64,000 nt of DNA from Ethanoligenens harbinense YUAN-3 (GTDB lineage: Bacteria; Bacillota; Clostridia; Oscillospirales; Ethanoligenentaceae): positions 2,369,501 to 2,433,500 of the forward strand of contig NC_014828.1 in assembly GCF_000178115.2 (NCBI RefSeq). The letters are read 5' to 3'. Shown here one piece after another: positions 1 through 64,000 of the stretch (positions within the stretch are counted from its first letter, which is position 1; each line of letters starts with the position of its first letter). Under the pieces are notes generated by a model. The model did not search any database and had not been told where the DNA came from. It saw only the letters and a list, made by a program, of their open reading frames with translations. The position numbers and the translations under genes were made by a program.

Positions 1-1
1 C

Positions 2-283
2 GGCGCGGTCAACTACCAAAATGCGTGGTATATAACGGTTGCGGCATCAACAGAAAGTTTCGACTGGCTAAAGCTTTCGCATGAATGGACTTCTTTCAAT
101 ACGGCGCGGGATATGCTCGTCGGTGCTCTGCTGAATTCAAAAATCGATCCGGGGTTCACGCAACTGGCAAATTTAAATCTTCAAAATCAGATATCGGCCG
201 GCGATCCGAATCTGTCGACCGGCGACTTTGACGGCGTCACCGCATATATCCAGGCGCCAGAGAACATCGACATGAACCAGTAG
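2..283 (+). CDS. C-terminal fragment of an unidentified protein (cut by window edge)
   Basis: An open frame enters from the left edge and ends at a TAG at 281-283, giving about 93 residues. It has aromatic-rich stretches (WYITVAAS, WLKLSHEW) and a soluble composition with no membrane segment. I do not recognise the family. It sits about 45 bp upstream of the GntR gene on the same strand, so it could be the last gene of a preceding transcript or part of the same locus. No function can be assigned from this fragment. Confidence 0.5.
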   Translation, partial: GAVNYQNAWYITVAASTESFDWLKLSHEWTSFNTARDMLVGALLNSKIDPGFTQLANLNLQNQISAGDPNLSTGDFDGVTAYIQAPENIDMNQ

Positions 284-328
284 GATACCTATATCCAGGA
301 AAATTGACGCTGCAGGGAGGAAAATACC

Positions 329-1042
329 ATTCGTAAACCGGAATTGTTGTATATCGGAGTACAAAAACAGATTATGCAGAAAATTCAGGACGGAATCTAT
401 CCGGCCGGAGGCCGGCTTCCATCCGAATCGGAACTGGCCAAAACTTTGCATGTCGGCAGATCCACGATTAGAGAAGCATTGAAAATCCTGCAAAGGGACA
501 ATGTTCTAACCAGTTTCAACGGCGTCGGCACATACATCAACGAAAAGTACGGGCTGATCAACAATTCGCTGAACCGTTTGAAAAGCCTGGGGCAGATGAT
601 CAAAGACGCGGGCTATCAGGAAAGCGAATGTGACATCCGCCGGTACAGCATGGCACCCGAAAACGAGTGGGCAAACAAATTGCAGATTGACGAAGATGTA
701 TTCGTCATGGAACGGACACGCACCGCCGACAGCCAGAAGATCGCGTTTTATTACAATATTTTTCCCGCTTCTCTGGTGGGAGACGCCATCGGTGATGATT
801 TTTCGGGCGGCATCCTGAATTTTCTGGAGAAAGAACTGGGCATCCGCGTCACATATGCCATTTCGGAAATCTGTGTGATTGACCAAACAAATGAACGGGA
901 TCGGAAAGCCGTCGGCATCTTGGGCCCCGACGTGATCCTGCTTAAACAGCTCCACTTAAATAAAAAAAACGTCCCTGTATTCTATTCGCTGGATTACCTG
1001 AAAAGCGATGCGTTTCACCTCGTTGTAAAGCGGGAAATTTAA
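329..1042 (+). CDS. GntR-family transcriptional regulator with UTRA ligand domain
   Basis: Probable repressor of the importer operon that follows. The N-terminal 75 residues form a GntR winged helix (RLPSESELA, then STIREALKIL), and the rest matches a UTRA effector-binding fold (EDVFVMERTRTAD, then YYNIFPASL). The start is unusual. The strong ribosome binding site GGGAGG at 315-320 lies 8 nt before an in-frame ATT at 329, whereas the first conventional start (TTG at 344) is 23 nt away and would remove the residues that normally precede the LYIGVQKQ motif. An ATT start, or an ATG-to-ATT change, is therefore likely. The stop lies 23 bp before the lipoprotein start. Family is sure; the start is inferred. 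Confidence 0.88.
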   Translation: MRKPELLYIGVQKQIMQKIQDGIYPAGGRLPSESELAKTLHVGRSTIREALKILQRDNVLTSFNGVGTYINEKYGLINNSLNRLKSLGQMIKDAGYQESECDIRRYSMAPENEWANKLQIDEDVFVMERTRTADSQKIAFYYNIFPASLVGDAIGDDFSGGILNFLEKELGIRVTYAISEICVIDQTNERDRKAVGILGPDVILLKQLHLNKKNVPVFYSLDYLKSDAFHLVVKREI

Positions 1043-1065
1043 ATAGGAAGATGGAGATGGAATCA

Positions 1066-2109
1066 ATGAAAAAAGGAAACGTCGTTAGCATGATGCTCGT
1101 TGCGGCTATGTCCGTAACCCTTGCTTTGAGCGGATGTTCTTCCGCGAAATCGTCCACGCAAAGCTCCTCCGGCTCCAAAGATCTGGTGATCTACACAGCG
1201 CTGCAGCAGGATGACATGAGCTGGATCACGCAGCAGTTCAAAAAAGACACCGGCATCAATATTTCATACATGCTGTTCAGCGCCGGTGATCTTGAAACAA
1301 AAATACAGTCACAGATGTCCAATCCACAGGCGGACGTGATGCTGGGCGGCTCCGTCGAGTATTACGAAGACCTTGACCCGAAGGGCGCGTTTGTGAAATA
1401 CACGTCTCCAAATGCCAAGAGCCTGAAATCCGAATTCAAAGACTCGAAAGGCTATTTCCAAGGCTGGTATCTCGGCGTGCTCAGCATTTTTTATAACACG
1501 GAGCAGTTTAATAAAATACTCGCCCCGGAAGGTCTGAAGCCGCCCACAACCTGGGATGATCTGCTGGACGCCCGCTATAAAAAGCAGTTTGTCACATCCA
1601 ATCCCTCCACAGCAGGCGGCGGCTATATCTTCGTCGCCGACCAGCTTTTCCGCCTCGGCAACGACAAAGGCTGGACTTATTTGCAAAATCTGAACAAAAA
1701 CGTAGACCACTACACCAAAGGTGCGGACGATCCCATCAGTCTGGTTGCCACCGGCCAGTTTGTGGCCGGGATGTCCTGGGCGCACGATGTCCTGAAAACC
1801 GAGAAGCAGGGATACCCGATCAAAGTAGTCGTTCCGCCGGAAACCGCCTATGAAATCGGCGGTGTAGCGGCCATCAAAAACGCAAAAAATACCGCGAACG
1901 CCAAAAAGTTCATTGATTGGCTGCTCACCAAGCCTGTCCAACAGAAAAACACGTCTGTTTCCAACCGTTATTCCGTTCTCACTTCGGTTGCCGCGCCGCA
2001 GGGTATGATCCCCATGGCACAGGTGAAGCTCGTCAACTATGACCGCCAGAAAGCTACCGAAGAAAAATCCAGCGTTATTGCGCAGTTTAATACAATGATC
2101 GGCCAATAG
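1066..2109 (+). CDS. ABC transporter substrate-binding lipoprotein (family 1, iron/phosphonate-type)
   Basis: Extracytoplasmic binding protein that delivers ligand to the permease encoded downstream. The start is the ATG at 1066 with GGAGATGG just upstream; an earlier in-frame ATG at 1051 has a poorer ribosome binding site. The signal peptide ends in the lipobox LALSGC, so the mature protein is tethered by a lipidated cysteine. The mature part begins LVIYTALQQDD and continues as an AfuA/PhnS-like two-lobed binding protein of 347 residues. The paired tyrosines typical of ferric-binding proteins are not evident, so 2-aminoethylphosphonate or another small anion is as plausible as iron. A terminator hairpin follows it. 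Confidence 0.88.
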   Translation: MKKGNVVSMMLVAAMSVTLALSGCSSAKSSTQSSSGSKDLVIYTALQQDDMSWITQQFKKDTGINISYMLFSAGDLETKIQSQMSNPQADVMLGGSVEYYEDLDPKGAFVKYTSPNAKSLKSEFKDSKGYFQGWYLGVLSIFYNTEQFNKILAPEGLKPPTTWDDLLDARYKKQFVTSNPSTAGGGYIFVADQLFRLGNDKGWTYLQNLNKNVDHYTKGADDPISLVATGQFVAGMSWAHDVLKTEKQGYPIKVVVPPETAYEIGGVAAIKNAKNTANAKKFIDWLLTKPVQQKNTSVSNRYSVLTSVAAPQGMIPMAQVKLVNYDRQKATEEKSSVIAQFNTMIGQ

Positions 2110-2136
2110 TCGAGCAGGCTGATTTCGACACATCCG

Positions 2137-2186
2137 CGCAGATTTCCAACAAGGGGGCTCTACCCTTTGTTGGAAATCTGCGTTTT
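2137..2186 (+). terminator. Intercistronic hairpin/partial terminator
   Basis: A near-perfect stem pairs 2137-2155 with 2163-2182 (one bulged A) and is followed by TTTT. It lies between the binding-protein and permease genes of one operon. This is the usual arrangement for making more binding protein than membrane components by partial termination or 3'-end protection. Confidence 0.75.
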
Positions 2187-2214
2187 AGCCAAACGGATAA
2201 GGAAGTGAATATAC

Positions 2215-3870
2215 ATGCCGGTCGTTATCAAAAGACGTTTGGGCGATATGGCGCAAATGAAAAAAGACCCGCTGGTTCTCATCAGTGTGATTTTGCTGCT
2301 GGTGTGCTCCGCGCTGTTCATCGTATGGCCGGTGTTCCGCGTTCTGGGGTATGCGGCGGGCTCCGACTTTTCCCTGTTTTTCAGAGCCGGCGTCTGGCGC
2401 AATGCCATGCTGCACAGCCTTTTTCTGACGGCGCTGGCAACGCTGACGGGGACGGCGGCCGCCTTTTTGTTCGCTTACACGATCGTTCGCTTACCGGTGC
2501 CGCTCAAAAAGCTGTTTCATTTCGTAACGATATTGCCGATCTTGTCTCCGCCGTTCATCCTCTCTCTTTCTTATATCCTGCTGTTCGGCGGGCAGGGAAT
2601 CGTCACCAACCGCATCTTGGGCCTGCATGTCAACATATTCGGCTGGCAGGGACTCTGGTTTGTCCAGACCATTACATTTTTCCCTTATGCATATGCCGTG
2701 ATGGAAGGCGTTCTCTCCAGCATTCCCCCAAGTCTGGAATATGCCGCGGCCAACCTGGGTGCCACAAGGTTGCGGGTCTTCCTCGATGTCACGCTGCCGC
2801 TCTGCCGCCCGGGCATTGCAGGCGGCGCACTCATGGTTGCAATCAACGTGCTTACGGATTTCGGCAACCCGGTGATGATCGGAGGAAATTACAGCGTGCT
2901 GCCCACAGAGGCCTATATGCAGGTGGTGGGGATAGGCAATCTTTCCACCGCTTCGATGCTCACGACCATGCTGCTGATTCCGGCCGTGCTGATTTTTCTT
3001 ATGAATAAATACTGGATCACCCGCCGTTCTTACGTGACGGTCACAGGCAAAGGAAACGGCATGACACTCTCCAAAACACCGCCGGCGGTAAAATGGGTGC
3101 TCTTCGGCGTCTGCATGCTCTTTTCTCTGGTTGTTCTCAGCGTATACGGCATTCTTTTTTACGGCTCTTTTACAAAGCTGTGGGGATACGACTGGACGCC
3201 GTCGCTGAAAAATTATCTCTATGTGTTTTTTGCGGGCGGTCAGATCGTGAACAGTATTCTGTACGCGCTCCTTTCCGCGCTGCTCAGCTCCATCATCGGG
3301 GCCGCCACCGCATACCTGGTACAGAAAAAGCATACGGGGCTTGGCCGCGTTCTCGATTTTTTCGCCGTCATTCCCGGAGCCGTTCCCGGAATTTTTCTGG
3401 GTCTGGGTTTTGCCATCGCGTTTAACGAGCCCCCGCTGTTCCTGACCGGTACGACGGCGATCATGGTGATTGCCTTGACCGTGTGGAATTTACCCAACTG
3501 CTATACCGCCAGCACGGCCGCGCTGGAGCAAATCGGGGATTCCATCGAGGAGGCCTCGCTGAATCTTGGCGGGGGAAGCCTGCTGACCTTTCGGAGGATC
3601 ATTCTCCCCTTGCTGCGGGCACCGTTTCTGTCCGGCTTTATGGTCGCGTTTCTGCGATCGGTCACCTGTCTGAGCGTCGTCATTTTTATTTATTCGGTCA
3701 ATACGATGGTCGGCACGATCTCCATTCTGAATTTCGTACAGACCGGCCTGTGGGGTAGCGCCGCGGCGCTGACCGTTTTGCTGATTGCGTGTTCCTTCGC
3801 GGTGATGGGTGTGATCCGGCTGCTTCTGCGCAGGCAAAGCAAGATGGGAAGAAACGAACGCGTGTTTTAA
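2215..3870 (+). CDS. ABC transporter permease, two fused permease domains
   Basis: Integral membrane component of the importer. The 551-residue protein contains two binding-protein-dependent permease domains in tandem (about residues 50-270 and 340-540), each with some six membrane helices. The EAA-type coupling loops read EYAAANLGA and EEASLNLGG. Fused permeases of this length are known in the ferric (FbpB/AfuB) and putative 2-aminoethylphosphonate transporter families. The start at 2215 is preceded by AAGGAAG nine bases upstream. The ATPase gene begins 16 bp after its stop. Confidence 0.9.
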   Translation: MPVVIKRRLGDMAQMKKDPLVLISVILLLVCSALFIVWPVFRVLGYAAGSDFSLFFRAGVWRNAMLHSLFLTALATLTGTAAAFLFAYTIVRLPVPLKKLFHFVTILPILSPPFILSLSYILLFGGQGIVTNRILGLHVNIFGWQGLWFVQTITFFPYAYAVMEGVLSSIPPSLEYAAANLGATRLRVFLDVTLPLCRPGIAGGALMVAINVLTDFGNPVMIGGNYSVLPTEAYMQVVGIGNLSTASMLTTMLLIPAVLIFLMNKYWITRRSYVTVTGKGNGMTLSKTPPAVKWVLFGVCMLFSLVVLSVYGILFYGSFTKLWGYDWTPSLKNYLYVFFAGGQIVNSILYALLSALLSSIIGAATAYLVQKKHTGLGRVLDFFAVIPGAVPGIFLGLGFAIAFNEPPLFLTGTTAIMVIALTVWNLPNCYTASTAALEQIGDSIEEASLNLGGGSLLTFRRIILPLLRAPFLSGFMVAFLRSVTCLSVVIFIYSVNTMVGTISILNFVQTGLWGSAAALTVLLIACSFAVMGVIRLLLRRQSKMGRNERVF

Positions 3871-3886
3871 GGAAAGAGGCACATAC

Positions 3887-4990
3887 ATGGATGTACAGAC
3901 AGCGGTTGGACTGCACAACGTCAGCAAACGATTCAACGGGATTCCCGTTCTGGAGAATGTCACCATTGAAATGCAAAAAGGAAAATTCATTACCCTTCTT
4001 GGACCGAGCGGATGTGGAAAAACGACGCTTTTGCGCCTGATTGCCGGATTCTATGAACCGGATGCAGGCGAGATTCGGATTGAAGGAAAGAAAGTGAACG
4101 ATCTTCCACCCAGCAAACGGGATACGCCGCTGGTTTTTCAGGATTACGCGTTGTTTCCTCATATGACCGTAGTGGAAAACGTATCATACGGATTGCGCAT
4201 TGCCAAAACAGGCAGGGATGAAATACAACGAAAAGTCGGCGAGATGCTCCGGGTTTTCAATCTGGAAGGGTTGGAAAACCGGTTCCCCAAACAGCTCAGC
4301 GGCGGGCAGCAACAGCGTGTCGCGTTTGCACGGGCTCTGGTGATGGGAAGCGACATCCTTTTGCTGGACGAGCCTCTCAGCAATCTCGACGCAAAACTGC
4401 GGATAGATGTCCGGGAGGAACTGAAAGCCATTCAAAAACGCTTCGGCATCACCATGGTGTATGTGACGCACGATCAGGAAGAGGCTCTGGCCATATCGGA
4501 TACGATTATCGTGATGAATAAAGGCAAAGTGATGCAGACAGGCTCCCCGCAGAAAATCTACCGCCGGCCGGCGAACCGCTTGGTGGCGGATTTTGTGGGG
4601 TGTGCCAATTTTATCAAAGGAACGGTGGTGCCTTCCAGCGAGTCGGAGCTTGCCGTCCGCGCTGGGAATGCCCTTATCCGCGTGCCGGCCGGGCAAAGCG
4701 GCCGGCATCCCGGGGAAAACGTCACGCTGCTTTTGCGGCCGGAAGGAATCACCTTGCGTCCGCTTGACGGGCAGGAAAATCCGGGCGGTGAACCGGCTGA
4801 AAATGATGTATGGGGAACCGTCGTGGACAGCAGCTTTTTGGGCCGGGTGGCAAGATATCGGATCGAGGCGCTTGAAACGACTTTCACCGTGGATGATCCC
4901 GACTTCTCCATTGATATGAACGATCGAAAGCGGGTGCTGCTACATTTGGACCACAAAAACATTTATTTGATCCCGGAGGCCGCATCGTGA
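3887..4990 (+). CDS. ABC transporter ATP-binding protein (PotA/FbpC type)
   Basis: Cytoplasmic ATPase that powers the importer. Visible motifs are Walker A GPSGCGKT (residues 39-46), Q-loop VFQDYALFP, signature LSGGQ (137-141), Walker B ILLLDEP (157-163) and the H-loop THDQEE (His195). The C-terminal third is a TOBE-like regulatory domain (VTLLLRPEGITL), typical of polyamine, iron and phosphonate importers. GGAAAGAGG precedes the ATG. Its stop overlaps the next gene's GTG start by four bases, which indicates translational coupling. Confidence 0.93.
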   Translation: MDVQTAVGLHNVSKRFNGIPVLENVTIEMQKGKFITLLGPSGCGKTTLLRLIAGFYEPDAGEIRIEGKKVNDLPPSKRDTPLVFQDYALFPHMTVVENVSYGLRIAKTGRDEIQRKVGEMLRVFNLEGLENRFPKQLSGGQQQRVAFARALVMGSDILLLDEPLSNLDAKLRIDVREELKAIQKRFGITMVYVTHDQEEALAISDTIIVMNKGKVMQTGSPQKIYRRPANRLVADFVGCANFIKGTVVPSSESELAVRAGNALIRVPAGQSGRHPGENVTLLLRPEGITLRPLDGQENPGGEPAENDVWGTVVDSSFLGRVARYRIEALETTFTVDDPDFSIDMNDRKRVLLHLDHKNIYLIPEAAS

Positions 4991-5949
4991 AACTGTATTT
5001 TATAAACGTAGGGTATGGGGATTCGATTCTGATCGAGGGAGGTGAAAACCAAAAGCACTTTTGCATGCTGATCGACGGCGGTTCCGGGCAGCACCTTGCA
5101 TATGCAAAACCCATGCGAACCCGGTCCGCCGATTTTTTGAAAGAAATCGGCATAAAAAAGATTGACATCCTCATTATAACCCACCTGCATGAAGATCATG
5201 TTGGCGGTCTTATCGACGTGATCGACCGCTTTCCGGTCGGGGAACTGTGGTGCAACTGCCTGCTTCCACGGGAAGTTTTGGAAGCGGCGCAGGATTTTCC
5301 GGACGCCGGCTCTGGCCAAGAGGAACAACTGCATGCGCTTTATGGCTATTTGCACATCTGCTCCGCTCTTGGCGCGACTGCCCGCCTGCGCGAGATCACC
5401 GCAATGTCTGCGCCCCTCTACGAAGACAACGGCTTTTCCATAAGCTGCATCGGGCCGGAAAAAGATATTCTGCACACACAAAAAGAGCAAATCCGTGCGT
5501 TCTTTGAGGAACCGTCTCCACGGAAGCGCACGCTGCTACTGCGGCAGCTTTTTACTCTTACCAATCGGACAAGCCTTGTGCTCAAACTGATCTGCTGCGG
5601 CAGAACCGTTCTGCTCGGTGCCGACACAGATGCGGAATGCTGGGACCGTCTCTTGCGGCAGAAAGTGGATTTAAAAGCCGATGTGCTGAAATTGCCGCAC
5701 CACGGTCGGTCAGACGGCATCACGACAGCTGCCGCACGGGTAATTGCCCCGGACATCGTGGTGGTCAGCGCGCCAAACGATCAGGCGGACGGCTGCCTTT
5801 CCCCGAACGCACTCGGGTGTTTTGACCGCTTTTCAACAAAATTCTTTGTCACCGATGGAGCCGACCTCCCGCCCTTTTTGCATGCTTTGCCGCACCGCGC
5901 AATCGTCCTGAATCTTGCCCTCGGAAAGCTGGACATAACATATGTATAA
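4987..5949 (+). CDS. Metallo-beta-lactamase-fold hydrolase (ComEC/Rec2-like)
   Basis: Predicted cytoplasmic metal-dependent hydrolase of 320 residues. It starts at a GTG overlapping the ATPase stop. The metal-binding motif THLHEDH is at residues 65-71, and later ligands appear to be in GADTDAE and LPHHGRSDG. No signal peptide is present. The similarity is to the hydrolase part of ComEC, but the ComEC membrane domain is absent. Placement as the last gene of the importer operon suggests it processes the imported ligand, for example by opening a phosphoester or lactone, but the substrate cannot be read from the sequence. Confidence 0.85.
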   Translation: MKLYFINVGYGDSILIEGGENQKHFCMLIDGGSGQHLAYAKPMRTRSADFLKEIGIKKIDILIITHLHEDHVGGLIDVIDRFPVGELWCNCLLPREVLEAAQDFPDAGSGQEEQLHALYGYLHICSALGATARLREITAMSAPLYEDNGFSISCIGPEKDILHTQKEQIRAFFEEPSPRKRTLLLRQLFTLTNRTSLVLKLICCGRTVLLGADTDAECWDRLLRQKVDLKADVLKLPHHGRSDGITTAAARVIAPDIVVVSAPNDQADGCLSPNALGCFDRFSTKFFVTDGADLPPFLHALPHRAIVLNLALGKLDITYV

Positions 5950-6301
5950 CGGTGTCGGATAAACTCCGGGCGCATCTGGTTTTATGACCGCCCGCATTCC
6001 TTATGCCCCCATATGATTTTCTACGGCGGTATAACGATTCTCATGCAGTCTGGGGATTCATTTGTAGAACCGCGGCATATCCTATCTTGCATTTTGACCC
6101 TTGCGTGTGATTTTCAGGATTCAAGTGTCGTAAGTATTCCTTCTTTCAAGAGGTTCTAGGCAATCTACGGGCCTTATCGTTCTCCCGAGTGCACGCCCGA
6201 TAGAGTGCACTCTTGACGGAGAGTAAACTAACCTTCGCCGCTGTATGGGGCGCTCCTGCCTTCTCTATCAGCTATAAGACATTAAAGCGACGTGGAGCAA
6301 T
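5950..6301. other. Non-coding spacer with a direct repeat
   Basis: About 350 bases without a credible gene. The octamer GAGTGCAC occurs at 6187-6194 and again at 6203-6210, a 16-bp period. The second copy extends to the palindrome GAGTGCACTC and is followed at once by TTGACG (6213-6218). This could be an operator next to a -35 element, but no good -10 or downstream gene start goes with it. Confidence 0.35.
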
Positions 6302-6340
6302 CGGGAATTCACTTGATTTTCAAAAAATTCCCGCTTTTTT
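6302..6340 (+). terminator. Intrinsic terminator
   Basis: CGGGAATT (6302-6309) pairs with AATTCCCG (6326-6333) and is followed by C and six T residues. It sits directly before the PadR promoter and insulates it from upstream transcription. Confidence 0.75.
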
Positions 6341-6341
6341 G

Positions 6342-6385
6342 TTGACTAAAATAGAAACGCGGAATATAATTATATCGCAACGATA
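6342..6385 (+). promoter_or_regulatory. Sigma-A promoter and likely PadR operator
   Basis: TTGACT (6342-6347), a 17-bp spacer and TATAAT (6365-6370) form a near-consensus promoter. The inverted repeat TATCG-CAA-CGATA (6373-6385) overlaps the expected transcription start. Its position is right for autorepression by the PadR protein encoded next. Confidence 0.8.
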
Positions 6386-6424
6386 CATATCACATAGATG
6401 CATATCAAGGAATGGGGAAATGGC

Positions 6425-6946
6425 GTGACTGAATATATTTTGCTGGGATTTCTAATGCAAGGCAATATGACCGGATATGACATGAAACAGCACATGAGCA
6501 TGAGCACCTCCTATTTTGTCGACGCAAGTTTCGGAAGCATCTACCCGTCATTAAAAAGGCTTGTGCAAAAAGGGTTCGTCGAATTAAAAGAGACGATTGA
6601 AAACGGAAAATTGAAAAAGATTTATTCCATCAACGAGCAGGGAAAAGAGGAATTTGAAAAATGGCTGTCTGCCCCGATCTTGGTTTCGAAAACGGATATT
6701 TCATCCGCCTTGGCAAAAATATTCTTTTTCCGTTATCTGCCCTTTGATAAGGCCATTTTACTCATTGAGCGATACATTCGTGACATTGAGCAATACAAAA
6801 AAAGCCTCTCGGAGCTTAAACCCAAAATCGAAAAAAAAGCGGATGAATTCAGCCTCGGCACACTCCATTTCGGGCTGGATTATTATGATTTTTCTATCCG
6901 CTGGTATAAAAGCTACCTGAAAAATTTAAAGCAGAAAATACAGTAA
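6425..6946 (+). CDS. PadR-family transcriptional regulator
   Basis: A 173-residue regulator with an N-terminal PadR winged helix (LLGFLMQGNMTGYDMK, then SIYPSLKRL) and a C-terminal helical dimerisation domain with coiled-coil character (DIEQYKKSLSELKPKI). I prefer the GTG at 6425, six bases after GGGGA; the upstream ATG at 6398 would add nine residues that are atypical for the family and lies inside the probable leader. PadR proteins usually repress a neighbouring detoxification or efflux gene and themselves. The gene is followed 11 bp later by a flavodoxin-fold oxidoreductase that is probably its target. Confidence 0.88.
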   Translation: MTEYILLGFLMQGNMTGYDMKQHMSMSTSYFVDASFGSIYPSLKRLVQKGFVELKETIENGKLKKIYSINEQGKEEFEKWLSAPILVSKTDISSALAKIFFFRYLPFDKAILLIERYIRDIEQYKKSLSELKPKIEKKADEFSLGTLHFGLDYYDFSIRWYKSYLKNLKQKIQ

Positions 6947-6957
6947 GGAGCATTTTT

Positions 6958-8346
6958 ATGAAAATCATCGTCCTGAATGGAAGCCCCAAGGGGGATATCA
7001 GCGTCACCATGCAGTATGTTCGCTATATTCAGAAAAAATATCCGCAGCACGAACTCAAAACCATCAACATCTCGCAAAACATAAACCAGATCGAAAAAGA
7101 TAAAATCGTTTTTGAAGGAATCATCCGGGAGGTACGGGAAAGCGATGGCATACTATGGGGCTTCCCGCTTTACGTTTTTGCCGTGGCTTCTCAATATAAG
7201 CGGTTTATCGAGCTTGTTTCCGAACGGAACGCCGTTGACGCATTTGCTGGCAAATATGCCGCGGTAATCGCCACTTCCGTGAAAGTTAGTGATCGCACTG
7301 CCATTAACTATATGAACGCCGTCTGCGACGATTTTGGGATGCACTATGTCGACTCGTTTTCCCCGCATATGGATGATCTGTTACAAGAAGACGTCCGAAA
7401 CAACCTTCTAATGTTTGCGCAGCATTTCTTTGATGCCATTGCGGAAAAACAGATAACCGCCAAAAATTTTCAGCCGATTTCCTGGCAGCCAATCCGGTAT
7501 CAACCCGAAGCCGGTTTCAAAAAGCTCGACACGACCGGTAAAAAAGTCCTTGTGGTAACGGATTCACTCGAAAATGAGAATCTGAAAAAGATGATTCATA
7601 CATTCAGGAATTCCTTTGCGCAGGATATTGAGCTCGTAAACCTAACGGACATTGACATAAAAGGTGGGTGCCTTGGCTGCATCCGGTGCGGCTACAACTA
7701 CGAATGTGTGTATACGGGCAAAGATGGATTCATCGATTTCTACAATGAGAAAATTCTTGCTTCCGACGTGATCATTTTTGCGGGAACCATCAAGGACCGA
7801 TATCTGTCTTCTCTATGGAAAAAATACTTTGACCGATCTTTTTGCAAAACGCATACGCCGGTGCTGGACGGCAAACAGATCGGCGTCCTCATTTCCGGGC
7901 CTCTGAGCCAGGTACCGAATCTTCGTGAAATTCTGGAAACCTATTTTGAATATCAATTTGCAAACCTTGCCGGTTTCGCAACCGATGAATATAAGAGCAG
8001 CCGGAAGATTGACAAAGAAATTTACGCACTCGCGGGCAGGGTGATTCAGCTTGCGAAGCAGGGCTTCAAAAAGCCCAAAACCTCCCTTGGCGTCGGTGTG
8101 TGGAAAGTGCTCCGGGATGAGATTTACGGCAACCTCCGTTTCCCGTTTGTTGCGGATTACAATGCCTATGAGGAACTGCACGTATTTGACAGCTTCCCTC
8201 AAAACAATGTGCAGAAACTGAAGCACAACGATGCCATGATGAGCATGCTTCAAGACGAAAAAATCCGCCGCGAAATTTATCACAACCAACTTACAATCAG
8301 CATGATTTCGGAGATTAAAAAGGTTGTCGACGACCCAGAGCTGTAA
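6958..8346 (+). CDS. Tandem flavodoxin-fold NAD(P)H-dependent oxidoreductase
   Basis: A 462-residue protein that appears to hold two flavodoxin-like FMN domains. The N-terminal one begins MKIIVLNGSPKG, the classical FMN-reductase phosphate-binding loop. The second begins KKVLVVTDSLENE (about residue 195) and carries a cysteine cluster, CLGCIRCG...C, near residues 237-250, as in iron-sulfur flavoproteins and quinone or azo reductases. AAGGAG precedes the ATG. It is co-transcribed with the PadR gene, so a role in reducing a toxic aromatic or quinone compound sensed by PadR is a reasonable inference. Single-domain relatives are about 180-220 residues, so the fusion is notable. Confidence 0.85.
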   Translation: MKIIVLNGSPKGDISVTMQYVRYIQKKYPQHELKTINISQNINQIEKDKIVFEGIIREVRESDGILWGFPLYVFAVASQYKRFIELVSERNAVDAFAGKYAAVIATSVKVSDRTAINYMNAVCDDFGMHYVDSFSPHMDDLLQEDVRNNLLMFAQHFFDAIAEKQITAKNFQPISWQPIRYQPEAGFKKLDTTGKKVLVVTDSLENENLKKMIHTFRNSFAQDIELVNLTDIDIKGGCLGCIRCGYNYECVYTGKDGFIDFYNEKILASDVIIFAGTIKDRYLSSLWKKYFDRSFCKTHTPVLDGKQIGVLISGPLSQVPNLREILETYFEYQFANLAGFATDEYKSSRKIDKEIYALAGRVIQLAKQGFKKPKTSLGVGVWKVLRDEIYGNLRFPFVADYNAYEELHVFDSFPQNNVQKLKHNDAMMSMLQDEKIRREIYHNQLTISMISEIKKVVDDPEL

Positions 8347-8513
8347 AAGTGTGCGCATTATACATTATTATGTGGATTATGTGGCAAATGCCAAGTGCGC
8401 TATAAAAATTACAGTTAGTATTATTTATATAATTTAAACAGTTCTATCTCTTGCATTTTCCTCTGAGATTTCTATGAGATCACTCCAAGCCTAATTTGCT
8501 CCATATGAAAATG

Positions 8514-8539
8514 GCTCCCGAACTGGGGGCTATTTTTTT
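8514..8539 (+). terminator. Intrinsic terminator of the PadR/flavoprotein operon
   Basis: GCTCCC and GGGGGC form a short GC stem (about 8515-8530) with eight T residues after it (8532-8539). It lies 170 bp beyond the flavoprotein stop. The bases between show no gene. Confidence 0.7.
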
Positions 8540-8847
8540 TGCGCTTTATAGCAGAAATGTGCAAGTGGTCATCATAGGTAAGCTGTTCGCTGTGATCTGC
8601 CAGATGGGTGCGCTATATTGGGCCCATTCTCTCTGACGGAAACAATCAGGCTGTAATGACCGCGTCGGTTCTTGCAGCGTTTGGCGTGCTGGAAAACAGC
8701 CGGTTTTTCCGCCCCATTACAAAGGCCGAATGGGTTTGTTCTTATGTACCGGCCACACCGCTGCCTTTCAAGCCGGATTTTTCCAGGCGTTTCGTCTCTA
8801 TAGAATTACAAAATTATTACACAGTCTTTACTATAACTCCATTTAAA

Positions 8848-8868
8848 ACCGTAAAAATACGGTATAAA
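8848..8868 (+). promoter_or_regulatory. Perfect inverted repeat at a probable -10 element
   Basis: ACCGTA-AAAA-TACGGT (8848-8863) overlaps TATAAA (8863-8868), about 80 bp before the first YibE/F start. The arrangement looks like an operator over a promoter; no good -35 is obvious. The rest of 8540-8946 is A/T-rich and shows no supportable gene. An in-frame extension of the YibE/F frame back to 8608 has no ribosome binding site and does not resemble the family. Confidence 0.45.
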
Positions 8869-8946
8869 ATTTTTAATAAACCCAATATATCAGTCATATT
8901 TGTGGAATCGGTCAAAAAACGTCACAAAAGCAAAGGAGAATTATGC

Positions 8947-10155
8947 GTGAAAATCAGTCACCGCACAGACCGTCGGCATGTACGCCGTATACCGGCCGCG
9001 CTCATTACCGTGAGCGTATACATCCTGTTCCTCGTCATCTTTCAAGTCTGCAATCCCAAAAAGATGGTGCCTGGCACACAGGTGCGAGACAATTTGGAAG
9101 ATGCCGTGGTAATCTCCGTGCTCAACGAACAACTGAACAAAAGCATGATCGTTCCTGGTTATGCGACCGGAACCCAGCATCTGCGCATACAGATCCTTTC
9201 AGGTAGCATGAAGGGAAAAACAGTCGAGATCACAAATGTTTTGAGCACCCTGGAAAATGTACATGCTAAAGCCGGCGACCATATTGTCGTCAGCATCAAC
9301 CGTAAGCTGAAAAACCAACCCATTACCGTATTCAATTACCAGCGGGCACCGGTCATTCTGGTTTTTGTTGGACTTTTCTTTGTACTGTTGTGGTTTTTGG
9401 GCGGAAAGAAAGGACCTGTCTCCGCTATAGGGGTGCTGTTAACGGCTGTGACCGTGTTTTTTTTCTTGTTGCCAATGCTTTACAACGGTTACTCAGCTTT
9501 ATGGGCGTCTGTAGCTGCCGCTTCCGTCATCGTTGTGGTCACCATGCTTTTAGTGGGCGGCTGGTCAACCAAAACAGCCGTGGCCATTTTAGGTTCTGTT
9601 TTGGGAACCGTTGTGTCCGGGGCGCTTTGCGCCCTGCTGTCGTCGCTTCTGCATATTTCCGGTGTCAACATCATGGAGGCGGAAGACCTGATTGTTATCG
9701 GCCAAACCACCGGGATGCATGTGGATGGACTGCTGTTTGCTTCTGTGCTGATTGCTTCTCTGGGCGCCGTGATGGACATCAGCATGACAATTGCCTCCTC
9801 GATCGCGGAACTCTCTGCGGAGAGCAGAAAAAGCATACGCGCCTTATTCCTCTCGGGGCTGCATATCGGTCAGGACATGATGGGCACCATGTCTTCCACA
9901 CTGATTCTGGCGTTTGTCGGAAACTCGATGGGACTGCTGATGATGATCTATTCCTTTAATGTGCCGTTTATGCAGTTTATCAACACCAATCAGGTCGGAA
10001 TGGAACTCATTCAGGGATTGACCGGAAGCTTTTCGGTGATCCTTTCCGTACCTCTGGTCGCTTATCTTGCTGCAAAATTGTATACCCTCCACCCTTCTGC
10101 AGAGAAGAAAAAAAGGATTGCGGCCTCCCCGAGCAAGCCGCATGAGTTTACATAA
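8947..10155 (+). CDS. YibE/F-family membrane protein (copy 1)
   Basis: A 402-residue polytopic membrane protein of the YibE/F family, whose function is unknown. The GTG at 8947 is chosen because AAAGGAG (8932-8938) lies eight bases upstream. The order is one N-terminal helix (LITVSVYILFLVIF), an extracytoplasmic beta-rich segment of about 120 residues that includes a conserved QLRIQILSG-like stretch, then about seven helices with the family hallmark GAVMDISMTIASS and GQDMMGTMSSTLILAF. The gene is 35 bp upstream of a secreted phosphoesterase and is surely in one operon with it. A paralogue at 23033-24283 has the same partner. Confidence 0.88.
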   Translation: MKISHRTDRRHVRRIPAALITVSVYILFLVIFQVCNPKKMVPGTQVRDNLEDAVVISVLNEQLNKSMIVPGYATGTQHLRIQILSGSMKGKTVEITNVLSTLENVHAKAGDHIVVSINRKLKNQPITVFNYQRAPVILVFVGLFFVLLWFLGGKKGPVSAIGVLLTAVTVFFFLLPMLYNGYSALWASVAAASVIVVVTMLLVGGWSTKTAVAILGSVLGTVVSGALCALLSSLLHISGVNIMEAEDLIVIGQTTGMHVDGLLFASVLIASLGAVMDISMTIASSIAELSAESRKSIRALFLSGLHIGQDMMGTMSSTLILAFVGNSMGLLMMIYSFNVPFMQFINTNQVGMELIQGLTGSFSVILSVPLVAYLAAKLYTLHPSAEKKKRIAASPSKPHEFT

Positions 10156-10190
10156 AAAGCACAGGAAAACCATCTATAGAGGGAGGATAT

Positions 10191-13100
10191 ATGCTGAAAA
10201 ACAAAATGATCTCCGCAGTATTGGCGCTGGTGCTGAGCCTTGGCCTGTCAAATACAGGGGGGGCCCTGGCATCGTCCGCCAGCACAACTGCTGACAAAGC
10301 AACCGCCTCATCCGCGCAGCAGTCAAACGGGCAGAAGTGGAAAGTGACCCGCCTGAGCTCTGCATCCGGGCAGCCGGAACAGAAAGCGACCGCCACCGTT
10401 TCTTCCGGCAACACCCAGTCGTTTGACTCCAGCAACATCGTTCTGAACGTGCCGGTGCTTGCCGACACCCACATTGAGGTACCGACCGAAACATTCCAGT
10501 CTTCCAAACTTGCCACTGCACTCGCTCAGGAAATCGCCTTTGCCGGCGGCGCCCAGAATCTGGATGCGCTCGTCGTAGACGGTGACCTGACCAACTACGG
10601 CATGACCAGCCAGGTGCAGGCAGCCAAAAGCGTATTTGACAAAAGCGGCATCGACCCTGCCAAAACGCGTTTTATCTTTGGCATGGGCAACCACGATTTC
10701 TATAACATGTCGCAATACAACGACACCATTAAAGGCGCCCAGCTTTACACCAATATCTTCGGCAATGAGGTATTCAATGGCGCCACCGAATCTGAAATCG
10801 AAAATGCCGATTATCACACGGTGGTCAAGGGCTATCACTTCATCGTCGTCAACTGCGCGGCCTATAACGGCGGCGTCACCTACAGCAGCACGGACCTGGA
10901 TTGGCTGAAAACACAGCTTGCCGCAGCCTCTGCAGCAGACCCCAATAAACCGATCTTCGTATTTTCCCACCCGGGCATCGTCGGTACAAACCTGGGGAGC
11001 AACGACGGTAGTTTCTGGGCGGGGTCACAGCTCGACGCCATTCTGAAAAATTATCCGCAGGTCGTCTTTTTCAACGGCCATCTACACTATCCGGAACAGG
11101 ACGAACGCAATATCTGGCAGGGCGGTTATACGGCCGTGCAAATCGGCTCCACCTACTATATGTCCAACCACACAAACGATGATTACAACAATAACAAAGA
11201 ATTTATCGACATTGCTTCCGGCATGGAAACAGCCGACTGCCAGGATACATCCGAGGGCCTGTTCATGCAGGTAGACGCAAATAATAATGTCCGGCTGACA
11301 CGCATGGATTTTGAAACAAACAAGCAAATCAAGACGCCTTGGATTATTCCCGCGCCAACATCCCAAACGCATCTGACCTCCTTTACACCGGATGCGGAAA
11401 AAGCGGCCGGGACGGCGCCAACGTTCCCGTCCGACGGAACATTTAAGGTTTTGGAACAGGACAACAACGGCTACAAGTTCCAGTTCACGCAGGCTCAGGG
11501 CACGGACTCCGACTGGACTTACGCCTATCATCTGTCCTTTATTGACAAAGCCACCGGCAAAACCATCACGACTCTTTCCACTCTTTCGGATTTCTACCGC
11601 GCCGATCAGGCAAGCGACATGAACTCCACGTTGACCAAAACCGCTACCCTTTCGCAGATCAGCCCCTTCAAAATCAGCAACAACGATTATATTGTCAAGC
11701 TCACCGCACTGGACAGCTATGGAAACGAAAGCGCTCCAGAAACCTTTGAGGTACAGGGCCAGGGATATCAGGGCAGCAATTTTCCGGATATCCTGAATGT
11801 AAACTATACCACCGGTTCCGAATCGGATCTTTCCGGCAATCTTACCCCAATGGTATCAGTCGGAAGCCCCAAATTGGTTGCGGACAGCAGCCTGGGAGGC
11901 AAAACGGTCCTTTCTCTGGACGGGAGCAGCTATCTGAATTACGATGTATCAGACGCACAGCTTGCCAATATGTCCAGTTCATTCACCACTGAATCGATTT
12001 TCAAGCTCAATAAAGTCGGTGACAATGTGGTTGTAGAAAACTGCCAAAGCGGTTCCGGCATGGGCTTTGAAACGACGTCTACCAACTACTGTGAAATTTG
12101 GGCACATATCAACGGCAGCTATACCCGCGTGGGAACGCAGCTGCAAACGGGAAAATATTACGACATGGTTGCGACTTATGACGGAAGCACCGTCAGCTTG
12201 TATCTAGACGGCCAACTGATCGGTTCGCAGGCTGCCAGCGGGACGGTCAACAACAACAGCGGCATCGCCATCTGCATCGGCGGCAACCCGAACGGCCACA
12301 ACACGGCCATATCCAGCACCCTGCTCAACGGCTCGGTGGCCATGGTTCGCGTGACATCAGCAGCCATATCCGCCGGTGATGTCCAATCCCGTTACCAGTC
12401 TAACCTTAGCGGCATCCTGAGCAACGCTCAGGTGCAAGCCCCCAGAGCAGACGTAATGGATGTGAATTTTGCCAACGGCTCGCCAGCCGATCAAACCGGC
12501 ACGTTTGCCAGCCAGACCTTGGGCACGCCAACAGTTTCAAAAGACACCGCGCTTAACCGAACCGTCGCCTCTTTTGACGGTCAAACCGCAGCTTATCGCT
12601 ATCCGTCCAACGACACGATCTACAGCAAAATGCAAAACGCCGTTTCCATGGAATGCATGGTGAATTTTCCCGATCTCTCCTCAAACAACGAGCATGATAT
12701 TTTCTCCAATCAGCAAAGCGGCGGCATGGGCTTCGGCGCCCAGGGAAACAAATTGGTATGGTTTATCAATATCAATGGCAGTTATCAGGAACTGACATCC
12801 ACAATTTACGCAAAAACCTGGTACCATGCCGTGGGCACATATGACGGAACAACGGCAAAGCTATATGTGAACGGGCAGCTTGTGGATTCCGCGTCAGCGC
12901 CCGGCACGGTTCATTTCCCATCTGATTCTTCCGGCGCCCAGTCCTATTACCTTGGCTGTGACAGCGGTCCGGGCAATCAGATGCAGTATCCGTCTACCGG
13001 CTCGGTCGCGTTGGCAAGGCTTTACAGCACGGCGCTCTCGCAGGATCAGGTAACCTATACGTATGCGAACGCGCTCGCAGCGCAGAAAACAACCGGAAAC

Positions 13101-14621
13101 TCCACTTATGTGGCCAAACAGGTCAAGACGGCCCCTGTCATTGACGGCAAGCTGGACGATGCCAGTTGGTCGGATTCTTTCATCACCTATACAGATCCAA
13201 CAACCGGAAAGAGCATGCAGTTTAAGTATACCTGGGATCAAAACAATCTGTATGTCGCCGGCAAATATACGGATAGCACGCTTTTCTGTAATCCGGAAAA
13301 AATCTTTGCAGGTGATTCAAACGCCCCGTCGGGCGCGCTTTACAGTTGGGATTATGACGATGTCGGCCTATATATTTCGCCTACGGATTCGCAGGGCGAT
13401 TATAGCGGAAACGACGTGCAGTTCATCTTTACCTATCAAAGTGACGGAAAGCCGGCGCTCCGTGTAGGCGGCGGCGCCAGCAACCAACAAACCAATTATG
13501 CTGATGGGGTATACAACGCCGTCCACACCGGATGTTCCGATACATCCACCGGGTGGAACCTTGAGGCGGCTATCCCCTTTTCGGTTCTGGGTATTACAGA
13601 CCCGACGACTGCCACATTTGCAATTGGTATGGCACAAAACGATGTGGACCCCAATGCAAAGTCTAGCGTTGTGGTTTCTGACGGCAAAGCCGCATGGAAC
13701 AGTTTTGCCGGGGCCAACACGCTCACGTTCAGCACAGATTATGACAGCGGCTCGTCCGGCAGCGGCTCGTCCAGCAGCGGCTCGTCCAGCAGCGGTTCGT
13801 CCAGCAGCAGCTCGTCCAGTGGCGGCTCGTCCAGCGGCGGTTCGTCCAGCAGCAGCTCGTCCAGCGGCGGCTCGTCCGACAGCGGCTCGTCCAGCAGCGG
13901 CTCGTCCAGCGGCAGCTCGTCCGGCGGCGGTTCGTCCAGCAGCGGCTCGTCCGGCAGCGGTTCGTCCAGCAGCAGCTCGTCCAGTGGCGGCTCGTCCAGC
14001 GGCGGCTCGTCCGGCAGCGGCTCGTCCGGCGGCGGCTCGTCCGGCAGCGGCTCGTCCGGCAGCACCGTTACCATGACCGATTCCTCCACGGGAATACAAA
14101 TCGTCTCGCAAAACGGTATCCTGCCCGCCGGCGCCGTTCTGCGTATCGAACCTGTAACATCCGGCACATCTTATCATACGGCCCAAACCGCGCTTGCCAA
14201 TATTGGTACAGACTTTAAACTGTATCAGATCGACATACTCGCCAATGGAACGACGTTCGAACCAAATGGTACAATCGTCATCCACATGCCGATTCCGGAC
14301 GGATACAATGCCAGCCGTCTGGCCATTTACCGAGTCAACGACGATGGAACCATTGTAAAAATGGATGGGAGCGTCGTAGGCAACCAATTTGTATTCACAA
14401 CCGATCATCTCAGCACTTACGCGCTGGTAGAAACAAAAACGCAAGTTCCATCTTCTTCGCTTTCCAACTCCTCTTTGTCGGCTGTTTCCTCCAGCGGCAG
14501 CGTGAGTTCGACCGCCTCCAATCCCGATACCGGAACAAATCAATTACCATTTATGCTTTTGCCTGCTGCCGCGCTCATGGGCGCAGCGGCCCTGTTGATT
14601 ATCAAAAGAAAATTTCGCTGA
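10191..14621 (+). CDS. Wall-anchored calcineurin-like phosphoesterase with LamG and CBM9-like domains (copy 1)
   Basis: A 1,476-residue surface protein. In order: signal peptide (1-28); metallophosphoesterase (about 80-400) with motifs ADTH, GDLTN, GNHD, FSHPG and GHLH; a fibronectin-III-like segment (about 410-525); two LamG/concanavalin-like domains (about 555-735 and 770-960); a CBM9-like domain (about 975-1183, VIDGKLDDASW); a Ser/Gly linker (about 1184-1291); a small beta domain; and a C-terminal sorting signal, NPDTG (1444-1448), hydrophobic helix and KRKFR. It is probably a dinuclear-metal phosphodiesterase or nucleotidase displayed on the wall and held to a glycan. GGGAGGA precedes the ATG. 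Partner: the YibE/F protein just upstream. Confidence 0.88.
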   Translation: MLKNKMISAVLALVLSLGLSNTGGALASSASTTADKATASSAQQSNGQKWKVTRLSSASGQPEQKATATVSSGNTQSFDSSNIVLNVPVLADTHIEVPTETFQSSKLATALAQEIAFAGGAQNLDALVVDGDLTNYGMTSQVQAAKSVFDKSGIDPAKTRFIFGMGNHDFYNMSQYNDTIKGAQLYTNIFGNEVFNGATESEIENADYHTVVKGYHFIVVNCAAYNGGVTYSSTDLDWLKTQLAAASAADPNKPIFVFSHPGIVGTNLGSNDGSFWAGSQLDAILKNYPQVVFFNGHLHYPEQDERNIWQGGYTAVQIGSTYYMSNHTNDDYNNNKEFIDIASGMETADCQDTSEGLFMQVDANNNVRLTRMDFETNKQIKTPWIIPAPTSQTHLTSFTPDAEKAAGTAPTFPSDGTFKVLEQDNNGYKFQFTQAQGTDSDWTYAYHLSFIDKATGKTITTLSTLSDFYRADQASDMNSTLTKTATLSQISPFKISNNDYIVKLTALDSYGNESAPETFEVQGQGYQGSNFPDILNVNYTTGSESDLSGNLTPMVSVGSPKLVADSSLGGKTVLSLDGSSYLNYDVSDAQLANMSSSFTTESIFKLNKVGDNVVVENCQSGSGMGFETTSTNYCEIWAHINGSYTRVGTQLQTGKYYDMVATYDGSTVSLYLDGQLIGSQAASGTVNNNSGIAICIGGNPNGHNTAISSTLLNGSVAMVRVTSAAISAGDVQSRYQSNLSGILSNAQVQAPRADVMDVNFANGSPADQTGTFASQTLGTPTVSKDTALNRTVASFDGQTAAYRYPSNDTIYSKMQNAVSMECMVNFPDLSSNNEHDIFSNQQSGGMGFGAQGNKLVWFININGSYQELTSTIYAKTWYHAVGTYDGTTAKLYVNGQLVDSASAPGTVHFPSDSSGAQSYYLGCDSGPGNQMQYPSTGSVALARLYSTALSQDQVTYTYANALAAQKTTGNSTYVAKQVKTAPVIDGKLDDASWSDSFITYTDPTTGKSMQFKYTWDQNNLYVAGKYTDSTLFCNPEKIFAGDSNAPSGALYSWDYDDVGLYISPTDSQGDYSGNDVQFIFTYQSDGKPALRVGGGASNQQTNYADGVYNAVHTGCSDTSTGWNLEAAIPFSVLGITDPTTATFAIGMAQNDVDPNAKSSVVVSDGKAAWNSFAGANTLTFSTDYDSGSSGSGSSSSGSSSSGSSSSSSSSGGSSSGGSSSSSSSSGGSSDSGSSSSGSSSGSSSGGGSSSSGSSGSGSSSSSSSSGGSSSGGSSGSGSSGGGSSGSGSSGSTVTMTDSSTGIQIVSQNGILPAGAVLRIEPVTSGTSYHTAQTALANIGTDFKLYQIDILANGTTFEPNGTIVIHMPIPDGYNASRLAIYRVNDDGTIVKMDGSVVGNQFVFTTDHLSTYALVETKTQVPSSSLSNSSLSAVSSSGSVSSTASNPDTGTNQLPFMLLPAAALMGAAALLIIKRKFR
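13746..14064 (+). repeat. 15-bp minisatellite encoding a Ser/Gly linker
   Basis: Twenty-one copies of a unit of the form RGC-KCG-TCC-RGY-RGC follow one another with an exact 15-bp period, each containing TCGTCC. They encode Gly/Ser-Ser-Ser-x-x repeats. Third-base choices vary little between units, which points to recent slippage or unequal exchange. The stalk length may differ between strains. Confidence 0.9.
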
Positions 14622-14871
14622 ATAACAAGAGATTAATTTCCGCGAAAAGCGCAGTCTGCGCTTTCACCATTTCAATTCGCCATCCGTTGACTGTTGATTG
14701 CATGGCAGTATATGTATGCTAAAAGGCTTGCCGTCACACGGCAACTTATTGCCTCTGCGTTCTTCCCTGCTTTCCGTTCCTACTATCCGTTGTCTTTCCG
14801 TACCTATCTAAAAATATTGTATTTCCAACTATGATATTTTGAACCTTGTCACAACTCTGTTCGCCTCCGCG

Positions 14872-14941
14872 AATCAATCTCCCAACCCGGATGTTGGGGT
14901 AAACAGTCTTACGGCGCCCTTAGGGAATCGTAAGGCTGTTT
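14872..14941 (+). repeat. Terminator-bearing repeat element, copy 1
   Basis: The element starts AATCAATCT, contains a small CCCAAC/GTTGGG stem (14881-14898) and ends in a strong stem, AAACAGTCTTACG (14901-14913) with CGTAAGGCTGTTT (14929-14941). A related 74-bp element lies at 15752-15825. This copy probably ends transcripts from the phosphoesterase gene. A weaker GC hairpin occurs at about 14645-14668; the rest of 14622-14871 shows nothing. Confidence 0.7.
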
Positions 14942-14963
14942 CTATATGTTTTCAAAGTTGCTA

Positions 14964-14992
14964 TTGACAATATATAGAATTTGCTGTATGAT
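14964..14992 (+). promoter_or_regulatory. Sigma-A promoter of zinc-ribbon gene 1
   Basis: TTGACA (14964-14969), 17 bp, TATGAT (14987-14992). This is one of the best promoter matches in the window. Transcription should start at about 14998-15000. Confidence 0.8.
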
Positions 14993-14997
14993 ATGGA

Positions 14998-15034
14998 TTA
15001 GTGCCTGAATGCATGTTCGGACACTAATTTTTTT
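14998..15034 (+). terminator. Leader terminator before zinc-ribbon gene 1
   Basis: TTAGTGCCTGAA (14998-15009) pairs imperfectly with TTCGGACACTAA (15016-15027), followed by seven T residues. It occupies nearly the whole 5' leader, between the promoter and the ribosome binding site at 15035-15042, so expression must depend on read-through or refolding. Confidence 0.7.
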
Positions 15035-15049
15035 AAAGAGGTATTTTTT

Positions 15050-15322
15050 TTGATTCATCAAGACAAGACTTTAGTGTGCAAAGATTGCGGCGAAGAATTT
15101 GTGTTTACCGCAAGTGAACAAGATTTTTTTGAGGAAAAAGGGTTTACAAACGAACCACAGCGCTGCAAGGCCTGTCGAAACGCCCGTAAAAACAATGGGA
15201 AGCCCCAAAGAGAGATGTTCGATGCTGTGTGTGCATCTTGCGGGAAAGCTTGCAAGGTTCCGTTTCAGCCTCGTGACGATCGCCCAGTGTATTGCAGCGA
15301 TTGTTTTTCTCGAAACAGATAA
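15050..15322 (+). CDS. zf-trcl-type zinc-ribbon protein with CxxC-x17-CxxC motif (copy 1)
   Basis: A 90-residue cytoplasmic protein starting at TTG 15050, eight bases after GAGGT. The first zinc ribbon is CKDCGEEF...CKACR, with the conserved EQDFFEEKGF between the two cysteine pairs (a probable zinc-ribbon domain family). The second motif is CASCGKAC...CSDC, the CxxC-x17-CxxC element. It is probably an RNA- or DNA-binding accessory protein; the biochemical role of the family is unknown to me. A truncated paralogue lies opposite at 15870-16103. Confidence 0.85.
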   Translation: MIHQDKTLVCKDCGEEFVFTASEQDFFEEKGFTNEPQRCKACRNARKNNGKPQREMFDAVCASCGKACKVPFQPRDDRPVYCSDCFSRNR

Positions 15323-15333
15323 TATTCGTTTTT

Positions 15334-15363
15334 AAAAACACGCCTTTCGGAGGCGTGTTTTTA
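15334..15363 (+). terminator. Intrinsic terminator of zinc-ribbon gene 1
   Basis: AAAAACACGCCT (15334-15345) pairs perfectly with AGGCGTGTTTTT (15351-15362) across a five-base loop and ends in a T run. Confidence 0.88.
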
Positions 15364-15487
15364 TGTATATCTGTTTGGGAAATGAATTTCATGGTAACTT
15401 TGCTGACATTTCTGCGGCGAACGTTATCATTACGCTTTGTGCAGACACTTAATTGGGAATGTAACACTGGTTTGGAGGCCTGAACGC

Positions 15488-15685
15488 ATGACGGATAAAC
15501 GGGTGGGAAGACACTGTAGTTTTTTAAATCTATATGTTGGAATCCACGTGAAATATGAAAAGAATGGGACATTTGTTCGCTCCTGTGAAGAATCCGGATG
15601 TTCAAATTCCAAGTGCAATTTGAGCAGAAGCTTTATGGGAAGCAGAACACTTGGGCAGGACGCCTTGGACTATCCCAAAAAATAA
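15488..15685 (+). CDS. Small cysteine-containing hypothetical protein
   Basis: A 65-residue frame starting at ATG 15488 with a good GGAGG (15474-15478) nine bases upstream. It is basic, with a GRHC motif near the N-terminus and a CEESGC...KC cluster in the middle that could bind a metal. No membrane segment is present. I recognise no family. It lies between the two zinc-ribbon genes in a short-gene neighbourhood, and the ribosome binding site is the main reason to believe it. Confidence 0.45.
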   Translation: MTDKRVGRHCSFLNLYVGIHVKYEKNGTFVRSCEESGCSNSKCNLSRSFMGSRTLGQDALDYPKK

Positions 15686-15751
15686 TCTTCATCCCGTGTT
15701 GCAAAGAAATAGCCGCGTCGACACAATGTATAGCTATGCGATAACTTCACC

Positions 15752-15825
15752 AATCAATTTCTCAACCTAATTGTCGGGAGAAAAAACAGCCTTACGGCTT
15801 CCTTTGGGGAATCGTAAGGCTGTTT
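15752..15825 (-). repeat. Terminator-bearing repeat element, copy 2
   Basis: It shares the AATCAAT start, the internal CTCAAC/GTCGGG half-stem and the end stem AAACAGCCTTACG (15784-15796) with CGTAAGGCTGTTT (15813-15825). It is in the same orientation as the copy at 14872-14941 and roughly three-quarters identical by eye. Read on the minus strand it is a strong terminator with six T residues, placed to end the zinc-ribbon 2 / nitronate monooxygenase transcript. Confidence 0.7.
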
Positions 15826-15869
15826 GCTTTGCAAGAGGGCACGCCGCCCCGAATTGCTTTCGGATGTCT

Positions 15870-16103
15870 TTACCGCTTCCGCGGCTGAAAAGGCACCTTG
15901 CAGGATCTTCCGCAGGATGCACACACCGCATCAAACATTTCCCGCTGGGGCCGACCGCTGTCCTTCCGGGCACTGCGGCAGGATTTGCACCGCTGCGGCT
16001 CGTTCATAAATCCCTTTTCCTCGAAGAAATCCTGCTCACTTGCAGGGAACGCAGATTCCTCGCCGCAGTCTTTACAAGCCAAGGTCTTGTCCTGATGGAT
16101 CAA
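15870..16103 (-). CDS. Truncated zf-trcl zinc-ribbon protein (copy 2)
   Basis: A 77-residue paralogue of the protein at 15050-15322. The start is fixed by comparison: both genes read GAGGTAT, six bases, then TTG-ATY-CAT-CAR-GAC, so TTG at 16103 is the start and not the upstream ATG. The first zinc ribbon (CKDCGEE...CKSCR) and the next pair (CASCGRSC) are intact. The protein stops at PFQPRKR, losing the final CSDC pair of the CxxC-x17-CxxC motif. It follows the nitronate monooxygenase gene by about 40 bp and is probably co-transcribed with it. It may be a decaying duplicate or a shortened variant. Confidence 0.8.
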   Translation of the reverse strand: MIHQDKTLACKDCGEESAFPASEQDFFEEKGFMNEPQRCKSCRSARKDSGRPQREMFDAVCASCGRSCKVPFQPRKR

Positions 16104-16143
16104 AGGCAGATACCTCATTTAATAAGATTTGAGTCTGAACGGT

Positions 16144-17241
16144 TCATGCGTTTGCCTGAAGTTTTCCTTCAAAATGGTATTCTCTCGATAGCTCCTCAAA
16201 AAGCGCTTTTACCGAAACGATTTCCTTCACTTTCCAACCATTGGCCCCGATAAAGGCAAATCCGTTTTCAAAATTACCCTTGCGGGCATTGATAAGCGCC
16301 TTAAAAATGCAATAAGGGCTGTTTTGCTGTTTGCAGGTCACAATGCAATGAAACGGGCAGTCAGACGGATGTTTCTCCCCCAAGACCACTTTTTTTAAAA
16401 ACGTGTTTTTAATGGCACGACCGGGCATGCCCACAGGACTTTGGATAATACCGATGTCTTCTTTTCTGCAGTTTACATAGGCCTCTTTAAACGCAGGATC
16501 GACGTCACATTCTTCCGTTGCAACAAATCGTGTAGCCATCTGTACGCCGGATGCACCCAAATCAAAGAAACGTTTGATATCTGCGCCGCTGAAGATTCCT
16601 CCCGCCGCGATCACGGGGATATTCCTTTTTGTCCGCATCTGAATTGGGTGCAGTACATGAAGGACCTCAGAAACCAGATTTTCCAATCGGTAAGACGGGT
16701 CATCGATCTGCTCGGTATGGAACCCCAGATGCCCCCCCGCCAGAGGCCCTTCGACCACAAAAGCATCCGGCGTATAGGAGTATCGTTCAGTCCATCGACG
16801 TGTTACAATACTGGCCGCCCGCGCGGAGGAAACGATCGGCACCAATTTTGTGTGACATCCTTTCGGCACATAGGAAGGCAGATTGAGCGGAAGACCCGCA
16901 CCGGAAAAAATAATGTCAATCCCTTCCTCAATGGCCGCCTTGACCGTTTGACCATAATCACTAAGCGCAACCATGATGTTGATGCCTAAAACCCCGCTCG
17001 TTTTACTGCGCGCAAGGCGAATCTCTTTTTTTACCGCGGCGGCATTATCTTCCGGGCTGAAGCCCGTCCCATGCACCATACCCAACCCGGCTGCGGAGAG
17101 AACACCTACCCCTCCTTCGTTTGCCACGGCAGAGGCCAGGCCGGCAAGCGACACGCCTACCCCCATGCCGCCCTGGACAAGAGGGGTTCTGATTGTAAGG
17201 TCGCCGATCATCATGGGACTTTGATCGAAATACGGAGCCAT
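16144..17241 (-). CDS. Nitronate monooxygenase / 2-nitropropane dioxygenase family flavoprotein
   Basis: A 365-residue FMN-dependent TIM-barrel enzyme that oxidises alkyl nitronates or acts as an enoyl-ACP-reductase-like oxidoreductase (the FabK-related superfamily). Motifs: TPLVQGGMGVGVSL near the N-terminus, the VEGPLAGGHLGFH segment with the likely catalytic His, and AAGGIFSGADIKRFF and GASGVQMATRF for FMN phosphate binding. The start is the ATG at 17241, six bases after GAGG; an upstream ATG at 17313 lies in the leader. A long structured leader precedes it. In anaerobes this family often serves unknown flavin-dependent reductions. Confidence 0.87.
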   Translation of the reverse strand: MAPYFDQSPMMIGDLTIRTPLVQGGMGVGVSLAGLASAVANEGGVGVLSAAGLGMVHGTGFSPEDNAAAVKKEIRLARSKTSGVLGINIMVALSDYGQTVKAAIEEGIDIIFSGAGLPLNLPSYVPKGCHTKLVPIVSSARAASIVTRRWTERYSYTPDAFVVEGPLAGGHLGFHTEQIDDPSYRLENLVSEVLHVLHPIQMRTKRNIPVIAAGGIFSGADIKRFFDLGASGVQMATRFVATEECDVDPAFKEAYVNCRKEDIGIIQSPVGMPGRAIKNTFLKKVVLGEKHPSDCPFHCIVTCKQQNSPYCIFKALINARKGNFENGFAFIGANGWKVKEIVSVKALFEELSREYHFEGKLQANA

Positions 17242-17329
17242 ATGTTTCCTCGCTTTCATTGCTATTCTCATATAAAAAGAAAGCCGCCAACCCGTACATT
17301 GCTTATACTGCATTTATCATACAGCCCTG

Positions 17330-17465
17330 TCAGTCCTGTTGTCACCCTACCAGGTTCAAATGTGCGTCTACCTCTGGATTTGAGGGAGTAGAGAAGCGCG
17401 TCGGTCACTCTACCAGCAGTAGAGTCGCAGCGCTGAAGCGGGTTCCCGTCCATACCCACCGTGTA
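17330..17465 (-). promoter_or_regulatory. Structured RNA leader of the nitronate monooxygenase gene, unknown class
   Basis: About 135 bases upstream of the enzyme gene hold several stems: ACTCTAC/GTAGAGT (17407-17413 with 17419-17425), TTCAAAT/ATTTGAG (17355-17361 with 17378-17384), and TCTACC with GGAGTAGA around them. Two similar GGTAGRGTGAC blocks appear on the transcript strand. It does not match the TPP, FMN, lysine, glycine, fluoride or THF consensus as I know them. A cis-regulatory RNA is likely; its ligand is unknown. Confidence 0.45.
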
Positions 17466-17586
17466 AAACGCCCGATTGGATCAGCAACGCAAAGCATCCA
17501 TATAATTCATTATTTATCTATATGTGGAATGAAAGGCGCAAATCAACTGATCCCGGGAGCATCTTGCCGCGCCTGGAATATCCTTC

Positions 17587-18180
17587 CTACCTGTGCCGTA
17601 TTTTTAAATTCTGCCACAGCAACAGCATGGCCTGCCCGGGGATACCTAAAATAAACAGCAACCATAAATTTCTGGAGAGAAACGACATGTAGAGCGACAG
17701 TAACAGGCTCCACATCAAAACCGACAGAATCACACAATTCGTTACCCATCGGCGGTGGCCCCAAACAGAGTTTAAAACCAGCACGACAAGCGACGCGACC
17801 GGCACGGCATAAACGTAAAGAAGCCACGAATGCTGAAACGGCGTCTTAAAAATATTGTACCCTACAAACAGAAGAGTGGCGACCATGAACACAAAGCAAA
17901 CAGAAAGCAAGATGATAATCAGCCGATTACGCCGTTTCTGCTTGGATGAGCCTGCCGCCTTCCGCGGATGTTCGGATTCGAGAAGATAATCAACCGTGAC
18001 GCCAAACAGGACGGCCAGTTCTTTCAGAACCGATATGTCCGGAACGGATTCCGCGCGTTCCCATTTGGATACCGCTTTGTCGGTATAATGCAGTTTACCA
18101 GCCAACTCTGCCTGTGTAAGATTTGTCAGCTTTCGCAGTTCGACGATGTTTTTCGCAATTACAGGTTTCAAGTCTTCCAT
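17587..18180 (-). CDS. XRE-family regulator with C-terminal membrane domain
   Basis: A 197-residue protein. Residues 1-70 are a Cro/C1-type helix-turn-helix (LRKLTNLTQAELAGKLHYT, then VSKWERAESVPDISVLKELAVLFGV). After a basic linker come about four hydrophobic helices (LIIILLSVCFVFMVATLLF onward). Such membrane-tethered XRE proteins are common in Firmicutes and probably sense envelope state. It lies between the nitronate monooxygenase leader and the second phosphoesterase gene, all on the minus strand, but is separated from both by more than 100 bases. Confidence 0.85.
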   Translation of the reverse strand: MEDLKPVIAKNIVELRKLTNLTQAELAGKLHYTDKAVSKWERAESVPDISVLKELAVLFGVTVDYLLESEHPRKAAGSSKQKRRNRLIIILLSVCFVFMVATLLFVGYNIFKTPFQHSWLLYVYAVPVASLVVLVLNSVWGHRRWVTNCVILSVLMWSLLLSLYMSFLSRNLWLLFILGIPGQAMLLLWQNLKIRHR

Positions 18181-18583
18181 AGGATGTGATTCCTCGTGTT
18201 ATAAAATAGGCCCAGCGCCTGTAATGTTCGCTTTTTCTGGCATTTCTCTTCCAATCTCCCCCATTAATTATACCATGTCAATATGTTTTTTTCTACTTTA
18301 GTGTGTCTGTTCTTAAGAGAAAATATATATGATAAGCCGAGAATCCGTAAAGAGTCTTGTTTGATTCCATATCCCCTGCACCATCCGGTGACCAACCCTG
18401 CCAAAACCAAGGCAGGGCCATTTTCTGTGCTTCGCGGCGCCGACGCCACGCGGTTTGCCCCTTCGTCCCCAAACAAGCTAATCGCAGACGTATTCGTATT
18501 TGAAAACCTCTATGTCTACGGAAAGGAGCCCAAACATGCACATTATCAGCATTTCCATTATTTCAAATCACAATCCCGCACAA
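18181..18583. other. Non-coding spacer
   Basis: About 400 bases upstream of the XRE gene and downstream of the second phosphoesterase gene. A short stem CCTGCC/GGCAGG at about 18398-18417 with ATTTT after it could terminate plus-strand transcription. No frame has a credible ribosome binding site or recognisable product. Confidence 0.4.
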
Positions 18584-18628
18584 CAAAAATCCCCTGCAAG
18601 CAGCCGTTTTCGCCACCTGCAGAGGATT
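18584..18628 (-). terminator. Intrinsic terminator of phosphoesterase gene 2
   Basis: On the minus strand AATCCTCTGCA (18618-18628) pairs with TGCAGGGGATT (18588-18598) and is followed by five T residues. It lies about 20 bp beyond the stop codon. Confidence 0.85.
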
Positions 18629-18646
18629 CTTGATTAACAGATGATT

Positions 18647-21600
18647 TTACTTACACTTTGCAAATTTTCTCTTTGCAAGAAAGATAGCGGCACCAACAAA
18701 AGGTAAGGCTACCAGCAATACAAACGGATAATTCGCGGAGGGATTACCGCCCGTATAAGGATTCTGCACCGCTGTGGAATTGCTACCGGAAGAGCTCACG
18801 CTGGAGGAGTTGCCATTGGAAGAGTTTCCACCGGAAGAGCTGACGCCGGAAGAGTTGGCGCCGGAGGAGTTGCCATTGGAAGAGTTTCCACCGGAAGAGC
18901 TGACGCCGGAAGAGTTGCCGCTGGAAGAGTTGCCGCTGGAAGAGGAATTGACCATCGCAGCATAAGCCGCTTCCGCATTGGTCAGCGTGCTGTAATTGCT
19001 CACAGAAGCTTTCTGCGTATCCGTCAGTGCGTCATAAGCAGCCCGTGCCGCGTCAATGGTTGCTTTGCAATCTGCCGTATTCTGCACGGTGCCGATGCTG
19101 TCGATCAGGCGTTCCACCGCGTCCACCGCGTCTTCCACTGAAACAGAGAACGGCACATTGGCTGAACCTGCCGAAGTGGTGTTGAAACCGTCGCTGGCGG
19201 TCACAAAGTATTGCAGGCTGCCGCCAGCGGTCAGAAATGCATCGGGAATCGTGGCGCTCCAAGTGTTTCCGTCGACTGTCATATCCAGCGGCAGAAAATT
19301 TAAAGCGCTGTTTGTGCGATAGTACAGCACAACGGATTGCACATTTATATTGTCCGTCACCGTTGCAGAAATATAAGCGTCCGCACCGTAATGCACGCTG
19401 TCTACCGCCTGTGATTTCAACAGTTTTGTGGAAACCGCCACCTGTTCAGAAGCGGTGTCCAATGAGGTAAGTGCCGTGTTGGAAATGACCGGGGCAGTGG
19501 TATCCCCGTTATACTGTTCCGGGTCCACCACACCGGGGTCGCGCGGGGCGTTCTGCTGATAGACATCCATCACACTGCCGTTTGAAGGCACGCGCAGTTT
19601 TACAGCGCCGCTGGAAATATCTGCGGATTTGTAATAGTAAGTGGAAACGTCATTGCCGTTTTTGTCTTTTAGCAGCACGCCGTCGGCCGTGTTGCCGAAT
19701 CCGTTCTGGCCCTGCATGACATAGACGGGCACGCTGTCGGGCACTTGCAGGGCTTTGCGGATGTCGTCAAGAGAGGAGTTGTCATAAGCAGTGGAGTAAC
19801 CTTTGGCACGTTTATCCCATAAGACGGCGGCGGAATGTGCCGGAATGCTCACGCCGGCTGTCGTGGTGCCGTCGGTCGTTACGGTCAGTTTTTTCAGAGA
19901 AGTAGAGGTGGATGCGGAAGCCGTAGCGCTGCTGTCGTAATACAGATTGTATGCGCTGTTTAAGTCCACCGCTTTATCCGAACTGTTGTAAAGCTCTACG
20001 TATTCCAAAAGTTGGTTGCCTCCGCCGTCGGGATACAACCCAGAATGTGTCACATCGTTGGGATTGATGGCGCTGATAAAGACGGGCATCGTGGAGGAGC
20101 CGCTTCCGGTCTGCGCCGTGGGAGTGATTTCCGTGCCGTTGGCCCAAGATGAAACCGTCTGATATTGTTCGGCCACCTGCGCGTCCGAAATGGCCTCGCT
20201 GGTTAAGGTTGCCGTCGCAATATCGCCGCTAACGGGGTCGCTCGGCGTACCGCCCACCGGGCTCGGATTTCCGCCCACCTGCATTGGCACGTTGGAATTT
20301 TCATTCACAGTGCCTCCAATGGCGGCGCTTGTTTGCACCAGTTTCCCGTTCAGATACAGGCGCATGGCCGAACCGTCGTAGGTCAGGGAAGCGTCATAAT
20401 ACACGCCGGATTTCAGCGCGGGGCCATAGACGTATTTGTAGCCGCCGCCGATATAGGCCATGCCGTACAAGTTGCCGGCGGAATTGACACCGATCAGGCT
20501 GCCGGCACTTTCCAGATTGTCAAACAAAGACATGCTCTGCACATGGTTCAGTTTAAAGACAATGTCCATGGTGAACTGGTTGGCAATCTGGGCAAGCTGG
20601 GTATCACTCAGGCTGTAATTTTCCGCTCCGTACTGGCCGTTCAGCGCCAGCACTTTGCGTCCGACGGTGCTGTCCGTAACAATGGACGCATTTCCATATG
20701 CTTTTGCCTGCACGCCGTTGGAAGAGGTGTCGTTGCCCTTCCCGTCGTTATAGTCGATTTTCAGCACGGTGGGATCTACCGTAGCGGGCGTAGTGGCGGG
20801 CGTAGTAAATGTGCCGGTAATACTGGAGGAAGTCATCCCGTAGGAATCGACGGCGGTAATTTTCGCCGTATAGGTGTGGCTGGCTGTCAGCCCCGTAAGG
20901 GTATAGGTGCGTGTTTTGGCCATGTGGGCAAAGTCCAGATAATAGTCGGACGGCATGGTCACATCGGCGGCAACTTTTTGCGTAGCATTGTCGATGGCCT
21001 GGATGTGGTAGGAGTAGACGAAGTCGTCGTCTGTTGCCGCAGGATAGCTGACGGTGGCGAAATTGGTGCCCATGGTCGTTGCCGTGACCTTGTCGCTGGC
21101 GGCGAAGGAGGGCGCTTCGTCGTTATTTTTTCGGTCGGATGTATAGGTGTATTGGCTTTTGTCACCATACGGTGCGCTGATGACCCAGTCGTTTTTAATC
21201 TTTTCGTTGTTTTGAAAATCGCGGCGCTCAATATCGACGTTGTTGGCGCCCACATCCATATAGAGGCCGTTGGCAAAGTCGTAATCATGCGGGATGGCGG
21301 TAACATCTGGCATAGCGGCATAATACAGCACGCCGGTGCCCACGCTGGTGTAATCTTTCTGGTAGATGCTGCGTTCGTCCGCCAGCGGGCAGTGCGTGTG
21401 CCCGGCAAACTGGATGACCTGCGGATAATTTTTCAACACGCTGTCCAGCGCATCGGTGCACGGCTCGCTGCTCAACAAAGTTCCGTTCACCGGCTGGTGG
21501 AAATAGACGAAGATCGGCTTGGTCGGGTCGTCCTTCACGGCGGCGTCCAACTGTTCCTTGAGCCAGGTGGTGGAAGTGGATGAGAAATCCCCTGCATAGT

Positions 21601-23008
21601 CACCGCCCTCGGTGCTCAGGCCGATGAAGTGATAGCCGTTGACAACGATGGTGTTATCGACAGAATCGGAGCCGTTGTTCACGGTGGTGGTTGTAAAAGC
21701 GGCGTTATGGTTCATGCAGGTCAAAAAGTTGGTTCGTTCCTCATCCGGAGTACCAGCGCCGCTCCAGGTAAGATAATAGTCGTGGTTGCCCATGATTGCC
21801 AGAATTTTCGGCGCGGTGGTTTTGTCGGGAAACACCTCGCCGAAAATCTGGGCCAGCACCTGATAGCCACCCGGCTGCGCTTGGTCGGCAATATCGCCGT
21901 CCAGCACCAAAAGCTGGATGCCCTGCTGTTTAAAATAGGTCAGCGCATTACGCAGATGTGTTTCGCGTTCGGCGTCACCCACGCTGTCGCCGCCAATAGT
22001 GTTGGCGTCCACGGCAAGATGCAGGTCGCTTAAGATACCCACTTTCACATCACCCTGCACGGTGATGCTGGCTCCGTCCGAGCTGCCGGAACCGGAACTG
22101 CTCGAGCCGCTCGAGCTGGAACTTCCGGAACTGCTTGAGCCGCTCGAACCGGAACTTCCGGAACTGCTTGAGCCGGAACTACCGGAACTGCTTGAGCCGC
22201 TCGAACCGGAAGAACTGCCGTTTGAGCTGCAAGTGCTTGCAAACGCTTTATAACTTTGTAAAACCTGATCGGCGGTCATGGTGCTTCCCGTCAGGTTGGC
22301 ATAGGCGATTTTTCCACTAAACGGGTAGATGATCGTGCCGTCCGGGTTGGGATTGCCGCCAAGGCACATCGCCACAACCGTGCTGTATGTCACGGAGCCG
22401 TCGACAGGGGTGCTGGCCGCCAGACTACCGTTCATGTAAACGTTCAGGTTGCTGCCGTCAAACGTGACGGTTTCATAATAATATTGGTTGGCCTGGATCT
22501 CCACACCGGCGCTCTGATAGCCGCTGCTTGTGTGTGCGTAGCCCCGGCTGGCCCAGGTACCGCTACTGCTTTTACCATATTCAATACCCATTCCGCCGGA
22601 CTGCATGTTTTCAAAGATCCCCTGGGTGGTGGAATCCACCTTGTCCATGCTGAACATCACTTCCATGGTGAAATGGGGAGCAATAGCGGCCCGCTGCGCA
22701 TCGCTGAACGCATAGTTTAAATAACTGCTGCCGTCAAAGGCGATGACGTTATGGCCCAGTGCACTATCCATTTCCACCGTCGGCTCTCCGCCGGCCGTCA
22801 CTTCGGTCGTATAGGTGGACTGATCGTCCCAGTTGCCGGAGGAAGGGTCGATTTTCAACACGCTGCCCGTCGGCGAGGACGTACCCGTAGATGAAGTGCC
22901 TACCGCCTGCACAGACAGCGCGAACATTGAGCCCAGCAGGGTGCAACTGAGCGCAACCGCCAACAGGCGTCTTTGAAGAGTGCACGGTGAGAATATGCTT
23001 TTTTTCAT
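18647..23008 (-). CDS. Wall-anchored calcineurin-like phosphoesterase with LamG and lamin-tail domains (copy 2)
   Basis: A 1,453-residue surface protein. In order: signal peptide (1-36); LamG-like domain (about 50-258); Ser/Gly linker (261-312); metallophosphoesterase (318-600) with SDLH (327-330), GDIAD, GNHD (407-410), FHQP and GHTH (536-539); fibronectin-III-like domain (about 630-745); second LamG-like domain (747-955); lamin-tail domain (about 965-1165); Ig-like domain (about 1170-1285); a helical AAYDALTDTQKA segment; a Ser/Asn/Gly linker; and the sorting signal NPYTG (1416-1420), hydrophobic helix and KRKFAKCK. It shares domains with copy 1 but in a different order. The YibE/F gene is 24 bp upstream. 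Substrate unknown. Confidence 0.88.
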   Translation of the reverse strand: MKKSIFSPCTLQRRLLAVALSCTLLGSMFALSVQAVGTSSTGTSSPTGSVLKIDPSSGNWDDQSTYTTEVTAGGEPTVEMDSALGHNVIAFDGSSYLNYAFSDAQRAAIAPHFTMEVMFSMDKVDSTTQGIFENMQSGGMGIEYGKSSSGTWASRGYAHTSSGYQSAGVEIQANQYYYETVTFDGSNLNVYMNGSLAASTPVDGSVTYSTVVAMCLGGNPNPDGTIIYPFSGKIAYANLTGSTMTADQVLQSYKAFASTCSSNGSSSGSSGSSSSGSSGSSSSGSSGSSGSSSSGSSSSSGSSSSGSGSSDGASITVQGDVKVGILSDLHLAVDANTIGGDSVGDAERETHLRNALTYFKQQGIQLLVLDGDIADQAQPGGYQVLAQIFGEVFPDKTTAPKILAIMGNHDYYLTWSGAGTPDEERTNFLTCMNHNAAFTTTTVNNGSDSVDNTIVVNGYHFIGLSTEGGDYAGDFSSTSTTWLKEQLDAAVKDDPTKPIFVYFHQPVNGTLLSSEPCTDALDSVLKNYPQVIQFAGHTHCPLADERSIYQKDYTSVGTGVLYYAAMPDVTAIPHDYDFANGLYMDVGANNVDIERRDFQNNEKIKNDWVISAPYGDKSQYTYTSDRKNNDEAPSFAASDKVTATTMGTNFATVSYPAATDDDFVYSYHIQAIDNATQKVAADVTMPSDYYLDFAHMAKTRTYTLTGLTASHTYTAKITAVDSYGMTSSSITGTFTTPATTPATVDPTVLKIDYNDGKGNDTSSNGVQAKAYGNASIVTDSTVGRKVLALNGQYGAENYSLSDTQLAQIANQFTMDIVFKLNHVQSMSLFDNLESAGSLIGVNSAGNLYGMAYIGGGYKYVYGPALKSGVYYDASLTYDGSAMRLYLNGKLVQTSAAIGGTVNENSNVPMQVGGNPSPVGGTPSDPVSGDIATATLTSEAISDAQVAEQYQTVSSWANGTEITPTAQTGSGSSTMPVFISAINPNDVTHSGLYPDGGGNQLLEYVELYNSSDKAVDLNSAYNLYYDSSATASASTSTSLKKLTVTTDGTTTAGVSIPAHSAAVLWDKRAKGYSTAYDNSSLDDIRKALQVPDSVPVYVMQGQNGFGNTADGVLLKDKNGNDVSTYYYKSADISSGAVKLRVPSNGSVMDVYQQNAPRDPGVVDPEQYNGDTTAPVISNTALTSLDTASEQVAVSTKLLKSQAVDSVHYGADAYISATVTDNINVQSVVLYYRTNSALNFLPLDMTVDGNTWSATIPDAFLTAGGSLQYFVTASDGFNTTSAGSANVPFSVSVEDAVDAVERLIDSIGTVQNTADCKATIDAARAAYDALTDTQKASVSNYSTLTNAEAAYAAMVNSSSSGNSSSGNSSGVSSSGGNSSNGNSSGANSSGVSSSGGNSSNGNSSSVSSSGSNSTAVQNPYTGGNPSANYPFVLLVALPFVGAAIFLAKRKFAKCK

Positions 23009-23032
23009 GTACTTCCTTCTCCTTTTACCAAA

Positions 23033-24283
23033 TCATGTGGATCTATGGGAAAGCCCGGCGTGCTTTTTCAGAGCGGGGGCATTGTTTTCGGCAGAAAGCG
23101 CCCCTTCTTGTCTTCTTTCGGGCGGGGTTTCCGGCACATGGAGAAGCAGTAGCCGGGAAGCGGCGAACGCCATCAGCGGAATCATGCAGATAATGGCGAT
23201 GCTGCCGGAAAGGCTTTCAATCAGTTCGATGGCGACCCAGGGCGCGTTGAGCATTTCATTGTACGGCACGCCGTTGGAATAGATGAGAAGCAGTTCCATC
23301 ATGCTGGAGCCGGCAAACGCCAAAATCAGCGTGTTGGCCATGCTGCCCACCATGTCGCGCCCAATATTCATGCCGGAGCGAAACAGGCCGGATGCAGAGA
23401 TCGACGGGTTGGTTTCCCGCAGTTCGTTCATGGCGGAGGCCATAGACATGGCCACATCGATCACGGCTCCAAGTGCCGCAATAATTATGCCGCCAAACAG
23501 CACGCCTCCGATATTCGCTTTAGAAAGCCCCGCCAGTTGCACCATTGTTTCCGCTTCGCTGGTGTTAAACCCGTTGACATGCGCCAGCGCCCCGCTGGCC
23601 AGGGCGACCACCGCCGCTGCTCCCACACCGGCGAGCGTTCCGCAGATGGCTGCCAGCGCCTTTTGGGAAAACCCGGCAAGCAGCAGCAGATTGGTAACGG
23701 TGATGTAAACGGAAATGAGGATAGCAACCAGCATCGGCTGCCATCCCTGCAAAATCAACGGCAGATAGATAAAAACAATGCACACAAAGCTGAGAAGCAA
23801 ACCCGCCGCGGAGCGCAGGCCGCGTTTTCCACCTACCGCCCACAGCGCCGCAAAAAACAAAAAAACCAGAAAATAGATATACGGCGCGCGATAATAAGAA
23901 TATATGGACACCTCATGTTTGCCGTTCCCCGGCTCAGTCACGCGTGCAATAAAGCTTTGCCCCTTGCTTAACAAAATGTTCCCATAGTTCGTCAGATAAT
24001 TGGTCACGGTAAACACTTCGGTTTGCAGCGATCCACTGTCCAGCCGCACCTGCAAAGACTGCACACCGTTCCGGAATCCCGTATGTTTGTCCTCTTTTAG
24101 TGATTGCGAAAGCACTTGCAACACGGTCGCGTGCTCATATGTAACGGACTGTGTACCGGACTGGCTCAGGCCTGCGTTGGTGTTTTTCCAGTTGGCGATA
24201 AACAAAAAAATGATCAGCACACCGGCTAGAGCAGCAGAGAAGAAAATTCTCCATAAAATTGGTTTTTTCAGTCGTTTATCCAT
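23033..24283 (-). CDS. YibE/F-family membrane protein (copy 2)
   Basis: A 416-residue paralogue of the protein at 8947-10155. The start is ATG 24283, preceded by GGAAAGGAAG; an ATG 24 bases upstream lacks a site. It has one N-terminal helix (FFSAALAGVLIIFLFIA), an extracytoplasmic segment, then about seven helices with GAVIDVAMSMASAMNEL and GRDMVGSMANTLILAF, matching copy 1 in the conserved core. It pairs with the downstream wall-anchored phosphoesterase. The function of the family is unknown; repetition of the pairing implies a shared process, perhaps export, metal supply or sensing for the enzyme. Confidence 0.88.
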   Translation of the reverse strand: MDKRLKKPILWRIFFSAALAGVLIIFLFIANWKNTNAGLSQSGTQSVTYEHATVLQVLSQSLKEDKHTGFRNGVQSLQVRLDSGSLQTEVFTVTNYLTNYGNILLSKGQSFIARVTEPGNGKHEVSIYSYYRAPYIYFLVFLFFAALWAVGGKRGLRSAAGLLLSFVCIVFIYLPLILQGWQPMLVAILISVYITVTNLLLLAGFSQKALAAICGTLAGVGAAAVVALASGALAHVNGFNTSEAETMVQLAGLSKANIGGVLFGGIIIAALGAVIDVAMSMASAMNELRETNPSISASGLFRSGMNIGRDMVGSMANTLILAFAGSSMMELLLIYSNGVPYNEMLNAPWVAIELIESLSGSIAIICMIPLMAFAASRLLLLHVPETPPERRQEGALSAENNAPALKKHAGLSHRST

Positions 24284-24616
24284 CGTAACTTCCTTTCCGC
24301 ATTGCAAACAGTCTTATTATAATAAAAAGGAAAAAGAGTTGTGTATCGTATATATATATAAGCGGTAAAATTTAGGTATCACTTGTCTAAACTTTCTGTA
24401 AAAAATCAACAACGTAAGGCATTTCAAGAATCATTGACAAAAGCAGATTTCACCATTTAGCACTTGACGGCGAAATTTGATCTATCAGAGCAGTCGGCCT
24501 CTAAATGTTTCACGCTCATACAACAAAAACACCCCAAAAGGTAACCGCTTTATTAAACCGGTGAACACGGATCGGGATTCATGCTGAATTCCCACGTGTA
24601 TGGTTAAAGCCTATTG

Positions 24617-24900
24617 TTACAAACAAGCCGAAAATGAATTGAATATCCCTACTGTGACGAAAGCACTTGTTTGAGAAGGCGACAGGTCGCTGATCTGCGT
24701 TGTCAATTGGGCCTTTTGGTTTTCCAAGTCCGTATCTTGGTTTTAAATTCCGGCTGCATATAGCCCCCTGTAATTGCATTGACTGTATTTTGAATTTTGC
24801 GGCTCACATCTGCCAATTCGGCTTGAACGGCAGTCATATTCCGACTTTGTTCTTTTGCCTTTTTAACCCGGAAATCATGAAGCATATTGAGCAGTCAAGG
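24617..24900 (-). pseudogene. Remnant of a large serine recombinase (C-terminal part)
   Basis: On the minus strand the frame KAKEQSRNMTAVQAEL...VNAITGGYMQPEFKTK resembles the coiled-coil tail of large serine recombinases (the ...NIVNAI..G...P.. pattern). After a frameshift near 24730 the expected continuation LENQKAQLTTQISDL follows in another frame. No catalytic resolvase domain is present. It is a trace of a lost integrative element. The surrounding 24308-24616 and 24901-25176 show no genes. Confidence 0.55.
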
Positions 24901-25176
24901 CAAGAATTTTTATTGAACAGTCTCTTGGGAAATCATTAAACCGCTCGGAAACCGAAAAATAAAATATTCTCTTTTCTTTCCGCAATCGTTTATATGCCAT
25001 GCCATCCTATACGTTGCGTGCAAAACAGCCATCTTTATGAACCGCACCAAGATCGCAATAGTCAAAATCGCTGTCCTCGATCATTTACTGAAACCAGAAA
25101 CATCAGGATGTTTTCACCGATTTTGCACGGTCGATGTATTCTTTGACTACGGCAAAAACGTTTCCTTCCAAACAAC

Positions 25177-25218
25177 AAATGCGTGAACCCGACGGCAGAT
25201 ACGGGTTCACGCATTTTA
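25177..25218 (+). terminator. Strong intrinsic terminator
   Basis: AAATGCGTGAACCC (25177-25190) pairs perfectly with GGGTTCACGCATTT (25203-25216) and a short T run follows. The stem is symmetric enough to act in either direction. It isolates the recombinase debris from tex; no intact gene ends there now. Confidence 0.8.
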
Positions 25219-25401
25219 AAAGCTTCAATATAATCATATCATTTTATTGATCTGTTTTGCTACTGTCAAATGTCCCGCCTATCCGGCCCGCGCCATGCGG
25301 GCGTCTTTTCCATGCCGCTCAAGGACAAAGGCCATGGTGCTTGCACCCTTTGCCGATGTCGCCCTTTCCTGTTCCGCCCTGTTTTTTTGCACTCTTTTGT
25401 T

Positions 25402-25430
25402 TTTACAGTGCCGCGGCTTTGTGCTAAGAT
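25402..25430 (+). promoter_or_regulatory. Promoter of tex
   Basis: TTTACA (25402-25407), 17-bp spacer, TAAGAT (25425-25430), ending 33 bp before the tex ATG. Confidence 0.65.
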
Positions 25431-25463
25431 AGAGGAACATCAAAAACGGACGAAGGAGCACAG

Positions 25464-27617
25464 ATGGAAAACATCATTCAAATACTGGCTGAAAAGCTGG
25501 GACAAAAAGAAGAACATGTTCGCAACGTTGTCCGCCTGATTGACGAGGGCAACACCATCCCGTTTATCGCACGCTACCGTAAGGAGCTGCACGGTGCGAT
25601 GGATGATACGACACTTCGCAATCTGGCGGATCAGCTCGCCTACTTGCGCGGCCTCGCAGACCGCCGCGAAGAAGTTAAAAAGGCGATCGGCGCGCAGGAC
25701 CGGCTCACGGAACATCTGGCCGCAGCAATCGATGCCGCCAAGACGCTTGCGGAAGTGGAGGATCTCTATCGTCCATATAAGCAAAAGCGTCGCACCCGCG
25801 CGAGCATTGCAAAAGAAAAAGGGCTTCTGCCGCTTGCGGAAGCATTGTTTGGGCAAAGCCGGGATCTGCCGGACATTCACACCTTGGCCGCAGCCTATAT
25901 GGATGCGGAAAAGAACGTCGAAGACACCGCCTCCGCGCTCGCGGGCGCATCGGACATCCTCGCAGAAATGGTGGCGGATGATGCGGAGATTCGGCGGCGT
26001 CTGCGTGAACAGATCATGCGCCGGGGCCGGCTGCATGCCACCGCGTCCAAAGACGAGGACTCGGTCTATCGGCTTTATTATCAATTCGACCAGCCGGTTT
26101 CGCGGGTGCAGGGACATCAGATATTGGCAATCAACCGTGGAGAAAAGGAAGGCTTCCTGAAGGTTTCGGTCGAGCTGGACCGGGACGAAGCATTGCGGCT
26201 GGTGTGTGGCACGATCGTAAAACCCGGCTCCGGCGCGGCGGAGTTTGTTCGCGGCGCGGCGACGGATGGCTATGACCGTCTGCTCTTTCCGTCTATGGAG
26301 CGCGAAATACGCGGCGCACTGACGGATACCGCATCGGAAGGCGCGATACACAACTTTGCGCTCAACCTGAAACCGCTTTTATTGCAGCCTCCCGTAAAGG
26401 GCCATGTCACGATGGGGCTTGACCCCGGCTACCGCAACGGCTGCAAGGTCGCCGTGGTGGATGAAACGGGAAAGGTTCTGGATACCGCCGTGGTGTACCC
26501 AACTTTCGGCGAGCGACAGAAGAAGGAGGCCGTCGCCACGCTGGAAAAGCTGGTCCACCAATACGGGGTGGAGCATATTTCGATCGGGAACGGCACCGCT
26601 TCGCGCGAGACGGAGCAAATGGCCTGCGAGTTGATCGCGCATACACCGGGCGTCCGGTACATGATCGTAAACGAGGCGGGCGCTTCGGTGTATTCCGCAT
26701 CAAAACTCGCAGCGGAGGAATTCCCGCAGTATGATGTCAATCTGCGCTCGGCCGCGTCCATCGCGCGCCGGCTGCAGGATCCGTTGGCGGAGCTGGTAAA
26801 AATCGACCCCAAGGCGATCGGCGTCGGGCAGTACCAACATGATATGCCCCAGAAGCGGCTTGACGACACGCTGGCCGGGGTGGTGGAAGACTGCGTCAAC
26901 GCCGTGGGCGTCGATGTGAACACGGCATCCTCCGCACTGCTTCAGCGCGTTTCGGGCCTGAACGCTGCAACCGCTAAAAACATCGTGGCCTACCGCGAAG
27001 AAAACGGGACATTCACTTCCCGGACACAACTGCATAAGGTGCCGAAGCTCGGTCCAAAAGCATTTGAGCAATGCGCGGGCTTTCTGCGCGTGCCCGAGAG
27101 CAAATCGGTGCTCGACCATACGGGTGTGCATCCGGAGAGCTACGCGGCCGCAAAAAAGCTTTTGGCGCTGTGCGGTTATACGCTGGCCGATGTGGCGGGC
27201 GGCACGATTCCGAACCTTTCGGAACGCGTAAAAGCATATGGCGAGACCAGCGCCGCGGAAGAATGTGCAATCGGCATTCCGACGCTGCGGGATATCGTAA
27301 AAGAACTGACGAAGCCGGGGCGGGACCCGCGCGACGAGCTCCCCGCTCCCGTGCTGCGCACCGATATTATGGAGATGAAGGATCTGGCGGCGGGCATGAT
27401 CCTTACCGGCACGGTGCGCAATGTGATCGACTTCGGCGCGTTTGTCGATATCGGCGTGCATCAGGACGGACTGGTGCACATCTCGGAGATTGCAGATCGC
27501 TTCATTCGCCATCCTTCGGAGTTGCTGTCCGTCGGTGATGTGGTGAAAGTTGTCGTGCTGGCCGTGGATGCGCCCAAAAAGCGCATCTCTCTTTCCATCA
27601 AACAGGTGAAGCAATAA
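25464..27617 (+). CDS. tex: Tex-family transcription accessory / RNA-binding protein
   Basis: A 717-residue cytoplasmic protein of normal family length. It has an N-terminal helical region (FIARYRKELHGAMDD), a YqgF/RNase-H-like fold (about 313-440, MGLDPGYRNGCK), a helix-hairpin-helix domain (about 480-560, VNTASSALLQRVSGL) and a C-terminal S1 RNA-binding domain (about 639-712, GTVRNVIDFGAFVDIGVHQDGLVH). Tex binds RNA and influences transcription; it is nearly universal in Firmicutes. AAGGAG lies five bases before the ATG. It stands alone with its own promoter. Confidence 0.96.
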   Translation: MENIIQILAEKLGQKEEHVRNVVRLIDEGNTIPFIARYRKELHGAMDDTTLRNLADQLAYLRGLADRREEVKKAIGAQDRLTEHLAAAIDAAKTLAEVEDLYRPYKQKRRTRASIAKEKGLLPLAEALFGQSRDLPDIHTLAAAYMDAEKNVEDTASALAGASDILAEMVADDAEIRRRLREQIMRRGRLHATASKDEDSVYRLYYQFDQPVSRVQGHQILAINRGEKEGFLKVSVELDRDEALRLVCGTIVKPGSGAAEFVRGAATDGYDRLLFPSMEREIRGALTDTASEGAIHNFALNLKPLLLQPPVKGHVTMGLDPGYRNGCKVAVVDETGKVLDTAVVYPTFGERQKKEAVATLEKLVHQYGVEHISIGNGTASRETEQMACELIAHTPGVRYMIVNEAGASVYSASKLAAEEFPQYDVNLRSAASIARRLQDPLAELVKIDPKAIGVGQYQHDMPQKRLDDTLAGVVEDCVNAVGVDVNTASSALLQRVSGLNAATAKNIVAYREENGTFTSRTQLHKVPKLGPKAFEQCAGFLRVPESKSVLDHTGVHPESYAAAKKLLALCGYTLADVAGGTIPNLSERVKAYGETSAAEECAIGIPTLRDIVKELTKPGRDPRDELPAPVLRTDIMEMKDLAAGMILTGTVRNVIDFGAFVDIGVHQDGLVHISEIADRFIRHPSELLSVGDVVKVVVLAVDAPKKRISLSIKQVKQ

Positions 27618-27778
27618 ACCCATCGACCGCAGTCGCCATGCAGTTTCCGCCGCTCCAGCAGAGCCATGCCCATTCGAGGGCGGTTCGGATGACTGCGTTT
27701 CCATTCAAGGAAAGACGACCGGGCGCGCGCATCCGTTTTGTTTGCAATTGTTCCGGTTTCCGTGTTTGCAGAATCCGC

Positions 27779-28717
27779 TTAATGGAGCTGAAGAAGCATC
27801 TGCTCCAACAGGATGACGGCGGGAATGGTAACGATGCAGGTCATGGTGGAAAGCATCACGAGTTTGGAGGGAAAGCGGGTGTTTCTGCCGGTCAGCTCTG
27901 CAAAAATGACGGCAAAGCTCCCCGTGGGGCAGGCAGCGGGAAGCACGCAGCAAAGCAGCAGAACCCCCCGCATTCCCAGCGCATAAAGCACCAGCAGCCA
28001 CAGAACAGGCACCACCAGATTGCGGAACAGAACGCCGACCCAAACCCATTTATCCTGGATGATGGACAGAGGGGACACTTTGGCAATCTGCGTACCCACC
28101 ACGATCATGGACAGGGCCGTGTTCAGATAGGCAATGTACCGCACTCCGGAGCCGATGACCGGCGGCAGGCGGAAAGCGAAGATAAACAGTGGGATACTGA
28201 TGGCGATCGCAATGACATTCGGGTTCAAAAAGCCCTTCACGGCAAAGCTCCGGCTCACGCTTTTCGTATAAATGGAAATACCCTGCGTCCAGTTCAACAG
28301 GTTGTAAATGCCGACATACATAGCCCCAAACAGCAGTCCTTTGGAGCCGGCCACCGCCTGCAAGAGCGGCAGACCCATGAACCCGCAGTTGGAATAGATG
28401 GTGGAAAAGCGCAGATACATCCGGGTATCCGGATCGCGGACGGTTCTGCGGTTGAAAACGACGCCGCCCAGCAGCATTGCCGCAAAGTGGACGCCAAACG
28501 CGGATGCCGCCGCCGCGCCAATCTCCCATAGCAGCGACTGTGAATAGCCGATTTGGAACGAATTGACGATCAGGCATGGCGAAATCACGTAGCACAGCAG
28601 TTTGGTCAGGTCCGCAACACCCGCCTCGCTGAGCAGTTTGCCCTTAAACAGGCCGCATCCCACAAACAGCAGCAGGAAGATAATCAGCACCTGATTGATG
28701 ACGGTTACATAATTCAT
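27779..28717 (-). CDS. AEC-family (auxin efflux carrier-like) transporter
   Basis: A 312-residue inner-membrane permease with about ten hydrophobic segments in the inverted repeat typical of the AEC family, which exports or exchanges organic acids such as malate and related carboxylates. Conserved features seen are CYVISPCLIVNSF near the N-terminus and PTGSFAVIFAEL in the second half. I prefer the ATG at 28717, eight bases after GGAG, over the GTG six bases earlier. It lies 58 bp downstream of a LysR gene on the same strand and is probably its target. Confidence 0.88.
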   Translation of the reverse strand: MNYVTVINQVLIIFLLLFVGCGLFKGKLLSEAGVADLTKLLCYVISPCLIVNSFQIGYSQSLLWEIGAAAASAFGVHFAAMLLGGVVFNRRTVRDPDTRMYLRFSTIYSNCGFMGLPLLQAVAGSKGLLFGAMYVGIYNLLNWTQGISIYTKSVSRSFAVKGFLNPNVIAIAISIPLFIFAFRLPPVIGSGVRYIAYLNTALSMIVVGTQIAKVSPLSIIQDKWVWVGVLFRNLVVPVLWLLVLYALGMRGVLLLCCVLPAACPTGSFAVIFAELTGRNTRFPSKLVMLSTMTCIVTIPAVILLEQMLLQLH

Positions 28718-28775
28718 GGACACAACTCCGCAGATGGATAGATTTTTGGGGTTCCGGCCGACGCATCAGAATCCG

Positions 28776-29651
28776 TCAGGTCACATACCACATGGACTGC
28801 AACAGTTTCTGAAACGCCTTTGCGGTGGACCAGTCCGCTTTATCCCGCAGCATAATCAGAGACGTGATGATCTTGATCCGGCCGTTTTGATAGACGCACC
28901 GGAGAATCTTCTGCTCGATTTCTTTTTTCACCAGATTTTCGCTAATCAGGGCGATGCCCAGCCGCTTGATGGCCGCCTGCTTGATGGCCTCCAGGCTGTC
29001 GAACTCGATCACGCTTTTCGGCGCCAGATTCGCCCCGGCAAGAAATTGGCGCATGGTGTCGTGAAACGGCCCGTCGATCCGGTATTTTAAAAACGGCAGG
29101 TCCTGCAGCAGGTTCGGCCCTGCGTACTGCTCCGCGATCTGCTCCGAAACCACCAAAACCAGATTTTCCTCCGCGATGACCACGTTTTTGAGCTCCGGAT
29201 GCTGAAAAGTGCCGGAGATAATGCCCATGTCGTATTCATTTGCCAGAACACCGCGGATCACTTCATTGGTCACATGCGAATACAGCTTGATCTCCACTTC
29301 CGGATACTGCCGGACAAATTCTGAAAGAATAGCCGGGAAGTACGCCGAGCAGAATGTTTCATACGCTGCGATCGACAGGCTGCCGTAAGGGCGTCCGAGC
29401 ATGCGAAATGTCTGCTGCATGTTGTCGATCACCGCAAACACCTGCTCCGCATACGACTGGAGCAGCGTGCCCGCAGGGGTCAGATATGTCTGCTTGCCCA
29501 CATGAAAGAAAAACGTCTGCTTCAGTTCCTGTTCCAGCGCCTGAATCTGCGCCGTAACGGCCGGCTGGGAATAGTTGAGCTGCTCCGCCGCTTTTGTAAA
29601 ATTCAGGCAGCGGGATACATACAAAAATGTTTTTAGATGTTTCAGTTCCAT
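28776..29651 (-). CDS. LysR-family transcriptional regulator
   Basis: A 291-residue regulator starting at ATG 29651. The N-terminal winged helix (FLYVSRCLNFTKAAEQLNYSQPAV...IQALEQEL) is followed by a periplasmic-binding-protein-like effector domain (about 90-291). The effector is unknown. It is co-oriented with the AEC transporter just downstream and divergent from the iron alcohol dehydrogenase, so either or both may be its targets. Confidence 0.92.
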   Translation of the reverse strand: MELKHLKTFLYVSRCLNFTKAAEQLNYSQPAVTAQIQALEQELKQTFFFHVGKQTYLTPAGTLLQSYAEQVFAVIDNMQQTFRMLGRPYGSLSIAAYETFCSAYFPAILSEFVRQYPEVEIKLYSHVTNEVIRGVLANEYDMGIISGTFQHPELKNVVIAEENLVLVVSEQIAEQYAGPNLLQDLPFLKYRIDGPFHDTMRQFLAGANLAPKSVIEFDSLEAIKQAAIKRLGIALISENLVKKEIEQKILRCVYQNGRIKIITSLIMLRDKADWSTAKAFQKLLQSMWYVT

Positions 29652-29898
29652 AAACCTTTTCCCGACGCGCCCTTTCCCGTGCCCCGGAACCATATGCACC
29701 CTATCATAACATGTTTTCCGCCCGAACGGGCGGCATCGCGCAGGATCGTCCAATCACAAAGTCTGATGGAAACCATCATCTCTGCCGATTTTTCTTTTAC
29801 GAAGGATTATGGTATCCTATAGAAAGGATAGTCCGGGGTTTGCCTGTTGATTGGCTGCGCACACCTCGTCATTTTATTTTCAAAAAGCAGGTTTTTAT

Positions 29899-30999
29899 AT
29901 GAAGTATCAGTATTTTATGCCCACAAGGCTCGCGTTCGGACGAAACTGCATACAGGAAAACGCCGACCGGTTGGCCGCATTCGGTAGCCGCGCGTTCATT
30001 TTGACAGGCCGGCATTCCGCCAAGGCCTGCGGTGCGCTGGATGATGTCACCGCCGCTCTCGAGAGCCGGGATATTGCTTACCAGGTCTTCAATGAAATCG
30101 AAAGCAATCCGTCGCTTGAAACCGTCGTGAAAGCCGGCACAATCGCCAAAGCATTCGGCGCCGAATTCGTCATCGGGATCGGCGGGGGGTCTCCTCTGGA
30201 CGCGGCGAAGGCCGTCGCTGTCCTCACGGCAAACGACATGCAGCCCGAAGAGTTATTCCAAAACCGTTTTCCCAAGCGGCCGCTCCCGATCGTGGGCGTT
30301 CCCACCACCGCCGGAACAGGCAGTGAGGTCACACCCTACAGTGTCATCCTGCGCCGCGACCTGCAGACCAAGGTCAGCTTCGGCACCCCCGAAACGTTTC
30401 CGTCTCTCGCGCTGCTGGACAGCCGGTACACCGCACAACTGCCCCGCACCGTAACGATGGACACTGCGGTGGACGCTTTCACGCACTCGCTGGAAGGCTA
30501 TCTCGCCCGGCGGAGCACCGCGCTCAGCAGTGTACTGGCACTGGAAGGCATCCGGCTCTTCGGTGAGGTGCTGCCAAACTTGCTCTCGTTTGAAATTGAC
30601 GACACCGTGCGCGACAAACTGCTTCACGCCTCCACCGTCGGCGGCATCGTGATCGCGCAGGCCGGCGTCACCATCGCACATGGCATGGGCTATTGCTACA
30701 CCTTTTTCAAAAACACGCCGCACGGCCGTGCCAACGGGTTCCTTATGCGGGAATACCTCAAGTTCAACCAGCCCGCCGCCGCAGAGAAGATCGATACGGC
30801 CCTGAAGCTGTTGGGCATGGCGGACATAGACGCGTTCGGCGATGTGCTGGAACGTCTGATCGGCAAAGCGCCCGTGCTGACATCGGACGAAGTGGATTCC
30901 TTCACGGAACTGACACTGCTTCAGAAAGGCAGCATCGCCAACAACGCACGGGAGCTTTCCAAAGAAGATATCCATCGGCTGTGGAAAAACAACGCCTGA
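29899..30999 (+). CDS. Iron-containing alcohol dehydrogenase family protein
   Basis: A 366-residue NAD(P)-dependent dehydrogenase of the Fe-ADH/dehydroquinate-synthase-like superfamily. Motifs: GGGSPLDAAKA (from residue 95) for the nucleotide, PTTAGTGSEVTPYS (from 135), DAFTHSLEGY (from 192) and HGMGY (from 261) with the metal-binding histidines. The ATG at 29899 follows AGCAGG; a TTG at 29851 is an upstream artefact. It may reduce an aldehyde formed in amino-acid fermentation. A possible promoter is TTTACG-16-TATAGA at 29796-29823. A hairpin at 31023-31060 may be its terminator. Confidence 0.92.
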   Translation: MKYQYFMPTRLAFGRNCIQENADRLAAFGSRAFILTGRHSAKACGALDDVTAALESRDIAYQVFNEIESNPSLETVVKAGTIAKAFGAEFVIGIGGGSPLDAAKAVAVLTANDMQPEELFQNRFPKRPLPIVGVPTTAGTGSEVTPYSVILRRDLQTKVSFGTPETFPSLALLDSRYTAQLPRTVTMDTAVDAFTHSLEGYLARRSTALSSVLALEGIRLFGEVLPNLLSFEIDDTVRDKLLHASTVGGIVIAQAGVTIAHGMGYCYTFFKNTPHGRANGFLMREYLKFNQPAAAEKIDTALKLLGMADIDAFGDVLERLIGKAPVLTSDEVDSFTELTLLQKGSIANNARELSKEDIHRLWKNNA

Positions 31000-31102
31000 C
31001 CGCTTCATCAAGCATATTCCTATCGGCCGGTACCCGTGAAGACGGGCGCCGGCCTTTGCGCTGCGCAAAAGAGCGTCGTGCCGGGCCGCCGTTCCCTTTG
31101 GT

Positions 31103-32275
31103 TTAACCGGTGATACCGTTCAGATAGTCTTCGGTGAATCCCACCGTGGCAATCACACCGCTTTTCAAGCAGGATTCGTCGATGTCGAACTTCGGGTTAT
31201 GCTGCGGCGCGCCGGTGCCCAACCGTTGGTTGCGCACCCCCAGAAACACATAAACACCGGGATACCGGTTCAGATACTGTGCCATACTGTCCGACCCGGC
31301 AATCGGCGGCATGGAAGCCAGGCAGCCGTTTCCGAGCCGACGGGTGATCGATGCGGACGCGAACGCGCTGACGGCTGCATCGTTGACAGTGGGAATGCCG
31401 CTGCCCTGATAGGTGATTTCCGCTTCACAGCGTCCGGCCCTGGCGAGTGCTTCCACCACGCGCACCAGCGCGTCTTTTACCTGGGTCCCGGTGCTCTTTT
31501 CATAATAGCGGATGGTCCCGGAGAACTGCGCCGTATCCGGGATCACATTGTCCACCGTTCCCGCATGGAAACTGCACACGGTCATCACGGCGGGGTATTG
31601 CGGATCGACTTCGCATTGGATCACGGAATTCAGCGCTTCCACCATCCGTGCGGCGCACAAGAGGGGATCAATGGACGCATACGGTCGGGAGCCGTGTCCT
31701 CCCTTGCCGGTAATGGTCACGCAGAAACCGTAGATACCGGCCATGATCGGCCCGGTACCCACCGCGAAAGCGCCCGCTTCAAGTTCCGCTTTCACATGGA
31801 TGCCCCAAGCGCAGTCCACGGTTTCGTTTTCCAACCCGCGCATCATGGCGTCGATTCCGCTGAAATTTTCCTCCCCCTGCTCAAAGCAGAACAGCACCCT
31901 GCCGGCAAGCCTGTCCCGCATGGAAGCCAGTTTTCTGGCCGCCCCGAGCAACATGGCCACATGCGCGTCGTGCCCGCAGGCATGGGAAACACCGTCGATC
32001 TGCGAAATCACACCCTTTTCCCGCAGCAGGTTGCACCGGTCTTCCCGCACCGGCAGCGCATCCATGTCCGCACGCAGAAGCACGGTTTTTCCTGGCCGGG
32101 CGCCCCCCAACGTGGCAATCACGCCATACTCCCCCACGATACGGTACGGAATGCCCATACCGTCCAGTTCGCGCCGCACCACGGCAGATGTATGCTGTTC
32201 CGCCCCGCTCTGTTCCGGGTGCCGGTGCAGCTCCCTACGAAGTTGAATGACGTATTCTTCCTCTGTGCGATCCAT
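31103..32275 (-). CDS. M20-family amidohydrolase (hippurate/N-acyl-amino-acid hydrolase type)
   Basis: A 390-residue zinc amidohydrolase that releases an amino acid from an N-acyl or N-carbamoyl conjugate. Motifs: RADMDALPV, ACGHDAHVAMLLGAA (about residue 97) and FEQGEENFSG for the metal site, and GKGGHGSRPY in the dimerisation lid. GGAGG lies ten bases before the ATG. It has no signal peptide, so it acts in the cytoplasm. It lies 23 bp downstream of the FCD-type GntR gene, and the two probably form one transcript. Confidence 0.93.
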   Translation of the reverse strand: MDRTEEEYVIQLRRELHRHPEQSGAEQHTSAVVRRELDGMGIPYRIVGEYGVIATLGGARPGKTVLLRADMDALPVREDRCNLLREKGVISQIDGVSHACGHDAHVAMLLGAARKLASMRDRLAGRVLFCFEQGEENFSGIDAMMRGLENETVDCAWGIHVKAELEAGAFAVGTGPIMAGIYGFCVTITGKGGHGSRPYASIDPLLCAARMVEALNSVIQCEVDPQYPAVMTVCSFHAGTVDNVIPDTAQFSGTIRYYEKSTGTQVKDALVRVVEALARAGRCEAEITYQGSGIPTVNDAAVSAFASASITRRLGNGCLASMPPIAGSDSMAQYLNRYPGVYVFLGVRNQRLGTGAPQHNPKFDIDESCLKSGVIATVGFTEDYLNGITG

Positions 32276-32298
32276 TTTTCTGCTTCCTCCGGTTCGTC

Positions 32299-32949
32299 TT
32301 ACTTCAAAATCCGTTCCGCCACATTTTGAATATGGTTACGCATCATCTGCTCCGCTTTTCCGGCTTCCCTGCTTTTAATGCCTTGCAGAATCATTTTGTG
32401 CTCCTCCATGGCCAACCCGCCGTACAGTTCCAGACTGCCGGACAGGATCAGATAGCGGCGCAGGATGACGTTCACATGCTCCACCATCTCAGACAGCCAG
32501 GTGTTTCCGGTAAAAACGGCAATATTGGTGTGGAACTCGTATTCGCATTTTACAAACCCGTTAAAATCGTTTTTCTTCAAACAGCCGGTCTGCTCCTTGA
32601 TGATGCTTTCCAGTTCTTTCGCCTGCTCCGGCGTAAGTTTCGTGGCCAAAAGGGATGCCGCCAGCGTTTCCAGCGATTCGCGGACAACGGTAATATCCAC
32701 GATGTCTTTCTCGGTGAAACCTGCAACCACCATGTTTCTTGAGGAATTGATGAGAATCAGTCGTTCGAACGAAAGCATGCGCAGGGCCGTGCGCACCGGG
32801 GTCCGGCTGATGGCCAGTTCCTGTGCCAGATTTTCCTCCGCCAGCACCTGCCCCGGCTTGAATTTGTTGGTGATGATAGCTTCCCGGATTGCCTCATAGG
32901 CTCTTTGAACCAATGTATTTTTGCTGCCGATCTGTGGTAAAACTCTCAT
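32299..32949 (-). CDS. GntR-family regulator, FCD (FadR-like) subfamily
   Basis: A 216-residue regulator. The winged helix spans residues 10-75 (AYEAIREAIITNKFKPG, then ISRTPVRTALRML) and the all-helical FCD domain follows (ESLETLAASLLATKLT...YEFHTNIAVFTGN...HKMILQGIKSRE), with the Asp/His metal-ligand pattern of the subfamily. AGGAGGTAAC precedes the ATG. FCD GntR proteins typically bind TNGTATACNA-type palindromes; three such sites are present nearby (34152, 34314, 40070), so this is the likely regulator of the amino-acid genes. Confidence 0.92.
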   Translation of the reverse strand: MRVLPQIGSKNTLVQRAYEAIREAIITNKFKPGQVLAEENLAQELAISRTPVRTALRMLSFERLILINSSRNMVVAGFTEKDIVDITVVRESLETLAASLLATKLTPEQAKELESIIKEQTGCLKKNDFNGFVKCEYEFHTNIAVFTGNTWLSEMVEHVNVILRRYLILSGSLELYGGLAMEEHKMILQGIKSREAGKAEQMMRNHIQNVAERILK

Positions 32950-33040
32950 TTCGTTACCTCCTATGTATTGGTCAAAAGGGTTACGGGCCCCATGCTGTTT
33001 GCAGCGGCATCCATCGTTTCAGCCCCGGCGGCTGCTTCGC

Positions 33041-33994
33041 TCACACGGTTTCGATCAGCTTTTTCATCATTGCGGCGGAAAGATTGCCCCCCGTGACAAC
33101 GGCGGCAACGTTTTTACCCGCAAAGCGCTCCGGATATTCCCGAACCGCTGCCGCAACCGTCGCACTGGATGGTTCCGCAATGATTTTTTCCTTTAAAAGC
33201 AGCATGGCGTCCGCCGCAAGAATACTTTCTTCGCTCACCAACAGAATATCGTCAATGCATTGCCCGGACATCTGATATGGAATCTCCGCCACCCCGCCGA
33301 CCAGAGCGTCGCAGGCGCTGGGCTTTGATGGATATTCGCTGTATAATCTTCCATCCTGCATCGAGCGGAGCATGGCCGGGCACGCCTTCGGCTGCACCCC
33401 ATACACCTCAATATCCGGTTTCAGATGTTTGGCCGCAACACTGATACCCGTGATAATCCCGCCGCCGCCGATCGGCACCAAAAGTGTATGAATATCCGGA
33501 TTTTGCTCCAGGATCTCCAGGCCGATCGTCCCCTGCCCCGCGATCACCTGTACGTCGGAACAACTGTCCACAAACACCGACTTTTCGGATTCCAGCACTT
33601 CCATCGCAAACGCATGGGCTTCATCATAGTTTTCACCCTTTTGCACGACCGTTGCACCATAATAGCGGATTTTTTCGATTTTGGGCTGCGGCGTTGTTTC
33701 CGGGACGATCACTTTGCAATTTTTTATGCCGAACATATGGCAGGCATAACTAACACCCGCCGCATGGTTGCCCGAAGAAACCGCAATGATTCCTTTTGCC
33801 CGCTCCTCTTTCGACAGAGACGAGATTTTGCTGAAAGCGCCTCTTGTTTTGAACGATTTTTGCCTTTGCTGGCATTCCAATTTCAAATAGACGCGTGCAT
33901 CTTTGCTAAGTGACGGAGCAATCTCCAGCGGCGTTTTATAAACAAACGATTCAATACGCCGCCTTGCCTCCAAAACATCCTGAAACGAAATCAT
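33041..33994 (-). CDS. Threonine/serine dehydratase-like PLP enzyme
   Basis: A 317-residue fold-type II PLP enzyme of the catabolic threonine ammonia-lyase / serine dehydratase family, without the C-terminal ACT regulatory domain of biosynthetic IlvA. Motifs: QRQKSFKTRGAF with the PLP lysine, SSGNHAAGVSYAC, and the phosphate-binding glycine loop GGGGIITG. It should deaminate threonine or serine, or a related hydroxy amino acid, to a 2-oxo acid and ammonia. The start is ATG 33994 after AAAGGAAAAAG. Its promoter at 34172-34200 carries a GntR-type operator. Confidence 0.92.
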   Translation of the reverse strand: MISFQDVLEARRRIESFVYKTPLEIAPSLSKDARVYLKLECQQRQKSFKTRGAFSKISSLSKEERAKGIIAVSSGNHAAGVSYACHMFGIKNCKVIVPETTPQPKIEKIRYYGATVVQKGENYDEAHAFAMEVLESEKSVFVDSCSDVQVIAGQGTIGLEILEQNPDIHTLLVPIGGGGIITGISVAAKHLKPDIEVYGVQPKACPAMLRSMQDGRLYSEYPSKPSACDALVGGVAEIPYQMSGQCIDDILLVSEESILAADAMLLLKEKIIAEPSSATVAAAVREYPERFAGKNVAAVVTGGNLSAAMMKKLIETV

Positions 33995-34151
33995 TTTGTC
34001 TTTTTCCTTTCTTTTATTTAAAGCATATGCATACACGATCATTGCATAATTATGATATAAAAAAACGGATTGCACTTCCCGCAAAACGATTCATCGCCCG
34101 GCGGAAAGTCCCATCCGTTTCCTCATCGAAACTCTTTTTTTCTAAAAAGTA

Positions 34152-34200
34152 TTTGTATACAGCTCAGACCTATTATACAGAAAAAATGAAAGACTATCAA
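34152..34200 (-). promoter_or_regulatory. Promoter of the dehydratase gene with a GntR-type operator at +1
   Basis: On the minus strand TTGATA (34195-34200), 17 bp, TATAAT (34172-34177). The palindrome core TGTATACA lies at 34154-34161 within TTTGTATACAGC, exactly where transcription should begin. The same core recurs at 34314-34327 and 40070-40080. Confidence 0.75.
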
Positions 34201-34226
34201 GAGCACACGCTCACATCCCACACATA

Positions 34227-34285
34227 TTTGGCAAATACGCCACAATTATGCGTTTAATCCCCAAACATTTTGGCAATACGCCAAA
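34227..34285. promoter_or_regulatory. Two TTTGGC-N5/6-GCCA inverted repeats in a divergent promoter region
   Basis: TTTGGC-AATAC-GCCAAA (34269-34285) is a perfect inverted repeat. TTTGGC-AAATAC-GCCA (34227-34242) is a close second copy, and AACGCCAAAA at about 34295-34304 is a half site. They lie between the divergent dehydratase and importer promoters, upstream of both -35 elements, which suits an activator. The protein is unknown. Confidence 0.55.
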
Positions 34286-34308
34286 TATCACGAAAACGCC
34301 AAAAACTC

Positions 34309-34337
34309 TTGTATTTGTATACAAATTGTGCTATCAT
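34309..34337 (+). promoter_or_regulatory. Promoter of the amino acid ABC importer with embedded operator
   Basis: TTGTAT (34309-34314), 17 bp, TATCAT (34332-34337). The 14-bp perfect palindrome ATTTGTATACAAAT (34314-34327) fills the spacer, a classic repressor position for an FCD-type GntR protein. Confidence 0.8.
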
Positions 34338-34393
34338 GCTTATAAACTTCATAACCGCATTGCTTATTTTCCCTTTGAATTGAGCGATTGAAC

Positions 34394-34441
34394 ATAGGAG
34401 TTCATCATGCAATCAATTTTGCTGATGAACTCTATTTTTTT
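34394..34441 (+). terminator. Leader terminator of the ABC importer operon
   Basis: ATAGGAGTTCATCA (34394-34407) pairs with TGATGAACTCTAT (34423-34435), one bulged G, followed by a T7 run. It lies between the promoter and the ribosome binding site of the first importer gene, so it should act as an attenuator. Confidence 0.75.
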
Positions 34442-34472
34442 ATTGAAATCCACCCGCAACAGGAGGAATTAT

Positions 34473-35201
34473 ATGATGATCGAAACGATCGACCTGCGAA
34501 AAGAGTTCAAGCATTTAGAAGTACTCAAAGGGATTAGCATGAAAGTGGAGAAGGGTGAAGTTGTCGTCATTATCGGCCCGTCCGGTTCCGGAAAAAGCAC
34601 CTTCCTCCGCTGTCTGAACAAACTGGAAGAAACAGACGGGGGTGAAATCATCTTCGAGGGGAAGCCGCTCGTAACAGACAAGTATTCCATCAACCAACTG
34701 CGGCAGAAAATGGGAATGGTGTTCCAGCAGTTCAATCTTTTCCCACACATGACCGTCCTGCGGAACATCACGCTGGCCCCGGTCAAGCTGAAAAAAATCA
34801 GCGAGCGTGACGCCAATAAAATTGCGGAAGATCTGCTGGCTAAAGTGGGACTGAGCGACAAGCGCAACGCCTATCCCGCACAGCTCTCCGGCGGCCAGAA
34901 ACAGCGGGTGGCCATTGCAAGGGCGCTTGCCATGTCTCCCGATGTCATGCTGTTTGACGAGCCCACCTCTGCGCTAGATCCGGAAATGGTCGGCGAGGTG
35001 CTGCAGGTGATGAAAAAGCTGGCTGAAGACGGTATGACCATGGTCGTGGTCACGCACGAGATGGGGTTCGCCAGGGAAGTGGCCGACAAGGTCGTGTTCA
35101 TCGACGACGGCCAGATCATAGAAGAAGGATCTCCGGAACAGGTATTCCTCTCCCCCCAAAACGAGCGTACCAAACAATTTCTCAGCAAAGTCATCAAATG
35201 A
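34473..35201 (+). CDS. Polar amino acid ABC transporter ATP-binding protein
   Basis: A 242-residue ATPase of the GlnQ/HisP type. Walker A GPSGSGKS (35-42), Q-loop VFQQFNLFP, signature LSGGQ (138-142), Walker B VMLFDEP (158-164) and H-loop VTHEMGF are all present. The start is ATG 34473, six bases after AGGAGG; the frame continues upstream into the leader terminator, but that part is not translated. It is followed by permease and binding-protein genes in the order ATPase-permease-binding protein. Confidence 0.95.
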
Positions 35202-35262
35202 AAGACGCATCCTTCCTTTTTCGATCTTGTGTTTGAAGATATTTACAGAATCGAGGTAAACT

Positions 35263-35949
35263 ATGGACCTATCGTATCTTTCTACATACTATACGTATTT
35301 TCTGACCGGCGCGCGCAACGCCATCCTGCTGTCCGTATTTTCCATGTGCATTTCCATCATGCTGGGCATTCTGCTGGCGTTGCTGCGGCTTTCCAAACTG
35401 AAGATTCCCAAAATGCTGGCGGTGTCTTATGTGGAATTCATCCGCGGCACGCCGCTGATGATCCAGTTGTTCATCATCTTCTACGGCCTGCCCATGATCG
35501 GCATCAGCATCCCTTCCCTGACGTTTTTCGATACCGACATTTCGCGTTTCATTTCCGGCATGATCGCCATGGCGCTGAACAGCTCCGCCTATGTCTGCGA
35601 GATTTTCCGCAGCGGCATCCAGTCGGTGGACGACGGCCAGGTGGAAGCGTCACGTTCGCTGGGCTTCAACTATTCTTCCACGATGCGGTTCATCGTTCTG
35701 CCGCAGGCCCTGCGCAACATCCTGCCCGCACTTGGTAATGAGCTGGTCACCGTCATCAAGGAATCATCGGTCATTTCAGTCATCGGCGTGCAGGAGTTGA
35801 TGTACAACACCACCATCGTGCGTTCCACCACCTATAAATCGTTCTCACCGCTCATCATCACCGCTTTGATTTACTTTGTCATCACATTCACGCTTTCAAA
35901 ACTGTTGGGCAAATTTGAAAAACATATGAGCAGGTCTAACGCCAGATAA
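35263..35949 (+). CDS. Polar amino acid ABC transporter permease
   Basis: A 228-residue HisM/GlnP-type permease with about five membrane helices. The family signatures VEFIRGTPLMIQLF (about residues 55-70) and the EAA loop DDGQVEASRSLGF (about 127-139), which contacts the ATPase, are clear. GAGGTAA lies a few bases before the ATG. One permease gene is present, so the transporter should be a homodimer. Confidence 0.94.
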   Translation: MDLSYLSTYYTYFLTGARNAILLSVFSMCISIMLGILLALLRLSKLKIPKMLAVSYVEFIRGTPLMIQLFIIFYGLPMIGISIPSLTFFDTDISRFISGMIAMALNSSAYVCEIFRSGIQSVDDGQVEASRSLGFNYSSTMRFIVLPQALRNILPALGNELVTVIKESSVISVIGVQELMYNTTIVRSTTYKSFSPLIITALIYFVITFTLSKLLGKFEKHMSRSNAR

Positions 35950-36000
35950 GCATTGCATGCATCGCATTTATGCATAATTAATACAAGAGGAGTTATAGAA

Positions 36001-36813
36001 ATGAAATCGATTTTCAAAAAAATCAGCAGCATCGCCCTCGCGTCCGCCCTGTGTGTCACCATGGCATCCTGTAAATCCAGCTCATCGTCAACCGATAAGC
36101 TGGATGCGATTAAAAAAGCCGGGGTGCTTGTAGTAGGAACTTCCGCGGACTATCCTCCGTTCGAATTCCACAAACAGCAGAACGGCCAGGATAAGATTAT
36201 GGGCGCCGACGTGGAAATCGCCGAACAGATCGCCAAAAAAATCGGTGTAAAAATCCAGTGGCAGGATATGGACTTCGACGGTCTTCTGCCCGCCCTGCAG
36301 TCCGGTAAAATTGACATGATCATCGCCGGTATGATCGACACACCGGAGCGTGAAAAAGCAGTTGACTTCTCCCACAAATATTATCTATCCACCGACCAGG
36401 CAATCATCCGCAAAGATGACCTCTCCAAATACAGCAAGCTGTCCGACCTGTCCGGCAAACACATCGGCGTTCAGCTCGGCACCACCCAGCAGGATGATAT
36501 GAAGAAATGGCTGCCGTCCGGCGACTATGTAGCGCTGGGCAAAGACACCGACCTGATCTTAGAACTGAAGAGCAAAAAGGTCGATGCCGTTATTCTTGAA
36601 GAGCCGATCGTCAAAGCGTATGTCTCTCAGAATTCGGATCTTGTCACCGCAAACATTTCCTTCCCCAAAGCCACCCAGGGCCCGGCTGTCGCCGTCCAGA
36701 AGGGCAACGACAAGGAATTTCTCTCCACGATCAACTCAGTAGTGGACGGTCTTGTTTCCTCCAAAAAAGTAGACAACTGGGTTGCGCAGTACACCACGCT
36801 TTCCGAAAAATAA
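36001..36813 (+). CDS. Amino acid ABC transporter substrate-binding lipoprotein
   Basis: A 270-residue family 3 binding protein with a lipoprotein signal peptide (lipobox VTMASC). The ligand-binding pattern is clear: VVGTSADYPPFEF, GADVEIAEQIAKKIGVKIQW, DMIIAGMIDTPER and VQLGTTQQD, where the Arg in TPER usually holds the ligand carboxylate. Expected ligands are polar or basic amino acids. AGAGGAG precedes the ATG at 36001. With the arginine-type genes at 40114-42664 nearby, arginine or a relative is a fair guess. Confidence 0.94.
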   Translation: MKSIFKKISSIALASALCVTMASCKSSSSSTDKLDAIKKAGVLVVGTSADYPPFEFHKQQNGQDKIMGADVEIAEQIAKKIGVKIQWQDMDFDGLLPALQSGKIDMIIAGMIDTPEREKAVDFSHKYYLSTDQAIIRKDDLSKYSKLSDLSGKHIGVQLGTTQQDDMKKWLPSGDYVALGKDTDLILELKSKKVDAVILEEPIVKAYVSQNSDLVTANISFPKATQGPAVAVQKGNDKEFLSTINSVVDGLVSSKKVDNWVAQYTTLSEK

Positions 36814-36846
36814 TCTCCAAGATACCACGGCACCGGATACCGTAAG

Positions 36847-36895
36847 AACAGCAGACCGCCATTGCGTTTCGATGCAATGGCGGTCTGCTGTTTTT
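36847..36895 (+). terminator. Terminator of the amino acid ABC operon
   Basis: A long stem (36847-36865 with 36874-36891, core CAGCAGACCGCCATTGC) ends in TTTTT, 34 bp after the binding-protein stop. Confidence 0.92.
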
Positions 36896-37261
36896 CGGCC
36901 CGGCACTCTTGAAAGAAAAAGCGACGCCATCTGATACAGCAATTGCAAACGGACAGGCAATCGGCCCTCCATAGCCCTATTCATTTCAAACTGAACAAAG
37001 AGCATCTTACCATCGGGGCGGATGCAGCTGCCACGCTCTTCGGCCGAAAAAAAACGATTGCGAAACCTACCAGCTATGCGCACCCTTGCACCGCTCCGGC
37101 TGGCATCTCTGCTGTTTTACCAGACGAAACCGCCGTGCTGCCCAATGAGAACTGCTCTGCCCTCAAGGCATACCATCCCGCAGAATTTTCCCGAAACGCA
37201 CATATACAGAGGGATCCGGCACGAAATCGTGCCGGACCCCTCTGTATTGCCGTTGTCGCTC
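36896..37261. other. Non-coding spacer with a minus-strand hairpin
   Basis: No supportable gene. A perfect-looking stem, ACAGAGGGATCCGGCACGA (37206-37224) with 37227-37245, lies 17 bp beyond the stop of the minus-strand aminotransferase gene. It is its probable terminator, although the T run is poor. Confidence 0.6.
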
Positions 37262-38329
37262 TTATGCGACCGCGCACAGGATGCTTTTGGTCACACGGAG
37301 CACCTCGTCCATTTCCTCCGGGGTGCCAATCGTGATACGCAGGTAATCGCGGATGCGATCCTCATCGTAATAGCGCGTAAGGATGCCGTTTTCTCGCAGG
37401 CGACGGTAATAATCCCCCGCGAACAGGACCGGGTGCTTGACAAAAATGAAGTTTGTGTGTGACTCCAGAATATAGAAGCCCAGCGAGCGCAGCGTCTGCA
37501 CGGTGTATTCACGGGTCTTAACGATCTGCTTCACGCATTTTTCAAGATATGCGGTATCTTTCACGGCAGCAGTGCCGGCGGCAAGCGCCATCTCGCTCAG
37601 ATTGAAGGGGTTGAACGCAAACTTGATCGCGTTCATGTCCTTAATGATCTCTTTCGAGGCAATGGCAAAGCCCAAGCGGGCACCGGCCAGATTCCTCGAT
37701 TTAGAGAAGGTCTGCACCACAATGAGATTTGGGTATTTTTCCACCAGCGGTGCGCAAGACTTGTTTCCGTAATCCACATAGGCTTCGTCGATCACCACCA
37801 GGCGGTCTCGATTGGCCCGGAGGATGCGCTCAATGTCGGAAACAGGCAGGCAAAGTCCGGTCGGCGCGTTGGGGTTGGCAAGAATGACATGCCGGTCCGT
37901 GCGAACATATGCGTCCACATCAATGGAAAAATCCGGTTTCAGCGCAAACACCTGTGCATCCACACCGAACGTGTCGGCATAAACCTGGTAGAAACCATAG
38001 GTAATATCCGGAAAGCAGATTTTGGAACGCCCCGAGAAAAACGTAAGGAAGCAGAAGCCCAGCACCTCATCGGAGCCGTTGCCCACAAACACCTGCTCCG
38101 GCGTCACATGGTAGACCTCAGCGATGGCTTTGCGGAAGTCCATGCAATGGGGATCTTCGTAGCGGCCCATCCCGTTGATCAACGGGACGGACAATGCTTC
38201 CAGCACAGCCGGGGATGGCGGCACCGAAGACTCGTTTGCATTCAGTTTGATATAAGTCCGGTCCTTCGGCTGCTCGCCGGGAACATAGGGGTGCAGCTCT
38301 GCATATCTGCTGTTCAAAAATCGGCTCAT
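37262..38329 (-). CDS. Histidinol-phosphate aminotransferase-like PLP enzyme
   Basis: A 355-residue fold-type I class I/II aminotransferase with the HisC signature: LNANESSVPPSP near the N-terminus, VFVGNGSDEVL, NPNAPTGL, DEAYVDYG and the PLP lysine in TFSKSRNLAGARLGF (about residue 213). The start is ATG 38329 after AAGGGCGG; the open frame extends 64 codons upstream into the leader. It could act in histidine synthesis, but no other his gene is near and the neighbours are amino-acid catabolic, so a broad-specificity transaminase is equally likely. Confidence 0.9.
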   Translation of the reverse strand: MSRFLNSRYAELHPYVPGEQPKDRTYIKLNANESSVPPSPAVLEALSVPLINGMGRYEDPHCMDFRKAIAEVYHVTPEQVFVGNGSDEVLGFCFLTFFSGRSKICFPDITYGFYQVYADTFGVDAQVFALKPDFSIDVDAYVRTDRHVILANPNAPTGLCLPVSDIERILRANRDRLVVIDEAYVDYGNKSCAPLVEKYPNLIVVQTFSKSRNLAGARLGFAIASKEIIKDMNAIKFAFNPFNLSEMALAAGTAAVKDTAYLEKCVKQIVKTREYTVQTLRSLGFYILESHTNFIFVKHPVLFAGDYYRRLRENGILTRYYDEDRIRDYLRITIGTPEEMDEVLRVTKSILCAVA

Positions 38330-38344
38330 TACAATACCGCCCTT

Positions 38345-38388
38345 CAAAAATGAAAGAAGGCGCTTTTGCTCATGCAATAGCGCCTTCT
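38345..38388 (-). terminator. Leader terminator/hairpin before the HisC-like gene
   Basis: On the minus strand AGAAGGCGCT (38379-38388) pairs with AGCGCCTTCT (38355-38364), then TTCATTTTTG follows, ending 16 bases before the start codon. A possible -10 (TATAAT, about 38507-38512) lies about 120 bases farther upstream, so the hairpin is within the leader. The remaining bases to 38747 show nothing else. Confidence 0.6.
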
Positions 38389-38747
38389 TGTGAATAAAAT
38401 GAAATATAGATAAAAAATCTTGAAAATCATAAAGCACAACCACTTCAGCCCTTTTCTGCCCCATTGAAGAAAAGGAATGGTCGGCGCTGCCAAACTCTAT
38501 ATTTTCATTATATACATCCACTCACTTGTTTTCTATGGTGCATTTCCAAAATACTCAAAAAACATTTGTAATTTCTACAATCGCCTGTTCCGCTTTTCTT
38601 TTTGCAAAGGATTGCATCCGGCATCCGAAACATGATACACTAGTTGCATCATAAGCACACCCGCAAACGCGCATGCAGATTTTATACACTGTTTTTGCAT
38701 AAAATTTCATATACGCTTGCAAAACGGGTCAAAAGGGAGCCGAAGCC

Positions 38748-39896
38748 ATGATCTGTGTTGAAGAACTGCTGCAGTTAAGCGCCTTCCGGAATTTCACCCT
38801 TCTTGCCGGAAGTGCCGGCCTGAAACGGTCCGTTTCCGATGTGGTGATTCTGGAATATGAGAGCGAACGCGGGAACTATGAGGTCTTCAACGAGGGTGAT
38901 TTCGTGCTGACCTCTCTGTTCTTCGCCGATGGCCATCCCGAAAAGATTGCACCCGCCATCCGGAACCTGATCCGTCGGGGCGTTTCCGGCATTGCCATCA
39001 AATCGGTCTATTACCGCGAGGCTCCGCCCGAGGTGAAAACCCTGATGGACCAAGCCGGCGTGCCCATTTTTACCTTCAGCAACACGTATATGGAAGACAT
39101 CATCATCGCCGTGAACGACTACATCCGCTCCCGCAACCAATATGCCCTTTTTGAAAAAAAGGTGCAGGAACTGCTGAACACACTGCTTCCGGAAAGAGTG
39201 TTGGAGATTGCGCGGGAGATCGACCCGCATTTTCTGCCTTATGTCACTTCACTGTATCTGGATCCGCTGGACAACAACAAAGAGTCACAGATCCTGCGCA
39301 GCCTGAACCGTCTGAATTATCGCCGGAGCCGTCTGGAATCCGCCCGGAACAGCCTGTTCATCAAATTCGGTCAGGGCGTCCTTCTGCTAAACCAATACGC
39401 GGAAAAGCCAGCGGAAAGTGCGCGCAAATCCATCCGTCGGCTGCTGGCGGATCTGGAGATCGACTCCTCCGCTTACCGTATCGGATTGTGCGACGCGATT
39501 TACCCTCTGGAGCAGCTTGATCTCTGCATTCGGAGAAGCCTGTATGCCTGCCGGGGGGCAAAGCTGCAGCACCGCGCCCTCCTTTCCTACAACGACCTGG
39601 GGATGTACCGCCTGCTGTTTCCGTTGGAAAACAGTCACAGCGCCCGCACTTGCTACGAGGCAATGCTGGAACAGATTGTCTCGTATGATGCCAGCTACCA
39701 CACCAAGCTGATGCAGACGGCCGAAAGCTATGTGGAGCACGGCGGCGACATCGCCGCAGTATCGAAGAGCCTGTTTCAGCACCCAAACACCGTGCGGTAC
39801 CGTTTGCAAAAAATCAAAACCATTCTGGACAGCCCCGACGATTATGAATTCCAGGTGATTCTTTACCTGCTTATCAGGCTGAAAGGCCTCCATTAG
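38748..39896 (+). CDS. PucR/CdaR-family transcriptional regulator
   Basis: A 382-residue regulator. The N-terminal PucR domain (about 1-125; VSDVVILEYESERGNYEVFNEGDFVLTSLFF) is followed by a GGDEF-like/linker region and a C-terminal helix-turn-helix (HGGDIAAVSKSLFQHPNTVRYRLQKI). Such proteins activate nitrogen-compound catabolism in response to a metabolite. It directly precedes, on the same strand, the amidinohydrolase-RocB-aminotransferase-dehydrogenase operon and is its likely activator. Confidence 0.9.
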   Translation: MICVEELLQLSAFRNFTLLAGSAGLKRSVSDVVILEYESERGNYEVFNEGDFVLTSLFFADGHPEKIAPAIRNLIRRGVSGIAIKSVYYREAPPEVKTLMDQAGVPIFTFSNTYMEDIIIAVNDYIRSRNQYALFEKKVQELLNTLLPERVLEIAREIDPHFLPYVTSLYLDPLDNNKESQILRSLNRLNYRRSRLESARNSLFIKFGQGVLLLNQYAEKPAESARKSIRRLLADLEIDSSAYRIGLCDAIYPLEQLDLCIRRSLYACRGAKLQHRALLSYNDLGMYRLLFPLENSHSARTCYEAMLEQIVSYDASYHTKLMQTAESYVEHGGDIAAVSKSLFQHPNTVRYRLQKIKTILDSPDDYEFQVILYLLIRLKGLH

Positions 39897-39974
39897 TGGG
39901 CAGGCCTGCGGCCCTGCCCCGGCAAGCCGCTTTTCGCCAAAACACAAAACGCAGACAAATCCGCGCGGGCAGGG

Positions 39975-40003
39975 TTGCATTTCCCATGCCGCCATGCTAA
40001 AAT
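39975..40003 (+). promoter_or_regulatory. Promoter of the amidinohydrolase operon
   Basis: TTGCAT (39975-39980), 17-bp spacer, TAAAAT (39998-40003), about 110 bp before the first gene start. Confidence 0.6.
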
Positions 40004-40027
40004 AAAAACAGATATTGGTGACGAAGG

Positions 40028-40059
40028 TGTCAGCAACGGACAGTTGCTGACATTTTTTT
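40028..40059 (+). terminator. Leader terminator before the amidinohydrolase operon
   Basis: TGTCAGCAAC (40028-40037) pairs perfectly with GTTGCTGACA (40043-40052), followed by seven T residues. It lies downstream of the 39975-40003 promoter, so it should prematurely end most transcripts. It may alternatively end read-through from the PucR gene. Confidence 0.75.
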
Positions 40060-40069
40060 CGTCAGCCAT

Positions 40070-40080
40070 ATTGTATACAT
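40070..40080 (+). promoter_or_regulatory. Third TTGTATACA-type GntR site
   Basis: ATTGTATACAT (40070-40080) contains the same TGTATACA core as the operators at 34154 and 34317. It lies between the leader terminator and the start codon and continues into a short TATACA repeat. Confidence 0.6.
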
Positions 40081-40113
40081 ATACATATACATGTGGAAAA
40101 AGAGGAATCGACT

Positions 40114-40962
40114 ATGCGTTATGTGGAAAATTCTACCGGCGTTTTAAAAAAGGTCATGCTGGCGCGGCCCGAGCATGTGCACTTGCAGCCCATCAACGTC
40201 ATCTCCCAGAAATGGATTGACGAAGGCAACCAGGTGGATGTGCAGGCCTGCCTGCGGGAACATCAGGAATTTGTGGACGCCTATCGTGAAAACGGCGTGG
40301 AAGTACATCTGGCGCCCACCCGGAGAGACCTGACCAATCAGGTGTTCGCCCGCGATTTCGGAGCCTGCATTGCCGAAGGATACATTATGGGAAAATTCCG
40401 TGAACCGATCCGGTTCGGGGAATCGGAAGTGTTTGAAAACGAGCTGAAAAAGCTGGGAATTCCTTGCGCCGTGCGCTGCACCGAGGGGGTCTTCGAAGGC
40501 GGAGATTTTTGGTTTCTGGATAACAAGACGCTGGCCATCGGCAACGTGGCGCGCACGGATGAGGCCGGCTTTGAAAGCCTGCGCCGCGGCCTGGAGCCGC
40601 TGGGCTATACCCTGATGCGCGTCCCCTGTGAGAAAGCGAACCTCCATTTGGATATGTGCTTCAACATCGCGGCGGAACGTGTGGCCGTCGTCTGCAAAGA
40701 CGCTCTGCCCGGTTTCTTCCTGCAGGAGCTGCGCCGCCGGAAGTTCGAGCTCATCAACGTGGCGCAGGAGGAAGTATTCCTGCACCATTGCAACCTGGAA
40801 TGCCTCGGAAGCGGGCGGGTCATGTCGTTCCACAGCAACGCGGAGGTCAACGCCAAAATGCGCGCACTCGGTCTCACGGTCATCGACGTGGAACTGCGCG
40901 AGATTCTGAAAATGGGCGGCGGCCCCCACTGCATGACCTTCCCGCTGATCCGCGAAAAATAA
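40114..40962 (+). CDS. Amidinohydrolase/arginine deiminase-related (DDAH-like) enzyme
   Basis: A 282-residue enzyme of the guanidino-group-modifying superfamily. The catalytic set is visible: ARDFG (about residue 79), EGGDFWF (about 128), HLDMCFN (about 178, with the general-base His) and the nucleophilic cysteine in GGGPHCMT (Cys273). These enzymes hydrolyse arginine-like or dimethylarginine-like guanidines, or citrulline-type ureas. It is shorter than true arginine deiminase (about 410 residues), so DDAH- or CtlX-like chemistry is more likely. AAGAGGAA lies eight bases before the ATG. First gene of a four-gene operon. Confidence 0.88.
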   Translation: MRYVENSTGVLKKVMLARPEHVHLQPINVISQKWIDEGNQVDVQACLREHQEFVDAYRENGVEVHLAPTRRDLTNQVFARDFGACIAEGYIMGKFREPIRFGESEVFENELKKLGIPCAVRCTEGVFEGGDFWFLDNKTLAIGNVARTDEAGFESLRRGLEPLGYTLMRVPCEKANLHLDMCFNIAAERVAVVCKDALPGFFLQELRRRKFELINVAQEEVFLHHCNLECLGSGRVMSFHSNAEVNAKMRALGLTVIDVELREILKMGGGPHCMTFPLIREK

Positions 40963-41005
40963 GCCGCGGATCGCTTTGCCACAGCAGACACAGGGAGGAA
41001 ATCCA

Positions 41006-42664
41006 TTGGACTTTAATGTTAATCTTTTTGAAGAAATACGGGCTCTGGCTCAAAAACTGGTTTCCATCCGCAGCGTGAATTCCGACGGCTTCGGGGAACG
41101 GGACATCGCACAGTACATCGAATCGTACCTGCGCGCCATCCCGTATTTCCAAAAACACCCGGAGCAGATCATCATTCAGCCGCTGCGTGACGACACACAC
41201 GACCGGCGGAACGTCTTCGCCCTCATCAAGGGAGAAAGGGAGCCATGCCCGGACACCATCCTGCTGCATGGGCATATCGACACGGTGGGCGTGGACGATT
41301 ACGGCGCCCTGCAGCCCTATGCGTTCGACTGCGCCGCGCTTGAGCAGCAACTGAAGCAGGCCGACCTGCCCGTGGAGGTGCGCGCCGACCTCGAGTCGGG
41401 CGAATACCTCTTTGGCCGCGGCGCCGGGGATATGAAAAGCGGGGACGCCGTTTTTCTTGTATTGGCGAAACACCTCTGCGGCCGCGTGCACGAATTCGGC
41501 GGAAATTTTCTGCTCTCGTTCAATCCCGTGGAAGAAAACCTGCACACCGGCATCATCGAGGGCCTGGATGTGCTGGAAAAACTCATGGAAACCGAGAATC
41601 TGCGATATGCGCTGGCTATCAACAACGATTATATCTGTCCGCTATATCCCGACGACACTGCGAAATACATCTACACAGGCGCCGTGGGCAAGCTGCTCCC
41701 CTGTTTCTATATTCAGGGCAAGGAAACACACGTCGGGCAGATCTTCGAGGGATTCGACGCCGCCTACACCGCGGCGGAGCTTGTCCGCCTGATCGACGCC
41801 AACTGTGATTTCTGCGACGGCTACAAAGGCGAATACACCCTGCCCCCGTCCGTGCTGAAAATGAAGGAGCTGAAAGAACAATACAACGTCCAGACACCGT
41901 ATCAGTCGTTTGTCTACTTCAATTATTTCGTGCATGACGCGCAGATACCGGACATCATCGCCAAACTGAAAGCCGCCGCCGTGCAGGCGCTTGCCAACAC
42001 CGAGGAGCATAACAACGCGCAGTACCGCCGCTTCTGCGACCTGTCGGAAACGGCCTATACGCCTTTCCGTTACCGAAAGCAGGTGCTGTTGTATGAAGAA
42101 CTATATGCGCTGGCCAAAAAGGCCCGCCCCGAGATTGACGCACAGATCGAACAGATGACCCGGAAGCTGCTGGCCGCGAACACGGATATGCGGGAGATCC
42201 CGCTCCGAATCGTGGAGACGCTCTGCACCGTGGCGCAGATCAAAGACCCCACCGTGGTGTTGTTCTTTGCGGCGCCCTATTGCCCGCACAACACGCTCCA
42301 TGGAGAAGAGCCCGCCGCCGCGTCGGTCTATCGCAAGCTGCGGGCCGTCGTCCAGGCGTTTGGAAAAGAATCCGGAGAGACCTACAAGATGATGCAGTTT
42401 TTCCAGAGCCTTTCCGACAGCAGCTATCTGTCCGTTGACGACGATGAACATTCCATCCGGAGCCTGCTGGAAAATTTTCCAGCGCACCAGACGCTGTACC
42501 CCGTGCCGCTTGAGCGCATCCGCAAATTGAACATTTCGGCAGTCAACTTCGGCTGTCTCTGCAAAGACGCCCACAAATGGACCGAGCGCGTCCATATGCC
42601 ATATTCCTATCGAGTGCTGCCCAACCTGCTTTTGCGCACCTTCGAGGCATTTCTAAAATTCTAA
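41006..42664 (+). CDS. rocB: RocB-like M20/M25/M40 metallopeptidase
   Basis: A 552-residue protein matching the length and pattern of RocB, the arginine-utilisation protein of Bacillus whose activity is not settled. The M20 zinc motifs LLHGHIDTVG (about residue 87) and RGAGDMKSG (about 138) are present, as is FNPVEEN for the catalytic glutamates. The TTG at 41006 is chosen because GGGAGGA lies seven bases upstream. It follows the amidinohydrolase by about 40 bp and precedes the aminotransferase by 27 bp. It probably cleaves an amide in an arginine-derived intermediate. Confidence 0.85.
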   Translation: MDFNVNLFEEIRALAQKLVSIRSVNSDGFGERDIAQYIESYLRAIPYFQKHPEQIIIQPLRDDTHDRRNVFALIKGEREPCPDTILLHGHIDTVGVDDYGALQPYAFDCAALEQQLKQADLPVEVRADLESGEYLFGRGAGDMKSGDAVFLVLAKHLCGRVHEFGGNFLLSFNPVEENLHTGIIEGLDVLEKLMETENLRYALAINNDYICPLYPDDTAKYIYTGAVGKLLPCFYIQGKETHVGQIFEGFDAAYTAAELVRLIDANCDFCDGYKGEYTLPPSVLKMKELKEQYNVQTPYQSFVYFNYFVHDAQIPDIIAKLKAAAVQALANTEEHNNAQYRRFCDLSETAYTPFRYRKQVLLYEELYALAKKARPEIDAQIEQMTRKLLAANTDMREIPLRIVETLCTVAQIKDPTVVLFFAAPYCPHNTLHGEEPAAASVYRKLRAVVQAFGKESGETYKMMQFFQSLSDSSYLSVDDDEHSIRSLLENFPAHQTLYPVPLERIRKLNISAVNFGCLCKDAHKWTERVHMPYSYRVLPNLLLRTFEAFLKF

Positions 42665-42691
42665 GCAATCTATTCCGAAAGAGGTATTGAA

Positions 42692-43978
42692 ATGGAAAGT
42701 TTATATGAACGCTGTGTCAAAGTCATGCCGCCCGTGGCGGGCCGCGCAACCCATCTCGGTGTCACGGAAGGTCACGGCTGCTATCTGGTGGATGAAGGCG
42801 GCCGCGAGCTGTTGGACTTTGCCAGCGGCGTGGCGGTATGCAACATCGGGCACAACCACCCGGCGGTCGTCAAAGCCGCGCAGGAACAGATCGGCAAGCT
42901 GATTCACGGCGGCCACAACGTGGTGTATTATGAGTCGTATGTGCGTCTGGCGGAGCGTCTGGTGGAGCTGACCGGCGGCAACACCATGGTTTATTTCAGC
43001 AACAGCGGCGCGGAAGCCAACGAAGGCGCCGTGAAACTGGCCAAATATGTCACCGGACGCCCCGCCGTCGTCGCGTTCCGCGGCTCGTTCCACGGTCGCA
43101 CGCTGGGCACCATTTCCCTCACCTCTTCCAACTCGGCCTACCGGAAGCATTACGAAGCCCTGCTGCCCAGCGTCTATTTTCTGGAATATCCGTATCTGTA
43201 CCGCTCGCCCTACCGCGTGACGAACGGCCAGTGCCCCAAAGAATACTTCACGCAGTTCGAGCGGCTTTTCCACACGCTGGTCGATCCTTATTCCGTCGCC
43301 GCCATCATCATGGAGCCGGTGCAGGGCGAGGGCGGCTACATCGTTCCACCCAAAGAATTTGTGCAATATGCGCGCGAGATCTGCGACAAATACGGCATCC
43401 TGCTCATTTTCGATGAGATTCAAAGCGGCATGGGCCGCACGGGCAAACTCTTTGCCTGCGAGCATTTCGGCGTGACGCCGGATATCCGGACGTCCGCCAA
43501 AGGTATCGCCTCGGGCTTCCCGCTCAGCGCCGTCATCGGCAGAAAGAAATACATGGAAAAGTGGCCGGCGGGCGCGCACGGCGGCACGTTCGGCGGCAAC
43601 CCCGTGGCCTGTGCGGCTGCGCTGGCCACTCTGGACGTGCTGACCAATCAGGGCGCGCTGGACAATGCGCTGGAAATGGGCGAATATTTCAAACAACAGC
43701 TGCTTACGCTCCAGACGCAGTTTCCCGGCGTAATCGGCGAGGTACGCGGACTGGGACTGATGCTCGCAATCGAGCTCATCCACCCCGACAAGACTCCCGA
43801 TGCCAAATTGACCGCACAGGTGAAAGAGCGCTGCCTGGAAAAGGGCCTGCTTCTGCTCACCTGCGGCAGCGACCACAACGTTGTGCGCTTCATCGCCCCC
43901 ACCATCGTCACCCGGAGAGAGATCGACAAAGCTATGGGAATCCTGCGGGAAGTCTTTGCAGAGGAAGGAAATGCCTGA
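42692..43978 (+). CDS. Class III aminotransferase (GABA/ornithine type)
   Basis: A 428-residue PLP aminotransferase of subgroup III. Motifs: YFSNSGAEANEGAVKLAK for the phosphate site, FHGRTLGTISLT, EPVQGEGGY, DEIQSGMGRTG with the PLP aspartate, and the Schiff-base lysine in SAKGIASGFPL (about residue 270). It resembles 4-aminobutyrate and ornithine aminotransferases. Beside a RocB-like gene, ornithine or another omega-amino acid is the plausible donor. Its last codons overlap the next gene's start by eight bases. Confidence 0.93.
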   Translation: MESLYERCVKVMPPVAGRATHLGVTEGHGCYLVDEGGRELLDFASGVAVCNIGHNHPAVVKAAQEQIGKLIHGGHNVVYYESYVRLAERLVELTGGNTMVYFSNSGAEANEGAVKLAKYVTGRPAVVAFRGSFHGRTLGTISLTSSNSAYRKHYEALLPSVYFLEYPYLYRSPYRVTNGQCPKEYFTQFERLFHTLVDPYSVAAIIMEPVQGEGGYIVPPKEFVQYAREICDKYGILLIFDEIQSGMGRTGKLFACEHFGVTPDIRTSAKGIASGFPLSAVIGRKKYMEKWPAGAHGGTFGGNPVACAAALATLDVLTNQGALDNALEMGEYFKQQLLTLQTQFPGVIGEVRGLGLMLAIELIHPDKTPDAKLTAQVKERCLEKGLLLLTCGSDHNVVRFIAPTIVTRREIDKAMGILREVFAEEGNA

Positions 43979-44969
43979 AACCATGTCCATCAGAATTGTG
44001 GCTTGTGGCCGGCCGGAAGAACAGGATATCCATGTGGAAAAAGCCTTCTTGCAGCAGGGCCTGCCGGGCGTGGAAGTGGTTTTCCGTGTTTGTGAGACCA
44101 CGGACGACGTAAAGGCGGCCGCCGCGGATGCGGATGCCCTGCTCATTTCGTTCGCCGTGATTGACGAAAACGTACTGAACGCCGCCCCCCACCTGCGCTG
44201 CATCGCCGTCAGCGCCACCGGCTACGGAAACGTGGATGTGGCGGCGGCCACTGCGCACGGCGTAGCCGTCTGCCCCATCGGAGAATATTGCACCGACGAA
44301 GTGGCCGACCATACTTTGGCGCTGATGCTCGCCCTGCTGCGGAATCTAAAGCATTACACCCGGCAGATTGAACAGGACGCGGTCTGGGCGTTCGATTCCG
44401 CCGTCTGCCGGCGATTGAAGAATCTGACGCTGTCGGTGTTTGGTTTTGGCCGCATCGGCCGCGCCGTGGCAAAACGCGCGCAGGCATTCGGCATCCGCGT
44501 GCTGGCGGTAGACCCATATGTTCCCCCAGAAGTGTTTGCCTCCACCAGTGTGACACCTGCGGACATTGATACCGCCCTGCGCAAAGCGGATATCATCACC
44601 AATCACATGAATCAGACCAGCGGCAACGACGGCTTTTTCAACCTCGGCGCGTTCAGGAAATGCACGCGCAAGCCGCTGTTTCTGAATATTGCGCGCGGGG
44701 CCAGCGTGAACGAAGACGACCTGTGCACGGCTCTGGATGAGGGGCTGCTTTCCGGTGCCGGGCTGGATGTGCTGCGGGACGAGAACCCGGATCTGCGGAA
44801 CTGCCCGCTGGTGGGACGGGATAATGTACTGCTCACTCCGCACGCGGCGTTCTATTCGCAGGAATCGCTGGCCGACCTGCGACACATCCCTTGCAGCAAC
44901 CTCATTCACTTTTTCCACGGAGATTACGACCGGATACAGAACCTCGTAAACCCGCAGGCGCTTGCATAA
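43971..44969 (+). CDS. D-isomer-specific 2-hydroxyacid dehydrogenase
   Basis: A 332-residue NAD-dependent dehydrogenase. The Rossmann motif VFGFGRIGRAVAK starts near residue 156. The catalytic triad of the family is present as Arg in NIARGASV (about 240), Glu in RDENPD (about 271) and His in LTPHAAF (about 290). It probably reduces a 2-oxo acid from the preceding aminotransferase or dehydratase to a 2-hydroxy acid, regenerating NAD during fermentation. The ATG at 43971 overlaps the upstream gene, with AAGGA just before it. Confidence 0.9.
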   Translation: MPETMSIRIVACGRPEEQDIHVEKAFLQQGLPGVEVVFRVCETTDDVKAAAADADALLISFAVIDENVLNAAPHLRCIAVSATGYGNVDVAAATAHGVAVCPIGEYCTDEVADHTLALMLALLRNLKHYTRQIEQDAVWAFDSAVCRRLKNLTLSVFGFGRIGRAVAKRAQAFGIRVLAVDPYVPPEVFASTSVTPADIDTALRKADIITNHMNQTSGNDGFFNLGAFRKCTRKPLFLNIARGASVNEDDLCTALDEGLLSGAGLDVLRDENPDLRNCPLVGRDNVLLTPHAAFYSQESLADLRHIPCSNLIHFFHGDYDRIQNLVNPQALA

Positions 44970-45008
44970 AAATCGAACTCCATCCCGGCAAAACCTTCCG
45001 CACACAGT

Positions 45009-45056
45009 AAACATCCGCATGGTCGGCCATCAAGCCGTTGTCCGTGCGGATGTTTT
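45009..45056 (+). terminator. Terminator of the amidinohydrolase operon
   Basis: AAACATCCGCATGG (45009-45022) pairs with CCGTGCGGATGTTTT (45042-45056). It lies 40 bp after the dehydrogenase stop. The following 300 bases to the folT promoter show no gene. Confidence 0.8.
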
Positions 45057-45357
45057 GCATGCTGCCAATATCACAAGGCTCGCCCCGCTCTTCGCCGGAC
45101 AGGACATCCTCCTTGTCTCGCCACATTGAAGGCAGATTGCAAGGAATAGATCCCTTTCAATCAACCGGGCCGCCATCCAAGCAGCCCACAAACGGCACCC
45201 TGCTCCATGGAACAGCTTGGATTGTTGACCGTTGTGAAGAAGGCAACCTTTTCGTGATGTTTTGAACAGCTATATCGGTCAAGAGGCTTTGCCTCGCTTT
45301 TCGTCCGTGTTTGCAGAATGACAACACCATATTCCGGTGAAGCAGTGTCCGCAGCTC

Positions 45358-45386
45358 TTGACAATTTTACACATTTACGCTAAGCT
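45358..45386 (+). promoter_or_regulatory. Promoter of folT
   Basis: TTGACA (45358-45363), 17 bp, TAAGCT (45381-45386). Transcription should begin at about 45393, just before the riboswitch. Confidence 0.75.
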
Positions 45387-45404
45387 AGTCAGTATATATT
45401 TGCA

Positions 45405-45512
45405 TTGGCAAAGTAGATGGCCGCGCGTCAAGTGCCAGTTGGACGGGAAGTTGCCACTGGACGAAAAACCCCATGGGGTTTGCGGTGCCGCCATCGCATT
45501 CCGTTGTCACAT
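45405..45512 (+). ncRNA. Tetrahydrofolate (THF) riboswitch
   Basis: The conserved elements of the folT-type THF aptamer occur in order: GTAGATGG, CGCGTCAAGTGCC, GGACGGGAAGTTG, ACGAA, GCGGTGCCGCCATCGCAT and CCG. Spacing agrees with the four-way-pseudoknot aptamer known from Clostridia. A hairpin follows, CACATTAA (about 45508-45515) with TTAATGTG (45530-45537), probably part of the expression platform before the ribosome binding site AGAGAGGAG. It should lower FolT synthesis when reduced folate is plentiful. Confidence 0.85.
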
Positions 45513-45577
45513 TAAACAATGCCCCCTTCTTAATGTGGCCTGTTCGATTTACGCTCATTAAGAGAGGAGTATTTTTT

Positions 45578-46102
45578 ATGAGCAAAACTTTGAAACTTGT
45601 CCTTGTTGGGCTGCTGGTGGCACTCGGCGTTGTGCTTACGCGCTTTTTGTCCATCGAAACGCCCATTGTTCGCATCGGCATTTCGTTCATCGCCATCGCG
45701 GCGGCGGGCATTCTGCTCGGCCCGGTACACGCCGCCTTTGTCGGAGCGCTCATCGACATTGTGGGCTATGCGCTCAAACCTACCGGGCCTTATTTTCCGG
45801 GCTTCACCATCAGCGGGGCGCTGCACGGCTTATCCTACGGCCTGCTGTTGCACTGCCGCCGCCCCAGACTCTGGCGTGTGCTCACCGCAAGTGCGATTTC
45901 CGCCTTTATCATCGGTGGTTTTCTCACTTCACTATGGCTGGCCGTTTTACAGTCGGGCCGCGCTTTCGCCGCTGTCTACCAGTCGATCCTGCTCACACGC
46001 GTGCTTCCGGCACTGGTGCTGTTCCCTGTGCAGATTATTCTGATTTGGGCGGTATGGAAGTCACTGGAGAAACTCCGTTTTACCGCCGCCGTACCGAAAT
46101 AG
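45578..46102 (+). CDS. folT: Folate ECF transporter S component
   Basis: A 174-residue membrane protein with about five to six helices. It matches the FolT substrate-specificity subunit of group II ECF transporters, including the basic cytoplasmic coupling patch and the GILLGPVHAAFVGALIDIVGY region. It needs the shared EcfA/EcfA'/EcfT module, encoded elsewhere. AGAGGAG precedes the ATG. The upstream THF riboswitch supports the ligand assignment. The stop is followed by a GC-rich spacer with a possible ACGGCGG/CCGCCGT stem. Confidence 0.93.
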   Translation: MSKTLKLVLVGLLVALGVVLTRFLSIETPIVRIGISFIAIAAAGILLGPVHAAFVGALIDIVGYALKPTGPYFPGFTISGALHGLSYGLLLHCRRPRLWRVLTASAISAFIIGGFLTSLWLAVLQSGRAFAAVYQSILLTRVLPALVLFPVQIILIWAVWKSLEKLRFTAAVPK

Positions 46103-46243
46103 ACGGCGGTGCGCGCTATTCGGCAACGCTCCCGACGTGCTTAGGTTGGCCGCCGTTTCCGTTTGCAGTCTCCTCTGCTTCAAGGGTGTACTGATGCAGA
46201 ACAAACGCGGTTCGCATGGCAAGTCGCCGCGAACATGCGCGCA

Positions 46244-46693
46244 TCATGCTTTCAAACCGGAATTCAAGGCATTCTGCATGGCTTTCAGAAGAACTTTGCT
46301 GCTGTTTGTCGCACCCGTTATGGTGTCCACTTTCAGCGACTGCGCCGATTTGACTTCGTTCACGACCGCTTCGGCTTTTTTACCTCTCTCGTTTTTGTGA
46401 TACAGAATATCAATACCCTTTATGGCATGATCCGAAACATCGACCCGTACTTTGGCCGCAATCATAATGGCATCATAGGAACCCGTGTAAGAGCCGTCCG
46501 GAATTTTTGACAAATCCACATTGGTTATTGAGATTTCCGCTATTCTCTTTTTATATTCTTGCAGTTGGGCCATATAGGTTGCGGCAAAATACAAGCCCGC
46601 CGCTAAAGCGACAATCACAACCGCGATCGTGATCTTGATGATAATGCTTCTTTTGCTCTTGGTGTTTGCGCCTGTTTTTCGTGTTTCTTCCAT
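46244..46693 (-). CDS. Membrane-tethered FMN-binding domain protein
   Basis: A 149-residue protein with one N-terminal helix (IIIKITIAVVIVALAAGLYFAA) and an extracytoplasmic FMN-binding domain. The sequence DGSYTGSYDA marks the start of the domain. DTITGATNSS (about residue 120) contains the [S/T]GAT motif in which ApbE covalently attaches FMN to threonine. The flavin transferase is encoded two genes upstream in the same operon, so this is the probable acceptor and an extracytoplasmic electron carrier. Confidence 0.9.
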   Translation of the reverse strand: MEETRKTGANTKSKRSIIIKITIAVVIVALAAGLYFAATYMAQLQEYKKRIAEISITNVDLSKIPDGSYTGSYDAIMIAAKVRVDVSDHAIKGIDILYHKNERGKKAEAVVNEVKSAQSLKVDTITGATNSSKVLLKAMQNALNSGLKA

Positions 46694-46710
46694 GATCGAT
46701 ACAACCCTCT

Positions 46711-47076
46711 TTACATAATCAATAGATTCATGATCTGCTGAACGATGTGGAGCAGGACGGCCAAAATAAAAAGAACGGCAAAGACAATATGGCTGTAATG
46801 AAAAAATTTGCTTTTCCTGTTACGCCGTTTCAAAACACCTGTAACGGCAACCAATATCAACGCGACGAGGGCCGCAAAGCCCGGCGAGAAACAGGGAGCC
46901 AACAGCTTGACGTTGATATGGAGCAACACGGTAAGCACCAGCAGGGCACCGGCAATACAATGAAACCGCGCCCTGCTGATGTTGCCAAGCCGTTTGAACG
47001 TTCGCCGAAAAGGATAGAGCAAGCTGAAAACCAGAAAAAATGCGCTGAGTATTCCTGTAATAACATCGAATAACAT
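46711..47076 (-). CDS. Four-helix membrane protein, possible b-type cytochrome-like subunit
   Basis: A 121-residue integral membrane protein with four predicted helices. Histidines occur in or near membrane segments (RFHCIAG, LLHINVKL, FFHYSHIVF, LLHIVQQ), spaced as in small cytochrome-b561-like or DUF4405-like proteins. Bis-histidine haem is possible but not proven. Located between the ApbE and FMN-binding genes, it would pass electrons across the membrane to the flavin protein. Confidence 0.75.
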   Translation of the reverse strand: MLFDVITGILSAFFLVFSLLYPFRRTFKRLGNISRARFHCIAGALLVLTVLLHINVKLLAPCFSPGFAALVALILVAVTGVLKRRNRKSKFFHYSHIVFAVLFILAVLLHIVQQIMNLLIM

Positions 47077-47102
47077 CCTTGCCTCCCGCAGATATTGTAC
47101 GG

Positions 47103-48080
47103 CTAGTTGTAAAATGCAAACTGATAATCCGGTATGTCGCTTCGGGCAACAAAACAGTCTTTAATCCCCTTTGTAATAAAAACCTTTTTCTCTTCGGTGA
47201 TGACGACCCCTTCGGCTCCGGGCGATTTTTCGATCAGCTCCATGCCGCGTTCCAGTCCGGACACAAAAACCGCTGTCGAAAGCGCGTCTGCTTCCATGGA
47301 AGACCCGGACAGCACCGTGGCGCTCATCAGGCCAGAGCTGGCAGGATATCCGGTTCCCGGGTCAATGATATGGTGAAACCGTTTACCCCCGCTTTCAAAA
47401 TATTTTTCATAATCCCCCGAGGTCACGGCCGATCTATCGGAAATCGCGAATACGGCGATGAAGTCTCCCCGTGTGCTTCTGGGGTTTTGCAGACCGATCA
47501 TCCACGATTCACCATTTGTTTTTTTCCCCAAGGTGTGCACATTTCCGCCCAAATTGATGCATGCAGAGGTCACGCCCTGGGCTTTGTATGCTTTCAAAAC
47601 CATATCCGCGGCATAGCCTTTGCCAATGCCGCCAAGATCTACAGACTGGTGCCTGCCGATTCTTGCGGAACCATCTTTCTCATTAAGTATAACGCCGGCG
47701 CCGGATACGGCGGGACGCAACGCTTGGATTGTGTTGGGTGAAGGCAGGTCCTTTTGGTTGATGCAATTACGCCACAATGCAGTCAGCGGGGCTGCCGTTA
47801 TGTCAAACGCACCGCCCGACCGCGCATAATATCGACCGGCGGATTTTAAAACATGAAATGTATCGCGATCCATTTTAACCGCGGTTTCTCCATCTGAAGA
47901 GTTGAGCCTCGATATGAAACTTCCAGGAATAAACCGGCTCATTTTCTGTTCCAATTGTCTTATGACCTCGAATGCTCTGTGGCAGATCCTTTCACCTTCA
48001 TTGGAATTGGACGCCGCAATCCTTTGCTCTATGATCGTGCCCATTCCAAACCCGGAAGTCTCATAATCGGTCATATCCAC
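47103..48080 (-). CDS. apbE: FAD:protein FMN transferase (ApbE)
   Basis: A 325-residue enzyme that attaches FMN to threonine of target proteins using FAD and Mg. Conserved ApbE features: GGAFDITAAPLTALW, DLGGIGKGYAADM (about residue 147), INLGGNVHTLG, DPGTGYPAS and SMEADALSTAVFVSG (about 263) with the metal ligands. No clear signal peptide or lipobox is seen, which is unusual because most ApbE proteins act outside. It lies 27 bp upstream of the membrane protein, and its likely substrate is the FMN-binding protein at 46244-46693. Confidence 0.92.
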   Translation of the reverse strand: MDMTDYETSGFGMGTIIEQRIAASNSNEGERICHRAFEVIRQLEQKMSRFIPGSFISRLNSSDGETAVKMDRDTFHVLKSAGRYYARSGGAFDITAAPLTALWRNCINQKDLPSPNTIQALRPAVSGAGVILNEKDGSARIGRHQSVDLGGIGKGYAADMVLKAYKAQGVTSACINLGGNVHTLGKKTNGESWMIGLQNPRSTRGDFIAVFAISDRSAVTSGDYEKYFESGGKRFHHIIDPGTGYPASSGLMSATVLSGSSMEADALSTAVFVSGLERGMELIEKSPGAEGVVITEEKKVFITKGIKDCFVARSDIPDYQFAFYN

Positions 48081-48114
48081 GAGAGAAAACCGCCTTTCCC
48101 AGATACACGCTCAT

Positions 48115-48756
48115 TTATGGCCGCAAGGAGCGCAACAACATCTCTATATTCTGCTCAAGCAGTTCGTCCAAAGTCTTTCCATAGGTGTTTTTGATATATT
48201 CCCCTTTTTTACTTGCCAGCATAAAAAATCCATTCATGTTGGACCAAAATAAAATGGCCGTGCCGACGATATCTGTTCCAGCCGATATGGATTGATCGTC
48301 TATGCCTTCTTGGATCATTTTTTCGAGCAATAAGAACGATTTTTCCGTTTCTGTGTTAAATCGTTCAATCAGTTTGTTGTGTTCATGATCTTCATCTGCA
48401 TTTTGGGCTTCGTAATTGATGATGGCCTGCATATACTCCGGGAATTCTTTGGCGAATCGGTAGTACGTTGTGCCCAGTATACCGATCTTTTCAATTCCCT
48501 TTTTGGGACTGCCCTCTATTGCGCTTTGGAGCGTATCAAACAACAGCTCGAATTTGCGTATAAGCAGTTCCCAATAAATTTCATCCTTGCTTTTAAAATA
48601 GGAATAAATCGTTTTTTTGCTATATTCGGCTTTTTGGGCAACATCGTCTATTGTCAGATGATCGTAATTTTTGGACAGCAATGCTTTTTCCATGCCGTCG
48701 ATAATTTCGTTTCTTTTAAAATTGGTCCATTGTTTGTTTCTCTCTTTTATACCCAT
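48115..48756 (-). CDS. TetR/AcrR-family transcriptional regulator
   Basis: A 213-residue regulator with the N-terminal TetR helix-turn-helix (IIDGMEKALLSKNYDHLTIDDVAQKAEYSKKTIYSYF broken over residues 18-55) and a helical ligand domain. GTGGAGAA precedes the ATG. It is the first gene of the ApbE/membrane/FMN operon, and its promoter carries a 17-bp palindrome, so it should repress the whole unit. The inducer is unknown. Confidence 0.9.
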   Translation of the reverse strand: MGIKERNKQWTNFKRNEIIDGMEKALLSKNYDHLTIDDVAQKAEYSKKTIYSYFKSKDEIYWELLIRKFELLFDTLQSAIEGSPKKGIEKIGILGTTYYRFAKEFPEYMQAIINYEAQNADEDHEHNKLIERFNTETEKSFLLLEKMIQEGIDDQSISAGTDIVGTAILFWSNMNGFFMLASKKGEYIKNTYGKTLDELLEQNIEMLLRSLRP

Positions 48757-48788
48757 AGTGTATTATTCTCCACTGTGATTTTATAAAA

Positions 48789-48841
48789 GTAAACCATCAG
48801 TTTACATCTATAAGTATAGCTTCTGCCGAAGATTGTGTCAA
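48789..48841 (-). promoter_or_regulatory. TetR promoter and operator
   Basis: On the minus strand TTGACA (48836-48841), 17 bp, TATACT (48813-48818). The palindrome GTAAAC-CATCA-GTTTAC (48789-48805) begins at the expected transcription start. Both elements are excellent matches, implying tight autorepression. Confidence 0.85.
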
Positions 48842-48926
48842 TAGCAATCCGCGAAGAAAATTTTAACGGTCATAATGAAAAAGGAACCGGCCAAAATAGA
48901 GATATATCGCATAAAGGAGAAGCACG

Positions 48927-49316
48927 ATGCTGGATAAAAACCGGAAAGAAAGAAAAATGCCGCAGCACGGCAGCACAGCGCGTTCCGGCTCCGGGCGCAA
49001 GCGGAACCTTGCGGAAACAACGCCGTCAAACAGGCGGACTGCCGGCGCCATGGCGGATCAAGCCGTAATGAGCAATTCCATCACCAAGCAAAATCTCCGG
49101 CAGACAGGGCAGGCAGATATCCAAACGGCCTATTCCGTCATGAACCGGAACGGAATGATCAATTCCGTGGACCCGGTCAACCAAAACCTTCGATTAAACG
49201 AGCCGGATGAGAATGCCGGCTCAAGCCCCGTTATTCAGACCGGCGGCACATCCGCCAAGCATTTGGATGCTACCCAAAAGCCCGCTCGGGCACATCGGCC
49301 GCACAAAGACAACTAA
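48927..49316 (+). CDS. Small polar, probably disordered protein
   Basis: A 129-residue frame with AAAGGAG upstream of its ATG and a strong terminator after it, so it is very likely expressed. The composition is Asn/Gln/Ser/Arg-rich with no hydrophobic core, signal peptide or cysteines. Repeated short motifs such as NSITKQN and NLRLNEPDE suggest a disordered or spore-associated protein. I know no family for it. Confidence 0.6.
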   Translation: MLDKNRKERKMPQHGSTARSGSGRKRNLAETTPSNRRTAGAMADQAVMSNSITKQNLRQTGQADIQTAYSVMNRNGMINSVDPVNQNLRLNEPDENAGSSPVIQTGGTSAKHLDATQKPARAHRPHKDN

Positions 49317-49353
49317 CGGTTGCGGTGGTTTGTATAAAAAACCATCCTAAGGC

Positions 49354-49391
49354 AACAAGGCTGACGCCATGACGGCGTCAGCCTTGTTTGT
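49354..49391 (+). terminator. Intrinsic terminator
   Basis: AACAAGGCTGACGCC (49354-49368) pairs perfectly with GGCGTCAGCCTTGTT (49374-49388), followed by TGTTT. It ends the small plus-strand gene just upstream. Confidence 0.92.
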
Positions 49392-49529
49392 TTCAATGCT
49401 TCGTTGGTTTGGGCATGATAGATGAACGCAAGCGAACCGTTTCGAGTAAAACTCACCAGCCCCTCCCCGCACGGAAATCACCTGCCGGATCGTACCCAAT
49501 ATACGGCGGGGCGGCCGCCTTGAGGCATA

Positions 49530-50390
49530 TTACGAATGGCAGTGGTCTTCACAACTGCAATCGTGATCCGTATCATGCTCCTCATGGTTGCAGCCGCCGT
49601 TTTGATCGGACAAATTTCCCGCGAGATAGGTGTTTACCGTATCCTCCACACGGCCCTCTATGCCGGAAACCACCTGGATGCCTGCCGCAGACAGCATCTG
49701 ACGGGCTCCCTCTCCAATGCCGCCGCATATCAGCACATCCACACCCGCCTGTTTCAAAATTCCGGCCAGTGCGGCATGCCCATTTCCGTTTGTATTCAGC
49801 ACGGACCGATCTTGAATCGCTCCATCCAGAACCGTAAAGACGGCAAAATCCTCGCACCGTCCAAAATGCTGAAATACTTCATTACCTTGCGACGTAACCG
49901 CGATCTTCATTTCATTTTCCTCCAAATAGTCATCCACTATTTCCGCAGCGCACCGAACCAGTTCCACGCAAGGGCGCTTTCGGTCATATCCTTCGCTCCG
50001 TCCGCCCTGCGCGGAATCATCCGGTTTTAAAAGCTCACGGCAAATAATGGAACCGTTTTGTTCCTCAAACCGTTTTGCCAGGGTTTGAACAAGCCGATAG
50101 TGCCTTTCCTTTGCCTGTCTATCTTTAGGGTCAGTATACCCGTATTTCGCCCCCACAACCAGAAACATGCCGGAAACGGCACCGCACACTTCGCGTAACC
50201 TGCCCATTCCTCCGCCAAATGACGATGACAGCTTCAAAGCCGTTTCAAAATCCATGCCTGTTTTTTCGCAATACGCTGCGAACACAGACTGAGCGCAATT
50301 ATAGCCTTCCTGAAACAGTGCAACCGCGCGATCCGTGTGATTAGGCAATCCATTTTCCCCCATTCCGTTCGTGTCCGCCGTATCCCTCAA
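49530..50390 (-). CDS. C-GCAxxG-C-C domain fused to a NifX/NifB-type cofactor domain
   Basis: A 286-residue two-domain protein. Residues 15-155 form the C_GCAxxG_C_C family domain (GYNCAQSVF, FGGGMGRLREVCGAVSG, further Cys downstream), a putative redox or metal protein. Residues 161-265 form a dinitrogenase iron-molybdenum-cofactor-type domain (GNEVFQHFGRCEDF, then ICGGIGEGARQML). It ends in a His/Cys-rich tail (CNHEEHDTDHDCSCEDHCHS) that should bind metal. The start is probably TTG 50390, two bases after the ModD-like stop; ATG 50363 is possible. An internal Met at the domain junction (about 49910) could also allow a separate NifX-like product. Confidence 0.85.
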   Translation of the reverse strand: MRDTADTNGMGENGLPNHTDRAVALFQEGYNCAQSVFAAYCEKTGMDFETALKLSSSFGGGMGRLREVCGAVSGMFLVVGAKYGYTDPKDRQAKERHYRLVQTLAKRFEEQNGSIICRELLKPDDSAQGGRSEGYDRKRPCVELVRCAAEIVDDYLEENEMKIAVTSQGNEVFQHFGRCEDFAVFTVLDGAIQDRSVLNTNGNGHAALAGILKQAGVDVLICGGIGEGARQMLSAAGIQVVSGIEGRVEDTVNTYLAGNLSDQNGGCNHEEHDTDHDCSCEDHCHS

Positions 50391-50392
50391 TT

Positions 50393-51232
50393 TTATTTCT
50401 CGATCACCACGCCAATATCCGTCGGTTTTCCAAAATACAACGAGGACGTAGACAAGGCATCCACGCCGGTCCTTGCATATATTTCCGCGTTACGGTCCGT
50501 AATTCCGCCTGTCGCAATCAATTTCACCCGATCACTCATTTTGCGGATTTCAGCAACCATCGTTTGCAGTTCTTCCGGCGGTATTTTATCAAGCTGTATC
50601 CCGTCTACACCCACCCGACAAAGCTTTTTGGCATCTTCTAATGTTGTAACCTCCACGATGATGGCTTTGTCACAGGCCGCCTTTCTAAGCACCGCATAGT
50701 TTTTCAGAAGTCCTTCGATTCCACCCATAAATCGAAGATGCTGTTCGAATACCAAAATCGTTTCCGAAAGACCCAGCCGATGCGGCATTCCGCCTCCGGC
50801 AACGACCGCTTTGATACTCAGTTCCTTCGTTCCGGGAAAAAGCTTTCTGGTGGATAAAAGCTCAATATCCGGATTGACCGCCCGCGCTTTTTCCAGAAGA
50901 TTTCGGGTACGCGTCGCAATTCCGGAGGAGTACTCCAAAATGTTCATCGTCAGCCGCCATGCCATATGCAGATCCGCCACACGGCCCTTCCCTATCAGGA
51001 ACGTTTCGGACGGCTGCAACAAAGACCCCGACGAACTGGCTTTCACCGGTTCAATACCCAGTTTCTTAAAAATGCGAACAACTTCTTCCGTGCCGCAAAG
51101 AACGGCATGCTCCCGCGACGTGTATTTTATTACACCGGTCATCTCGCCGATACCCAGCAGCTTTGTAGTCAAATCCAAATACGGAACGTCTTCTTTGATG
51201 ATCTTATCAATGGTTTCATCCGCGATATACAT
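50393..51232 (-). CDS. modD: ModD-like / nicotinate-nucleotide pyrophosphorylase-family protein
   Basis: A 279-residue homologue of quinolinate phosphoribosyltransferase. The pattern (YLDLTTKLLGIG, SSSGSLLQPSETFLIGKG, LSTRKLFPGTKELS, GGITDRNAEIYARTGVDALSTSSLYFGKP) fits the ModD branch associated with molybdenum loci better than NadC, because NadA and NadB are absent and the N-terminus starts DETIDKIIKEDVPYLD. The exact reaction of ModD is unknown. It is sandwiched between the DUF134 regulator and the NifX-type fusion, which supports a metal-cofactor role. Confidence 0.82.
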   Translation of the reverse strand: MYIADETIDKIIKEDVPYLDLTTKLLGIGEMTGVIKYTSREHAVLCGTEEVVRIFKKLGIEPVKASSSGSLLQPSETFLIGKGRVADLHMAWRLTMNILEYSSGIATRTRNLLEKARAVNPDIELLSTRKLFPGTKELSIKAVVAGGGMPHRLGLSETILVFEQHLRFMGGIEGLLKNYAVLRKAACDKAIIVEVTTLEDAKKLCRVGVDGIQLDKIPPEELQTMVAEIRKMSDRVKLIATGGITDRNAEIYARTGVDALSTSSLYFGKPTDIGVVIEK

Positions 51233-51263
51233 ATTCGGTCACTCCTCCTGTCGGGGCACAAAT

Positions 51264-51623
51264 TCAATCGCACGCATTGTGATTGCGTTGCCTGCGGCAT
51301 TTATGGCATCCGCACGGTTTCGACAAGTCTCCCTCACACAATTGATAGTCACCACCCTCTATTCGGATCGTTTTTCCATTGACAATAAAATCCGCCAATT
51401 TCTTTCTTGCCTCATCGTAAATTCTCTGCACGGTCGAACGGGCAACCCCCATACGTTCGGCGCTCTCATCCTGGCTTAAACCCTCCAGGTCGATCCAACG
51501 AATGATTTCATATTCATCGACCGTTAAGGTGACCGTTTCTCCCACAAGCGGTGCCCCGACCGGTTCAAACGATTTCACCGGCGGCATACCGCAGATTCGT
51601 CTGCATTTTTTAGGTCTTGGCAT
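51264..51623 (-). CDS. DUF134-family DNA-binding protein
   Basis: A 119-residue protein starting at ATG 51623 after CTGGAGGTGG. It begins MPRPKKCRRI, the family hallmark, and continues with a sigma-70-region-4-like helix-turn-helix (LSQDESAERMGVARSTVQRIYDEARKKLAD). It ends with a Cys cluster (CEG...CGCHKC) that may bind a metal or Fe-S cluster. DUF134 genes often adjoin NifB/NifX-type genes, as here, so it is the likely metal- or redox-responsive regulator of this three-gene operon. Confidence 0.9.
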   Translation of the reverse strand: MPRPKKCRRICGMPPVKSFEPVGAPLVGETVTLTVDEYEIIRWIDLEGLSQDESAERMGVARSTVQRIYDEARKKLADFIVNGKTIRIEGGDYQLCEGDLSKPCGCHKCRRQRNHNACD

Positions 51624-51731
51624 TTTCCACCTCCAGGAAGTCACGAGAACACACCGATACAACCGGGAAAGAATTCCCATATCTATTGAAGCGGGCCGAA
51701 TCATCCTCAACCACCCACCGCCACCTTATGG

Positions 51732-51780
51732 GCATATGCTCTTTATGATACTATTATAATTTGTTTTGGGTATATGTCAA
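51732..51780 (-). promoter_or_regulatory. Promoter and palindrome upstream of the DUF134 operon
   Basis: On the minus strand TTGACA (51775-51780), 16 bp, TATAAT (51753-51758). The palindrome GCATATGC (51732-51739) lies about 15 bases downstream of the -10 and may be the DUF134 operator. The next 220 bases to 52000 show no gene. Confidence 0.7.
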
Positions 51781-52000
51781 CAACCATTTGCCTTTTGCAC
51801 CATGTTGCCATATCGCCATTTCATCGGGAAAGCGCGCCGCCCCTTTTCTCGTGGGGTGCGCGCCGGCAAAACCCTGCGCACTTTCGGCAATGGACGCACG
51901 AGCTTTCGTTCCCTTGCGTCGTGTACAACCAGCCAAATCAACGCCTGCCGGTCAACGGTTGCCCGGCAGGCGCGCTGCTTGGAACATCAGGAAATCTGCG

Positions 52001-53170
52001 TTACAAACGCTCCTCCAACCGTTTCTCGTTTTTATGGGAAAACACGAGTTTCAGCAGAATGGGCGTCACGATGGTCGTCAATAAAACAACCAAAATCGTT
52101 GGTAAAAAGACTTCCTGCGTGATGATCTGGTTTTGCAGCCCGATATTCGCCGTGATGATCGCCACTTCTCCCCGTGAAATCATCCCCACGCCAATTTGCA
52201 GCGATTCACTGCGGCTCATATGAAAAAGCCTTGCGGCTACACCGCAGCCGGCCACCTTTCCAATCACAGCGATTGCGAACATAACGGCGGAAATGAGTAT
52301 GACCCGGCTGTTGAAACCGTTTAAACTTGCCTCCAGTCCAACGCTTGCAAAGAAAATGGGGGACAGAAATCCAGATGAAATGGCCTTTACATTGCGTTCC
52401 AGATATTCCTTATGTGTAAACTGTGACAGAACCAATCCGAACAGATAGGCGCCTGTAATGGCGGCAATGCCGATACCTTCCGCGGCAAAAGCGATGAAAA
52501 AAGCCGCCGCAAGCGAAAACGTCAGCAAGGTTCGCCCCGGCTGTATATTTTTTGTCCGCTTATTGATGACCTTGGGCAAAAACGCAATGGCCAAAATACC
52601 AATCACACAAAACATGCCGATCTTAGCCATGGGAAGAATCAGGGAACTTCCACCGCCTCCACTTTTCACAGCAAGCAGAGCGGAAATCAGGACGAGACCC
52701 AAAATGTCGTCGATCACGGCGGCGCCAAGAATATTGATTCCCGATTTGGAGTTCAGTTTTCCCAGTTCAGTCAATGTCTCCACGGTGATGCTGACGCTTG
52801 TTGCCGTTAATATCACACCGACAAAGATATTCTCCATCCAGTTTTGATAGAACAGAAACGCACCCAGCGTGCCCAGAAACAAGGGAACCATGATTCCCAG
52901 CACCGCAATGACAAAAGATGATTTTCCGGCTTTTTTAAACTGTTCCACATTGGTTTCAAGCCCGGCCAGAAACATCAGCAGGATTACGCCCAGGTTTGAA
53001 AGCAGTTTGATGTTTTCATCGTATTGCACCAGATGCAATACGACCGGACCGAGGATGACGCCGGCCAGCAAAGCCCCCAGCACCTCCGGCATTTTAAGCT
53101 TGCGGCTGACGATTCCTCCGATTTTGGTGGCCGCCAGAAGCAATGCAATGTCCAGCAATATTTTTTCCAT
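52001..53170 (-). CDS. CPA2-family cation/proton antiporter
   Basis: A 389-residue membrane protein with about twelve helices and no C-terminal RCK/TrkA-N domain. Conserved features are LGALLAGVILGPV near the N-terminus, AVIDDILGLVLISALLAV with the paired aspartates of the ion site, and MISRGEVAIITANIGL in the last third. It should exchange Na or K for protons. GGAGGGG precedes the ATG at 53170. A structured leader with a terminator lies immediately upstream. Confidence 0.92.
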   Translation of the reverse strand: MEKILLDIALLLAATKIGGIVSRKLKMPEVLGALLAGVILGPVVLHLVQYDENIKLLSNLGVILLMFLAGLETNVEQFKKAGKSSFVIAVLGIMVPLFLGTLGAFLFYQNWMENIFVGVILTATSVSITVETLTELGKLNSKSGINILGAAVIDDILGLVLISALLAVKSGGGGSSLILPMAKIGMFCVIGILAIAFLPKVINKRTKNIQPGRTLLTFSLAAAFFIAFAAEGIGIAAITGAYLFGLVLSQFTHKEYLERNVKAISSGFLSPIFFASVGLEASLNGFNSRVILISAVMFAIAVIGKVAGCGVAARLFHMSRSESLQIGVGMISRGEVAIITANIGLQNQIITQEVFLPTILVVLLTTIVTPILLKLVFSHKNEKRLEERL

Positions 53171-53187
53171 CTGACCCCTCCTCTGAT

Positions 53188-53280
53188 AAAACAAAAGCGG
53201 GAAGCCCAAACTGGACTTCCCACCCAAGAAGCTGATTCTTGAAAACGGCTTCAGCCGCCCAACCGATCCCAACACCCTAT
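53188..53280 (-). promoter_or_regulatory. Antiporter leader: three hairpins ending in an intrinsic terminator
   Basis: In transcript order on the minus strand: CGGCT/AGCCG (about 53245-53256), CAAGAA/TTCTTG (about 53224-53241), then GGGAAG/CTTCCC (53199-53204 with 53216-53221), followed by the T-rich CTTTTGTTTT (53188-53197). About 90 nt of compact structure between promoter and start codon looks like a regulatory RNA switch. It does not match the c-di-AMP, Mn, fluoride, Na or Li riboswitch consensus as I know them. Confidence 0.6.
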
Positions 53281-53287
53281 TGTATTC

Positions 53288-53316
53288 AAGCTAACATAAT
53301 CCACATGAAAAGTCAA
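53288..53316 (-). promoter_or_regulatory. Antiporter promoter
   Basis: On the minus strand TTGACT (53311-53316), 17 bp, TAGCTT (53288-53293). Transcription would start at about 53281, at the head of the structured leader. Confidence 0.6.
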
Positions 53317-53346
53317 GCGTTTTGTCATGCAGAAACGCTGCCGCCG

Positions 53347-53526
53347 TCAATGCTCCATTAAACTCGACAACGAAACGATTTCCTTTTTTTGCGGGTTGTT
53401 CAGGTAATGAATCATGCATGTTTGATCGGCATCATTGATTTTTTCCATATATACAGGGGAATTGTTATGCGTCACATTGACCATAACAGGGGACAATACG
53501 ATCGATTTTGCACGTGTGATGTCCAT
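53347..53526 (-). CDS. sspH: H-type small acid-soluble spore protein
   Basis: A 59-residue protein beginning MDITRAKSIVLSP and containing VNVTHNNSPVYMEKI and the acidic middle typical of SspH-family spore proteins. The length (59) matches the family. The start is ATG 53526 with GGAGGTGG before it; the frame runs on upstream only by chance. Made in the forespore, it marks the organism as an endospore former. It stands alone; I did not find a convincing sigma-G promoter by eye. Confidence 0.88.
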   Translation of the reverse strand: MDITRAKSIVLSPVMVNVTHNNSPVYMEKINDADQTCMIHYLNNPQKKEIVSLSSLMEH

Positions 53527-53670
53527 CCAACCACCTCCGAATATTAGTTTCCGCATCAAAAGCCAAAATATAAGCCGGATCGTTCTCTTTCTTCCATTTT
53601 CCTTACAAACGGCCGCAAATTCGGGCCGGCGCCGGTTGCACATCAGCAGCATGGTACCGGTTTGCCGCAT

Positions 53671-53705
53671 GCAAAAAATCCGGGCCCTTGTCGGGTCCGG
53701 ATTTT
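53671..53705 (-). terminator. Terminator of the cyclophilin gene
   Basis: AAAATCCGGGCCC (53675-53687) pairs with GGGTCCGGATTTT (53693-53705). On the minus strand it ends in six T residues, 43 bp beyond the cyclophilin stop. Confidence 0.88.
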
Positions 53706-53747
53706 GCGGCTCTGCAACCGGCAGAAAATGAAACGACAAATGCCGTA

Positions 53748-54269
53748 TTACATTTTTTCCGGTTCTTCAAACGGATAGTCAAACAATTCAACCATCATGG
53801 ATGTGATTTTCTGTTCGTTGACTGGTCTGTCCCGGAAATCAATGTCTGTACCAGCGATTTTGTCCACCTCGTCCATACCTTCCACGACTTTGCCGAAAGC
53901 GGCATATTGGCCGTCAAGATGCGGTGCATCCTGATGAACGATAAAAAACTGCGAGCTTGCGGAATCCGGATCAGCGGCCCTCGCCATCGAAATCACCCCG
54001 CGGCCGTGCCGCAGTTGGTTATCAACGCCATTTGCCGCGAATTCACCGCGGATGTTATATCCGGCTCCACCCATGCCGGTTCCGTCGGGGCAGCCGCCCT
54101 GTATCATGAAACCGCTGATGACCCGGTGAAAAATCAGGCCGTCGTAAAACCCGCTGTTTACCAAGGATATAAAGTTATTCACGGTGTTTTTGGCATATTC
54201 GGCAAGTAGTTCCACTTTGATCTGCCCGCCGTTTTTCATGGTGATGGTGACAATCGGGTTCTTGCTCAT
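53748..54269 (-). CDS. Cyclophilin-type peptidyl-prolyl cis-trans isomerase
   Basis: A 173-residue cytoplasmic cyclophilin. The core motifs FHRVISGFMIQGGCPDGTG and SQFFIVHQDAPHLDG (with the Arg and Phe of the active site), then YAAFGKVVEGMDEVD, are complete. The ATG at 54269 is preferred, nine bases after AAAGAGG, over the ATG six bases upstream. It helps protein folding. It has no signal peptide and no operon partner. Confidence 0.95.
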   Translation of the reverse strand: MSKNPIVTITMKNGGQIKVELLAEYAKNTVNNFISLVNSGFYDGLIFHRVISGFMIQGGCPDGTGMGGAGYNIRGEFAANGVDNQLRHGRGVISMARAADPDSASSQFFIVHQDAPHLDGQYAAFGKVVEGMDEVDKIAGTDIDFRDRPVNEQKITSMMVELFDYPFEEPEKM

Positions 54270-54466
54270 ACACATTGCCTCTTTCCTGGTCGTTGAATGG
54301 ATTCAGTCTGCATCATTATAGTAGAAAACGGAGCTTGAAGCAAGGGTTCGATCTTACAAAATCAGGAAAACTCCAACACACGTCGTGGTGTTTCTGGTGC
54401 AAAGCGTAAAATTTCCATCGTAATTTTCGCATTGTGGGGAAAAATAACTTGGAAAGGGGTGTGTTT

Positions 54467-54694
54467 ATGGACAGGAAAAAGCATGGATATCCTCCGTATG
54501 ACGATGACAAATTTTACGATATGGGTTCCGTCGCTTCCGCATCGGACTGCACGGGGCTGATACCCTCTCCGCCCATCAACGAAGGGGAAGCGGAGTCCTA
54601 TGCCGAACTTTACAATATTCCGGAGCCGACCGATGAACTGAACAACGGTTTGCAGAACATTAAAAAAACCAAGAACAATACCGATATGAACTAG
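54467..54694 (+). CDS. Small acidic hypothetical protein
   Basis: A 75-residue acidic, Tyr/Pro-rich protein (HGYPPYDDDKFYDMGSVAS, then LIPSPPINEGEAESYAELY). The ATG at 54467 follows GGAAAGGGG, and a strong terminator lies after the gene, so it is likely real. It has no membrane segment. It lies near the spore-protein gene; an association with sporulation is a guess. I know no named family. Confidence 0.65.
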   Translation: MDRKKHGYPPYDDDKFYDMGSVASASDCTGLIPSPPINEGEAESYAELYNIPEPTDELNNGLQNIKKTKNNTDMN

Positions 54695-54764
54695 CGGGCC
54701 ATAAGACCACGCGCGCCCAACATTGCATCATGCCGTCTGTCTGTGCGGATGCGGCCAATGGGGA

Positions 54765-54796
54765 AAAAACAGCCCTGCAAGTGCAAGGCTGTTTTT
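54765..54796. terminator. Bidirectional terminator
   Basis: AAAAACAGCC (54765-54774) pairs with GGCTGTTTTT (54787-54796). T runs occur in both directions, so it can end both the small plus-strand gene and the minus-strand telA operon. Confidence 0.9.
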
Positions 54797-54848
54797 GCAT
54801 GAAACGGAGCGGACGAACCGCGCACACCGCGTGTGTAACCTGCCGCCT

Positions 54849-56018
54849 TTATTTTTTCAACGCGATCAGCCGCTCTTTCAACGTCTTTTCCAGCGTGGCC
54901 AGCTCCGCTTCGGCCTGCTGCCGCTTGGCATGGCCCTCGTCCTGGATGCGGATCGTGTCCTCGATCGTGCTGATGAGGTCCGCGTTGACCTGCCGGAGCG
55001 TGTCGATGTCGATGACCCCGCGCTCGTTTTCTCTGGCGATCTCCGTGGTATTCTGCTTGAGCATGGCGGAATTTTTCAAGAGCAACTGGTTGGTCGTGTC
55101 CGTAACGGCCCGTTCCATCTGAAGCGCCGCCTGCTGCCGATTCATTCCAATGGCGATGACGATCTGGTTTTTCCACAAAGGGATGGTCTGCAGAATGCTG
55201 GTCTGGATCTTTTCCGCAAGCACCTGATCGCCCTGCTGGATAAGCTTGATCTGCGGGCAGGTCTGGATGGCGCTCATGCGGCTCAGGAGCATGTCGTGCA
55301 GCTTCTTTTCAAACCGCGCCGCCGCCTGCGCCAGATCGTTGGATGCCTGCGCGTCCATCGGGTCGCCGGTCTGCTGCGCTTTGGCCTGCACCGCCGGGAT
55401 GACCGTCTGCGTCAGCTCCTGCAATTTCATCCGACCGGCGGCGACCACAATGTCCAGCTGCTTGAGATATTCGAGGTTCTTCTTATACAGCAGGTCATAC
55501 ATCTCAATGTCCTTGAGCATGGTCATCCGCTCTTTGTCGAGCTGATCGGTGATTTTGTCAATCTGCACGCTGGTCTTATCAAACCCGGCCATAAACTTTT
55601 CGACCGATTTTTTTACACCGAACAGCTTGCCGAACAACCCGTCCTTTTTCCCATCGAGCGAATCGATGTCCACATTCTTGACGGTGACAATCAGGTTGGT
55701 GAGCAGCGAACCGGCATACCCCGCGTCTTTCGCCCGCACCTTTTCCAGGATGGTGTCGGAGAAAGACGCGATGCCGCTCTGCACCTCCACGCCGTACTGC
55801 GACACCAGCGCGGAATCGGTCACATCGATCTTAGCGGCAAGGGCCTTTGCTTTTTCGGTCTGCTCCGCATCCAGATAGAGATCCGGGAAATCCTGCCCAC
55901 CCTGGGCGGGAGCTGCGGCGGACGGCGCAGGCTGGATACCGGCGGCGTCAACCGGTTCCGGCGGCGTCAGAATCGTCGAGGCGATGTCCATTTCCAAGGG
56001 CGTTTTGTTTTCTTCCAT
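54849..56018 (-). CDS. telA: TelA/KlaA-family toxic anion resistance protein
   Basis: A 389-residue cytoplasmic, mostly helical protein of the TelA family. Family-typical segments are MLKDIEMYDLLYKKNLEYLKQLDIVV broken around residue 190-215, LIQQGDQVLAEKIQTSILQTIPLWKNQ and ALQMERAVTDTTNQLLLKNS. GGAGG lies seven bases before the ATG. TelA proteins are linked to tellurite and cell-envelope stress resistance, with an unknown mechanism. It is the last gene of the operon 59396-54849, 57 bp after the solute-binding gene. Confidence 0.92.
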   Translation of the reverse strand: MEENKTPLEMDIASTILTPPEPVDAAGIQPAPSAAAPAQGGQDFPDLYLDAEQTEKAKALAAKIDVTDSALVSQYGVEVQSGIASFSDTILEKVRAKDAGYAGSLLTNLIVTVKNVDIDSLDGKKDGLFGKLFGVKKSVEKFMAGFDKTSVQIDKITDQLDKERMTMLKDIEMYDLLYKKNLEYLKQLDIVVAAGRMKLQELTQTVIPAVQAKAQQTGDPMDAQASNDLAQAAARFEKKLHDMLLSRMSAIQTCPQIKLIQQGDQVLAEKIQTSILQTIPLWKNQIVIAIGMNRQQAALQMERAVTDTTNQLLLKNSAMLKQNTTEIARENERGVIDIDTLRQVNADLISTIEDTIRIQDEGHAKRQQAEAELATLEKTLKERLIALKK

Positions 56019-56075
56019 GCGGATACCTCCTACACTTATAAAGAACGATGTATCGATTATATGGTTGCCCTGCCG

Positions 56076-57161
56076 TCACTGGTTTTTCAGGGCCGCCAGG
56101 ATCGCGTTGATGACATCCGGGCTGGGTGTCTGGATGACCTGTGTGATCTGCGCGGGGACACCGGCAACCGGTACGTCGCCCACGTTGTTGACGACGCCCG
56201 ACACTCCCGTGCGGAACCCGTGCTTTTTCCACGCAATGGCCTGGATCTGCGGGTCTTTGAATGCGTTCAGCAGCACTTTGGCCTTATCGTCCAGCGCGAT
56301 GATGGTATGGGCGCTCCACAGCGTGGGGACGGGATAGAGGATGCGCATGTTGGACTTGACCTTGGTCCACACCGCCGGTTTTTCCGCTGCAAACTCGATG
56401 ATCTGGCTTTCATACCCAACAATCAGCGGGCAGGCCCCCTCGCCGGTGTTGGTATACTGGTCGAACAGATAAGCGGAAGACTCCTGCATATACCCGAGGT
56501 TGCCGAAATACGTTTTCAGCTGTGGCAGCACCGCCTGCACCGACGTGCTGTCCACTGCGGTCCCGTTGTTCAGGATATCCGCCAACAAACCCGAAAACAG
56601 GTTGCCGGAATTCGACGATTCCGGGTCGGTGGACTGCAGAACGATCTTCCCATACAGGTTGTTCAGGCCGATGTCCGACCATTTGGCGCCGGTGTTCATC
56701 AGAGAGACCATCTTTGGCATATCGATGATGTAGCTGACGCCGTTGTCCGTACGCACAATGCCCTGTTTTTCCAGCGCACCGGTGACATCCGCCCACGAGT
56801 AGACCACCAGCGGAGAATTGAGAACCGTCTGCGTGCCGGCGTTTTTGATGTTGCGCTGCCGAAAAACCTCCACCGCCGTCTGGCTGGACGGGAACAGGAA
56901 ATCCAGACCCGCGGTGCTTCCTTCCGCCATCTCGATGGAACCTGCTTTCTGGTAATCCAGCGTAATGCCGTATTTGTCCTTGAGAATCTTCTGCACGGAC
57001 GCGTCCTGCAGCAGGCCTTCCTTTTCGCTGCCGATCAGCCCGGTAAGCGTAACCTGTTTGACACTCGGCGCCCCCGTGCCGCCGCCGATTCCCAGCTTGA
57101 TGACCACGACCGCCACGATCGCCGCCGCGAGGATGAGAAAGCCGATGAGTTTTCGCTTCAT
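56076..57161 (-). CDS. Membrane-tethered solute-binding-like protein
   Basis: A 361-residue protein with one N-terminal helix (LIGFLILAAAIVAVVVIKL) and no lipobox, followed by a type II periplasmic-binding-protein fold (MAEGSTAGLDFLFPSSQ, LVVYSWADVTGAL, VGYESQIIEFA). There is no permease or ATPase in the operon, so it is more likely a sensor or scaffold than a transporter part. Its start overlaps the XpaC-like stop by four bases. The neighbouring vWA lipoprotein carries a related binding domain. Confidence 0.8.
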   Translation of the reverse strand: MKRKLIGFLILAAAIVAVVVIKLGIGGGTGAPSVKQVTLTGLIGSEKEGLLQDASVQKILKDKYGITLDYQKAGSIEMAEGSTAGLDFLFPSSQTAVEVFRQRNIKNAGTQTVLNSPLVVYSWADVTGALEKQGIVRTDNGVSYIIDMPKMVSLMNTGAKWSDIGLNNLYGKIVLQSTDPESSNSGNLFSGLLADILNNGTAVDSTSVQAVLPQLKTYFGNLGYMQESSAYLFDQYTNTGEGACPLIVGYESQIIEFAAEKPAVWTKVKSNMRILYPVPTLWSAHTIIALDDKAKVLLNAFKDPQIQAIAWKKHGFRTGVSGVVNNVGDVPVAGVPAQITQVIQTPSPDVINAILAALKNQ

Positions 57162-57778
57162 GACAGTTCCCCCGATTGTATCGTCTTGCGCAGCACGTTG
57201 ATTTCCGTCTCCAGATCGAACACATCTCCCTGTATGAGGTTTTCCAACTGCTTTTGGTAGCAGCCCACCAGCAGTTTGGCCACGTCCTCCGCTTTTTTCA
57301 TGGAGTCCCGGATCTCCGGCGAATCGAGGCCCTGCGCCTCGATCCCGCAGTATTTTTCAAAGATGGTACAGGACGTGCCCAGATAATACGAGAAGAACGC
57401 ACGGGCGCCGCGCACCTTCCCCGGATTTTTCTGGATATACTCAAAGATCTTGTCGCCCGTCTGGCAAATCTGCTGTGCATACCCCGCCATCACGGGGCTT
57501 TTGAGCTTCTTCACATATCCTTTGAGCTCCGCAAGCTTCTCATATCCATCGCCCACAATGGATTCAATCGACTGGTACTCGGACGCATCCTCCACGGTGA
57601 TCTTCCCGATGCGGAACCGGTTGGGGCTGCTGACGAAATACAGCCCGGCAAGGAACACCGCCGAAAGCACGATGGACAACCAGAGTGAAATGGCAAAGAG
57701 CAGATAAAGTACGATGAAAAACAGCACCGCCGCTGCCGGAAGCAGGATATCCCAGACCGGGGTTTTCTTTTTCGCCAT
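57158..57778 (-). CDS. XpaC-like (5-bromo-4-chloroindolyl phosphate hydrolysis family) membrane protein
   Basis: A 206-residue protein with two adjacent N-terminal helices (ILLPAAAVLFFIVLYLLFAISL, then LSIVLSAVFLAGLYFV) and a cytoplasmic helical domain (MAGYAQQICQTGDKIFEYI...KYCGIEAQGL...AEDVAKLLVGCYQKQLENL). This layout is that of XpaC, which is widely encoded next to TelA in Firmicutes. The start is ATG 57778 after GAGGTG. It is probably the membrane partner of TelA. Confidence 0.85.
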   Translation of the reverse strand: MAKKKTPVWDILLPAAAVLFFIVLYLLFAISLWLSIVLSAVFLAGLYFVSSPNRFRIGKITVEDASEYQSIESIVGDGYEKLAELKGYVKKLKSPVMAGYAQQICQTGDKIFEYIQKNPGKVRGARAFFSYYLGTSCTIFEKYCGIEAQGLDSPEIRDSMKKAEDVAKLLVGCYQKQLENLIQGDVFDLETEINVLRKTIQSGELS

Positions 57779-57788
57779 GAGAAACACC

Positions 57789-59396
57789 TCAATTGTAGCT
57801 TTTGGCCTGTTTGAACGCGGCAACCAGGTCTTTCCTGCCGTCAAACAGGGCCGCTTTGGACAGGGTGCCGAACTGCTTGAGCTGCGTGGGATCCGCGGCA
57901 CCGAACTCGATGCTGAAGATCGGGATGTCCTTGCCGATCGATTTATAGGTGCTTTGCACATTCGTAAAGGTTCGGCCGGTGTTGGACTGCCCATCGGTCA
58001 TGAGGATCACCGCCGGGTTGCACTGGCTGACATCCGCGCCGGCAAGCTGCTGCAGCGCCGTCATAACAGGCGTATAGATGTCCGTGCCGCCGCCGGCCTG
58101 CAGCTTCTGGATGTTCTGATCCAGCGTGCTCATGGAACTCAAGTCGCCACCGGTCGCATACCATTCCGCTTTGACGGAATCCGAGAAGGCGATGACCGCG
58201 ATCTTGTCCTGCGGCGTTGCCTGCAGGAAATACAGCTTCGCCGTGGACTGGTTCAGAATCATGTCCATCGCCTTTTTCACGCCCGTTTCCCCGCCGTTGT
58301 CGCCCATGCTGCCGCTGTAATCCAGGCAGTAAACCGTATAAGACGGCTTGCGCAGGCTGGTCTGGTAGAGGTTGAGCGCATCGACGAGAACACCGGCGTC
58401 CGGCATGCGGAAGGTGTTCAGCGTCCGGCTTGTATCGATCCCCCAAGCCGGATTGAACGTGGCGGGCTCGTTCACCGTGACCGTGCTGCCGGTCCCCGTC
58501 CTGCGGCCGTAGGACTGCAACGCTTTCTGGACTTTATCGGACAGCAGATACGATTGAAACTTCTTGAACGCGGATTCCTTGGCGCTGTTTGCGTTGTCGA
58601 TGTAACCCAGCGGAGAATCCGCGATCGTCAGACCATCCTTGGGATACACGACATAGAGCGGCTGCTTTTTCTGCTTGACCAGCTCTTTGTTGGTTTCAAT
58701 GATGACGTCCTCATAATTGACCATGGCGCTGTACCCGCCCTGGAGGTAGAGATCCTTGAGCCACTCGGAGCTGCCGGAAGAACGGTTCACGCCCGAGAGC
58801 AGTTCTTTCATCTGGTTCTGTGCCGTCTGGTCGTTCAGGTCCGCTTCCGTCAGCACATCCGGGTTGCCTCGCAGCGCATACCAGAACCCGATATACGCCG
58901 AAGCGCCGGAGTTGCTTTGCGTTGCGGACGTCATGCAGAATTTCAGCTTGCCGGCCTTCACATCCTGCAAAATGGTATCAACCGTCACATCATGGCCGAC
59001 ATAACCGAGCTGCTCCGCCAAATCTTTTTCCACCCCGAAGACCACCGGGCTGGTCATGATCGACTGCTGCAACTTGACCTTGTGAGCCTTGTCTCCGAGG
59101 TTGATCCACATGCTGTTGGCCGGCCACACCGCATCATAGGGGATGTTCCCCTGCTGCAGCGTCTGCATAATGTCCACCGAGCCTTTGTAGACCATGTTGA
59201 CTTTGATGCCCGTCTGTTTGGTAAACTGGGTGATGATGGGCGCGATCTCCTTGTTTTCGGACGCGGAGAGCACCGTCAGGGAAACCGCGGCGTTCTGCGA
59301 GGCGCTACCGCACCCGGAAAACCCAACCGCAAGCAGTACCGCCATCGTGAACGAGATTTTTGACTTGTGTTTCCGGAAAAGCCGCATGATGTTCAT
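57789..59396 (-). CDS. Lipoprotein with solute-binding domain and von Willebrand factor A domain
   Basis: A 535-residue extracytoplasmic lipoprotein. The lipobox is GFSGC. Residues about 45-310 form a family-1-type solute-binding fold (LTVLSASENKEIAPII, YDAVWPANSMWINLG, VVFGVEKDLAEQLGY). Residues about 350-535 form a vWA domain with a MIDAS motif, DYSGSMG (about 358) and later MTDG (about 463). A binding domain fused to a metal-dependent adhesion domain suggests a surface sensor that recruits a partner when ligand or metal is bound. GGGGGA precedes the ATG at 59396. First gene of the telA operon. Confidence 0.88.
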   Translation of the reverse strand: MNIMRLFRKHKSKISFTMAVLLAVGFSGCGSASQNAAVSLTVLSASENKEIAPIITQFTKQTGIKVNMVYKGSVDIMQTLQQGNIPYDAVWPANSMWINLGDKAHKVKLQQSIMTSPVVFGVEKDLAEQLGYVGHDVTVDTILQDVKAGKLKFCMTSATQSNSGASAYIGFWYALRGNPDVLTEADLNDQTAQNQMKELLSGVNRSSGSSEWLKDLYLQGGYSAMVNYEDVIIETNKELVKQKKQPLYVVYPKDGLTIADSPLGYIDNANSAKESAFKKFQSYLLSDKVQKALQSYGRRTGTGSTVTVNEPATFNPAWGIDTSRTLNTFRMPDAGVLVDALNLYQTSLRKPSYTVYCLDYSGSMGDNGGETGVKKAMDMILNQSTAKLYFLQATPQDKIAVIAFSDSVKAEWYATGGDLSSMSTLDQNIQKLQAGGGTDIYTPVMTALQQLAGADVSQCNPAVILMTDGQSNTGRTFTNVQSTYKSIGKDIPIFSIEFGAADPTQLKQFGTLSKAALFDGRKDLVAAFKQAKSYN

Positions 59397-60204
59397 ATTA
59401 TGTCCCCCGATTCTGCATTTCTCAGGAACAGGACTTCGCTTTCCGTCACCGGCGCCACACCGTTCCGATGGGCACAGATGCATCTTTATGGAAACAGATG
59501 TTTTCCCTTTCCATTATACCATATATTTGCTGTTTCAGCGCTCTTTGAAATCAGCCTATGAACCGGGTCGGAAAAACAAATTCCAGCCGCAACACTGCCG
59601 GAACGCTTTCATGCAAACCGCCCGACTGCCCGGCCGAGGTGCTGCGGCGCGCATGAAAAAAGAGGGCCGCAGCCCTCTGGATTGGGTCCTTTGAAGGTAC
59701 CTCACTTCAGTGGCAGGTATTCGATAGATTCACAGGATATAAAACGGGCATCTACTTTTTCATGTAGGTGCTCGTTTTCTGCCCTGCATATTGACAAAGA
59801 CACCGTTATCTCAAAGTGAAATGTGTCATGGTGTTTCTGGGATTAATTCCACAATATTTCAATCATTCTATTCTGGCTTTTTTGGTGGATACGCATTAAA
59901 AGGATAGCGCATATACTGACAAGCTTGTTATTGTGGAATATGATGCACTTAAAGGATGACTCTGCACTTCGAGGGGTAATCCCGTTGGATTGTACTCATA
60001 AATAAATATGCGGTTCAGTTGTACCCCATTCGGGAACCACTGAGCCGCGTTTTTATTGCTTGTTTTCCGCAATGGTTTCCACCAAAGGCCATATTGCTCT
60101 TGCAAAGGTATCTATCGCCTATTGGGAATAACGTTCTGAAAGTGTTACGCCATCGATTTCCTGCATCTCGTATTCTCGTGATTTTTCTTTTATGTTTTCC
60201 AGTT
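59397..60204. other. Non-coding region with isolated hairpins
   Basis: About 800 bases with no supportable gene. AGAGGGC/GCCCTCT (59661-59678) makes a minus-strand terminator with a T run read at 59655-59660. A plus-strand stem, GCGGTTCAGTTGT/ACCACTGAGCCGC (60010-60022 with 60036-60048), is followed by GTTTTTATT. The first stands about 260 bp upstream of the vWA gene and may end a gene that has been lost. Confidence 0.5.
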
Positions 60205-60663
60205 CGTTGTTCCAGCGCCCTTACGTTTACGGACGACATCCTGCGGCAGGCGGTGGACAGCGACAACAGCCTGAACAACGTCGTGTTGCTGCCGGTCTGC
60301 ATCGCGTCGGTCCCGGCGCTGATTGTACTGTACAATCCATTAACATCAGCGAGTGAAAGCGTGAAACCGCCACCCTCAAGGTGCTGGGATTCCACGACCG
60401 GGAAACCAACTCGTATATCTACCGCGAAGCCTTCATCCCGACACCAATCAGCATCAGCGTAGGGCCGGCGCTGAGCACCGGGCTCCACCGCCTCAGCATA
60501 GGGATTCGAAAACGATACCGCCATCTATTTCAAAAGCATCCACGCCTTCCGTTTTGTATGGGCGTTTCTGATTACGATGGCGTTTTCCGTCATCATGCAG
60601 ATCGTCACCTTTTTTCAACTGCAAAAAATCGAGATGATCGAATCGCTCAAATCGACGGAATGA
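60205..60663 (+). pseudogene. FtsX/MacB-like ABC permease, C-terminal relic
   Basis: Across shifted frames one can read LTFTDDILRQAVDSDNSLN, LIVLYN, ATLKVLGFHDRETNSYIYRE and, at the end, FKSIHAFRFVWAFLITMAFS...LQKIEMIESLKSTE with a TGA at 60661. This is the typical end of an FtsX-like permease (the ...REIATLKVLGF..E...YI.RE and ...ESLKS.E patterns). At least two frameshifts break it, and the N-terminal two-thirds are missing. It is a dead fragment of a bacitracin- or lipoprotein-type exporter. Confidence 0.75.
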
Positions 60664-60706
60664 AAAAGTATACCATTCGGCGCCAGAACAGCCGTTATGC
60701 TTTTCC

Positions 60707-60746
60707 AAAAAGCGGAATTCTTATTGTAGTAGGGCTTCCGCTTTTC
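60707..60746. terminator. Terminator between the FtsX relic and the MFS gene
   Basis: AAAAAGCGGAA (60707-60717) pairs with TTCCGCTTTT (60736-60745). On the minus strand it lies just after the MFS stop and ends in a T run. Confidence 0.75.
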
Positions 60747-60758
60747 CCGCCGGCAAAT

Positions 60759-61919
60759 TTATGGCCTCGGGCGCAGGCCGGATATCCCTATGCCGACAAC
60801 CGCCAGGAAAACAGCGCTCCCATACAGTAAGGCCCCCAGGTGGAACTGGATGCACAGCCCCGCGGCAGTGGGGCCGAAGAAGAACCCGAGAAACGTCATC
60901 GTCTGCAAGATGCCGTTTGCCGCGCCACGGTTCTCCAGCGAGACCAGCTTGTTCATTTCCGAAGGGATACCGGCGGTCAGGCACATAAAACCGGTCAGGC
61001 TCACGATGGTTCCAGCCGCCGTAAAGGCAAGGCCTCCCGGAATCATCAGAAGCCATGCAAGCAGCAGCGCCGCGAACGACACCCGGGAGACTGGGACATA
61101 ACCTCCCTTGTCGCTCAGGGAGGTCGAGAACTTCATGGCCGCTATCCCGCACACAACCGCCGGCAAAAAGACCATCCAGATATTCCCGGCTCCAATCATA
61201 CCGGCAAGCCTTTCCGGCACGATCATAAAAAGATCCGCGTTCAGATAATTGATGATGAACCCGCCAATCGACAGGAGCAAAACCGGCCTTTGGGCAAGCA
61301 ACTGCCCGATCTGCTTCCTCAACCGAACCCCCGCCGTGCTTTTCCGCTCCCGCTGTTCCTTGGCCAAAAACAGGACCATCAGAAACGCCAGGGCAATCAG
61401 CACCGCGCACCCTAAGAACATGCTCCGCACCGAAACGGACCGGTATAACAAGGGGCCCACCACAAAAGCTATGACGGCGCCGATGGAAACAATGGTGCCG
61501 GCTACCCCCATTGCGGTACTTTTCCTCTCGTTTTCGATACGGTCGCCAATCCACGAGTAGGCGATGGCCATGACCGCGCCGCTGCCCTGCAGTGCACGGG
61601 CCGCGATCAAAAGGTAAATATCCTTGGCGAGAAAAGCCAGAAAAAGACCCGCGCCCAACTGGGCCAGCCCGGTCAAAATGACCGGTTTGCGACCGGCCCG
61701 GTCGCTCCAACTGCCATAGGGAATCTGAAAGACCGCGTTGGTCAGTCCGTATATTCCAAGCGCCAGCCCGCACAGCAGCGATGTGCTTCCGCGCAGCGTT
61801 CCGCCATACAGGCTGATAAATGGGTTGAGCATGGTCATCGACAGTTCCCGGAGCCCCATCACAAGCCCCATCACAACCAGGAACCAGACCTGCGCCTTTG
61901 TAAATCCGCTTTTGCGCAT
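60759..61919 (-). CDS. MFS transporter (DHA-type drug or metabolite exporter)
   Basis: A 386-residue membrane protein with about twelve helices. The MFS signature between helices 2 and 3 is GSWSDRAGRKPVI, and motif C-like glycine-rich helix 5 reads GTIVSIGAVIAFVVGPLL. I prefer ATG 61919; an ATG at 61955 overlaps the operator and promoter region. It lies downstream of the ArsR-type regulator gene and behind its own promoter with a palindromic operator, so export of the ArsR ligand is likely. Substrate unknown. Confidence 0.88.
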   Translation of the reverse strand: MRKSGFTKAQVWFLVVMGLVMGLRELSMTMLNPFISLYGGTLRGSTSLLCGLALGIYGLTNAVFQIPYGSWSDRAGRKPVILTGLAQLGAGLFLAFLAKDIYLLIAARALQGSGAVMAIAYSWIGDRIENERKSTAMGVAGTIVSIGAVIAFVVGPLLYRSVSVRSMFLGCAVLIALAFLMVLFLAKEQRERKSTAGVRLRKQIGQLLAQRPVLLLSIGGFIINYLNADLFMIVPERLAGMIGAGNIWMVFLPAVVCGIAAMKFSTSLSDKGGYVPVSRVSFAALLLAWLLMIPGGLAFTAAGTIVSLTGFMCLTAGIPSEMNKLVSLENRGAANGILQTMTFLGFFFGPTAAGLCIQFHLGALLYGSAVFLAVVGIGISGLRPRP

Positions 61920-61952
61920 AGCGTCATCGCCGCCCTTTATATATAATATACG

Positions 61953-62000
61953 CATCTAATTAGATGTATGTATTATATCAAAACAGCGGTGCCCTTGCAA
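61953..62000 (-). promoter_or_regulatory. MFS promoter with ArsR-type operator
   Basis: On the minus strand TTGCAA (61995-62000), 17 bp, TATAAT (61972-61977). The 14-bp perfect palindrome CATCTAATTAGATG (61953-61966) starts where transcription should begin. It lies between the ArsR and MFS genes and is the probable ArsR site. Confidence 0.82.
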
Positions 62001-62056
62001 TACCAAAACAAAACACCCCGCCCGGAAATTCGGATGGAGCGTTTACTGTCCCGCGC

Positions 62057-63085
62057 CTATTTGTTATACAGAAAATCATTCAGGCTCTGCATGAGCCACT
62101 GGATCTCTTCCTCATTTGCAATAAAGTATTTGATATTGCCCTCTTTGCTTTCGCGGATCAGGCGGGCCGAACGGAGCACATCCAGATGATGCGAAATGGT
62201 GGCGGTCGTCAGGTGCAGCCGGTCTGCCAGCAGCTTGCCGTAGGTGGGCTGCAGGATCAGAAGGCGCAGGATCTCAAGGCGCGTCTCATCGCTCAATACC
62301 TTTAATGCAGCCGAAAGTTTCCGCCTGGACTGCCCGGCGCCGCTGTTCTCCCTTCGCATGTCAAACAGAAACATCCGGGCGGATCGGTTGTATGCCATCA
62401 CGTAATGCGGAGCGATGTAATACGATGGCAGGAAAAACAATTCCCGCACGGAATCATCGGGGGTGATCCTGCGGTTCATGATCTGCTCCGCCACATCATA
62501 GGCGGAACGCCCGGACAAGCTGTCTCGCAGCGAATCGACCGCCGCTTTGTATTTCTCTTCCAGGTGCGGCTCCATCCCGGAGAAAAACAGCTTGCCGATC
62601 TCTCGGAGCAGTACGGTCAGATCGTTTTTGAAGGTCTGCGTTTCATACAGGAGGCTTTCGAAAACGTCGTCCCGTCCCCGATACACCCATGGAAGATCCT
62701 GCAGCCAACGCGGTAAAGCCTGCCTGTCCGCGACAAGCTGATCGATCAGCTTGTCTTCCAACTCTTCTCCCGTGAGGATGCGGATAAACCGCCGGTTGTC
62801 GTATGCCTGCACCGCGGCGGCAAATCCGTCCGGATCGTGAAAGATCCGGCAATCCAGCAGAAGTTCAAAAAACTCGATTCCCTGATAAGGAAGCCCCGCC
62901 ACTTTCTCCAGAAACGCCTCGCTGCCTGCGGAGAGACATCCGGACAGCTCCTCGGTCTCTTCCCGGGCGGCGGCATGGTGTTTGTTGTCCGCCAATACAT
63001 TCACCAGCGCAAGCAGCTCCGCCACCGCCGAGTAGAACACGTGGATTTCCGGCTCTTTCGTTTGGGTCGTCACCTCGACCGACAT
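62057..63085 (-). CDS. ArsR-family regulator with a large N-terminal domain
   Basis: A 342-residue protein. The C-terminal 90 residues are an ArsR winged helix (ALKVLSDETRLEILRLLILQP...LADRLHLTTATISHHLDVLRSARLI). The first 250 residues form a helical domain of unknown function (YQGIEFFELLLDCRIFHD, then SLRDSLSGRSAYDVAEQIM) in place of the usual short N-terminus; ArsR proteins are typically 100-120 residues. No metal-binding CxC motif is seen in the recognition helix, so it is probably not a metal sensor. It likely controls the MFS gene downstream. Confidence 0.88.
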   Translation of the reverse strand: MSVEVTTQTKEPEIHVFYSAVAELLALVNVLADNKHHAAAREETEELSGCLSAGSEAFLEKVAGLPYQGIEFFELLLDCRIFHDPDGFAAAVQAYDNRRFIRILTGEELEDKLIDQLVADRQALPRWLQDLPWVYRGRDDVFESLLYETQTFKNDLTVLLREIGKLFFSGMEPHLEEKYKAAVDSLRDSLSGRSAYDVAEQIMNRRITPDDSVRELFFLPSYYIAPHYVMAYNRSARMFLFDMRRENSGAGQSRRKLSAALKVLSDETRLEILRLLILQPTYGKLLADRLHLTTATISHHLDVLRSARLIRESKEGNIKYFIANEEEIQWLMQSLNDFLYNK

Positions 63086-63187
63086 CGTTTATCACCCGCT
63101 TCCAGTCCAATCCTTATGATTGTAATCGGAATTTCACGGCATGTCAATGCGGCCCGCGATGGCCGGTCTTCCGGATGCCTGGCGGCG

Positions 63188-63715
63188 TCACGCGCCCCAT
63201 TTTTCAAGCCATCGATCGAACCGGGCCATCAGGATGTGCAGAACATACAGGTTCAGGGCCATGAAAACCACCGACAGCACCGCGCTGATGACCATCGGGG
63301 GCTGCAGCGCGGCGGGAAGCATCCGGCAGAACGTGTAGACACAATAAGGCAGCAAGGCGATTGAGGTCGCCAGACTCGGAACATAGCTTCTCAGCACGGC
63401 GGCCTGCAGGATATGGATGACCAGATGCAGCGAGAGCGCGAAGAACACCCCAAACCAAACCACATCACAATCGAACACCACGGACAAGACGGTCACGCCG
63501 CTGATCAGGATGAACTCCTCGGCCACGCCAAGCACAAACGCCGGCACGGAGGTCTGTTCCATATGGGGCAGTATGCGGCCCGCAAAACGCGGGATACGCT
63601 CGCTGAAAACGGAACGATGGCGGTGGAACCACGCACGCAGAAAGATGATTTCTTCAAAGTCATGGACCATGAACAGGATCGGAAGCAGCCAAACCAGCAC
63701 CATGTGTTCTTTCAA
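63188..63715 (-). CDS. HXXEE-domain membrane protein
   Basis: A 175-residue membrane protein with about five helices. It carries the family hallmark HDFEEIIF near the N-terminus, plus later HMEQTSVPAFVLGVAEEF with a second EE pair and a His in LSLHLVIHILQ, possibly forming a metal or proton site within the membrane. I favour the TTG at 63715 (ten bases after GAGG) or the ATG at 63703; the longer frame upstream is out of family. Function of HXXEE proteins is unknown. Confidence 0.8.
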   Translation of the reverse strand: MKEHMVLVWLLPILFMVHDFEEIIFLRAWFHRHRSVFSERIPRFAGRILPHMEQTSVPAFVLGVAEEFILISGVTVLSVVFDCDVVWFGVFFALSLHLVIHILQAAVLRSYVPSLATSIALLPYCVYTFCRMLPAALQPPMVISAVLSVVFMALNLYVLHILMARFDRWLEKWGA

Positions 63716-63824
63716 TTTTTCTTTTCCTCTTGACGGTATTACGGCACCCGCCAAAACGTTTACACGATCGGTACGCGAACCGGACGTTCCGGACCGTTTC
63801 CCCGCGCGACGATCTGCTCGGACA

Positions 63825-64000
63825 TCAGCTGTTTCCCTGGAATACCGTGCCGGTATCCCGGCACAGAAACTGGACGGCGCGCCTGCCGGAATCGACCGCC
63901 ACCGGCAGCCCTCCGGGGCTGCGCAGCCGCTGGCCCGCAAAATAGAACTGCCCGATGTGTTCGGTTTTCGCGGGATAATACGTATTCTGCCGGCCCATGA
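63825..64000 (-). CDS. C-terminal end of a phytoene-desaturase-like FAD oxidoreductase (cut by window edge)
   Basis: The last 58 codons of a minus-strand gene. The sequence QFYFAGQRLRSPGGLPVAVDSGRRAV matches the C-terminal FAD-binding end of CrtI/phytoene-dehydrogenase-like NAD(P)-binding flavoproteins. The stop is at 63825-63827. It lies upstream of the HXXEE gene by about 110 bp on the same strand and could be co-transcribed with it. Most of the gene is outside the window. Confidence 0.75.
   Translation of the reverse strand, partial: MGRQNTYYPAKTEHIGQFYFAGQRLRSPGGLPVAVDSGRRAVQFLCRDTGTVFQGNS

Follow-up and report, generated by a model that had tools for sequence, protein, structure and literature searches.

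A four-gene operon that joins two solute-binding proteins to XpaC and TelA in Ethanoligenens harbinense and other Clostridia

Operons that encode XpaC together with the toxic anion resistance protein TelA belong to the σW regulon in Bacillus subtilis (PMC3498285) and to the CesSR regulon in Lactococcus (PMC3139573), and XpaC is under the control of LiaR in E. faecium (PMC10269926). According to Collins 2010, quoted in PMC12791056, a telA mutant of Listeria shows raised sensitivity to nisin and tellurite, and TelA has been proposed to form sub-membrane structures (PMC7824862). In Ter systems, TelA accompanies TerF-type vWA proteins, again with a proposed sub-membrane response (PMC7824862). Solute-binding proteins (SBPs) with a type II fold and a conserved cleft are best known from ABC importers of the sulfate/molybdate/ferric/AfuA group, and the binding protein HptA of the S. 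aureus HptRSA system signals glucose-6-phosphate to a kinase without transporting it (PMC8774646). Here, we describe an operon of Ethanoligenens harbinense YUAN-3 that shares one or more features with each of these systems. We found no published description of this gene set in the open-access literature searched; a key comparative paper of 2012 on Ter/TelA systems, which lies outside it, may contain one.

The window, that is, the whole stretch of 64,000 nucleotides that was analysed, covers positions 2369501-2433500 of a genome made up of one contig of 3,008,576 bases. The operon consists of four genes only, all on the minus strand between 59396 and 54849. Gene 1 (57789..59396; 535 amino acids) encodes a lipoprotein with an SBP_bac_11 and a vWA domain (SBP-vWA), gene 2 (57158..57778; 206 amino acids) encodes XpaC (Halogen_Hydrol, PF10112), gene 3 (56076..57161; 361 amino acids) encodes a second solute-binding protein (SBP2), and gene 4 (54849..56018; 389 amino acids) encodes TelA (PF05816). 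The stop of gene 2 and the start of gene 3 share exactly 4 bp; an earlier note on this DNA had given this gene order and the overlap of the middle two genes, and both are where it placed them. Upstream of gene 1, a consensus reading by eye picked out a possible extended -10 promoter element, TGGTATAAT (59513..59521, minus strand), and downstream of telA a hairpin followed by a T tract (AACAGCC..GGGCTGTTTTTT; 54765..54796, minus strand), also recognized by eye, is likely an intrinsic terminator. A promoter and terminator scan of the region returned promoter-like sites in roughly the number found in shuffled sequences, and both the TGGTATAAT element and the telA-downstream hairpin were absent from its output. 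About 3.6 kb beyond telA, at 50393-51232 of the window, lies an ORF that by eye resembles ModD (molybdenum transport protein/nicotinate-nucleotide pyrophosphorylase-like), adjoined by an ORF with a terminal domain named by eye as NifX-like.

Since XpaC and TelA are encoded together, as they are in the B. subtilis xpaC-yaaN (telA) operon and its relatives in Listeria and Lactococcus, this locus belongs with the xpaC-telA operons. Those operons, as described, have no SBP genes, whereas in the present type SBP-vWA and SBP2 are obligatory members and TelA an optional one; the operon is a receptor-bearing variant of XpaC-TelA systems. It resembles HptA in having a solute-binding fold as a proposed sensor without a transporter of its own, although HptA partners with a histidine kinase and a response regulator and the operon has neither. 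With Ter systems it shares the combination of a vWA protein and TelA, but the vWA domain here is predicted to be extracellular and is fused to an SBP, no TerC, TerD or nucleotide-signal gene is found among the four operon genes, and the TerC of the genome is encoded about 1.2 Mb away. Unlike the SBPs of ABC importers, finally, those encoded here come with a fused vWA domain and a signal anchor in an operon without a permease or ATPase gene.

The linkage of these genes was followed in 80 loci (L006-L085) obtained by a scan of named genomes, and their distribution in an evenly drawn sample of 391 Clostridia genomes. SBP-vWA directly precedes XpaC in 74/74 Clostridia loci that extend far enough, SBP2 follows XpaC in every locus whose contig reaches it, and the 4-bp overlap of the XpaC and SBP2 genes is preserved in 52 of about 78 relatives, an arrangement that is real and far from chance. 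TelA follows SBP2 in 47 of the 72 loci with room. The fixed core is therefore SBP-vWA, XpaC and SBP2, with TelA as a usual, dispensable addition. SBP2 is encoded in 11 of the 391 genomes, and a full-length match to SBP-vWA occurs in exactly the same 11 and only in those, a co-occurrence expected by chance with a probability of about 1e-21. These genomes fall into seven families, and presence is patchy even within genera. TelA is found in 10 of the 11, versus 93 of the 380 others (Fisher 1e-5), and in one genome, G433, the core genes are accompanied by no TelA anywhere. In an unrooted TelA tree, four standalone copies cluster (99/97) but within the linked ones, and one standalone branch is very long; a dedicated operon-linked TelA clade is only suggestive. 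At Oscillospirales loci without TelA (L013, L022, L026, L063 and similar), unrelated genes follow SBP2, in L003 a flavodoxin-like ORF; genomes with such operons may carry TelA elsewhere (G124, G138). Of the 80 named relatives, at least 54 have record titles that label them as chicken-gut isolates or MAGs, which may be an effect of sampling but hints at a stress or ligand of the bird gut.

No permease or ATPase gene lies within the four-gene operon. When the 612 neighbouring ORFs of the 80 loci were clustered by BLAST, no neighbour, permease and ATPase included, recurred at a fixed place, so neither a permease nor an ATPase belongs to the operon; ABC ATPases occur near 20 of the 80 loci at scattered positions. 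A hidden permease or ATPase beside the operon was rejected on this result. The composition, the topology and the lack of a transporter, as the earlier note had claimed them, are thus borne out and conserved among relatives, and the 80 orthologous loci are not ones that always contain a permease and an ATPase.

The gene 1 product matches Pfam SBP_bac_11 (E 7e-24) and VWA (E 1e-12), has a lipobox at Cys29, and is predicted to be an exported lipoprotein with its vWA domain outside the cell. Its predicted model (pLDDT 88) comprises a binding-protein domain (about residues 38-300) and the C-terminal vWA domain (about 352-535). Fold searches placed the former near sulfate, AfuA and ferric SBPs (Z 22-25), and the hexose-phosphate SBPs nearby are AfuA, P5PA and 6lkg (Z 22.9), the last of which we take to be HptA. 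The vWA domain superimposes on 4fx5 (Z 22.6, 172 residues, 1.9 A) and has a complete MIDAS of the DxSxS, T, D type (D359, S361, S363, T438, D468), all five residues of which are invariant in 26/26 Clostridia rows and in rows from four phyla. Because the MIDAS is intact, the domain probably binds a metal and a partner. The earlier note called the domain adhesive, but the partner may equally belong to this very complex.

SBP2 is labelled a hypothetical protein in the database records examined and has no family match in Pfam or NCBIfam. An AlphaFold2 model built from 45 relatives (mean pLDDT 91) has the predicted two-lobed fold of a type II solute-binding protein, with ModA and sulfate-, 2-aminoethylphosphonate-type and ferric-binding proteins as its best matches (sulfate-binding protein 5um2: Z 21.9, 275 residues, 3.5 A). 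A signal anchor without a lipobox occupies about residues 2-25 of the N-terminus, so that the earlier note was right, by both model and anchor, to regard gene 3 as encoding a membrane-tethered solute-binding fold. The profiles of SBP2 and gene 1 align with an hhalign probability of 97% over 315 columns; the two binding proteins are thus related, and SBP2 and the gene 1 SBP domain probably arose by an old duplication.

The binding clefts of both proteins were assessed by comparing the six cleft-lining strand-helix junctions of each model with the rest of the domain, using circular window shifts. The cleft junctions, where the motifs SNSG, GSS and YE are located, are the most conserved part of both SBP domains in Clostridia and in four phyla. 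No circular shift reached the conservation of the gene 1 cleft in either set (over 250 shifts), and for SBP2 none did in the four phyla and 1/271 did in Clostridia. With conserved clefts and an invariant MIDAS, both binding proteins look functional, and ligand binding has probably been kept in each. Positions at such junctions hold the anion in sulfate-type binding proteins; by analogy, an anionic ligand is a reasonable guess, the fold neighbours of the two SBPs including cation and sugar binders as well.

XpaC, whose ATG start is preceded by a GAGG-type ribosome-binding site, matches its Pfam family (Halogen_Hydrol/XpaC) over positions 7-191 of 191 (E 3e-27, 96 bits) and has by hydropathy an N-terminal hydrophobic hairpin (residues 6-52), followed by a soluble domain of about 150 residues that is predicted to be cytoplasmic. 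It diverges much faster than its operon partners, with 22-31% identity to the window protein versus 40-51%. TelA, soluble and present in a single copy in the window genome, matches PF05816 over positions 2-331 of 332 (E 2e-114, 383 bits). A sequence search for solved structures related to TelA or XpaC gave no convincing match.

Homologues of SBP2 at 25-31% identity were found in plasmid records outside the Firmicutes, and an SBP-vWA gene adjoins most of them. Sphaerotilus (L120), Variovorax (L124) and Nonomuraea (L122) encode SBP2, TelA, SBP-vWA and a two-TM protein of 206-226 amino acids, and Deinococcus (L121) has the same set without TelA; in these sets the two halves are swapped relative to the Clostridia order of SBP-vWA, XpaC, SBP2 and TelA. 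The two-TM protein resembles XpaC in size, position and topology and is a candidate for it; in hhalign it matches XpaC at 41% over the membrane part only, and the sequence comparison did not score above a control with the soluble part shuffled. Two Streptomyces plasmids carry what, by their gene content, appear to be looser actinobacterial versions, one with a divergent SBP2 without SBP-vWA (L123:7815-9861) and one with SBP-vWA next to two hypothetical proteins and with neither TelA nor SBP2 (L125:5004-8333). On the Variovorax plasmids (L124:3524-16840), the set is flanked by a flotillin/OB-fold gene pair on one side and by Wadjet (JetA) genes on the other, a setting of the defence type.

From the exported SBP-vWA and SBP2, the membrane hairpin and soluble domain of XpaC, the soluble TelA and the linkage of their genes, as read from sequence and models, we tentatively propose that the four products form one membrane-spanning sensor-and-response complex in which the SBPs are receptors and not transporter parts, acting through XpaC on TelA, a reading that we favour while holding it to be somewhat short of probable. 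The clefts of SBP-vWA and SBP2 would bind a small anionic solute, such as an oxyanion, an organophosphate or a phosphonate-like compound, and binding would alter the contact of the two SBPs with each other, via the vWA MIDAS, and also their contact with the XpaC hairpin. XpaC would then relay the change to TelA, which would assemble under the membrane and stiffen or shield the envelope, thereby protecting it from bacteriocins, cell-wall antibiotics or toxic anions; in operons without TelA, XpaC would work by itself or rely on a TelA gene at another site. The complete transmembrane signalling path, including its ligand, contacts, signal direction and output, is one that we infer. A complex is favoured by the obligate linkage of adjacent genes in the same 11 of 391 genomes with XpaC between the two SBPs, by the enrichment of TelA in those genomes, and by the recurrence of the same set in other phyla, and is weakened by the lack of TelA in a third of the operons and in the whole of G433, and by the fourth protein of the non-Firmicutes sets being no more than a candidate XpaC. 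The receptor role is favoured by the lack of a recurrent transporter neighbour and by the conserved clefts and invariant MIDAS, and ligand sensing by the proximity of the SBP models to sulfate, molybdate, hexose-phosphate, 2-aminoethylphosphonate-type and ferric-carbonate SBPs and, by analogy, by the signalling role of HptA. An envelope role is favoured by the place of XpaC/TelA operons in envelope-stress regulons and weakened because the phenotype data come from simple XpaC-TelA operons, other than this one.

The conserved clefts of two membrane-tethered SBPs whose nearest folds bind oxyanions, together with a TelA family named after tellurite resistance, would also suit a surface decoy that captures an extracellular toxic anion or peptide, with TelA and XpaC only anchoring it or repairing the membrane and no signal passing. 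We consider this unlikely, since tethered binding proteins should offer little buffering capacity and the strict linkage to XpaC speaks for an assembled complex and not for loose capture. Rather unlikely too is that the SBP folds are protein-protein platforms, binding no small ligand, within a structural complex of the envelope that the vWA domain holds: joining complexes is typical of vWA MIDAS domains (such roles are listed in PMC5898192) and the SBP-vWA fusion is unlike the build of a transporter receptor, but the six cleft-lining junctions are what is most conserved in both domains.

A barrier to the entry of phages or plasmids, of the kind put forward for Ter/TelA systems, would agree with the patchy distribution in Clostridia, with the Wadjet and flotillin genes beside the Variovorax set, and with the proposal that TelA and a vWA protein form sub-membrane structures that block the entry of phages or xenobiotics (PMC7824862). 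This appears improbable, because PADLOC gave no match worth keeping, so that a known defence system was rejected, a search of viral contigs found no relatives, and the defence-type neighbourhood was seen once only. Least plausible is that the SBPs are orphans serving an ABC importer with its permease and ATPase genes at another site of the genome, a role that their fold and Pfam class would allow but that is opposed by the vWA domain of gene 1, the signal anchor of SBP2, which is no lipoprotein, the linkage to XpaC and mostly TelA, and the lack of a fixed-place transporter gene near the 80 loci.

That these genes keep together in many bacteria with no pump among them points to a so far undescribed sensor of chemical or antibiotic stress. 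More doubtful, though worth entertaining, is the wider view that the operon represents an undescribed kind of transmembrane receptor, present in four or more phyla, whose two related SBPs, joined by a vWA MIDAS, directly control a TelA scaffold without a transporter or kinase. SBP2 represents a binding-protein family missing from Pfam and NCBIfam, and the operon is probably another case of binding proteins used for something besides transport. The role and the trigger of TelA and XpaC have long been open despite their commonness in the envelope-stress regulons of Gram-positive bacteria, and an XpaC-TelA version with its own receptors provides a direct handle on them, in that the ligand of its SBPs would reveal what the system watches.
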